From a virus: 32,787 bases of DNA. The position numbers were made by a program, and so were the translations under genes. The notes under the pieces were generated by a model that had not been told where the DNA came from, searched no databases, and was given only the letters and a program-made list of their open reading frames with translations. Position 1 is the first letter of the stretch; each line of letters opens with the position of its first letter. This document shows, one piece after another, positions 1 to 32,787 of this stretch. The stretch lies in the IMG/VR virus record IMGVR_UViG_3300047408_000182, positions 1-32,787 of that record; one strand, written 5' to 3'.

Positions 1-2
1 TA

Positions 3-53
3 CAGGTGCAGTGGATCGACAAGTGGATGATGAGCGAGGCAAGGTTAGGCTAA
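3..53 (+). CDS. C-terminal end of an upstream gene (partial)
   Basis: Only the last 16 codons are inside the window. The frame reads QVQWIDKWMMSEARLG and stops at a TAA. A hairpin that looks like a terminator begins ten bases later, which fits the end of an operon. A second frame is also open from the window edge to a TAA at 62-64, so the frame choice rests only on the more protein-like composition. The function cannot be told from this fragment. Confidence 0.35.
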   Translation, partial: QVQWIDKWMMSEARLG

Positions 54-62
54 TCAGAAGGT

Positions 63-101
63 AAGAATAATCTTCTCCTCGCGATGGAGGAATATTCTTT
101 T
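63..101 (+). terminator. Probable rho-independent terminator after the upstream operon
   Basis: An outer stem pairs AAGAATA (63-69) with TATTCTT (93-99). An inner stem pairs TCCTC (76-80) with GAGGA (87-91) around a six-base loop. A bulge lies on the left side. The right arm runs into four T residues (98-101). It sits directly after the partial CDS, which supports a role in ending that transcript, but the T tract is short. Confidence 0.45.
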
Positions 102-292
102 GCGTTACCGGGGGGGGTCTAAAAATACAAAAAAGGCCAAAAGTGATAACCGCCCCCCTTACTCATCCCGGCGTTCTTTCTGCGCACGGATTGGGGTTTG
201 ACCCCCAAGGCACGGTTGGGGGGAGAAATTTCTTCTACGTCTGGCCCACCTCTGACTGGAGCGGATTCCGGCCTCATCTTGAGGGGGGACTA
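102..292. other. Gene-free stretch before the packaging genes, with G-runs
   Basis: No convincing gene is seen. There is a run of eight G (110-117), an A-rich patch (121-136) and further runs of five or six G or C. A GTG-started frame (143-331) is open and ends at the small terminase start, but it lacks a good ribosome site at its beginning. It is treated as chance except for its last 13 codons. Confidence 0.3.
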
Positions 293-331
293 ATGAGCAT
301 GCGGCTACAACCCACGATGGGGTCAAACTGA
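293..331 (+). CDS. Candidate 12-residue leader ORF coupled to the small terminase
   Basis: The ORF reads MSMRLQPTMGSN. It is preceded by a very strong purine-rich ribosome site, GAGGGGGG at 281-288. Its TGA stop shares one base with the ATG of the small terminase gene at 331, so ribosomes ending here could restart there. The terminase start itself has only a distant GGGG. This arrangement suggests translational coupling. A real peptide function is not implied. Confidence 0.35.
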   Translation: MSMRLQPTMGSN

Positions 332-657
332 TGCCGAAGACAGGCTATCGCCCTGGCGCGGGCCGCCCACCCCGCAAGTCCAAGATCCCGACGCCCTACC
401 CGGTGCCGAACGACATCGTGGCGGATGCGCAGGCGGCCAGGATGGAGCCGCTGGAATACATGCTGGCGGTTCTGAACGATCCGGCTGCCGATGCGACGCG
501 GCGCGACCGGATGGCAATCGCGGCGGCGCCGTATTGTCATCCGCGGATAGCCGATATCGCTAAAGGCAAGAAGGATAGGCAGGCTGAGGCTGCGGAGACG
601 GCGGGTGCCGGCACGGCGTGGGCTGGGGATCTGGAGTTCGAGGGCCGGGCTAACTAG
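331..657 (+). CDS. terS: Terminase small subunit (putative)
   Basis: This 108-residue protein carries the N-terminal Gly-Ala-Gly-Arg-Pro-Pro element at about residues 8-13 that is common in phage small terminases of rhizobial and other proteobacterial phages. A basic patch and a helical middle follow. The small subunit recognises phage DNA at the packaging start and recruits the large subunit. The next gene is a clear large terminase, which is the main support for the call. The two genes may overlap by about 50 bases if the GTG at 605 starts the large subunit. The start at 331 overlaps the stop of a short leader ORF. The C-terminal part (about residues 75-108) is Ala, Gly and Glu rich and probably disordered. 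Confidence 0.7.
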   Translation: MPKTGYRPGAGRPPRKSKIPTPYPVPNDIVADAQAARMEPLEYMLAVLNDPAADATRRDRMAIAAAPYCHPRIADIAKGKKDRQAEAAETAGAGTAWAGDLEFEGRAN

Positions 658-667
658 TGAGCCAAAG

Positions 668-2344
668 ATGCTGACGCAGTCCTGGGACACGAGCTGTGTG
701 GACTGGGAAGAGCGCATTCTGTCCGGGCGCTCGCTGGTGCCGGAGCTGCCGCTGTTCCGCGGCGAGGCGGCGAAGGCGCTGCGGGTGTTCAAGCGGCTAC
801 GGCTACCGGACGTGATCGGGACGCCAACGATGGGGGAGGCCTGCGGGCCGTGGTTTTACCCAATCGTCGAGGCGTTGTTCGGCTCGTACGATCCAGCGAC
901 CAATATCCGGCACATCTCGGAGGTGTTCCAGCTCATTCCGAAGGGGAACAGCAAGAGCTCGAACGGGGGTGCGGTGATGGTCACGGCGCTGATCGTCAAC
1001 CGTCGCCCGGAGGCCGAGTTTTTGTTCATAGCGCCGACGATGGAAGTTGCGGCGATTGCCTACAAGCAGGCGAAGGGCACGATCAAGCTTGATCCGGAGC
1101 TCGCCAAGATTTTCCAGGTGCAGGATAATTTCAAGAGGATCACGCACCGGGTGTCGGGCGCAACGCTGCAGATCAAGGCAGCCGACACGGACGTGATCAC
1201 GGGGTCAAAAGCACTGGGGACGATGATTGATGAGACTCACCAGTTTGCCAAGAAGTCGAATGCGGCCGACATCTTCATCGAGCTCCGCGGCGCGCTGACC
1301 AAGCGGTCGGATGGGTTCTTGTTTCAGACGACGACGCAGAGCAAGCAGTCGCCGAGCGGCGTGTTTGCGTCCGAACTGGCGATGGCGCGCTCGGTGCGCG
1401 ACGGCAAGATGCGGATGCCGTTGTTGCCGGTGCTGTACGAGCTGCCGGATCGGCTGGCGCGTGACGGCGGCTGGACGGACCGCCGGTATTGGCCGCTAGT
1501 CAATCCAAACTTGGGGCGTTCGACCAACGAGGACTTTCTGGCGCGGGAGGTGATGCGTGCCGAGGCGGATGGGCCTGGGGCGCTCGCGCTGATTGCAAGC
1601 CAGCATTTCAACGTCCAGATTGGCATGTCGCTGCGTGTTGATGGCTGGGTTGGTGCGCGCTTCTGGCAAGCGGCTGAAGATCCCGCACTCACGCTCGAGG
1701 AGATATTGATCCGGTCGGAAGTGGTCGTCGTTGGGATTGATGGCGGCGGGCTTGATGACCTGTTCGGCCTCGCCGTGGTCGGTCGCTGTCGAGAGACCAG
1801 CGACTGGCTCGTTTGGACGCATGCGTGGTGTCATCGCAGCGTGCTCGAGCTGCGCAAGTCGATCGCGTCGCGGCTCGAGCAGGCGCAGGCCGCGGGCGAA
1901 CTCACGATTGTCGAGCATGCGGCCGAGGACATCGAGCAGATCGTCGCGCTGATCGCCGACATTGACCGGCGTAAGTTGTTGGCCTGTGTGGCGGTCGACC
2001 CGGCCGGGCTAGGTGAGTTCATCGAGGCCCTCAGGGCCATCGATATCACGCAAGATGGCGATCGCGTGGTAGGCGCGCCACAGGGTTATCAGTTGATGAA
2101 TGCGATCAAGACGACCGAAAGAAAAGTTGAAAACGGGACGCTAAAGCATGCGCCGTCTACACTGATGAGCTGGTGTGTGGGGAATATCAAGATCGAGCCG
2201 ACGGCGACGGCGATCCGCGCCACCAAGCAGCAGGCCGGCGATGCGAAGATCGACCCCGTGATGGCATTGTTTGATGCGGTCACCGTGATGGTGCGCGATC
2301 CAAAACCGCATGGGTACGTCGACATTGAGGCTCTTATCGCTTAG
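668..2344 (+). CDS. terL: Terminase large subunit (packaging ATPase and nuclease)
   Basis: The 558-residue product is the motor that pumps DNA into the prohead and cuts the concatemer. The ATPase half has a P-loop variant, PKGNSKSS at residues 91-98, and a Walker B strand ending in Asp188-Glu189. The nuclease half shows the expected acidic residues: Asp358 in GIDGGG, Asp444 in VDPAG and Asp536 near LFDAV. Length and order match HK97/lambdoid-type large terminases. The ATG at 668 is preferred because homologous proteins begin just before the motif rich in Trp, Cys and Asp seen here at residues 6-13. An in-frame GTG at 605 has GGAG seven bases upstream and would add 21 residues while overlapping the small subunit gene. 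Confidence 0.93.
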   Translation: MLTQSWDTSCVDWEERILSGRSLVPELPLFRGEAAKALRVFKRLRLPDVIGTPTMGEACGPWFYPIVEALFGSYDPATNIRHISEVFQLIPKGNSKSSNGGAVMVTALIVNRRPEAEFLFIAPTMEVAAIAYKQAKGTIKLDPELAKIFQVQDNFKRITHRVSGATLQIKAADTDVITGSKALGTMIDETHQFAKKSNAADIFIELRGALTKRSDGFLFQTTTQSKQSPSGVFASELAMARSVRDGKMRMPLLPVLYELPDRLARDGGWTDRRYWPLVNPNLGRSTNEDFLAREVMRAEADGPGALALIASQHFNVQIGMSLRVDGWVGARFWQAAEDPALTLEEILIRSEVVVVGIDGGGLDDLFGLAVVGRCRETSDWLVWTHAWCHRSVLELRKSIASRLEQAQAAGELTIVEHAAEDIEQIVALIADIDRRKLLACVAVDPAGLGEFIEALRAIDITQDGDRVVGAPQGYQLMNAIKTTERKVENGTLKHAPSTLMSWCVGNIKIEPTATAIRATKQQAGDAKIDPVMALFDAVTVMVRDPKPHGYVDIEALIA

Positions 2345-2795
2345 GGAAACTGCTCGGCATGCGCCGCCGCCGAAGAGTTTGGTGAGGGAGGCTTTGCACA
2401 ATCCGTTGCAGGATCGGCTAATCGGAGGATCGTTAGTGGCAGCTAGGTCATATTTGCCTGTCGTCTCAGCCAGCAGGTTCTACGTCCCCGGATGTTGCGC
2501 CGTCTTCGCTTCCCTCACCGAACCCTTCGGGGGTTCTCTCTGTGCCTACTCAAGTGTTTCGGCATTCCCATCTCTGTCCTGATAATTGGAATATACAGTA
2601 TTCGTTTGAGCATGCAATAGTATTAGTGACGCTATTCTTGGTTATATTTTGGACAACGTAGTAAATACCTGAATAACACGAGAGTATGCGGCCAGGGCTT
2701 GGTCCGACGCCCCTCGGTCGCATCGCCCGCCGTCGCGAGCCACGCTTAGCCACGCGGACGCGGCGGCGGGCACCAACCACGAGAAGGAGAACCTC
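2345..2795. other. 450-base gene-free region with an AT-rich island
   Basis: No frame here has both a start and a plausible product. A plus-strand frame covering 2310-2582 is overlapped by the terminase and looks like chance. Positions 2581-2680 are 67 percent A+T by hand count, unlike everything around them. They hold -10-like hexamers, for example TATATT at 2643-2648, without a clean -35. The region separates the packaging genes from the head operon and probably carries a terminator and a promoter. Confidence 0.5.
2520..2536 (+). terminator. Hairpin, possible terminator after the terminase genes
   Basis: GAACCC (2520-2525) pairs perfectly with GGGTTC (2531-2536) around a five-base loop that includes the stable UUCG motif. 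The bases that follow are TCTCTCTGTG, a T-rich but broken tract. It lies 176 bases after the large terminase stop. It could be a weak terminator or an attenuator. Confidence 0.4.
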
Positions 2796-3152
2796 ATGCC
2801 GCTGACCGTTGTCGATGGGCCGACCATTGCGGCCGGCGAGTCGCTTTCCGACGGCGCCGATTGTTCGGCTGGGACCATCGTGCGCATCACCGTGCCGCAG
2901 GAATTCACGCCGGCAAACCTGACCTTCCAGGTGTCGAGCGACGGGAATTTCTATAACGACCTGCACACCGCGAACGGCGAGGAGATCACCGTCGCGGCCA
3001 AGCCGGACACCGGCATCGTGCTGGCCGAGGCATGGACGCGGTCCATCGCCTTCATCAAGTTTCGCTCGGGCACGCGCACGCATCCGGTCCCGCAACGCGA
3101 AGACTGCCGGTTCAGCGTCGCGGTCGAGACGAACGCACCGGCGGCGGGCTGA
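2796..3152 (+). CDS. Hypothetical phage protein at the start of the head operon
   Basis: This 118-residue protein is not recognised. It begins after a strong GAAGGAG ribosome site nine bases or so upstream. The sequence alternates short hydrophobic stretches with Gly, Asp and Thr, as expected for an all-beta fold, and has no membrane segment or signal peptide. A phrase near the middle (FQVSSDGNFYNDLH) looks like a beta-sandwich edge. Its place between the terminase and capsid genes fits a small structural or decoration protein, but this is inference only. Confidence 0.65.
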   Translation: MPLTVVDGPTIAAGESLSDGADCSAGTIVRITVPQEFTPANLTFQVSSDGNFYNDLHTANGEEITVAAKPDTGIVLAEAWTRSIAFIKFRSGTRTHPVPQREDCRFSVAVETNAPAAG

Positions 3153-3170
3153 AAACGGGGGAGCACGTCC

Positions 3171-3395
3171 ATGAGTCTCAGCGGGATTCTGCTCGGCATC
3201 ATCAACGTCGCCATCGTGGTCGGCATCCTGATGCTCGTGGGCGCAATCATCCTTTGGTTCTGCTCGTGGATGAGCCTCGCGGTGCCCAGCAACGTGCAGC
3301 GCGGTTACATCATCGTCGTGGCGCTGATCGGCTTGTACATGCTGGTCGCGCTGCTGCTCGGCATCCCAACGCTACATCTCATCAGGAGCGCGTAG
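3171..3395 (+). CDS. Small protein with two membrane helices
   Basis: The 74-residue product has two long hydrophobic segments, about residues 5-32 and 46-70, separated by a short polar turn with Pro, Ser and Asn. A GGGGAG ribosome site lies shortly upstream. The topology resembles class II holins, but the gene sits far from the endolysin and next to the capsid gene, so a holin role is uncertain. Other possibilities are a superinfection-exclusion or membrane-modifying protein. No family is recognised. Confidence 0.6.
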   Translation: MSLSGILLGIINVAIVVGILMLVGAIILWFCSWMSLAVPSNVQRGYIIVVALIGLYMLVALLLGIPTLHLIRSA

Positions 3396-3396
3396 C

Positions 3397-3441
3397 GTGA
3401 GTGCCGTCGACGCCGACGGCTGGCCGCTCGATCGGAAGTAA
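3397..3441 (+). CDS. Possible 14-codon ORF between the membrane protein and capsid genes
   Basis: A GTG start at 3397 lies eight bases after AGGAG (3384-3388) and directly after the previous stop. It encodes MSAVDADGWPLDRK and ends at TAA. The spacing is good, but so short a frame can occur by chance. It may serve only to carry ribosomes toward the next gene. Confidence 0.22.
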   Translation: MSAVDADGWPLDRK

Positions 3442-3467
3442 CTTCCAACTATTCGCAGGAGGCTGCC

Positions 3468-5609
3468 ATGGGTATGCGCCAGCGTCAGGGCGATCTCTAT
3501 CCGTCGCTCGACGAGTCGTATGTCGATTTCATGAGCCGCTGTGGCGACGAGATCGGCGACCAGGACGTGTGTCAGCTGATCTGGGAAGACGCCTGGGACG
3601 AGGACCGCAGCGCCAGGGACGGGGACATCCGTCACAAGACCAATGCCGGCGCCAAGAACGGCTTGGAGTATGTGCTGTCGGATGAGACGCCCGATCGCAT
3701 GGGCGACGTCATCATGGCCGATGGCTGGGACCTGACGAACTTCCAGAAAAATCCGGTCGCCTTGTTTGGGCATCAAAACAGCCTCCCGCCGATCGGCAAG
3801 TGGAAGAACTTGCGCATCGTCGACAAGCAGCTGCGCGGTAACCTCGAGCTCGCGGCAGCCGGCACCAGCGCGCGCATCGATGAAATTCGCAAGCTGGTCG
3901 AGGCCGACATCCTGCGCGCCGTCAGCGTGGGCTTTCGCCCGAAGGAATCCAGGCCGCGGCCGGAGTCTGATTTCGGCGTGTTCTTCACCAAGTCCGAGCT
4001 GATGGAGACCAGCCTGGTCTCGGTGCCAGCCAATCCGAATGCGCTGGCCATCGCCAAGTCGCTCAACATCTCGCCTGCCACCATCAATCTCGTTTTCGCC
4101 GGGAAAGGCAATGGAAACCGGATCAGACGGCGCGGGCTCACCGGCGGGCAAGCCGATACATCATCGCGAATAGGAAAGGGCGCGACCATGTCGCTCGCTC
4201 AAAAGATCAAAGAGAAAGAAAGTTTGATTCTTGAAAAGACCGGCAAGCTCGATGCGCTGCATGCGGCCGTCGGCGACGGCGACTATCCCGACGATTTGCT
4301 GGATACAGTGAAAAGGGCAAACGCCGAGATTACGCACGACAAGGAAGTGCTGGTGATGCTGCGCGATAGTGAGCGCAATCTCGCCATGACCAGTGACGAC
4401 GGCGGCCGTTCGCTGGTGGCGAGCAAGGGTAGTGGCACCCCGCTAAAGTTCTGGGAGGAGCGCCAGCCGCAACTGCCGGCGCAAAGACCGTTCGGCATTG
4501 AACGGAAAAAGCTCGATCCGATCGATCTGTTTTGTCGTGCCGGCGCCTTGAGCTTGCTGGCGTATCGCGACCGCAAGCCGGTGATGGATCTCACGCGCTC
4601 CATCTTTGGCGACGACGAACCGCTCAAGGCCGTGGTCGATTGGCAGACCAAGGCGGCCTCGGCCGCAGCCCTGACCACGGTTACCGGATGGGCGAAGGAA
4701 CTGGCGCAACAGATCGTCGTCGACTTCATGGACATCTTGATGCCGGCCTCGATATTCGGGCCGTTATCGGGCATGGGCCTGTCGCTCGGATTCGGCCGCA
4801 ACGCCAAAATCATTATCCCGACACGGTCGCGAACGCCGACTATCGCCGGCTCGTTCGTCGGTGAAGGGTTGCCAATTCCCGTTCGCCAGGGTGCGTTTAC
4901 GTCGCTCAGTCTGACTCCGATGAAAATGGCGGTCATCACGGTCTGGTCCAGGGAGCTGGACGAGCATTCGATCCCGGCCATCCAGGGGCTGTTGCGCGAT
5001 GCCGTTGTGTACGACACCGCGGTTGCGATTGACTCCATTCTGCTCGACGCCAACGCGGCGACGGCGATCCGGCCAGCCGGCATCCTCAATGGCGTCTCTG
5101 GCCTGACTCCGACTGCCGGCGGCGGCTTCGCCGCGCTTACCGGCGACATCAAGCAACTGTCGGGGGCCTTGCTCACCGGCACGCTCGGCAACGTGCGTAA
5201 GCCGGTCTGGCTGATGAATCCGCAACAGGTTAACAGCGCAGCGTTTGCCATCGCCACTGGCGCCGGTGTGTTTCCATACCGTGATGAGATCAGCCAGGGC
5301 CGCCTCGGTGGCTGGCCGATCATTCAGTCGGGAACGGTGCCGGCGGGAACGGTCATCGTTATCGATGCCGCCGATTTTGTCAGTGTCACCGGCGATGGGC
5401 CGCGCTTCGAGATCAGTGATCAAGCAACTCTGCACATGGAAGACACGACACCCACCGACATTTCCACGACGGGCACGCCAGCCGTGGTCGCCTTCCCGGC
5501 CAAGAGCATGTTCCAGACCGACATGCTGGCCTTGCGAATGATCATGCCGCTCACCTGGGCGATCCGCCGCACCGGTACGATCGCGTGGGTGGCCGGCGTT
5601 ACGTGGTGA
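3468..5609 (+). CDS. Fused HK97-type prohead protease and major capsid protein
   Basis: One 713-residue frame joins two normally separate head proteins. Residues 1-50 form an acidic lead-in. Residues 55-210 are a family S78 prohead protease with His102 (FGHQ), Ser153 (AVSVGF) and an acidic residue before the conserved SVPANPNA strand as the likely catalytic set. Residues 241-325 are charged and helical, like the delta scaffolding domain. Residues 345-713 are the HK97-fold capsid protein. The protease would cut the delta domain away during head maturation. A strong CAGGAGG precedes the start. An in-frame ATG at 4188 (Met241) has AGGAAAGGG upstream and could start a separate capsid subunit of 473 residues. 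Such fusions are known in HK97-like phages, and release of the capsid part would then rely on cleavage or internal initiation. Confidence 0.92.
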   Translation: MGMRQRQGDLYPSLDESYVDFMSRCGDEIGDQDVCQLIWEDAWDEDRSARDGDIRHKTNAGAKNGLEYVLSDETPDRMGDVIMADGWDLTNFQKNPVALFGHQNSLPPIGKWKNLRIVDKQLRGNLELAAAGTSARIDEIRKLVEADILRAVSVGFRPKESRPRPESDFGVFFTKSELMETSLVSVPANPNALAIAKSLNISPATINLVFAGKGNGNRIRRRGLTGGQADTSSRIGKGATMSLAQKIKEKESLILEKTGKLDALHAAVGDGDYPDDLLDTVKRANAEITHDKEVLVMLRDSERNLAMTSDDGGRSLVASKGSGTPLKFWEERQPQLPAQRPFGIERKKLDPIDLFCRAGALSLLAYRDRKPVMDLTRSIFGDDEPLKAVVDWQTKAASAAALTTVTGWAKELAQQIVVDFMDILMPASIFGPLSGMGLSLGFGRNAKIIIPTRSRTPTIAGSFVGEGLPIPVRQGAFTSLSLTPMKMAVITVWSRELDEHSIPAIQGLLRDAVVYDTAVAIDSILLDANAATAIRPAGILNGVSGLTPTAGGGFAALTGDIKQLSGALLTGTLGNVRKPVWLMNPQQVNSAAFAIATGAGVFPYRDEISQGRLGGWPIIQSGTVPAGTVIVIDAADFVSVTGDGPRFEISDQATLHMEDTTPTDISTTGTPAVVAFPAKSMFQTDMLALRMIMPLTWAIRRTGTIAWVAGVTW

Positions 5610-5652
5610 CCTGGTTCATCCTGAACTTTCCCGCAACAGAAGGAGGTCCACC

Positions 5653-5934
5653 GTGACCGACGAGCAGACCAAACACGCCGAGGCCGTCAAGAAGCGCCTG
5701 GACGAAGAACGGACGGCACGCGAGAAAGCACACGCTGAGCAGCGCGAAGCGCAGGGTGCAATCAAGCCAACGCCGACCCAAGCCGAGAATGATGCGGCCG
5801 CCATGGGGGTCCACATCATCGAGCACGAGCACGATGGCAGCCCCGTGCCAGAACCGCAGACCAAGCAGGCTGAGCCTGCCAAAAAGACCGAGCGCGGCAG
5901 CTACCAGACCAAGGTCGCGACCCCATCGACATGA
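5653..5934 (+). CDS. Small charged coiled-coil protein between capsid and portal genes
   Basis: This 93-residue protein starts at GTG after a near-perfect AGGAGGT site. Residues 1-37 are a run of Glu, Lys, Arg and Ala with heptad-like spacing, probably a coiled coil. The rest is Pro, Glu and Lys rich and looks disordered. Its stop overlaps the portal start in an ATGA, so the two are translationally coupled. No family is recognised. The position suggests a head assembly accessory, but there is no motif to prove it. Confidence 0.7.
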   Translation: MTDEQTKHAEAVKKRLDEERTAREKAHAEQREAQGAIKPTPTQAENDAAAMGVHIIEHEHDGSPVPEPQTKQAEPAKKTERGSYQTKVATPST

Positions 5935-7361
5935 CCGTCCGTGCCTTTCTGACGCGCGTTGCGGGCCAGCTTATCGGCAAGGGCGAAGGCGACTACCGGC
6001 CCGGCCCGTATTATTTACCGGTCACCGGCGGGTGGCTGCCCGCCGGCGTTGCCGACAACTGGTGGCAGCAGGGCTATACGCCGACCAGCCTCGGCACGCA
6101 GTCGGCCATGGTCGAAGCTTGCGTTTCGGCCTATGCGCAGACCGTTGCCATGTGTCCGGGCGATCATTGGCGGCTCAACGACAAAGGCGGCCGCGAGCGC
6201 GTCAAGACTTCGGCGCTCTCGCGCTTGCTTCGCCATCCCAACGACTATCAGTCGATCTCGGACTTTCTGCTGAACGCGACGCGGGCGCTCTATCTCGAAG
6301 GCAACTGCTATGCGCTCGGGCTACGTAATTCGCGATTCGAGATCGACGAACTGCATCTGATGGACCCGCTGATGTCGTATCCGCGGCTCGCTGTCGACGG
6401 CGAGATTTTCTATCAGCTGTTCGGCAACCAGGTGGTCGAAAAGCGGCTCGGCGGCGAGCCGCTGATCGTGCCGCAACGCGACGTCCTGCACATCCGTTTG
6501 CACACAGTGAAGCATCGCTGGCCGGTCCCGCTGGTCGGCGAGAGCCCGATCGTCGCCGCCTACAGCGACATCGGCATCAACAGCGCGATCGCGCGCCAAC
6601 AGATGGGGTACTACCTCAACGAGGCACGGCCATCGGCGGTGCTCTCGACCGACCTGGAGATCAAACGGGAGGAAGTCCAACAGCTGCGCGACCGCTGGAA
6701 CGATCAGACCAAGGGCCTGCATCAGGGCGGCACACCGATCCTCACCCACGGGCTGAAAGTCCAGCCCTGGTCGCAGGGCGGCAAGGATGCTGCCACGGCC
6801 GATATCATGAAACTGTCGAACGAACACATTGCGCTCGCGTTCCGCATCCCGCTGCAGATCCTCGGTATCGGCGGCACCCCGTACAGTTCGACCGAATTGC
6901 TGATGCAGAGCTGGGTCGCAAGCGGATTGGGATTTGCGCTCAATCATATCGAGGAAGCGTTCGGCCTGCTATTCGGCCTCAAAGGCCAGCCCGACGAGTA
7001 TGTCGAATTCGACACCGCGGCGCTGTTGCGCTCGGCGATGAAGGACCGCATCGAGAGCCTGGCGCAAGGTGTGCAAGGCGGCATCTTCGCCCCGAACGAA
7101 GCGCGTGCGCTCGAAGGCTACGAGGCAGTTCCGTTCGGCGACGAGCCGCGCGTCCAGCAGCAGGTCGTGCCGCTCAGCCAGGTCGGGAAGACCCCTCCCG
7201 CACCTGCGCCGGCCGCACCACCCGCGCCACCACCCGCGCCGGACGATCAGAAGTTGCCTCCCGCGCCGCCGAAAAAGGGCAATCGCGATGACATTGCACG
7301 AGAGGTCCGAAACGTCCTTGCCGCCGCCGATCGATTCGGACGCCGCCGACTGTCTGCTTGA
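5931..7361 (+). CDS. Portal protein (HK97 family)
   Basis: The 476-residue product is the dodecameric ring through which DNA enters and leaves the head. Residues 1-400 follow the HK97-type portal pattern: an N-terminal segment with a conserved run of Ala, Tyr and Thr around VSAYAQTVA, the RLLRHPND motif near residue 100, the LEGNCYA strand, and the helical stem and crown region including [12 protein letters not shown] and the [10 protein letters not shown] stretch. The last 70 residues are rich in Pro and Ala and then basic, probably a flexible tail inside the head. The gene comes after the capsid gene rather than before it, which is the reverse of the HK97 order. Confidence 0.92.
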
Positions 7362-8283
7362 GGCCTGGCGCGAGGCGCTCGGCGCGGTGCTCGATACCGA
7401 GCGCCAGCAGTGGCAGCGCGAGCGGTTGCTGATCGAGGCGCAGGCGCAGGCGACGATCGCCGAGGTACGGGCCGGTGTCGCCGAGAAGCTCGCGGCATTC
7501 GAGCGCCAGGTCGCCGACAGGCTGGCGACGGTGCGCGACGGCGAACCGGGGCCGGCTGGCCCGCCCGGCGAATGCGGCGCCATTGGGCCACAGGGGCCCG
7601 CTGGTCTGCCCGGCGAAGCCGGGGCGCCTGGGGCCGCGGGCGAGCCCGGGGCGCAAGGAGCGGCTGGCGCAGCCGGGGCTGACGGCCTTCCAGGCGCGAC
7701 CGGCGAGCGCGGCCTGCCTGGACCGGCCGGCGAGCCGGGACCGGCTGGGCCGCAGGGCGTTTCCGGCGTGCTCTCGCTGGCGCGCGAGTGGGTGTCGGAT
7801 ACCGTCCATTATGCCGGCACCGTGGTGATCCATGCCGGCGGCACCTTCCAAGCCGCCCGCGATACCGGGCAGGCGCCGGGGCACACTGATTGGGTCTGCC
7901 TAGCGCGGCCCGGCCACGACGCGGCGATGCCGCAAGTGCGCGGCACCTTTAGCGAGGTCGGGACCTATGTGGCGCTCGACATCGTCGCGCTCGGCGGTTC
8001 GAGCTTCATCGCCCGGCGCGATGGGCCTGGCCCCTGCCCGGGCGATGGCTGGCAATTGATCGCCTCGGCCGGCAAGCCGGGCATCAAAGGTTCCCCAGGC
8101 GAGCGCGGCGAGCGTGGTGAAGCAGGCGCGCGCGGCCTGCCTGGCGTCTCGGCGCCGGTCATCATCGGCTGGACCGTCGATAGTGCCGCCTACACCGCCA
8201 GGCCGATCCTGTCCGATAAGAGCGAAGCGCCGCCGCTCGAGCTGCGCAGCCTGTTCGAGCAGTTCCACGACGAGGCGCGCTGA
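7288..8283 (+). CDS. Collagen-like protein with carbohydrate-binding-like modules
   Basis: The ATG at 7288 gives 331 residues and overlaps the portal gene by 74 bases. Residues 20-82 are a charged helix, likely a trimerising coiled coil. Residues 85-157 are uninterrupted Gly-X-Y triplets, as in a collagen triple helix. Residues 167-206 and 218-258 are two short repeats with spaced Trp and aromatic residues, such as the [16 protein letters not shown] pattern, which resemble carbohydrate-binding modules of the chitinase CBM5/12 type. A second short collagen stretch covers 262-286. The product is probably an elongated surface fibre or head decoration that touches host or environmental glycans. 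The longer open frame from 7069 is Arg-rich before this ATG and is the shadow of the portal gene. The stop shares a base with the next start (TGATG). Confidence 0.75.
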
Positions 8284-8924
8284 TGGCGGATATCTCGGTC
8301 AAGGTGCTGACGCCGGCCGACAGCTACGCACTGCTGACGCTGGACGAGTTGAAGGCCATTCTTAACGTGCCGCTGACCGACACCAGCGAGGACGCGCAGC
8401 TGCAAATGTGGATCGATCAGTACAGCGACGCGATCGCCACCCTGTGCAATCGCGTGTTTGCGTATGAGCAAGTCGCGGAGACCTGGCGTGGCGACCTGCC
8501 GCCATTCGACACACCGCGCTTGTTCCTGACGCGTTATCCGGTCGCCGACGCCGACATCACGGCGGTGGAGTCGCCGCGCGGCAGTGTCCTCGACCCAGCG
8601 AGCTACGAGATTGAGAACGCATCTGGCAAGCTGCGCATCGAGGGCGCCTGGACCGAGCCGGTCATGGTCACCTATAGCGGCGGCTATCGTTTGCCGGACG
8701 AGGCGCCACCGGCACTTAAGGCGGCGACCGGGCTGTTGATCCAGGCGGCGCGCGCGCAGGCGCGCCTCAGCGGCACCGCCGGTGTGCGGTTGATCATGCA
8801 CCAGGACACGCGCGTGCAGTATTCCGACCCGGTGCAGATGTACGGCAAGGTCGGCTCGCCGATTCAGGCGGCGACAGATACCGTTGCCGACATGCTCGGC
8901 AAATACATGCGGTTCTACGTTTGA
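8283..8924 (+). CDS. Head-tail connector (gp6-like)
   Basis: This 213-residue protein has the layout of HK97 gp6-type connectors. An N-terminal LLTLDELKAILNV element is followed by a helix with an Asp-Ala-Gln-Leu core (residues 30-50), then a beta stretch and the typical VTYSGGYRLPDEAPPALKAA motif near residues 128-148. Next comes a long helix with a run of Ala and Gln. Connectors sit under the portal ring and receive the neck proteins. The gene starts one base before the previous stop ends and finishes in a TGATG with the next gene, so translation is coupled on both sides. Confidence 0.85.
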   Translation: MADISVKVLTPADSYALLTLDELKAILNVPLTDTSEDAQLQMWIDQYSDAIATLCNRVFAYEQVAETWRGDLPPFDTPRLFLTRYPVADADITAVESPRGSVLDPASYEIENASGKLRIEGAWTEPVMVTYSGGYRLPDEAPPALKAATGLLIQAARAQARLSGTAGVRLIMHQDTRVQYSDPVQMYGKVGSPIQAATDTVADMLGKYMRFYV

Positions 8925-9265
8925 TGATCATCCTGGTCGGTGCCGACACGCTGCAGGTCGTGACGTCCGCAGACGGGGCAATCGATGTTCACGCATCGTG
9001 GTTGGACAATACGGCCGGTGCGGTCAGTGTCGGCCGCAGCAACACCGCGATCGCGACAGCCGGGACGGTCGATGTTGTGATCTCGCCCGCCGCCGGTACG
9101 CAGCGCAATGTCCGCACCCTGTACATCCGCAACAAGGATACGGGCTCTAACGATGTCACGGTCTGTCACAACGATGGCGTCATGGTCGTCGAACTGTACA
9201 AGGTGACTTTGCCGCCGGACGGGCAAGCCCAATACAACGATGGCAACGGGTTTGCGTCGCTATGA
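8924..9265 (+). CDS. Stand-alone copy of the fibre N-terminal domain
   Basis: The 113-residue product aligns by eye along its whole length with the first 115 residues of the next gene. Shared elements in the same order include DVHASW plus a following Asp, NTAI, an Ala-Gly-Thr strand, a Pro-Pro/Ala-Ala-Gly turn, RNV, RNKD, and a closing DGQ with a GF. It is therefore a duplicated virion-anchoring or trimerisation domain without the fibre shaft. The ATG at 8924 overlaps the connector stop (TGATG), and its own stop overlaps the fibre start (ATGA). It may cap the same binding sites as the fibre or form a hetero-oligomeric collar. Confidence 0.7.
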   Translation: MIILVGADTLQVVTSADGAIDVHASWLDNTAGAVSVGRSNTAIATAGTVDVVISPAAGTQRNVRTLYIRNKDTGSNDVTVCHNDGVMVVELYKVTLPPDGQAQYNDGNGFASL

Positions 9266-11907
9266 TCCTGCTGACCTCGGGCACGGATGCAATCCGCCTG
9301 CGGACCGGGCAGGCCGCGGCGATCGACGTCCATGCCTCTTGGATCGACAGTCAGGCCGGTGACCTCATCCCGGCACGCGCCAACACCGCCATCACCCTTG
9401 CCGGCACGACGACGATCGTCGGTGCACCGCCCGCCGGTGCGCGGCGCAATGTCAAATACATGTCCGTGCGCAACAAGGATCTTGCGACGACCTGTGACAT
9501 CACGTTCGAGCATGTGAGTACGACCGGCACGATCGAGCTGCACAAGGAGACGGTGCTGCCGGACGGACAGATTCAGTTCAGCGATGCGCACGGCTTCAGC
9601 GGCACCGGCTACGCCACGGATGAGACGTTTGCCGAGGTCGATGGCGCGCCGACGACCGGTCATCTCGCACAGTGGGTGGACGACCACACCATCGAGGGCG
9701 TCGATCCGGCATCGATCGGCGTGGTGGGGCCGCCCGGGCCGCAAGGCGACCCGGGGCCGATAGGGCCGCAAGGCCCACAAGGCGATCCAGGGGCGACTGG
9801 GACAGCCGGCGCACAGGGGCCGCAGGGCGCGCCTGGGCCGCAAGGACCGGCCGGAACGGATGGGGCACAAGGCCCGGCTGGCGCAACGGGGCCGCAAGGG
9901 CCAGCCGGCACCGGCATCAATATGAAGGGGACGGTGCCGACGGTCGGCGATCTGCCGCCGGGAGCAGCGCAAGGCGACGCTTACGTGGTCGAGGCGACCG
10001 GCGACCTGTGGGTCTTCGACGGCACGGTCTACAATAACGTTGGGCCGATCCAGGGGCCGCAAGGGCCAGAGGGACCGCAAGGCGCCACGGGAGCGCAGGG
10101 GCCACAGGGCGTCCCTGGAACTCAGGGCCCGCAAGGCACGACCGGTCTGCAGGGGCCGAAAGGCGACAAGGGCGATACCGGGGCTCAGGGATTGCAGGGT
10201 CCGCAGGGAGCCACAGGACCAGCCGGGGCGGCCTCGACGGTCCCCGGCCCGCAAGGACCGCAAGGCGCGATTGGTCCAACCGGCCCACAGGGCCCCAAAG
10301 GCGACAAGGGCGACAAAGGCGATACGGGTAACACAGGCTTGCAGGGTCCGCAGGGACCACAGGGACCTACAGGTGTTGCCACCGCCAACGCGCCGCTGTC
10401 GCTGACGGGAACGACGCTGAGCATCGATCTTTCCGCCTACGCGCCGTTGGCCTCGCCGGTCTTCACCGGAGATCCCAAGGCCCCGACGCCAGCGGTCACC
10501 GACAACGACACGAGCGTGGCGACCACGGCCTTCGTCCGCACCGCCATCGCCCAAGCCGCCAACCAGACCTATTATTTCGACCCGAGTGCTGCGGCCGACG
10601 TGGCTGGCTACAAGCGCCTGTTGCTGAGCCCAAGTGCGGGCGTGGAATCGACGATTCCGGTCTCTTGCTCGGGCACGAGCGACGTCCTGGTCGGGAGCTT
10701 CGTCACCGACGCGGGCGTGCCCGGTGCCGTGAGTTATCCGGCCGGTTCGGCCTATCGGAGATTGTATGCCAGCGTGTCGAACGGGGCGACGGCAAAATTC
10801 CACCTGCAGATCTACTCGCGATCCTCGGGTGGCGTCGAGACCCTGGCACGCGACGAGTTCAGCCAGAACTTCTCCAATACAAGCCCGGCACTCATCGAGT
10901 GGCTGGCCACGCCGCCTTCTGCTTCGCTGACGGTTACCGACCGGATTGTGGTCAAGATCTATGCACAGCGCGTGGCCGGTGGCGGCGGCACGATCACGGT
11001 GACGTTTTATGCCGAAGGCTCGGTCAACGCCTCGCAGGTGCAGACGACGATCCCGATGGGTGGCAATGCCAGCCTGTCGGCAACGCCGCCCCTGGCGATG
11101 TCGGGCGGAACCATTTCGCTGAGCATCGACAGCACGCTGCGGCTCAACGGCTCCAACCTCGGGATTGCCAATGACGTGGCCCTCCCAGGTGCCCCGACCG
11201 CGGCGTCGTTGACGCTGAGCGGTTCCCTGACCTTGAGCGGGGGCATTTATACCGGCAGCAAGGCGTTCTTGCAGCACGACGCCAACTACAACTACCTGGC
11301 CGGGCCGGATGGGATAACGCGGCTGGCGCTTGGCACCTCGGCGATCGGCCTCAATACGCATTACCAGACAAAGCACGAATTCCGCGACAACAGCAGCACT
11401 TTGCAATGCACGATCGACAACACCGGGGTGGCGGCTCCCATCCTGAAGGCCGGAGCGAGCCCGTTGGCGCCAGCCGGTTGCGCTGTGAACATCGGCTACA
11501 CGGGCAACAACGGGGCTCAGTTCGGCATCGCGGCGCGGCCATCGGTCGACAGCGCATATCCGTTTGTTTTTTATAATGCAGCAGGCACCCAGTGCGGCAC
11601 CATTTACACAACCGCCACCACCACCGCTTACAACACGTCGTCCGACGAGCGGTTGAAGACGGACTTTCAATCATTCGATGCCGGGCCGGCTCTCGATGCA
11701 ATGCAGGTCTATAATTTTGCGTGGCGGTCCACCGGAGCACGCGCGCATGGCGTGGTGGCGCAGCAGGCGATCACCGTTTTCCCGGAGGCCGTAACGCACG
11801 ATCCGACGCTCGACATGTGGGCTGTCGACTACAGCAAGTTCGTGCCGTTGCTGCTTCAGGAAATCAAAGCGCTGCGTGCCCGTGTTGCGGCGTTAGAGGG
11901 AGCATAG
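9262..11907 (+). CDS. Large collagen-like fibre with C-terminal S74 chaperone domain
   Basis: This 881-residue protein starts with the domain shared with the previous gene (1-115). Two Gly-X-Y collagen shafts, about residues 153-218 and 265-374, flank a small module ending in DLWVFDG. Residues 375-780 are beta-rich, low-complexity fibre sequence. The end (about 787-881) is a peptidase S74 intramolecular chaperone: Ser794-Asp795 in SSDERLK, a GVVAQQ segment, and a C-terminal coiled coil ([14 protein letters not shown]). In this family the chaperone drives trimer folding and then cleaves itself off next to that serine, so the mature fibre would end near residue 793. Such fibres usually bind the host. 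It is unusual to find it between the connector and neck genes. Confidence 0.87.
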
Positions 11908-11916
11908 GAGACAACG

Positions 11917-12210
11917 ATGGCTCTGACGTATGAAGAGACCTATGCGCTGACCAAGGACACAGCATTCCGCGGCCGGGTCAACGTGAGCTGCTGCCATTAT
12001 GCGGCCTACATCACGGACGAGCCCGCTACGACGCCTGCGCACTCCACACGGTACAAGTGGGCACAGAACACGCTGCTATCGCCCGAAATGGCAGTCAATC
12101 AGGTTATCTCGACCGTGGTGAACGACGATGCGGTGCAGGCTGATGGCGCTGCCATCACGGACCAGGCATTGCAGACCGCGGTCGAGACTGCGGTGCAGAA
12201 GCTGATCTGA
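11917..12210 (+). CDS. Hypothetical phage structural protein, neck region
   Basis: The 97-residue product has an initial helix (TYEETYALTKDTAFRGRV) and a central YKWAQNTLLSPEM segment. This pattern resembles a small family seen beside head-tail joining genes in proteobacterial phages, whose function is unknown. GGAG lies about eight bases before the ATG. The next gene begins two bases after its stop. Its place just before the probable head-closure gene suggests a neck or tail-completion role, by position only. Confidence 0.65.
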   Translation: MALTYEETYALTKDTAFRGRVNVSCCHYAAYITDEPATTPAHSTRYKWAQNTLLSPEMAVNQVISTVVNDDAVQADGAAITDQALQTAVETAVQKLI

Positions 12211-12212
12211 CG

Positions 12213-12683
12213 ATGCCGCTCGATTACAGCGCGCTGATGTACGATCCGATCTACGCGGAGATCGGCGTGCCGGCGACGCTGACCTTGGCCAACGGCGCCA
12301 CCGCTGCCATCGTTTACGAACCGCAGTATGTCAAGCAGGGCTGGTTCGATGACCAGGCAACCGGCGTTGCGTGGTTTGATGAGGAGTTGCAGGGGCAAGC
12401 AGCATCTTCGGTCGAGATCACGGTGATCGATGATACGCGGGCGAAGTCCCAGCCGATCATGGGTGCGGGTCAGGCGGCTGAGGTGCGCAGCGTCGGACCT
12501 GGTGCCTTTGCCCGCATTCCCGAGCTCACCAGCAAGGGCATCACGCGCGATCTTTATTTGAACGCGACGTTGGTCTTCAACGGACGGACCTGGACCGTGC
12601 GCTCGTATGAGCTGCGCGGCAGCCCGAATGGCGAGAACCTGGGCGAAGTGAGGTTCTTGCTGAAAGAGGCGGCGCTCGGATGA
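12213..12683 (+). CDS. Probable head closure or tail completion protein
   Basis: This 156-residue protein is predicted to be mostly beta strand. It has a central run of acidic and hydrophobic residues (SVEITVIDD) and a late YELRGSPNGENLGEVRFLL motif. No catalytic motif is visible. In HK97-like gene orders, the genes between the connector and tail tube encode the head closure protein, a tail completion protein and the tail terminator. This gene fills one of the first two positions. Its stop codon overlaps the next start (ATGA). Confidence 0.55.
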   Translation: MPLDYSALMYDPIYAEIGVPATLTLANGATAAIVYEPQYVKQGWFDDQATGVAWFDEELQGQAASSVEITVIDDTRAKSQPIMGAGQAAEVRSVGPGAFARIPELTSKGITRDLYLNATLVFNGRTWTVRSYELRGSPNGENLGEVRFLLKEAALG

Positions 12684-13117
12684 CCGATGTGCGCGAGGAC
12701 ATCCTGGCGCGGCTGCTCGAGGTGGTCGCTGGCATTCCCAACATCCGCACGGCGCAGCGCAACAACGTCGACATCACGGAAGACGCATTGCCAGCCGTGG
12801 TGGTGTTCGATGGTGACGAGGAAACCAACGGCGCTGACGACCGCTCGGGGCGGCTATCCCCTCGGCCGTATGTCGCGCGGATGATGCCGGAAATCATCGT
12901 GCAGGAGAAGCACGCGCTTGGATCGGAACTGAGCGTCATGCGGCGCGAGATCATCAGCCTGGTGCTCAACGATGCGGTGTTGAACGAAAAGGTCGGAGCA
13001 AACGGCGCGATCCGCTATCTCGGCTGCCAGACGGACTTCGGCTGGATTCGCTCGCAGTTCAACGCGATGAACGTGCAGTTCGTATTCCAGTATCCACTCA
13101 AGATCGAGGAGCTGTAA
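12680..13117 (+). CDS. Probable tail terminator protein
   Basis: The 145-residue product begins with the pattern typical of phage tail terminators: a helix (REDILARLLEVVAGI), a short linker, and a strand rich in Pro and Val (LPAVVVFDGDEE). A middle MMPEIIV strand and a C-terminal strand that places aromatic residues (FVFQYPL) follow. The tail terminator caps the tail tube and joins it to the head. It lies directly before the tail tube gene, as expected. The fold is inferred from pattern and position, and no active site is involved. Confidence 0.65.
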   Translation: MTDVREDILARLLEVVAGIPNIRTAQRNNVDITEDALPAVVVFDGDEETNGADDRSGRLSPRPYVARMMPEIIVQEKHALGSELSVMRREIISLVLNDAVLNEKVGANGAIRYLGCQTDFGWIRSQFNAMNVQFVFQYPLKIEEL

Positions 13118-13120
13118 CCC

Positions 13121-13654
13121 ATGCCCGCGTCACCAAGCGTCCAGAATTATCACATCGGTAAAGGGATCGTCAGTTTCCAGGAGGACGGCGCCACCGACTT
13201 CCTCGATCTGGGCAACGCACCGTCTTTCGTGTGGACGCCGACGACTGCGAAGAAGGAGCATTTTTCGTCGCGCGAAGGTGTCAAGGTGAAAGACTTCACT
13301 GCCATTACCCAGGTCGGCGCCACCATCAAACTGACGCTCGACGAGATCAACGCGCCGAACCTGGCTCTCTTCACCTTAGGCGAAGTCGGGACTCCCGATG
13401 TTGACGGGAGCGTCACCGTGTCGGCCTTCAAAAAGCTGGAGGTCGTAGGGACGATCAAGGTCGAGGGCACCAACGACATCGGCCAGCACGTCGATTTCAC
13501 CGGCCGCATCTCGATCAACCCAACCGGCGATTTCTCGTTCATCACCGACGCGGATGACTTCAGCACGCTCCAGATCGAGGCCGAGGTGCAGAAAGATGAC
13601 ACGACCGGAGACTTCGGCGTGTTCACCATCCACGAGCCAGTGGCGGGGCCATAG
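13121..13654 (+). CDS. Major tail tube protein
   Basis: The 177-residue product follows the common siphovirus tail tube layout. It opens with NYHIGKGIVSFQ, then LGNAPSF, a loop with TPTTAKKEHFSSREGVKVKD, and alternating beta strands that fit the tube fold (about residues 20-170). Hexamers of this protein stack to make the tube. The gene is in the expected place, after the terminator candidate and before the chaperone and tape measure. Length is normal for the family. Confidence 0.82.
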   Translation: MPASPSVQNYHIGKGIVSFQEDGATDFLDLGNAPSFVWTPTTAKKEHFSSREGVKVKDFTAITQVGATIKLTLDEINAPNLALFTLGEVGTPDVDGSVTVSAFKKLEVVGTIKVEGTNDIGQHVDFTGRISINPTGDFSFITDADDFSTLQIEAEVQKDDTTGDFGVFTIHEPVAGP

Positions 13655-13665
13655 GAGGTTAAAGC

Positions 13666-14136
13666 ATGGCTGACTTGTTGGATATTGCGCCATCGACGGC
13701 CTGCGAGACCGTCTGGATCGACGGACAGCGGTTCAGCGTGCGTGGTGTCTCGCTCGACGCGGTTGCATCGCTCGTGGCCAAGTTTCCGGAATTGCGGTCG
13801 TTGGTCAACGGCGGGTTGGGTGACGATCTCGTTCCGCGGCTCATTCAATGCAGCGGACGAGCGGTTGGATCAGTCATCGCAGCGGGGTGCGGGCATCTCG
13901 GGGATGAGGCTTTCGAGCGGTGGGCAGCCCAGCGCGTGCTCGGGCATCAAGTTAAATTTCTGAAGGCCATTGTTGGGCTGACATTCCCAAACGGGATTGG
14001 CTCGTTCGCCGAGGATCTGACGGCCCTCATCGGCGGAACGGGCGAAAGGGCAAAGCCCATCAAGATGCGCTCGAAGAGGTCGCCGTCGCCATCACCAGAC
14101 TCATCCGGCACGGCTTTGCGCCAGACTTTGCAATGA
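13666..14136 (+). CDS. Tail assembly chaperone, short (zero-frame) form
   Basis: This 156-residue protein has the small globular N-terminal domain (about residues 1-125) seen in lambda gpG-type tail chaperones, which coat the tape measure during assembly. After residue 130 the frame becomes rich in Ser, Pro and Arg and ends abruptly. The minus-one frame, by contrast, continues as a long amphipathic helix. This contrast is the usual sign of a programmed minus-one frameshift that makes a longer GT-type protein. The stop overlaps an ATG (ATGA) of the downstream frame. An AGGAGG-type site precedes the start. Confidence 0.72.
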   Translation: MADLLDIAPSTACETVWIDGQRFSVRGVSLDAVASLVAKFPELRSLVNGGLGDDLVPRLIQCSGRAVGSVIAAGCGHLGDEAFERWAAQRVLGHQVKFLKAIVGLTFPNGIGSFAEDLTALIGGTGERAKPIKMRSKRSPSPSPDSSGTALRQTLQ

Positions 14137-14285
14137 GCCTCACGCCGCGGCAGCTCTTTGCCTATCTTGAGTTTGGCAAAAAGCTCAACCGCAGAGAGCG
14201 GGCGGACGACTTGTTCATTGCCGCCGTCGGCGCACAAGGCGACCCGAAGGCGATCGACAAGATGATCAAGGAATGGGGCGATTGA
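14133..14285 (+). CDS. Tail assembly chaperone, second part (frameshift extension)
   Basis: The frame from the ATG at 14133 gives 50 residues beginning MSLTPRQLFAYLEFGKKLNR and rich in helix formers. Upstream of the ATG the same frame stays open back to 13956 and reads as continuous helix (ALEEVAVAITRLIRHG). The natural product is therefore probably the minus-one fusion with the preceding gene, about 206 residues if slippage occurs at the A-AAG at 14052-14055. Independent translation from the overlapping ATGA is also possible. In lambda the T part binds the tape measure or tube protein. Confidence 0.6.
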   Translation: MSLTPRQLFAYLEFGKKLNRRERADDLFIAAVGAQGDPKAIDKMIKEWGD

Positions 14286-14291
14286 TAACGA

Positions 14292-14693
14292 CTACTGCAC
14301 ACTTTCCAAAAAGTTTGTGGCCGACTTTTCGAACGTATGCACGAGGTCCACAATTTTCATGAATTGCGCCTCGTCGTAACTGCTCACAACGACTCCAAGT
14401 TTTATTTTCGGTCGCTCCTCCTGGATCGTCTGGATCAGATTGCGACAATCTGGCATCGGGTGTTGCTCACATTTGGTAATGAGTTGTTTCTGCAACCGAT
14501 CAACTCGTTCCAGCATCTGTACTGCCGCACGAAGACGATGGTCTCGCGCGGGGTCAGGCTTAGTCTCGGCAGGAGTAGATGCGGCCGTGGTGGGAGGTGG
14601 TTGCGCCCCGAACATAAGTGCAAGAAATACCAATCCCCAGAAGGTCAGCAAGATTGTCCCCAGCACCCTCGTCAAAGTCTTCACCACGTTCAT
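14292..14693 (-). CDS. Reversed single-pass membrane protein (moron candidate)
   Basis: This 133-residue protein is encoded against the late operon, between the chaperone and tape measure parts. Residues 11-29 form a membrane helix. A Pro/Thr linker (30-50) and a helical domain (55-130) with Cys75 and Cys83, a possible disulfide, follow. There is no lipobox. GGAG sits eight bases before the ATG on the minus strand. A longer frame exists but lacks a comparable site. The stop lies six bases from the chaperone stop, so the genes converge. A GATAAT -10-like box is at 14753-14758 (minus) without a good -35. The opposite orientation, own ribosome site and membrane anchor fit a lysogenic conversion or superinfection-exclusion gene. 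This function is inferred. Confidence 0.65.
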   Translation of the reverse strand: MNVVKTLTRVLGTILLTFWGLVFLALMFGAQPPPTTAASTPAETKPDPARDHRLRAAVQMLERVDRLQKQLITKCEQHPMPDCRNLIQTIQEERPKIKLGVVVSSYDEAQFMKIVDLVHTFEKSATNFLESVQ

Positions 14694-14831
14694 TCCGATT
14701 TCTCCAGGTAAATGGTGTCCCGTTAGAAATGCCCAGGCCGCGCCAGTATGCAATTATCCGCTTTTTGGACGGGTTGCTGCTTTGCGCCAAATTTTTGATA
14801 TTTCGGGCCACGGGCCCGGGCTGAATAAGCC

Positions 14832-15371
14832 ATGTCGGTCCGTATCCGCCTCCGGGCACAGTCGATAAAGCCTCAGCTGGATGAGACCGTTAAACAATTG
14901 AAGCAGCGTGTTCAGTCGGCGGCGACCTCCTCCACCAAGCAACTCGCCGACACCATTCAACGCGAAGGGCGCGCCGACATCGCCAGCGCCGGCAGGTTCG
15001 GCGGCAAATGGATATCCGGCTTGACCTACGAAATCTTGGACGGAGACAAGGTCAAGACGATTGTCTTCCACCATTCAAACAATCTTTGGAAGGTTTTCCA
15101 GTTCGGGGCGAAAATCCAAGGCAAGCCGCTGCTGTGGATTCCGGTGGACCCAGGGGGGCCGCGCGCGCGCGACTTTCCAGGCCGCCTCTTCCAGGTCAAG
15201 CGGCGCAGGAAACGTGACGTGCCGCTGCTGATGTCGGCTGACGACAAGCAGGTGAAATACATCGGGGTTAAAAAGGTCACCATTCGCAGGAAATTCCATC
15301 TGCTCAAGATCATCCGTGACGAAGCAAAGAAGCAACGCGACCTCTTCAGGGCTGAGATGAAAAATGGCTGA
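14832..15371 (+). CDS. Phage tail-associated protein (DUF6441-like, putative)
   Basis: The 179-residue product has an initial helix, a glycine-rich GRFGGKWISGL stretch near residue 55, and the block GKPLLWIPVDPGGPRARDFPG (about 97-117) followed by basic residues and PLLMSAD. This combination resembles the DUF6441 family of prophage proteins, recalled by pattern and not searched. A tail completion role is possible from position, upstream of the tape measure. No clear Shine-Dalgarno site is seen, perhaps because the reversed gene was inserted just before it. The stop overlaps the tape measure start by eight bases. Confidence 0.6.
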   Translation: MSVRIRLRAQSIKPQLDETVKQLKQRVQSAATSSTKQLADTIQREGRADIASAGRFGGKWISGLTYEILDGDKVKTIVFHHSNNLWKVFQFGAKIQGKPLLWIPVDPGGPRARDFPGRLFQVKRRRKRDVPLLMSADDKQVKYIGVKKVTIRRKFHLLKIIRDEAKKQRDLFRAEMKNG

Positions 15372-17193
15372 CAGCGACCCGATCGTCCAAACGATTAAGA
15401 TTGAAGTCGAGGGTACGGACGAGGCGACTGCCGCTTTCAAGAAAGTGGGCGACAGCGGAGCCCAGTCATTCGACGAATTGCAAAAGGCGGCCACGGATGC
15501 CGGGAAAACTATCAATCAAAGCTCGCAGCAAATTGTCGACTCAAGCAACAAGGTCGGCGAGGGCCTCGACCAGGTCTCGCAGAAGTCCGGCGTTAGCAAT
15601 CGCCAACTGAAAGCCCTCGGCAAGGTCGCCAAGGAGCTCGGCGCCGGTGAGATGGCGGGGCTGGCGATCGGCTTCGCCAAAATAGCCAACGTTCTGGGCC
15701 CGATTGGCGTGGCCGTCTTCGCGGTCGCCGAGGCCTTCAGTTTCATCAAGGGCAAGATGAAGGAGGCGGAGGAGGCCGCGAAGGCCATCACGCAAGAGTT
15801 CGCCAACATCACGAGAATAGCGGCGGAGATGAAGGCGGAGAACGACGCCTCGTTCTGGGGCACGACCGCGGCGGGCATGAAGCAGGCTGCGAACGATGCC
15901 GGCAAGCTCGCCGATCAGCTCAAGCGGATAGCGAGCGGCAGCAAGGAGGCGATCAGTCCGCTGACGACGCAGGACGCGCTGACCAAGGCCTTTGTTAAGA
16001 ATCTGGAGCTGGCCGGCATCGCGGTTAACGATGTCATGGCCGACACCAAGAAGCTCGGCCAGGCATCAAACCAGGCGGCGCTGGCGGCGGCGAAGATTTA
16101 CGAGAAGCTGTCGCCGATCGAGAAGCTGGAGTTCGAGAAAGTCCTGAAGGGCCTCGGCTTCCCCGAGGCCGTCATCAAGAACATCCAGAAGGGATCGGCG
16201 GCACTCAAGGCCCTGCAGGACCAGGCCGCCAAGCCGTTCTTCACGCCGGAGCAGCAGAAGTCGATCGATAATCTGGCAGGGGGATGGGACGCGTTCGTTG
16301 CCGCGTCCAAGCGGGCGTGGGCGATGGTGGCGGGCGACGCCGAGGGCGGCACCCGAGGATTGGTGCAGACGATAGGGGCCTCGCTCGCCACAGGCTTTGC
16401 CGATGCAATGGCCGTTGTCGGACAATTCGAGCGCAACGTCGTTGCCGCCATTTCCCGGATACCCGGTCAGATCAGCGAGTTCTTCTCCAGCCTGCCAGGC
16501 CTGATTGGGCGGGGGATCGATGCGGCCAAGCAACTGATCACGGACTGGGTGACGACGCCGGTCAGCAATGCCTGGGGCTGGATTGCCGAGACGTTCAACA
16601 GCGTCGTGGATACACTCAAGGGCACTGTCGACTCCGCCATACAGTTCATCACCGACTGGGTCACCACGCCGGTCAGTAACGCCTTTCAATGGATCGTCGA
16701 TGCGATCGCTGACGCCATAGCGAAGGCCAAGGCGTTCTTCGGGATCCGCGGCGGTGTTGGCGGTCTCGCTCGCGATGCGGGCATCGGCGACATCGGTAGC
16801 AACGCCAGCGGCGGCCTGATCGGCGGGCGTGGCAGCGGGACGTCGGACAGTAATCTCGCATGGGTTAGCCGCGGCGAGCACATCATGCCGGCCCGGGCCG
16901 TGAGCCAGCCGGGCGTCCTCGCCCTCCTCGAGGCGCTGCGGCATTCCGGCGGCAACCTGCGCGGCGTCCTCGACGGCATGGGGCGCTTTGCCCTCGGTGG
17001 CCTGGTGGCGCCGACGCTCTCGATCCCGGCGTTCGCTGGTGGTGGTGGCATGAACCACGTCACCATCCAGTTTCCTGGGCTGCCAGAGATCACAGGCCTG
17101 CGCGCCTCCTCCGGCGTGGTCGACGAACTGCGCAAGGCCGCGGCAATGGCGCAGGTGCGCTCAGGCGGCCGCAAGCCGAGCCGGTATTCCTGA
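15364..17193 (+). CDS. Tail tape measure protein
   Basis: This 609-residue protein has long helical regions, an N-terminal coiled coil (about 10-95), a hydrophobic helix (about 98-130) and a second coiled region (about 135-200). Its C-terminal part is rich in Gly, Ala and Ser. A 12-residue element ITDWVTTPVSNA occurs twice (392-403 and 429-440), so a 37-residue unit is repeated. Near the end the block LAWVSRGEHIMPARAV (about 498-513) is typical of tape measure C-termini. The protein sets tail length and may pass through the membrane during DNA entry. It is shorter than lambda gpH, which suggests a shorter tail. Confidence 0.88.
   Translation: MADSDPIVQTIKIEVEGTDEATAAFKKVGDSGAQSFDELQKAATDAGKTINQSSQQIVDSSNKVGEGLDQVSQKSGVSNRQLKALGKVAKELGAGEMAGLAIGFAKIANVLGPIGVAVFAVAEAFSFIKGKMKEAEEAAKAITQEFANITRIAAEMKAENDASFWGTTAAGMKQAANDAGKLADQLKRIASGSKEAISPLTTQDALTKAFVKNLELAGIAVNDVMADTKKLGQASNQAALAAAKIYEKLSPIEKLEFEKVLKGLGFPEAVIKNIQKGSAALKALQDQAAKPFFTPEQQKSIDNLAGGWDAFVAASKRAWAMVAGDAEGGTRGLVQTIGASLATGFADAMAVVGQFERNVVAAISRIPGQISEFFSSLPGLIGRGIDAAKQLITDWVTTPVSNAWGWIAETFNSVVDTLKGTVDSAIQFITDWVTTPVSNAFQWIVDAIADAIAKAKAFFGIRGGVGGLARDAGIGDIGSNASGGLIGGRGSGTSDSNLAWVSRGEHIMPARAVSQPGVLALLEALRHSGGNLRGVLDGMGRFALGGLVAPTLSIPAFAGGGGMNHVTIQFPGLPEITGLRASSGVVDELRKAAAMAQVRSGGRKPSRYS
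16537..16683 (+). repeat. Direct repeat inside the tape measure gene
   Basis: Two 36-base copies, 16537-16572 and 16648-16683, start 111 bases apart. They encode identical 12-residue peptides but differ at several third codon positions. The drift at synonymous sites shows an old duplication held by selection on the protein. Unit changes of this kind alter tape length in steps. Confidence 0.75.
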
Positions 17194-17570
17194 TGCCTGC
17201 CTATACGCTGCTGGCGATCGATGGCATCGACTTCAGCCAGTACGCCGTGCGCGGCATCACGATGACGCTGGCACCGATCGACCAGGCGAAGAACGTGGCG
17301 CGCGATTGCCGCGGGGTACTGGCCGACATCTCGGTCGAGCAGTTCCGGCAGTACAAAGTCACCATCACCTGCACTGACCACGAGGCACCTGAGCTCACCG
17401 ATGTGTGGCCTGGGATGGACGTCACCATCACTTGCATCCCCGGCCTCGGCGAGGACATTACCGGGCCGCCGCTGACGATCCTCGCGAAGGTCACGTCCTG
17501 GAACACCTCGCGCGACGAATGGGCGGCCGAGGTCGCGTGGCAGCTCGAGGCCGAGCAGAGGACCATCTGA
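17193..17570 (+). CDS. Distal tail or minor tail protein (putative)
   Basis: The 125-residue product is beta-rich, with FSQYAVRGITMTL at its start and a conserved-looking VWPGMDVTITC segment near residue 71. It begins one base before the tape measure stop ends. Between the tape measure and hub genes, siphophages normally encode a distal tail protein that forms the ring at the tail tip. Size and position agree, but no diagnostic motif is seen. Confidence 0.6.
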   Translation: MPAYTLLAIDGIDFSQYAVRGITMTLAPIDQAKNVARDCRGVLADISVEQFRQYKVTITCTDHEAPELTDVWPGMDVTITCIPGLGEDITGPPLTILAKVTSWNTSRDEWAAEVAWQLEAEQRTI

Positions 17571-17573
17571 CCG

Positions 17574-19493
17574 ATGCCCGCCGGGATGCCGTATTTCGCT
17601 TGGATCGATCCAGACGAGGACGTCTTCGGCCCTGAGCATCTGCGCTGGGACGAGGATGTGTTCTCGTTCGCGCTCGCGCAGTCGGAGGGCGACCCGGCAA
17701 GTCTGACGCTGGTCGTCCGTCGACCGCGCAACGAGGCCGGCAATGCCATCGGGCTGCTCGGCCCTGGCCGCAAGATATGGTGCTGGTTCGCACTCGACTG
17801 TGGGCCGGACCTGGTCCGGTTCCGCGGCCGCCTGGTCGGGGTACCGACCTCAATCTTCGAAGAGCTCGTGACGCTGGAATTCGTCGCGCGGCCGATCGAC
17901 TTGGTGGCGCAAAAAGCCGCGCTCGCCGATACGCTGCGGGTGCTGCCGTATTACGACGAGGTGGTGATCGATCCCTCGCGACGCACCGATCCGGAGGTCG
18001 TGCTCGAGGGCTACAGCGCTATCTGGCATTACGACCGTGAGACCCACGTCCTGACCGTTTCGGACGAGATTACCGGCGAGGATGGCCTGGTCGAATTCGA
18101 CGGCGCCAGCGAAGACGGCAAGGTGCTCTACGACGGGCTCGGCCTGACGCTCACCAGCGGGCCTTTGGCCCGTGTCGATATCAATGCCGAATATGCCTGG
18201 ACCCAGATCGCATCCGGCAACGTAGACCTGACCCGATATCTGCTCAGCAGTTGGCCGGACAGCGGCGGTAAATATGTCGGCTCCTATACCTTCGGGGCCG
18301 GCGACTGGCCCAAGCCTGGCGCCACCATCGGCGACGGCTGGACGGCTGCCGCGGCGACCGCCACCGAACAGAGCTATGAGACCAACACCACGACAAGCGG
18401 CTCCGACGTCACGGTGATCTTTCCCGACAGTTCCTGGTTTGGCGCGTCGACAACCCACACGACGACGCAGGAAACCAGGACGGACTTTTTTCCGCCCGGC
18501 GGCTCGCTGTCTTTTTCCCAAACCCAAAAGGAAACCACCTCGTGGAAGACAAGTCTCGAACTCACGGGCTCGTCTCTCAGCTATAGCCTTTCGCGAACCG
18601 CGAGTATTCTGGTGTTGCACCATGCAGTTGTCACCCTGACGGCGGGCTATTCGGCCAACCGGCCGTGTACCGAGAAGGTCTCGCTGTCGCTGATTGCCGA
18701 CGTGCAACCGATCCTGACCGATCCGGAGGACGGCGAAAGCTTGCGCATCGACGACATCAAATCGGTCAACCTGAGCGAAGCTATCGACGGGGTGATACCG
18801 ATCGGTGATCCGGCGCGGCGCTCCTATATCGCAACCGAGCGCGGTAACGGAAGCGTCGAACACCTGATCGCGCTGGCGCGGGCCAACCTGATGAAGCGGG
18901 CGCGGGTGGTGGAGATCGCATTCGTGCCGAAGCTTGCACGCATGCCGGAAGTTACATTGCGCAAGAACGCCTTCCTGGCAGAGCCGCGGGTCGGGGAGGC
19001 GCTTGGCAAGATCATCGGCTATTCGTTGGCGCTGGACGGTTCCGACGGTCGCGTCAAATGCGAGATCCGTATTGGTTGCGCCATTGGCCGCGGCGGTTCG
19101 GCGATCGCTTCTGGCGGTGAGCCGACGTATTGCAGCATCGATTACGCCGGGGCCGACTACCAGGTATTCACCGGACGGATTGTGTTGTTCGATTCCTCGG
19201 TCGGCTATGAGCCGCCTGCCGCCAATCCGATTGACGACGGCATCAACTTTCTGTCGACACTGCGGGTCGAAGACGTGATCGACATTCCGCTTCACATCGA
19301 AAATCCGGCCTCGGTGCAAGCAAGCTATCTCGGCCTCGCCGGCATCCAGGAAGTGGCGGCCGAGATTTTGCAGAAGGTGCCGACGAAGGCGACGTTCAAG
19401 CTTAAGAGCATGACGCGCGAGTTTTCAAGCGATTATGAAATAGCGGTGACCGAACTGAATATCCCGACCGGATATGATCTGGAGGCGACCTGA
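17574..19493 (+). CDS. Tail hub / baseplate protein (putative)
   Basis: The 639-residue protein follows the distal tail gene and is the largest of the tail-tip proteins. Residues 1-220 look like the beta-barrel hub domains, with a strand pattern around FRGRLVGVPTSIFEELVTLEF. Residues 250-345 are very rich in Thr and Ser and may be an inserted flexible or beta-helical segment. Residues 390-639 return to mixed sequence, including a LIALARANLMKRARVVEIAF helix-strand unit seen in hub proteins. It would form the trimeric tail tip that opens on host contact. No enzyme motif is apparent. Confidence 0.65.
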   Translation: MPAGMPYFAWIDPDEDVFGPEHLRWDEDVFSFALAQSEGDPASLTLVVRRPRNEAGNAIGLLGPGRKIWCWFALDCGPDLVRFRGRLVGVPTSIFEELVTLEFVARPIDLVAQKAALADTLRVLPYYDEVVIDPSRRTDPEVVLEGYSAIWHYDRETHVLTVSDEITGEDGLVEFDGASEDGKVLYDGLGLTLTSGPLARVDINAEYAWTQIASGNVDLTRYLLSSWPDSGGKYVGSYTFGAGDWPKPGATIGDGWTAAAATATEQSYETNTTTSGSDVTVIFPDSSWFGASTTHTTTQETRTDFFPPGGSLSFSQTQKETTSWKTSLELTGSSLSYSLSRTASILVLHHAVVTLTAGYSANRPCTEKVSLSLIADVQPILTDPEDGESLRIDDIKSVNLSEAIDGVIPIGDPARRSYIATERGNGSVEHLIALARANLMKRARVVEIAFVPKLARMPEVTLRKNAFLAEPRVGEALGKIIGYSLALDGSDGRVKCEIRIGCAIGRGGSAIASGGEPTYCSIDYAGADYQVFTGRIVLFDSSVGYEPPAANPIDDGINFLSTLRVEDVIDIPLHIENPASVQASYLGLAGIQEVAAEILQKVPTKATFKLKSMTREFSSDYEIAVTELNIPTGYDLEAT

Positions 19494-19891
19494 TGGGTCT
19501 GGAAGTCGTCGTTCGTCCGCTCGTTCTGCCCAACATCCGCCCGCCTGTCGCACTGCGTATTGCGCCGCCGGACGATCCCACCAAGGGCCTCGCTAGCCTC
19601 GGCGGCAGTGGCGGCGGCACCTTCGTCGGCACCTCATATAGTTTCAGCATGAGCTATTCGAGTTCTCATCCAAAGCATGAAGAGAAGCGACAGATCGACA
19701 AAAAGAGGGTTTATCAGCAGGATGAGAAGGGCAACATCAACAGGACGAATTACATCGATGTCGAGCAAATGAAAAAGATTAGCCTGAATACCAGCGCGGG
19801 AAAAGAAGGAATCCTCTACGACAACCCGCCAGACCCCAAAAATGTCGAGACACTAGAGGAAAACGTAACGCGATACAGTGACGGTGGCTAG
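19493..19891 (+). CDS. Hypothetical tail-tip protein
   Basis: This 132-residue protein starts in a TGATG with the hub gene. The first 35 residues are Pro, Val and Leu rich. A Gly-rich loop (about 36-43) and a Ser-rich segment (SFSMSYSSS) follow, and then a polar, Lys- and Asp-rich second half. No signal peptide, membrane helix or known motif is visible. The position and tight coupling suggest a small baseplate or fibre attachment part. Confidence 0.65.
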   Translation: MGLEVVVRPLVLPNIRPPVALRIAPPDDPTKGLASLGGSGGGTFVGTSYSFSMSYSSSHPKHEEKRQIDKKRVYQQDEKGNINRTNYIDVEQMKKISLNTSAGKEGILYDNPPDPKNVETLEENVTRYSDGG

Positions 19892-19893
19892 GA

Positions 19894-20685
19894 ATGACAA
19901 TCGTTTATGTCACGACCGGCGCGTGGGGGACCGGCACCGGGACGCCGAACAGCGCGGCCCAGGTCGACGGCAATTTCTATGATGTTGATCAGCGCATTGT
20001 CGATCTGAACGCCGACCTCGCGGAAGGCAAGCGCATCGACAGCGTGACGTATACCGACACCAGCATGACGTTCCATTTCACCGATGGGACGACGCAGACC
20101 ATCCCGCTGCCGATTGCCGTCATCACCTATGTTGGGCAGTGGACCAACTCCACACCCTACGTTCGTGGGCTCATGGTATCGGTGCGCGGCCTCGGCATGT
20201 TTCAGGTGCTGGTCGATCATACGACGCCAGCGGTACCGGCGGCGTTCGATCCGAATGCGACGGATGGCAGCGGCAACCCGCTCTATTCGTTCTGGATGCC
20301 GCTCTATGACATCAATTATGACGCGGCGATCTTCGTCCCTGGAACGATCCAGCGCGACGTCGGCGAGCTACTATTCCAGGCCGTCGCCAATCGTTCGATG
20401 CGGCTGTCAACCGCCAACGGCCACGCCTACGCCTATCTGGATGTGGGCATCGCTACGGGCACCAACATCATCCTGTCGGTCCAGAAGAACCGGGCCGAGA
20501 TCGGCACCATCACGTTCACGGCCGGCAGCGGGATCGACACTGATGGTGGCCAGGCTGGGGCGTTCGTAATGACTGACACCGACTTCGCAGAGGGCGACAC
20601 CTACGCAATCCGGGTCACGCAGTCCGCCAACGCCGCGCCATCCGGTCTATCGTTGACCCTGCCGTTCCTGCGCACGGATATCTGA
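19894..20685 (+). CDS. Tail fibre or tip protein with a C-terminal beta domain
   Basis: The 263-residue product starts with a Gly/Thr-rich strand and helix (about 1-48, with VDGNFYDVDQRIVDLN) that may bind the tail tip. A region with the WTNSTPYVRGLMVSV pattern follows near 84-98, typical of modules repeated in phage fibres. The last 110 residues are all-beta with YLDVGIATGTNIILSVQKN and read like a fibre head or virion-surface domain. The role is probably structural or host contact. It starts two bases after the previous stop. Confidence 0.65.
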   Translation: MTIVYVTTGAWGTGTGTPNSAAQVDGNFYDVDQRIVDLNADLAEGKRIDSVTYTDTSMTFHFTDGTTQTIPLPIAVITYVGQWTNSTPYVRGLMVSVRGLGMFQVLVDHTTPAVPAAFDPNATDGSGNPLYSFWMPLYDINYDAAIFVPGTIQRDVGELLFQAVANRSMRLSTANGHAYAYLDVGIATGTNIILSVQKNRAEIGTITFTAGSGIDTDGGQAGAFVMTDTDFAEGDTYAIRVTQSANAAPSGLSLTLPFLRTDI

Positions 20686-20687
20686 TA

Positions 20688-22013
20688 ATGGCCGAGACAA
20701 CAGGCGGCTTGGCACAGGATGTGCTGACGCGCATCGTCAATGTGCATTGGGGGGGAGGTCTTGCGGTCGAGTTTACCAAGGAACCCAGTTATCTGACGCT
20801 GAAACAAGCCTTGTCCTCCTTGTCCATGACCAAGGTGGTCATTTCGGTTTGGTTCCGGATTCCCAAAGAATCGGCGGATGCTGTTCGGGAAGCAATCATA
20901 CCAGGCTTTGGTTACTCGGTTTTCGATGGGGTCATTCCGCTCGTCGTATGGGGAAAACAGCCAACCACACCCGTCACCGAAGTAGAGAGCTATGATTCTG
21001 GCTCCATCGATTCCTCGGCGAATATCATTATGCTGGAACGTATTTCAGGCTCCCATACCGCGCCGCTGCAGCCGTCATGCATCGGTTTCTATGTGGGGAA
21101 TGCATCAATCAATCCCTCTTTGCACGTCCATATCCAAACCGATGTCAATGCTTCCGGAACGGGCCTGCTCTTCATCAACACCAGGTTCACCGGGGATTTT
21201 ATTGGAATTAATACGACTCCGCCTCATGTAGGCTATCCTGTTTATAATAATGTCAAGTACATCAAGGAGGACGTTTCTTATGCTGTAACCGAGGAGCCGG
21301 AATATCTCGGCAACATCGGCAGCGGTGCCGGTTACCCCGACGTCAAGGAAGACCAATGGAATCATTTGCTGATTTCGTGGGAGCTCGTCGGCGGAGGCGG
21401 CAACAAGATGTGGTGCGCGATAAACGACAAGAACAAAGATGGCAACGATCTGCCGGCGTTGTGCGACCTGTCCACCATGGGGCCGAACGAGCATTCGTCG
21501 AGCACACCCTATTACAACGGAGGCGAGGGTAAGTTCGTCAGCGTGCCCGACTTCGGGCCCACCAACGTCCCCTCCGATCCGGTCCAGACTCCAGGGCCGC
21601 CGTCCGCCAACAGGTCCAGCGATGATATCGGCGGGACTATCCCGATTGCGCCGATTCAGAAGGTGGAGTTGGCAGAGCTGCAAGTTTTCACTGGCATCAC
21701 GCTGAGTACCAGTATCGAGTCCAATCGTCGTGCCTTCATCGATTTCGAGCGGGATGAAGACGGAAATCCAATCAGGAATGACGATGGCAAGCGCACCCTC
21801 AGGCCGGTCAATCCAGAGCAGGCGGAAGAGTTGTTACGCAAAAAGCCTGAAGTTCTCCTGCATGGCAGCAGCGATTGGATCGATGGTCAGAACACCGGCA
21901 GTACCGGAATCAATTACGGCGTCGACCCGCCCCAAATAAAGCCGGACGGACAATTCAAGCCGACCGGTAAAATCACGGCATACACGCCGGACCCCGGATT
22001 TGTCGAGGCGTGA
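20688..22013 (+). CDS. Tail protein with a probable concanavalin/LamG-like lectin domain
   Basis: This 441-residue protein contains alternating beta strands with a central WNHLLISWELVG strand (about residues 222-233) followed by a strand with MWCAINDK. This is the pattern of jelly-roll lectin (LamG-like) domains, in which that strand pair lies on the sugar-binding sheet. The last 100 residues are Asp, Pro and Gly rich and probably flexible. Host surface binding is likely but not proven. Codon use is somewhat less GC-rich than in the neighbouring genes, which may reflect recent acquisition of a receptor-binding module. Confidence 0.6.
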   Translation: MAETTGGLAQDVLTRIVNVHWGGGLAVEFTKEPSYLTLKQALSSLSMTKVVISVWFRIPKESADAVREAIIPGFGYSVFDGVIPLVVWGKQPTTPVTEVESYDSGSIDSSANIIMLERISGSHTAPLQPSCIGFYVGNASINPSLHVHIQTDVNASGTGLLFINTRFTGDFIGINTTPPHVGYPVYNNVKYIKEDVSYAVTEEPEYLGNIGSGAGYPDVKEDQWNHLLISWELVGGGGNKMWCAINDKNKDGNDLPALCDLSTMGPNEHSSSTPYYNGGEGKFVSVPDFGPTNVPSDPVQTPGPPSANRSSDDIGGTIPIAPIQKVELAELQVFTGITLSTSIESNRRAFIDFERDEDGNPIRNDDGKRTLRPVNPEQAEELLRKKPEVLLHGSSDWIDGQNTGSTGINYGVDPPQIKPDGQFKPTGKITAYTPDPGFVEA

Positions 22014-22937
22014 ATGCTCGTCTGTAACGTCAGCCTGCTGCGACGGCGAGCGGCAATTGCGGCTGACGTTACGGAGGCTGCCGCTGCGGCGGACGCGCCA
22101 GGCACTGGCAACGTTGTCTTCGCCACGCTGGTCGACGACCCAGCCTCGGTGCGCGACACCCTCGACGCCTACCTCGGCGAGATCATGGTCGAGGTGCCGC
22201 CACCCATGGGCGGCGCGCGCGATAGCGTCAATGCCGGGCTGGTCTATCGCGTGACGGTCGTGGAAGGAACGACTGCGGCCGATTTGTCCTCGGCTTCCGT
22301 GCCTGTGCCTCTCAGTGCGGCGGTAGCGGAGACGGTCACTGCGGCCTCCACACAAGACGCCACGACCACGTCGGTAAGCCATACGACATTCAACCCGGCG
22401 GACCTTTTGAACGTTACGCTTAGCGGTGGCAATCTCACCGCCACTGGCACCGGGCAGGGCGGTGTGCGCACGATCACTTCCATCAGCTCCGGCAAGTACT
22501 ATTGGGAATTTACGCTGGGAACCATTTCCAATGCCAATACGGGTGTTGGCTTTGGTACGGCGGCAGCAAATTTGGCCAATTGCGGCCCCACTCCAGTCAG
22601 GGTGGTGCTGATGTACAACAACGGGGACATTTACATTGATAATGGCGGTACTGTCTACCATTTGGGGGCGCGATCTGCCGGTGACGTCATCGGTGTTGCG
22701 GTTGACGTGACTGCACAACTGGTTTGGTTCCGGGTCGCGCCATCGGGCAATTGGAACAGCAGCGGCACGGCTAACCCGGCGACCGGAACGGGAGGCATCA
22801 GCATCAACACAGTTAATTTGAGCGCTGCCTTGTTCCCGCTGGTTGCGCCGGGAGCGTCTGGCAACGGCGCCACCGGCAACTTCGGCGCCAGCTCTTTCAC
22901 CGGCAGCGTCCCATCCGGGTTTGCCGCTGGCCTATGA
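22014..22937 (+). CDS. Tail protein with a C-terminal SPRY-like domain
   Basis: The 307-residue product begins directly after the previous stop. Residues 1-115 are Ala, Val and Thr rich. Residues 120-307 follow the SPRY (B30.2) pattern: a SGKYYWEFTLG strand near 160, a Gly-Val-Gly-Phe-Gly turn, GDVIGVAVDV, a WFRVAPSGNW segment and a final LFPLVAPG with a phenylalanine near the end. SPRY domains bind proteins, and in phages they are found on tail fibres. It may therefore be a receptor-binding part. The assignment is by pattern only. Confidence 0.65.
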   Translation: MLVCNVSLLRRRAAIAADVTEAAAAADAPGTGNVVFATLVDDPASVRDTLDAYLGEIMVEVPPPMGGARDSVNAGLVYRVTVVEGTTAADLSSASVPVPLSAAVAETVTAASTQDATTTSVSHTTFNPADLLNVTLSGGNLTATGTGQGGVRTITSISSGKYYWEFTLGTISNANTGVGFGTAAANLANCGPTPVRVVLMYNNGDIYIDNGGTVYHLGARSAGDVIGVAVDVTAQLVWFRVAPSGNWNSSGTANPATGTGGISINTVNLSAALFPLVAPGASGNGATGNFGASSFTGSVPSGFAAGL

Positions 22938-22956
22938 CCTCCAAAGGAGAAACCCC

Positions 22957-23541
22957 ATGACCGACGAACGCGCGCAAGCGCGCGAGCATAGCGACGCATC
23001 CGTTATCCGTGGCGCCGGCCTCGACGAAGGCGCCGAGGCGCATGGCCGTTACGAGGTCGAATGCTTCGGCGCGGATGGCAAACTGAAATGGCGCGAGGTG
23101 GTCGACAACGTGGTCGCGGACGTCGGCAAGAACCTGGCGCTCGATACGTTCCTCGCCGGGTCGGCCTATACCGTAACCGGGCCATTCATGGGCCTGATCT
23201 CGTCGGTGTCGTATTCGGCTGTCTCGGCCAGCGACACGATGGCGTCGCATGCCGGATGGCTCGAGGCCGGCGGCACCAACGCCCCGACCTATTCCGGCAA
23301 CCGCAAGACTGCGGTCTGGGCCGCCGCGGCATCAGGATCGAAGGCGCTGTCGGCGGCGCTGTCGTTCGCGATCACCAGCTCGGGCACGGTGAAGGGCGCG
23401 TTCCTCTGCTACGGCAGCGGCGCGGTGAATACCAAGGACAGCCCCGCCGGCACGCTGTGGTCGGCTGGTACGTTCTCGACCGGCGACAAGGCGGTCGTAA
23501 ACGGCGATACGCTCAATGTAAATTATAGCACCAGTTTGTAA
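22957..23541 (+). CDS. Phage structural protein of unknown role
   Basis: The 194-residue product starts at the ATG at 22957, which has AAAGGAG eight or so bases upstream. A longer open frame from 22843 has no such site. The sequence RYEVECFGADGKLKWREVVDNVV is followed by a glycine- and serine-rich beta region with a LISSVSYSAV motif, a TMASHAGW motif and a closing GDTLNVNYS strand. This pattern is common in a family of uncharacterised phage proteins coded near fibre or lysis genes. A capsid or tail decoration role is possible. Confidence 0.7.
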   Translation: MTDERAQAREHSDASVIRGAGLDEGAEAHGRYEVECFGADGKLKWREVVDNVVADVGKNLALDTFLAGSAYTVTGPFMGLISSVSYSAVSASDTMASHAGWLEAGGTNAPTYSGNRKTAVWAAAASGSKALSAALSFAITSSGTVKGAFLCYGSGAVNTKDSPAGTLWSAGTFSTGDKAVVNGDTLNVNYSTSL

Positions 23542-23551
23542 GGCATCAGGA

Positions 23552-25108
23552 ATGAGCGACACCCCGGATTGGCTGCTCGAGATGCGCGCGCTGACGGGGC
23601 TGACTGAAACGCCGGGCAGCGCCGACAACCCTAAGATCCTCGCGATGGCCGACACGATCGCCAAAGCATATCCCGACATGGCCGCCTATTGCTCCACCTA
23701 TCAGCACGACGAGACTCCTTGGTGTGGCCTGACAGTCGCCTACTGCATGACGCGGGCTGGCATCCGTCCGGTCTGGGGTCCGACCGACACCGACAGATGG
23801 CTCTGGGCGCAGGCGTGGGACGATCCAGCATGGGGGGACAAGATCTCGGAACCGAGGCCCGGCTGCGTGGTGGTGATGACGCGCTCGGGCGGCGGGCATG
23901 TGACGCTCTACGAGCGCACCGAGGGGTCGTACTACGTCTGCCGCGGCGGCAATCAGAGCGACGCCGTCAACACGCAGAGCTATTCCAAAAGCTCGGTCAT
24001 TGCCCTGATGTGGCCGAAGAGCGGCCCACCACTGCCGCCGGCCCCGCCGGCCCCGCGCGCGCAGATCAAGAAGGGTAGCACTGGGCCCGACGTCGTCTAT
24101 TTGCAGACGGCGCTGGGAATTCCAGCCGACGGCCAGTTCGGCTCGGTCACCGACGGCGCCGTGCGCGGCTATCAGACAGCAACCGGGCTCACTAGCGATG
24201 GTGTTGTCGGTACGAACACGTGGACCAAAGTCGATGCCCTGGTAGCGCGCATGAAGGCTGGCGAGAACGGCATTTCCGATGCGTTGATCGCCGACATCGC
24301 CGAGCTCGCCAAGACCGCGCCGATCCAGAGTTACAACTGGAAAGACCGCGGCCGCAGCCCGCCCGGTTACATCGCCGGCATGGGGGCGGCTTACGCGCTC
24401 GCGCTGACGTGGCTGATGGACGAGAACGACCCCGCCGCTGTGGAGATGGCGCAGAAAGCCGGCAGCCCGGACACCGACGCGCTCGCGTGGTATTCGAGCG
24501 AATTCACAAAGCTTGGCATGAGCAATGCAAAGGCAGGGAAGGACACGCTGCGGCACCTGTTCGTGCTGATGATTGGCCTGGGCATGCGGGAGAGCTCGGG
24601 CACGTACTGTTGTGGCCGCGACCAGTCGGCCACCAACGTCACCTCGGACACGGCAGAGGCAGGGCTCTTTCAGACAAGCTGGAACATCAAGACGGCCAGC
24701 CAGAACCTGCCGGCGCTGATGGAGGATTACTGGGCCGACCCACGCGGGTTTCTGCACATCTTCTCCGACAACGTGCAGCCGTCATCGAGCGACTTGCAGA
24801 ACTACGGTTCGGGGCAAGGAGCGTCCTATCAGTGGCTGGCGAAGTACAGCCCGGCCTTTGCCGTCATGGTGACGGCGATCGGTCTGCGCACCCGGCGCAA
24901 TCATTGGGGCCCGATCAACAACAAGGCGGCGGAGCTGCGTGACGAGGCCGACGACTTCCTACGCGAGGTCGAGGCGCTGGTGTTGCTAGAACCGCAGCCG
25001 GGGCCCGAGCCAGAGCCAGTGCCAGAGCCGGACATCCCGGAGGTCAGGATCACGACTACCGGCACTATCAGGCTATGGGTGAATGGACAGAGCATCGCGC
25101 TCGAATGA
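23552..25108 (+). CDS. Two-enzyme endolysin
   Basis: The 518-residue protein combines three parts. Residues 1-155 look like an NlpC/P60- or CHAP-type (TIGR02594-like) amidase or peptidase with Cys58 (PWCGLTVAYC), His116 (GGGHVTLY) and Asn134 (RGGNQS) as likely catalytic residues. Residues 170-228 are a PG_binding_1 domain. Residues 235-450 resemble a lysozyme or transglycosylase-like unit, with Glu347 in GMRESSG and a later AEAGLFQTSW that fits the family's Gly-Leu-Phe-Gln pattern. The last part is a Pro-Glu linker and a short strand. There is no signal peptide, so a holin must let it reach the wall. It lies upstream of small membrane genes that could provide this. Confidence 0.82.
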   Translation: MSDTPDWLLEMRALTGLTETPGSADNPKILAMADTIAKAYPDMAAYCSTYQHDETPWCGLTVAYCMTRAGIRPVWGPTDTDRWLWAQAWDDPAWGDKISEPRPGCVVVMTRSGGGHVTLYERTEGSYYVCRGGNQSDAVNTQSYSKSSVIALMWPKSGPPLPPAPPAPRAQIKKGSTGPDVVYLQTALGIPADGQFGSVTDGAVRGYQTATGLTSDGVVGTNTWTKVDALVARMKAGENGISDALIADIAELAKTAPIQSYNWKDRGRSPPGYIAGMGAAYALALTWLMDENDPAAVEMAQKAGSPDTDALAWYSSEFTKLGMSNAKAGKDTLRHLFVLMIGLGMRESSGTYCCGRDQSATNVTSDTAEAGLFQTSWNIKTASQNLPALMEDYWADPRGFLHIFSDNVQPSSSDLQNYGSGQGASYQWLAKYSPAFAVMVTAIGLRTRRNHWGPINNKAAELRDEADDFLREVEALVLLEPQPGPEPEPVPEPDIPEVRITTTGTIRLWVNGQSIALE

Positions 25109-25120
25109 TGGAGGGGCGTC

Positions 25121-25498
25121 ATGGCAGCGTTCGGCTTCTTCGATCTCACAGGCCTCGTATTTCGGCTGTTCCAGAACCGCGCCGAGATCGAGCGCATATG
25201 GGCCGACATTCGTTCGCTTGGCGACAAGGTGGCGCCAGGGGTGTTGCCGGGTGGCGCGGGCCCTGTGGTTTCCCAGAGCGCTGTAGCTGCAGCAGCAGGA
25301 TCGCCACCCGACTTTTCCATGCTGTGGCTGCAGCAGAGCCTCAACAAACTGAATAACGCCGGCCTCGATGTCGATGGCGAATATGGCGAGAACACCAGGG
25401 CGGCCATCATGGCGTTCCAATCAAAGAACGGGCTCGTTGCCGACGGCTGGGCTGGCGTGGAGACCTCAGCGAAGATCTACTCCCTGCTCAATGCGTGA
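25121..25498 (+). CDS. Peptidoglycan-binding domain protein
   Basis: Residues 55-125 of this 125-residue protein form a second PG_binding_1 domain, with the usual leucine-rich start, GLDVDGEYGENTRAAIMAFQ and a closing GLVADGWAG motif. Residues 1-30 form an amphipathic helix with a short hydrophobic stretch, and a flexible Ala/Gly/Pro linker follows. There is no catalytic domain, so it may help lysis by targeting other proteins to the wall, or it may be a tail component. GGAGGGG lies just upstream. Confidence 0.72.
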   Translation: MAAFGFFDLTGLVFRLFQNRAEIERIWADIRSLGDKVAPGVLPGGAGPVVSQSAVAAAAGSPPDFSMLWLQQSLNKLNNAGLDVDGEYGENTRAAIMAFQSKNGLVADGWAGVETSAKIYSLLNA

Positions 25499-25504
25499 CA
25501 GGCA

Positions 25505-25732
25505 ATGTTCAGCGAAGAGACCGCCCGGCAACTCTTGGCGCTGATCGTTGTCGCTGGGTTCTTCGGGCTGTTGGGCGTCATTCTGTTTGGGTTCGTGAAT
25601 GTTCAGGAGCCGGCCATGGCCAAGCTGGTCGGTGTGATTACCGGGGTTCTGGGCGCCAAGCTCGACGTCGTGCTCTACAGATATTTCGGGCTGGTCGTGA
25701 GGAAGAAAGAAGAAGAGGGCTCCGATGCCTGA
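25505..25732 (+). CDS. Small two-helix membrane protein, holin candidate
   Basis: The 75-residue product has hydrophobic segments at about residues 9-30 and 37-60 and a charged tail (RKKEEEG). This matches the size and shape of class II holins, and the gene follows the endolysin and wall-binding genes. Holins form membrane lesions that let the endolysin out. The stop overlaps the next start. No family-specific motif is visible, so the call rests on topology and place. Confidence 0.6.
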   Translation: MFSEETARQLLALIVVAGFFGLLGVILFGFVNVQEPAMAKLVGVITGVLGAKLDVVLYRYFGLVVRKKEEEGSDA

Positions 25733-25931
25733 CGTAACGGTCGCGCCGCCGCACGAGTTGGCGAAGCTCAGGTGCCGCTTTGGCTGCGATGCGCCGGTCG
25801 GGATTTTTCACGTGCCCGCGGGGTGCATCTGTTGGCGCGATCCGGTGCAAGCGTTGTGCATGCAGCATTTCGTCAAGGCGGAGTCGACGGGCCCGATTAC
25901 ATGCATCGTCGATTTCAGACTTCAGGAGTGA
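25725..25931 (+). CDS. Small Cys/His-rich protein
   Basis: This 68-residue protein has cysteines at 17, 21, 34, 36 and 45 and histidines at 10, 29 and 48, enough for a zinc site. It has no membrane helix or signal peptide. The start lies inside the end of the previous gene. The composition suggests a small metal-binding protein in the cytoplasm. What it does between lysis-type membrane genes is unknown. Confidence 0.55.
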   Translation: MPDVTVAPPHELAKLRCRFGCDAPVGIFHVPAGCICWRDPVQALCMQHFVKAESTGPITCIVDFRLQE

Positions 25932-25935
25932 GAGC

Positions 25936-26169
25936 ATGCCGGCAATGGAAGAGGGCGCGAAGGTCGCCTCGTCGTTCCTGGAGGCCATGAAATCGCAGCC
26001 GCTCGCGCTCGCGCTGGTGCTGTGCAATCTGACCCTGCTGGCGCTGTTCTTCTACGTGGCGAGCCTGTCGAGCGGAAACCGCGCGAAGGAATTCCAGTCC
26101 ATTCTGCAAATGCAAAGGGAAGTGCAGCAACTACTCTATCAATGCACCCCTCCGGCACCAAGGGGTTAG
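25936..26169 (+). CDS. Single-pass membrane protein, first member of a paralogous pair
   Basis: The ATG at 25936 follows GGAGTGAGAG and gives 77 residues. A short amphipathic N-terminal helix leads into a membrane helix (about 23-45), then a charged helix ending in a cysteine near residue 70. It aligns along its length with the product of 26458-26682. Both have an acidic N-terminus, an Ala-Met-Lys-Ser stretch, the membrane helix, a Ser-Ser/Asn-Ala turn with Arg and Lys, and a helix ending in Cys. The function may be as a lysis accessory, such as an inner-membrane spanin-like or holin-regulating part, but this is not shown. Confidence 0.6.
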   Translation: MPAMEEGAKVASSFLEAMKSQPLALALVLCNLTLLALFFYVASLSSGNRAKEFQSILQMQREVQQLLYQCTPPAPRG

Positions 26170-26357
26170 GCATGCTGTTTCCTGGGTCGCTGATTGTTGG
26201 ATTGTTCTTTAGGGACCGCATCCTTTGTGATCCAGTCGCCATAGGATGCCAAATATGCCGACTGTTCAGGACATCGGCAGCATTCCGATTCAGTCCTGCA
26301 CGCGCGACCTGTAACAAATTCTGTCTCGCAAAAGCGGCAGTATTCACGGTTGCTCAT
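26166..26357 (-). CDS. Reversed Cys-rich zinc-ribbon-like protein (moron candidate)
   Basis: The 63-residue product has Cys7, Cys10, Cys20, Cys26, Cys27 and Cys29, a CxxC start and a later cysteine cluster, as in small zinc ribbons. A polar tail follows. AGGA stands eight bases before the ATG on the minus strand. A longer frame to 26414 lacks a comparable site. A TATTAT -10-like box lies at 26405-26410 on the minus strand, 48 bases from the start. The stop overlaps the stop of the converging gene in a TTAG. It splits the two paralogous membrane genes and is less GC-rich than they are, which suggests later insertion. Possible roles are DNA or RNA binding or a small regulator. Confidence 0.6.
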   Translation of the reverse strand: MSNREYCRFCETEFVTGRACRTESECCRCPEQSAYLASYGDWITKDAVPKEQSNNQRPRKQHA

Positions 26358-26457
26358 TGGCTTTTTCCTATTGCATCGCTGTAGCGGCCGGCAGGCTGAT
26401 GGGGATAATAACATAACTGCACGCCGAACCGACCCGGCGGATGAAGGAACTCAGCGG

Positions 26458-26682
26458 ATGGTGACGCAAGAGGTCGGCAAGATCGCAACGTCAGCCGTGG
26501 AAGCGATGAAGTCCACGCCGCTCGCAATCGCGCTGCTGGTGGTGAACGTGGGCTTTCTCAGCTTCGCCGCCTACGTGCTGGGCGAAGTCGCCGCCAATGC
26601 CAGCGAGCGCAACAAGTCGCAGCTCGAATTGATCAGCAGGCTCGTCACCGACATCCGCGATTGCCGCCAGGGGCCAAACTAA
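26458..26682 (+). CDS. Single-pass membrane protein, second member of a paralogous pair
   Basis: The ATG at 26458 follows GAAGGAACT and gives 74 residues. The membrane helix is at about 20-42, and a charged, predicted helical tail ends with a cysteine close to residue 70. It is clearly related to the product of 25936-26169: EVGKIATSAVEAMKS here corresponds to EGAKVASSFLEAMKS there. Duplicated small membrane proteins near lysis genes often act as dual holins or regulators. Here this is inference. Confidence 0.6.
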   Translation: MVTQEVGKIATSAVEAMKSTPLAIALLVVNVGFLSFAAYVLGEVAANASERNKSQLELISRLVTDIRDCRQGPN

Positions 26683-26699
26683 CAAAGATGGAGAGGCAA

Positions 26700-28268
26700 A
26701 TGAGACTTTTGGCCATCCTTGCGACTGGGCTTGCACTCTGCTTTGGCGCCCATGCGCAACAGGCGCTCGATCCGCCCGCGACGTACAACTGCGGGCTGGC
26801 GCGATGCAGCATCACATTCGATCCCACGTCGATGGGTGGAGACTGGTCATGCTATGGGCCCGTGGGCAGTTGCGGTCCCGGCGTTGCAAGACATTTCGAC
26901 GCTGCCTGCGCGGGCGGCACGACCGACACCGCCACAGCGCTCGCGAATTGGTGGGCGTACGGTCACAGCCTGGGAACCAGCTTGGCGAAGCTGCGTATTC
27001 CGCCCGGCCAGTTGTGCGGCTTTGGTACCAATCAGAGCTTGGTCTGCGACACCATCAAAGACGATCCGGCAACGTTGATCCGCAACGCCTACATCTGGGG
27101 CTACGGCACGTCTTGGGATCGGATGCAACTCGGCGGCAACGGCTTTCGCAGCGACAATGTTGGGCAGGGATTTTCCTCAGCGCTCATCGACGAGGCGTTT
27201 GCCGGCGCAACGACTGTCCGAGTCATCGATGGCCACGTTGGGATCTTTGCCGTCGGCGACTGGGTCATCGTCACTGGGTTGCCAGGGCAAGGCTCGGGGT
27301 TCGGCCCGACGCATCAATATCATGAGCACCGGCAAATCACGGCTATCAGCGGGAACACCATCACGTTCGCACACGGCGTGACCCAATCGTACAAAGCGAC
27401 TTATCCGAATTTTAATTCATACAATCCGGGCCAAGGCGGCCCCGCGCAAATCTACCGGATGGCCAACTGCTTCGACACGACCGTCACCTATGCCGGGCTC
27501 ACGCTCACCATCCCGGCCAGCAACGTGCAGAACAACATGACGGGGCGGTCGGTCACGCTACAGGACATGACCGTGCACGGCAGCGTTGGCCCTGGCGCGC
27601 TGGTCGAGGGACACGTCATCGGCGGTTTCTACGCGACGTGGGAGATGGACAAGAACAACGACCTGTTCACCTTCGACGGCGCGTATGTGCACGGGAATAT
27701 CGCCTTCCAGAGCACATCGACGACCCCCGCCAGCATCGCCAACACCCGCGTCAACGGCAGCATCGTCGGCACGCCCAACGACCTCACGATCAAGGGCTCG
27801 GTGATTGTCAATGACCTGCAGGTTGGCGCGACGTGCTGCGGCATGAGCACGGTGCTGACGCTCGACACCGTGCATTATGGGAATGGCCGTCCAGCGGGAC
27901 AGGAGATCGCAAAAGGGTCGCTCCACTACAACGGCGCCGGCATCTTTACCATCAGCCTTGGGGCTTACCAGACCAGCCCGTTCCCCGGTTTGTTTGTGCC
28001 AGGCCACAAATACTTCTTCGGGGACAGTCACGGCGACAACACGTGCACGCCGCTAAAGACCTTCACCGTCCGCGAGGTTGTGCACGTCGATGACGGCACC
28101 GTGCAGATACAGACCGACCTGACCGGGCCACTGCCCAAGCTGTCATGTGCCGATGGCGCAGACTACAGCACCTATGCTCGGTATGCGCTGATGCGCCTCA
28201 ATCAGACTAACGTCACCTACGACAACAATGCGCTGCTGTGGAATTCGAAAGTGTTGGCGCCCCGATGA
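26700..28268 (+). CDS. Exported beta-rich protein, tailspike- or pectate-lyase-like
   Basis: The ATG at 26700 follows GGAGAGG. It encodes a typical Sec signal peptide (MRLLAILATGLALCFGAHA, residues 1-19). The mature part of about 500 residues is almost all beta, with many Gly, Asn and Asp turns, and looks like a parallel beta-helix or tailspike, without a clear catalytic site. Cysteines occur in pairs that could form disulfides in the periplasm. Virion proteins normally lack signal peptides, so this is more likely a secreted phage-encoded factor acting on host surface material or shared with the host during lysogeny. The next gene starts in an ATGA with its stop. A tail role cannot be excluded. 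Confidence 0.6.
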   Translation: MRLLAILATGLALCFGAHAQQALDPPATYNCGLARCSITFDPTSMGGDWSCYGPVGSCGPGVARHFDAACAGGTTDTATALANWWAYGHSLGTSLAKLRIPPGQLCGFGTNQSLVCDTIKDDPATLIRNAYIWGYGTSWDRMQLGGNGFRSDNVGQGFSSALIDEAFAGATTVRVIDGHVGIFAVGDWVIVTGLPGQGSGFGPTHQYHEHRQITAISGNTITFAHGVTQSYKATYPNFNSYNPGQGGPAQIYRMANCFDTTVTYAGLTLTIPASNVQNNMTGRSVTLQDMTVHGSVGPGALVEGHVIGGFYATWEMDKNNDLFTFDGAYVHGNIAFQSTSTTPASIANTRVNGSIVGTPNDLTIKGSVIVNDLQVGATCCGMSTVLTLDTVHYGNGRPAGQEIAKGSLHYNGAGIFTISLGAYQTSPFPGLFVPGHKYFFGDSHGDNTCTPLKTFTVREVVHVDDGTVQIQTDLTGPLPKLSCADGADYSTYARYALMRLNQTNVTYDNNALLWNSKVLAPR

Positions 28269-28438
28269 ACAGCGCGAGAACAGCCGCTCAGATCACCGCG
28301 CTGCTGGTGGCAAAGAACAACATGGACGCCGGCCGGCCCGCGACGTTGAACATGGGCGTCGGCTCGAACGCAGAGCGCCAGTGGCTGCTCGATGCACTTG
28401 CGGTGTTGTTGCAGGCCGAGCTCGAGCGCCGCCAATAA
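28265..28438 (+). CDS. Small hypothetical protein, last gene of the late operon
   Basis: This 57-residue product starts in an ATGA with the stop of the exported protein. It is a short amphipathic helix protein with a leucine-rich C-terminal helix (LLDALAVLLQAELERR). It has no membrane helix or signal peptide. The coupling suggests it works with the preceding protein, but it is not recognised. Confidence 0.5.
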   Translation: MNSARTAAQITALLVAKNNMDAGRPATLNMGVGSNAERQWLLDALAVLLQAELERRQ

Positions 28439-28505
28439 AGACGGGCCTGTAGCCTACTGAGTTTCGCCTCGGACAGGTCCTCCCTCGTCCGAATCCTCGA
28501 CTTGG

Positions 28506-28531
28506 GGCCGGCACTCAGCCGGCCTTATTTT
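28506..28531 (+). terminator. Strong rho-independent terminator of the late operon
   Basis: GGCCGGC (28506-28512) pairs perfectly with GCCGGCC (28518-28524) around the loop ACTCA. TTATTTT (28525-28531) follows immediately. It closes the plus-strand operon 67 bases after the last gene. The stop codon of the minus-strand frameshifted gene lies in its loop. Confidence 0.8.
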
Positions 28532-28638
28532 CGGCCCGCAACGACTCCAAGCGGGCTTGGCGTTTGCGCAAATCGGCCGAGAGAATATTCCGTTGGTGAT
28601 CAGCGCTTCTGGTCGTCGGTCAATTCGCGATTCATCAT
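28515..28638 (-). pseudogene. About 40-residue protein gene with a +1 shift at UGA
   Basis: GGAGGG stands eight bases before the ATG at 28638 on the minus strand. The first frame reads MMNRELTDDQKR and stops at TGA (28602-28600). Skipping one base continues in DHQRNILSADLRKRQARLE and more, ending after ENKAG at a TGA in the late terminator loop. Both parts have the same charged helical character, so they belong to one protein. The site is CGC-TGA-T, like the stop-codon type of +1 programmed shift. Loss of a GC dinucleotide from an ancestral CGCGC is the simpler explanation. It lies 17 bases after the preceding minus-strand gene and would share its operon. Confidence 0.5.
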
Positions 28639-28655
28639 CGAAGCTTCCCTCCCAT

Positions 28656-28976
28656 TCATCGCACCTTCTCGATACTCACGTTGTAAGCTGTCAGCGGTCG
28701 GTTCGGCTTGCCATCGTCGCGCAACGGCGTGTGCGTGCTTTGCGCTCTCCAACATTCCATGGCCGCCTTGGGCGATGGAAAGCGCATCGCCTTAGCGAGG
28801 TCGTGCGTCCAACTGTCAGCGCCGCGCCCGCCGTAGGCATCGACGTTGAACCATTCAAGATACAGCCCGCCGATCGGCTTGCCTTCGATGCGAGCGCGCA
28901 GCAGGTCGACAACGCTGTTCTTCGTCGCTATCGTCGACTTGCCCGGCGGATGGATTTGTCGAATCACGAAGCTCAT
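28656..28976 (-). CDS. Hypothetical phage protein with conserved-looking core
   Basis: The 106-residue product contains the phrases YGGRGADSWTHDLAKAMRF and ECWRAQSTHTPLRDDGKPN, which give it the look of a real cytoplasmic protein family of temperate phages in alphaproteobacteria. Its role is not known. AAGGGCG precedes the start by some eight bases. A 12-codon ORF overlaps the start in an ATGA. It belongs to a series of minus-strand genes downstream of the repressor. Confidence 0.65.
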   Translation of the reverse strand: MSFVIRQIHPPGKSTIATKNSVVDLLRARIEGKPIGGLYLEWFNVDAYGGRGADSWTHDLAKAMRFPSPKAAMECWRAQSTHTPLRDDGKPNRPLTAYNVSIEKVR

Positions 28977-29011
28977 TGCTCGCCCTTATTTGCTTCGTCG
29001 TCCTCGGTCAT
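28973..29011 (-). CDS. Possible 12-residue acidic ORF coupled to the next gene
   Basis: The frame reads MTEDDEANKGEQ, and its TGA overlaps the ATG of the following gene (ATGA on the minus strand). A GGTGGGATG-type stretch upstream could serve as a ribosome site. It may simply deliver ribosomes to the following gene. Its shortness makes chance possible. Confidence 0.25.
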   Translation of the reverse strand: MTEDDEANKGEQ

Positions 29012-29055
29012 TGTTTCATCCCACCTTCACCTTGCGCACCGTCCAGCCCCTCCGG

Positions 29056-29400
29056 TCACTCAGCTGGGTAGGCCACTCGTTCGCTGACCTTGCGCGCCTC
29101 GGTCTCGCCCAGGATAAACTCCACGTCGATGACGTCGCCGTCCTTGAGCGTCGCCCAATTGCGATGGATGAAATCGTGCGCCACCCGGTGCGTGCGCGGA
29201 TTGGCTGGCCAGTCATAGGGATCATACGCAACCCCGCGACACTGATTGGCAACGTAGATGATGGTGTATTCGTCGGCACCACCGCGGTAACCATCACGCC
29301 GCAGCAGATAGCGTTGCGCCTCATTGTTCGGCACCGGGCGGATGCAGATCACCGGGCAGAACGTGCCGGCGTCGCGGATTTCCAGACATTTTATTTCCAT
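29056..29400 (-). CDS. Hypothetical phage protein
   Basis: The 114-residue product starts after GAGGAGG on the minus strand, an excellent ribosome site. It has EAQRYLLRRDGYRGG, DPYDWPANPRTHRVAHDFI and an acidic C-terminal strand (DVIDVEFILGET). This arrangement is seen in small proteins of rhizobial prophages. The Arg, His and Asp spacing could form a nuclease-like or nucleotide-binding site, but this is speculation. It lies nine bases after the preceding gene in the same operon. Confidence 0.65.
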   Translation of the reverse strand: MEIKCLEIRDAGTFCPVICIRPVPNNEAQRYLLRRDGYRGGADEYTIIYVANQCRGVAYDPYDWPANPRTHRVAHDFIHRNWATLKDGDVIDVEFILGETEARKVSERVAYPAE

Positions 29401-29409
29401 GCGGCCTCC

Positions 29410-29664
29410 TCAAGGCGTCTTGCAAGCCAGCTTTACCGAGCGCGGGTCGTCGCGCCGGCCGGCCGTGGTGACGATGTTGTGCTGGTGGCAGACGCTGCAG
29501 GTGACCACGTAACAGCCACAGCGCCTCGCCGGGTACGGCAGCGGCATCGAGCATGTTGCAATGGCGCCGTTCGAGAGATCGAGACCGATGCCGTCCGGGT
29601 ATCTCGGATCAGGCGGATGCTGCGGTTCGCGCCCGCCATCGATCCATTTGGCCTTGAGCGTCAT
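29410..29664 (-). CDS. Small zinc-binding-like protein
   Basis: The 84-residue product has Cys49, Cys51, Cys56 and Cys59 (CGCYVVTCSVC), with Cys38 and Cys81 nearby. This is a likely zinc knuckle or ribbon in the middle of the protein, followed by a TTAGRRDDPRSVKL motif. The pattern TTAGR-x-DDPRSVK is reminiscent of small uncharacterised proteins of rhizobial phages. Its start overlaps the stop of a 23-codon gene (ATGA). A nucleic acid-binding or regulatory role is possible. Confidence 0.65.
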   Translation of the reverse strand: MTLKAKWIDGGREPQHPPDPRYPDGIGLDLSNGAIATCSMPLPYPARRCGCYVVTCSVCHQHNIVTTAGRRDDPRSVKLACKTP

Positions 29665-29732
29665 AGGTTATCCATGCTTTGGCCGCCGCACTGGCGCGCG
29701 AAGCGGTCGGCGAGCACCACGGTTAAACTCAT
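29661..29732 (-). CDS. 23-residue micro-gene coupled at both ends
   Basis: The ORF reads MSLTVVLADRFARQCGGQSM and three more residues. Its ATG overlaps the repressor stop (ATGA), and its TGA overlaps the ATG of the next gene (ATGA). AGGA lies nine bases upstream. Overlaps at both ends keep three genes in a continuous translation chain, which is unlikely by chance. The product has one cysteine and an amphipathic helix. Its function is unknown. Confidence 0.5.
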   Translation of the reverse strand: MSLTVVLADRFARQCGGQSMDNL

Positions 29733-30160
29733 AGTGCGCTTTCCTTTGGCCGTGCTTTGATCGCGTACTTGTCGGTGTAAGCCAATACCATGTCGATCAG
29801 TGCTTGGCGCCGCTTGATGTCACGGAGTGTCTTCAACGCGCGCAGCACGGATATGGTGTCTCGGTCTATTAACCTCATAAATTCATCACGGCTCACCACC
29901 CCGTTGACGTTGGTCAGCGCGCCTGCCGCCGTTGGAAAGAATGTCCCCGGTGCTACTTCAAGCAGATTCGCAATCTCATTCAGTCGATCGCACGTGATGC
30001 GGTCAGTGCCATGCTCATACTTCGCAATCTGCTGAAACGTGATCCCGAGCCCATCACCAAGCTGCTTCTGCGTCATCCCCCTGTCGAGCCGATGCACACG
30101 GATCTGCATACCCATCTGCTTGCCGAAGTCGTTTGCATTCTTTTGGCGTGCGGACCGCAT
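29729..30160 (-). CDS. XRE-family repressor
   Basis: The ATG at 30160 gives 143 residues. Residues 15-75 form a lambda-type helix-turn-helix domain, with RVHRLDRGMTQKQLGDGLGI as the first helices, FQQIAKYEHGTDRI as the recognition region and LLEVAPGTFF as the closing helix. The C-terminal half is helical and may allow dimerisation. There is no LexA-type Ser-Lys peptidase, so induction by RecA cleavage is not expected. A start at 30118 would also keep the full HTH. Tandem and inverted repeats lie at 30251-30280 upstream and are candidate operators. It is the probable lysogeny regulator. Confidence 0.78.
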   Translation of the reverse strand: MRSARQKNANDFGKQMGMQIRVHRLDRGMTQKQLGDGLGITFQQIAKYEHGTDRITCDRLNEIANLLEVAPGTFFPTAAGALTNVNGVVSRDEFMRLIDRDTISVLRALKTLRDIKRRQALIDMVLAYTDKYAIKARPKESAL

Positions 30161-30250
30161 TGACTCGGGTCCCTCTCGGTTGAGTGTCGAGCAGTCGTTC
30201 TCGGCCGCAGTGCCCACGCGAATGCGTTGGCCCAATGTGCCTGTCGATGT

Positions 30251-30280
30251 CGTGAGGTCGTGAGGTTTTGTGCGTCACGA
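30251..30280. promoter_or_regulatory. Operator-like repeats upstream of the repressor
   Basis: CGTGAGGT is repeated head to tail at 30251-30258 and 30259-30266. TCGTGA (30258-30263) is mirrored by TCACGA (30275-30280) with an 11-base spacer. Such short dyads with related half-sites upstream of an XRE gene are typical of its own operators. The core promoter could not be assigned. Confidence 0.4.
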
Positions 30281-30348
30281 TGACCCGCAAGCCAAAAAGC
30301 CGGGGGGTGAAGAACAGGCAGCAAAGCATGCCTGTCGGACGCTTTTAG
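30280..30348 (+). CDS. Possible 22-residue basic peptide opposite the repressor
   Basis: The ATG at 30280 lies at the end of the operator-like dyad and opens a frame MTRKPKSRGVKNRQQSMPVG plus two residues. The peptide is strongly basic. The ribosome site is poor: GAGGT is 14 bases away. It is divergent from the repressor, where a cro-like gene would lie, but is too short to be a Cro. It is kept as a possibility only. Confidence 0.2.
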   Translation: MTRKPKSRGVKNRQQSMPVGRF

Positions 30349-30557
30349 CCCTAGGGCCTGGACAGCACGCCCGCCCCCGGCCAATGATGGCCAGGAGGGC
30401 GCACCCGCCAGGGCGCGTCCGTTGCGTGCGCGCGCTCGAACGCGCGCCGCGTCGGCGATTCGGATAGGGACTCCCGAACTCGCCCTAGCTTTGCTCCGGG
30501 TTCTTCACACCCAGCCGCAACTTTAGTGCGGACAAATTGCTATTGGCAATCGTCGCC

Positions 30558-30677
30558 ATGAAGTTTCCCCCATGGGTACTGGAATGCCGCGCCGGTCCTG
30601 GCGGGGTGGGCGAGTGGACCTCGCGCGTGCATGGCGCCGCGATGAGCGGGTTCGCCACGCATCTGGCCTCAATTTGA
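30558..30677 (+). CDS. Possible 39-residue protein converging on the membrane gene
   Basis: The frame begins MKFPPWVLECRAGPGGVGEW and has mostly G or C in third codon positions, like real genes nearby. It converges with the minus-strand gene ending at 30687. No Shine-Dalgarno sequence is seen before the ATG, and nothing similar is recognised. It may be a small gene or a relic. Confidence 0.22.
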   Translation: MKFPPWVLECRAGPGGVGEWTSRVHGAAMSGFATHLASI

Positions 30678-30686
30678 ATCTGCCTA

Positions 30687-31043
30687 TTATGTCGGCGCGG
30701 CTGGGGTTGATTGCGGCAATGGAGCGGTCACAGGAACGACGCCGCTCGAATTCCACAGTCGAGGCGCGAGCGTCAGGAAACTTGTTGCAATCGCTAGTGA
30801 AGCCAGGACCACTGTGACGATAAATCCCTTGCTAGGCAGATGCGCCACGCGCTCTTCAAGCCGCGCCAAGCGGTCCCTCATGTCCCGGATGTCGGTCCGA
30901 GATTCGGTCAAGTCGCGTTTGAGGTATTGGACGTCGACATCAAGCTTTGCGATCTCAGTCAGCAAAATATCCGAACCTCGTCCCGCCCCACGCGGCGGCG
31001 GCCCGACTTCTGGTTCTGGCGGCTGTATGCGGTCCTTCGCCAA
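30687..31043 (-). CDS. Coiled-coil membrane-anchored protein (XhlA-like)
   Basis: This 118-residue protein probably starts at TTG, as no ATG or GTG fits and GGGG and GAGGG precede it. Residues 1-22 are Pro-rich. Residues 25-70 are a coiled coil with heptads (LTEIAKLDVDVQYLKRDLTE and after). Residues 73-93 are a membrane helix. A short Pro/Ala tail follows. The shape resembles XhlA-type phage haemolysin or holin-accessory proteins. In a lysogeny cluster it could also be an exclusion protein. It starts four bases after the previous gene's stop. Confidence 0.62.
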   Translation of the reverse strand: MAKDRIQPPEPEVGPPPRGAGRGSDILLTEIAKLDVDVQYLKRDLTESRTDIRDMRDRLARLEERVAHLPSKGFIVTVVLASLAIATSFLTLAPRLWNSSGVVPVTAPLPQSTPAAPT

Positions 31044-31047
31044 CCCT

Positions 31048-31305
31048 CTACCCCGAATTCAACGTCAGCCATTCCCACAAAGGCTTGTCGTGATAGCCCC
31101 AGTACCCGGCCACCGAAAAAACTACAAATTTTCCAACTAATTGCCCTGTCGAGTCGATTTGGCTGGCGACTGTCTGTGCGGTAGGACCAGGCGCACTTAC
31201 AACGTACTGCCCTGGCGCAAACTGGTAGCGCAGAGGAAACAGTTCCGCAATTTTCGCCGCAAGCCGCGGATTGTGTTCAGGAGCTATAACGGCAAAAATC
31301 GACAT
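31048..31305 (-). CDS. Small hypothetical cytoplasmic protein
   Basis: The ATG at 31305, with AGGA close upstream, gives 85 residues. The start MSIFAVIAPEHNPRLAAKI and the ending with YWGYHDKPLWEWL are an N-terminal strand-helix and a Trp-rich tail seen in small proteins of rhizobia whose role is unknown. A TTG at 31335 would add ten residues but lacks a ribosome site. It forms an operon with the membrane protein gene after it. Confidence 0.6.
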   Translation of the reverse strand: MSIFAVIAPEHNPRLAAKIAELFPLRYQFAPGQYVVSAPGPTAQTVASQIDSTGQLVGKFVVFSVAGYWGYHDKPLWEWLTLNSG

Positions 31306-31356
31306 GAGTCCTAATTCTCTGTCCTGATCCGTCAACGATTTCGTCGCGGCAGGAAC

Positions 31357-31464
31357 TCAGCCCAGCCGATCAAAGTAAACCTGATAGGAGGCTTGGAAAC
31401 CAGTCAAGGTAGCTAAGCGCCCGTGTCCGATAGCGAGGCTTGGTGCTGGCCCTCGCTGCCCCAT
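31357..31464 (-). CDS. Possible 35-residue protein after the HTH gene
   Basis: The frame begins MGQRGPAPSLAIGHGRLATL and starts 17 bases after the stop of the HTH gene on the same strand. The first eight residues are like the start of P27-type small terminases, but the rest is not, so homology is doubtful. Only a weak GAGAG ribosome site is seen. It is listed because it fits the operon. Confidence 0.3.
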   Translation of the reverse strand: MGQRGPAPSLAIGHGRLATLTGFQASYQVYFDRLG

Positions 31465-31481
31465 AAGTCGTCTCTCTGTTT

Positions 31482-31745
31482 TTAGAGGCGACGGATTCTC
31501 TCCATAACCTCCTCGTGCGTCGGCTCCGTGTCGCCACCGACTGTCGGTCGGAACAATCTCGGAAAGCGCCGGCGCCGCCATTCGTCGATTGCCTCCAATG
31601 AATAGTTGCCGGTTGTCTCGTCCGCTGGGGGAAAGCCGCGCGCGAGCAGTGACGGCAACAGTTGCCGGAAGCGCTCAACCGATATCCCCATGTGACGCGC
31701 TGCCGCTTCAATGGGGATGTCGCCCGGAGGGATACGCAAACGCAT
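31482..31745 (-). CDS. Small helix-turn-helix protein, excisionase candidate
   Basis: The 87-residue product has a MerR/AlpA-like DNA-binding pattern. IPIEAAARHMGISVERFRQL (about 11-30) is the helix-turn-helix, and a wing-like loop with TGNYSLEAIDEW follows, as in excisionases and AlpA-type regulators. The C-terminal part is Arg-rich and then acidic. AGGG is eight bases before the start. It is the gene next to the attachment region and the integrase, the usual place of a recombination directionality factor. That role is inferred from fold and position. Confidence 0.62.
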   Translation of the reverse strand: MRLRIPPGDIPIEAAARHMGISVERFRQLLPSLLARGFPPADETTGNYSLEAIDEWRRRRFPRLFRPTVGGDTEPTHEEVMERIRRL

Positions 31746-31807
31746 CCTGATACCCTGCCCTTGACCTTAATTTCGCACACAGCATTTGTCCCCGGCCCCA
31801 CTCCTTT

Positions 31808-31851
31808 CACTCTCGACGGTGCTGGCTGGCAGGCCAGCACCACTCTCGACG
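31808..31851. repeat. Hairpin bracketed by 11-base direct repeats
   Basis: CACTCTCGACG occurs at 31808-31818 and 31841-31851. Between them GGTGCTGGC (31818-31826) pairs perfectly with GCCAGCACC (31833-31841) around a six-base loop. No T tract follows on either strand, so it is not a terminator. It could be a protein binding site at the end of the attachment region or a regulator of the HTH gene. Confidence 0.55.
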
Positions 31852-31870
31852 TTGAGAACAAAACCGGTCC

Positions 31871-31906
31871 AGTGGGATTCTTGGTGGGACTTTTGGTGGG
31901 ACTTTT
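31871..31906 (+). repeat. Tandem 12-base repeats left of the att core (probable arm sites)
   Basis: TGGTGGGACTTT is repeated at 31882-31893 and 31894-31905, with a degenerate copy (AGTGGGATTCT) just before. The same word appears to the right of the core at 32113-32124 in the same orientation. Repeats on both flanks of a core are typical of integrase arm-binding or Xis sites. Confidence 0.6.
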
Positions 31907-32004
31907 GGCATCGAATCCTGCATTCCGTCGCCCTTTTGTGCGTTTTTCGTTCCCACTCGGGCCGAGCGCCAGAACAGCTAAGTGTTGATTCTGTTGGGGT
32001 ATTT

Positions 32005-32049
32005 TGGTCGGAGCGCCGAGATTTGAACTCGGGACCCCCAGTCCCCCAG
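32005..32049 (-). other. att core: 3' part of a tRNA-Pro(GGG) gene
   Basis: Read on the minus strand, the sequence runs from an anticodon loop CTGGGGG, through the 3' anticodon stem ACTGG, GGGTC and a perfect T arm (CCGAG, seven-base loop TTCAAAT, CTCGG), to the acceptor CGCTCCG, A and CCA. The anticodon GGG, A73 and the G72 that requires C1 all indicate tRNA-Pro. Upstream bases do not pair with the anticodon stem or acceptor, and the D arm is absent, so it is not a functional gene. It is the piece a tRNA-targeting integrase would exchange. Confidence 0.72.
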
Positions 32050-32078
32050 ATAGAGGGACTTAGCGTCATAAGCCTTTG

Positions 32079-32787
32079 TCAATCCTTGGCTTTAACAATT
32101 GATAAAGGTGTTTGGTGGGACTTTTCCGTGGGACCTTTGCTGCGGCGCTGCATTGCTTCGATGGCCGCCGCCACCTCGCTGTCCGCCACGTGCGCGTAGC
32201 GCATCGTGGTCTCGATGCGCGCATGATTGAGCGCCTTTGAGACTAGCTTGAGGTTGCCAGTCTCGCGCAACAACTTGGTCCCAAAATCATGCCGGTAGTC
32301 GTGTAGCCGGAAGCCTTCCACGCCAGCCGCTTTGCGCAGCCGACGCCAGCGCGTCTTGACCCCCTCGACGGTGAGCGGATAGCGCCGGCCCGCGACCGTG
32401 GCTGGTTGAATGACCTCGTCGCCGCGGCGGCGTTCCTTTTGCGTGCGCTCGGCCACGTAGGTGAACACGAAAACCGAGTCGTGGCCTTGCAGCGGGAATA
32501 GAATATCGCGCACAGTCGTTGTGATCGGGATCACGATCCGCTTGTCGCCTTTGCCCGGCTTGACAATTCGCTCGCCGGCAAAGTCCACCTCCGACCACTT
32601 CAATGTCAGTGCTTCGTTGCGACGCACGCCAGCGGCTGCCAAGAATGTAAAGAATGGTGCATAATCGTCGCGCATGACTGCATCGAGCCGCATCGCCTCG
32701 TCGTCGCGCAGCTCGCGCACGCGTTCCTGCGGCTCCTTCAGCATATGATATCGCCAGATCGGCTCAACATCAAACCGCGCCCGCAAC
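32079..32787 (-). CDS. int: Tyrosine integrase, N-terminus beyond the window (partial)
   Basis: About 235 residues of the C-terminal catalytic domain are visible. The conserved set is complete: Arg in GVRRNEALTLKW, Lys in the GKGDKRIVIPI beta hairpin, the His-x-x-Arg in LHDYRHDFG, a further His in LNHARIETT, and the Tyr nucleophile in MRYAHV. This domain cuts and rejoins DNA at att sites. The N-terminal core-binding and arm-binding domains lie past 32787. The stop is 30 bases from the tRNA-like core, and one arm-type repeat copy lies inside the last codons. The gene is transcribed toward the core. Confidence 0.88.
   Translation of the reverse strand, partial: LRARFDVEPIWRYHMLKEPQERVRELRDDEAMRLDAVMRDDYAPFFTFLAAAGVRRNEALTLKWSEVDFAGERIVKPGKGDKRIVIPITTTVRDILFPLQGHDSVFVFTYVAERTQKERRRGDEVIQPATVAGRRYPLTVEGVKTRWRRLRKAAGVEGFRLHDYRHDFGTKLLRETGNLKLVSKALNHARIETTMRYAHVADSEVAAAIEAMQRRSKGPTEKSHQTPLSIVKAKD
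32112..32138 (+). repeat. Right-hand copies of the arm-type repeat
   Basis: TTGGTGGGACTTTT (32112-32125) is identical to the left-hand copies. CGTGGGACCTTT (32127-32138) is a second, imperfect copy. They lie within the end of the integrase gene, on the other side of the tRNA core from 31871-31906. Confidence 0.55.

Follow-up and report, generated by a model that had tools for sequence, protein, structure and literature searches.

A reversed gene for a membrane-anchored orphan protein lies in a phage insertion hotspot near the tape measure gene: a candidate superinfection exclusion moron

A single gene in a temperate phage, reading against the late tail operon, encodes a small membrane-anchored protein and lies on a cleanly inserted cassette, at a junction which in related phages is either empty or filled by other reversed genes for exported proteins. 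The stretch analysed (the window) comprises the 32,787 nt of IMG/VR record IMGVR_UViG_3300047408_000182. Our favoured reading, at moderate confidence, is that the gene is a reversed moron carried as an exchangeable cassette in a hotspot between the tail chaperone and a DUF6441-like gene, and that it would act in superinfection exclusion at genome entry.

The open reading frame (14292–14693, minus strand), read directly from the sequence, extends over 133 codons from an ATG start to a TAG stop and is preceded by a Shine–Dalgarno sequence GGAGA (14701–14705, minus) 7 nt before the ATG, in agreement with an earlier note on this DNA that had described a reversed gene with its own ribosome site and a membrane helix. 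That helix is the only one of its kind in the protein, hydrophobic and N-terminal (about residues 10–28), with K5 and R9 ahead of the helix and residues 10–42 all uncharged; a proline-rich Pro/Thr/Ala linker follows the uncharged stretch and leads to a helical domain containing two cysteines, Cys75 and Cys83. The AlphaFold2 model from the single sequence (mean pLDDT 75) presents a helix at residues 3–28, a low-confidence linker and a C-terminal domain of three helices (48–77, 81–106 and 108–132), with the cysteines on either side of the domain's first turn. The two-cysteine domain claimed by the earlier note is thus present, while its periplasmic side is predicted by the positive-inside rule, according to which the helical domain should face the periplasm. 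In that location a Cys75–Cys83 disulfide could form in the modelled domain, and the product is probably anchored in the inner membrane with a helical, probably disulfide-bonded domain facing the periplasm.

The product belongs to no recognized family, as had been claimed: PHROGs, Pfam, NCBIfam and PADLOC yielded no family, IMG/VR no homologue, a tblastn search of 50,697 phage records (HK97 included) no match, and the PDB no homologue by sequence and no match with E < 0.4 to the single-sequence model. Among 397 genomes from the order of genome G001 only short matches of low identity were obtained (best E 6e-4), many of them in the proline-rich linker or with internal stops. When the insert was subjected to 2000 dinucleotide shuffles, an ATG-initiated frame of at least 133 codons arose on the same strand in 6 of them, and one of that length with any start on either strand in 92, so that the length by itself is weak to modest evidence. 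The codon score of the frame is the best of the six (0.015 versus −0.13 to −0.59) and lies below that of the phage's own genes (0.10–0.37), as would be expected of a foreign gene.

The gene is bordered on the left by the tail assembly chaperone, or pre-tape-measure protein (13666–14136, plus; Pfam Pre_tape_measure), and by a second tail-chaperone ORF (14133–14286, plus) that overlaps the first by ATGA and is conserved in the relatives compared. The stop of this second ORF lies 5 nt from that of the reversed gene, the two meeting tail to tail. To the right follow a DUF6441-like gene (14832–15371, plus; 25.5 bits against a cut-off of 27) and the tape measure protein (15364–17193, plus), so that the placement of the gene between chaperone and tape measure stands for the junction but not for direct adjacency, the DUF6441-like gene intervening. 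A tyrosine integrase (32079–32786, minus) runs to the right end of the contig and indicates that the phage is temperate. Comparison with relatives lacking the gene, which the earlier note had proposed, delimits the cassette: insert-free relatives (L077, L080, L082, L083, L084 and L087) match the window in DNA alignment up to 14277–14280 and again from 14828, with few bases between in the relative. The left edge varies from 14278 to 14281 with the relative aligned, and the whole insert may be placed at 14281–14827; the alignment break shows that about 550 bp have been cleanly inserted. The chaperone of the window is 77% identical to that of the cassette-bearing L002, whereas its DUF6441-like gene has 68–81% identity to those of cassette-free phages and about 30% to that of L002, a mismatch which shows that a cassette-bearing left side has been joined to a cassette-free right side in the window.

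Other features of this genome may be recorded alongside. No clear ribosome site precedes the DUF6441-like gene within 14810–14832. In relatives without the insert this gene either overlaps the second chaperone ORF at its end or begins directly next to it; the insert therefore disrupts a probable translational coupling. A segment of about 3.3 kb (8925–12211), which holds an 881-codon collagen-like tail-fibre ORF (9262–11907), is missing between adjoining head–tail genes of L004, L077, L087 and the like. A further ORF with collagen-like tail-fibre matches (7069–8283) overlaps the end of the portal gene, and its true start probably lies further downstream. The hosts of the lineage are probably Hyphomicrobiales: the sole match in a search of species genomes was a metagenome-assembled genome of the Beijerinckiaceae, a family in that order (L117), and the contig names of some distant relatives, L185 included, have the form used for isolate genomes.

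The flanking chaperone and DUF6441-like proteins were used as queries to collect relatives whose junctions could be compared. After deduplication this yielded 70 junctions from related phages, most of which are temperate: 41 are empty (gap −23 to +2 bp), another 28 hold an insert of 290–640 bp and one has a short, ambiguous gap of 154 bp. In every one of the 28 inserts the minus strand has an ORF whose product contains a membrane helix or a signal peptide, called as a 15-residue stretch of mean hydropathy ≥ 1.9 (a simple threshold, although the sequences are clear by reading), while a plus-strand equivalent occurs in only two. The G+C content of the insert is lower than that of its flanks in 27 of 28 (P = 1.5e-8), the window itself having 51.8% against 59.2%. 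Insertion between adjacent genes and odd base composition are hallmarks of morons (PMC4378225); here a single accessory coding unit separates genes that adjoin in relatives, as empty and filled junctions reveal, and its base composition departs from that of its neighbours. The slot is a hotspot at which reversed morons encoding envelope proteins collect. Reversed exported genes also occupy it in the distant relatives L184 and L185 (chaperone identity 37–45%), where the tandem element described below is not clearly seen. An integrase was found in 10 of 11 cassette-bearing contigs tested and also in 11 of 14 insert-free relatives tested, and a correlation of the cassette with temperate lifestyle was set aside as uninformative, integrases being common in both.

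The exported products fall into at least 14 sequence types that are unrelated save for shared N-terminal anchors, as seen in an all-against-all BLASTP comparison covering the cassettes other than L128, L178, L184 and L185. One type (L002, L052) joins the anchor to a domain with the pattern DFTIxNDxxxAVKDITIxC, another (L004, L007, L013, L029, L041) joins an anchor or lipobox to a C-terminal GHRCGGRAASERKGG, and a third (L042) joins the anchor to a helical domain with two cysteines. Signal peptides are found in L005, L012, L020, L023 and L059, where they precede an HNH-like DHIIPLRNGGTNDQKNLQW (for example L012:5683–5943, minus), and in other proteins from L021, L038/L097, L128, L178 and L184; one-, two- and multi-helix proteins come from L003/L024, L013, L043, L067, L074, L079 and L185. 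The HNH domain of L012 matches PF01844 with E 6e-4 and 20.3 bits, just under the cut-off of 21.4, and the structure model of this cassette is poor (pLDDT 51); from their motifs, the HNH-like signal-peptide cassettes may encode a secreted nuclease within a prophage. In L029 a second, non-exported ORF (5915–6127, minus) lies upstream of the exported one, and some cassettes therefore carry two genes.

Sister cassettes show that these frames are maintained. In the minus frame dN and dS are 0.23 and 1.18 for L002/L052, 0.29 and 1.05 for L007/L013, 0.06 and 0.29 for L003/L024, and 0.37 and 0.88 for L038/L097, dN amounting in diverged pairs to about 0.2–0.5 of dS, which indicates purifying selection and hence that the minus ORFs of these sister cassettes are real proteins. 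As regards conservation of the reading frame, on which the earlier note had made its proposal depend, no homologue of the window's exact protein was found, and the conservation is that of the sister cassettes. One further pair, L041 (5618–5878, minus) and L042 (5297–5674, minus), has flanks that are 97.5–99% identical over most of their length and identical DNA for the 5′ element and anchor, but their C-terminal domains are unrelated. This pair is a cassette domain exchange caught in progress.

At the 5′ end of nearly all inserts of the main clade lies a tandem TGGCRCGA element, two direct repeats 21 bp apart with the consensus TGGCaC.AA.aA.CAA.tg..TGGCaCgaa....CAAgaC. In the window the tandem form is present once only (14774–14810, minus), as TGGCCCGAAATATCAA at 14795–14810 and TGGCGCAAAGCAGCAA at 14774–14789, and the element region of L002 aligns to 14768–14830 at 82.8%. 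A search of 2.9 million viral contigs for exact tandem forms matched only 25 stretches, on contigs of this phage group. The element's role may be regulatory, as a promoter or operator whose two sites would share one helical face, or it may do no more than supply the homology through which cassettes recombine. A sigma-54 reading was discarded on visual inspection, because neither the spacing nor the GC at −12 fits. Around the reversed gene no sigma-70 consensus promoter was found, and a simple consensus scan of 14200–14900, which is blind to factor-dependent termination, found no terminator-like hairpin; this counts against the favoured reading, since classical morons usually have both their own promoter and their own terminator (PMC4378225).

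We propose that the gene, lying on the strand opposite to the late operon, is probably transcribed when the late genes are shut off in the lysogen, that the tandem TGGCRCGA repeats would serve as its own control element for this, and that the envelope protein would then hinder genome entry by related siphophages, with the incoming tape measure protein as a plausible point of attack. Expression from the prophage is proposed on account of the reversed orientation, the temperate phage, the exported product and the foreign composition. The fixed orientation would be explained if opposing late transcription silenced the cassette, which is a conjecture. The nearest precedent is HK97 gp15, which, according to PMC10883804 (citing Cumby et al., 2012; record NC_002167), mediates superinfection exclusion. 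In the same paper gp15, Ltp and Sie2009 are described as blocking DNA injection, and altered tail tube or tape measure genes as escaping gp15; for gp15 and Ltp the phages blocked are long-tailed, and such alterations overcome both proteins (PMC10883804, PMC3952083). Like the window gene, gp15 is an accessory gene in the chaperone/tape-measure junction of a temperate siphophage, after the frameshifted tail-assembly gene and before the tape measure gene, and is an annotated moron whose product is a small predicted inner-membrane protein. The window gene takes a gp15-like position but has the DUF6441-like gene added ahead of the tape measure; moreover gp15 reads forward with a putative terminator annotated after it, whereas the window gene is reversed with the tandem element ahead, and gp15 is annotated with 62 codons, about half the length. 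The tblastn search of the phage records that include HK97 gave no match pointing to homology between the two. In the same phage gp23, a ‘reverse moron’, is likewise a lone minus-strand gene set into a temperate phage's late tail operon, but it lies between tail genes I and J, overlaps gp22 and, unlike the window slot, is not known to mark a hotspot for exported proteins.

Ltp of TP-J34 and Sie2009 resemble the proposed role in being prophage-encoded, membrane-located proteins that stop DNA injection; Ltp is a lipoprotein expressed in lysogeny that has the tape measure as its target (PMC3952083, PMC10883804), although the ltp gene is part of the lysogeny module in a Gram-positive phage (PMC3952083), whereas the window gene sits in the tail operon. 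The tape measure protein of incoming siphophages is also involved with Tab of JBD26, a prophage moron (PMC10884400), and with SNIPE, a membrane nuclease that cuts entering DNA (PMC13190303) and offers a parallel for the exported HNH-like cassettes. Tab, however, has its effect during tail assembly, and its gene lies between the terminase genes; the GIY-YIG nuclease of SNIPE faces the cytoplasm, and SNIPE is not a cassette of this slot. Morons, reverse morons and the gp15-like slot are thus already known; the papers searched gave no account of a slot that time and again receives reversed genes for unrelated exported proteins, which share a 5′ element and exchange effector domains, a weak negative because most subscription papers fell outside the search.

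The parallels with gp15 and Ltp and the links to the tape measure lead us to rank exclusion of related siphophages first and another benefit to the lysogen next. Exported morons can serve host fitness instead of exclusion, and a reversed moron aiding the lysogen through envelope stress, nutrient or toxin handling or a surface change is a possible though less probable reading: any lysogenic-conversion gene would share the cassette anatomy, and the exported types are very diverse with no defence family recognized by PADLOC, yet the repeated choice of a tape-measure-side slot parallels gp15, and an exported HNH-like protein is hard to reconcile with host fitness. Cassette types did not follow tape measure types, L041 and L042 having the same tape measure and different cassettes, and this independence is a further point against exclusion. 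The earlier note's likening of the gene to an exclusion or conversion factor holds for its outward features, an acquired, AT-rich, reversed envelope-protein gene in a temperate phage whose relatives fill the slot likewise, while exclusion itself would be its function only on the reading that we prefer.

We regard it as improbable that the cassettes act in the lytic cycle, early or late, for instance as lysis helpers or modulators of the dying cell's envelope. Small proteins of one or two helices with holin- or spanin-like sizes do occur (L003/L024, L043), but lysis genes are co-transcribed late, whereas the cassettes point against the late operon and are missing from 41 of 70 relatives. Products that have a cleavable signal peptide and no membrane helix besides are not holins; several cassettes are of this kind, and holin or spanin was therefore rejected as a general explanation. 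Very unlikely is an insert that works at the level of DNA or through antisense RNA, for instance by damping chaperone or tape measure expression, with an incidental ORF; convergence with the chaperone gene and the conserved non-coding tandem element would suit it, but purifying selection on the minus frame of sister inserts and 28 of 28 exported ORFs on one strand oppose it. It is equally unlikely that the ORF arose by chance in a cassette that has decayed, for although the window's own frame is an orphan with a low codon score and an either-strand chance of 92 in 2000, it combines an ATG, a good ribosome site, a membrane helix, a linker and a predicted three-helix domain with a 3′ end abutting the chaperone stop and a 5′ element placed as in sister cassettes.

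On the exclusion reading, and more tentatively, this lineage might keep a dedicated, regulated slot beside the tape measure for polymorphic periplasmic exclusion effectors, with a constant element, an in part constant anchor and swapped domains of helical, HNH-like nuclease, lipoprotein and other kinds, all reversed so that late transcription would silence them in the lytic cycle and spare the phage itself. At least 14 exported proteins, which temperate phages infecting soil bacteria have brought beside the tape measure, can be catalogued from this slot. If these are exclusion factors, it would be a focused source of new anti-phage envelope proteins, a putative secreted nuclease included, and a test of why such genes cluster beside the tape measure, while the natural pair L041 and L042, which differ only in the effector domain, would make specificity directly testable.
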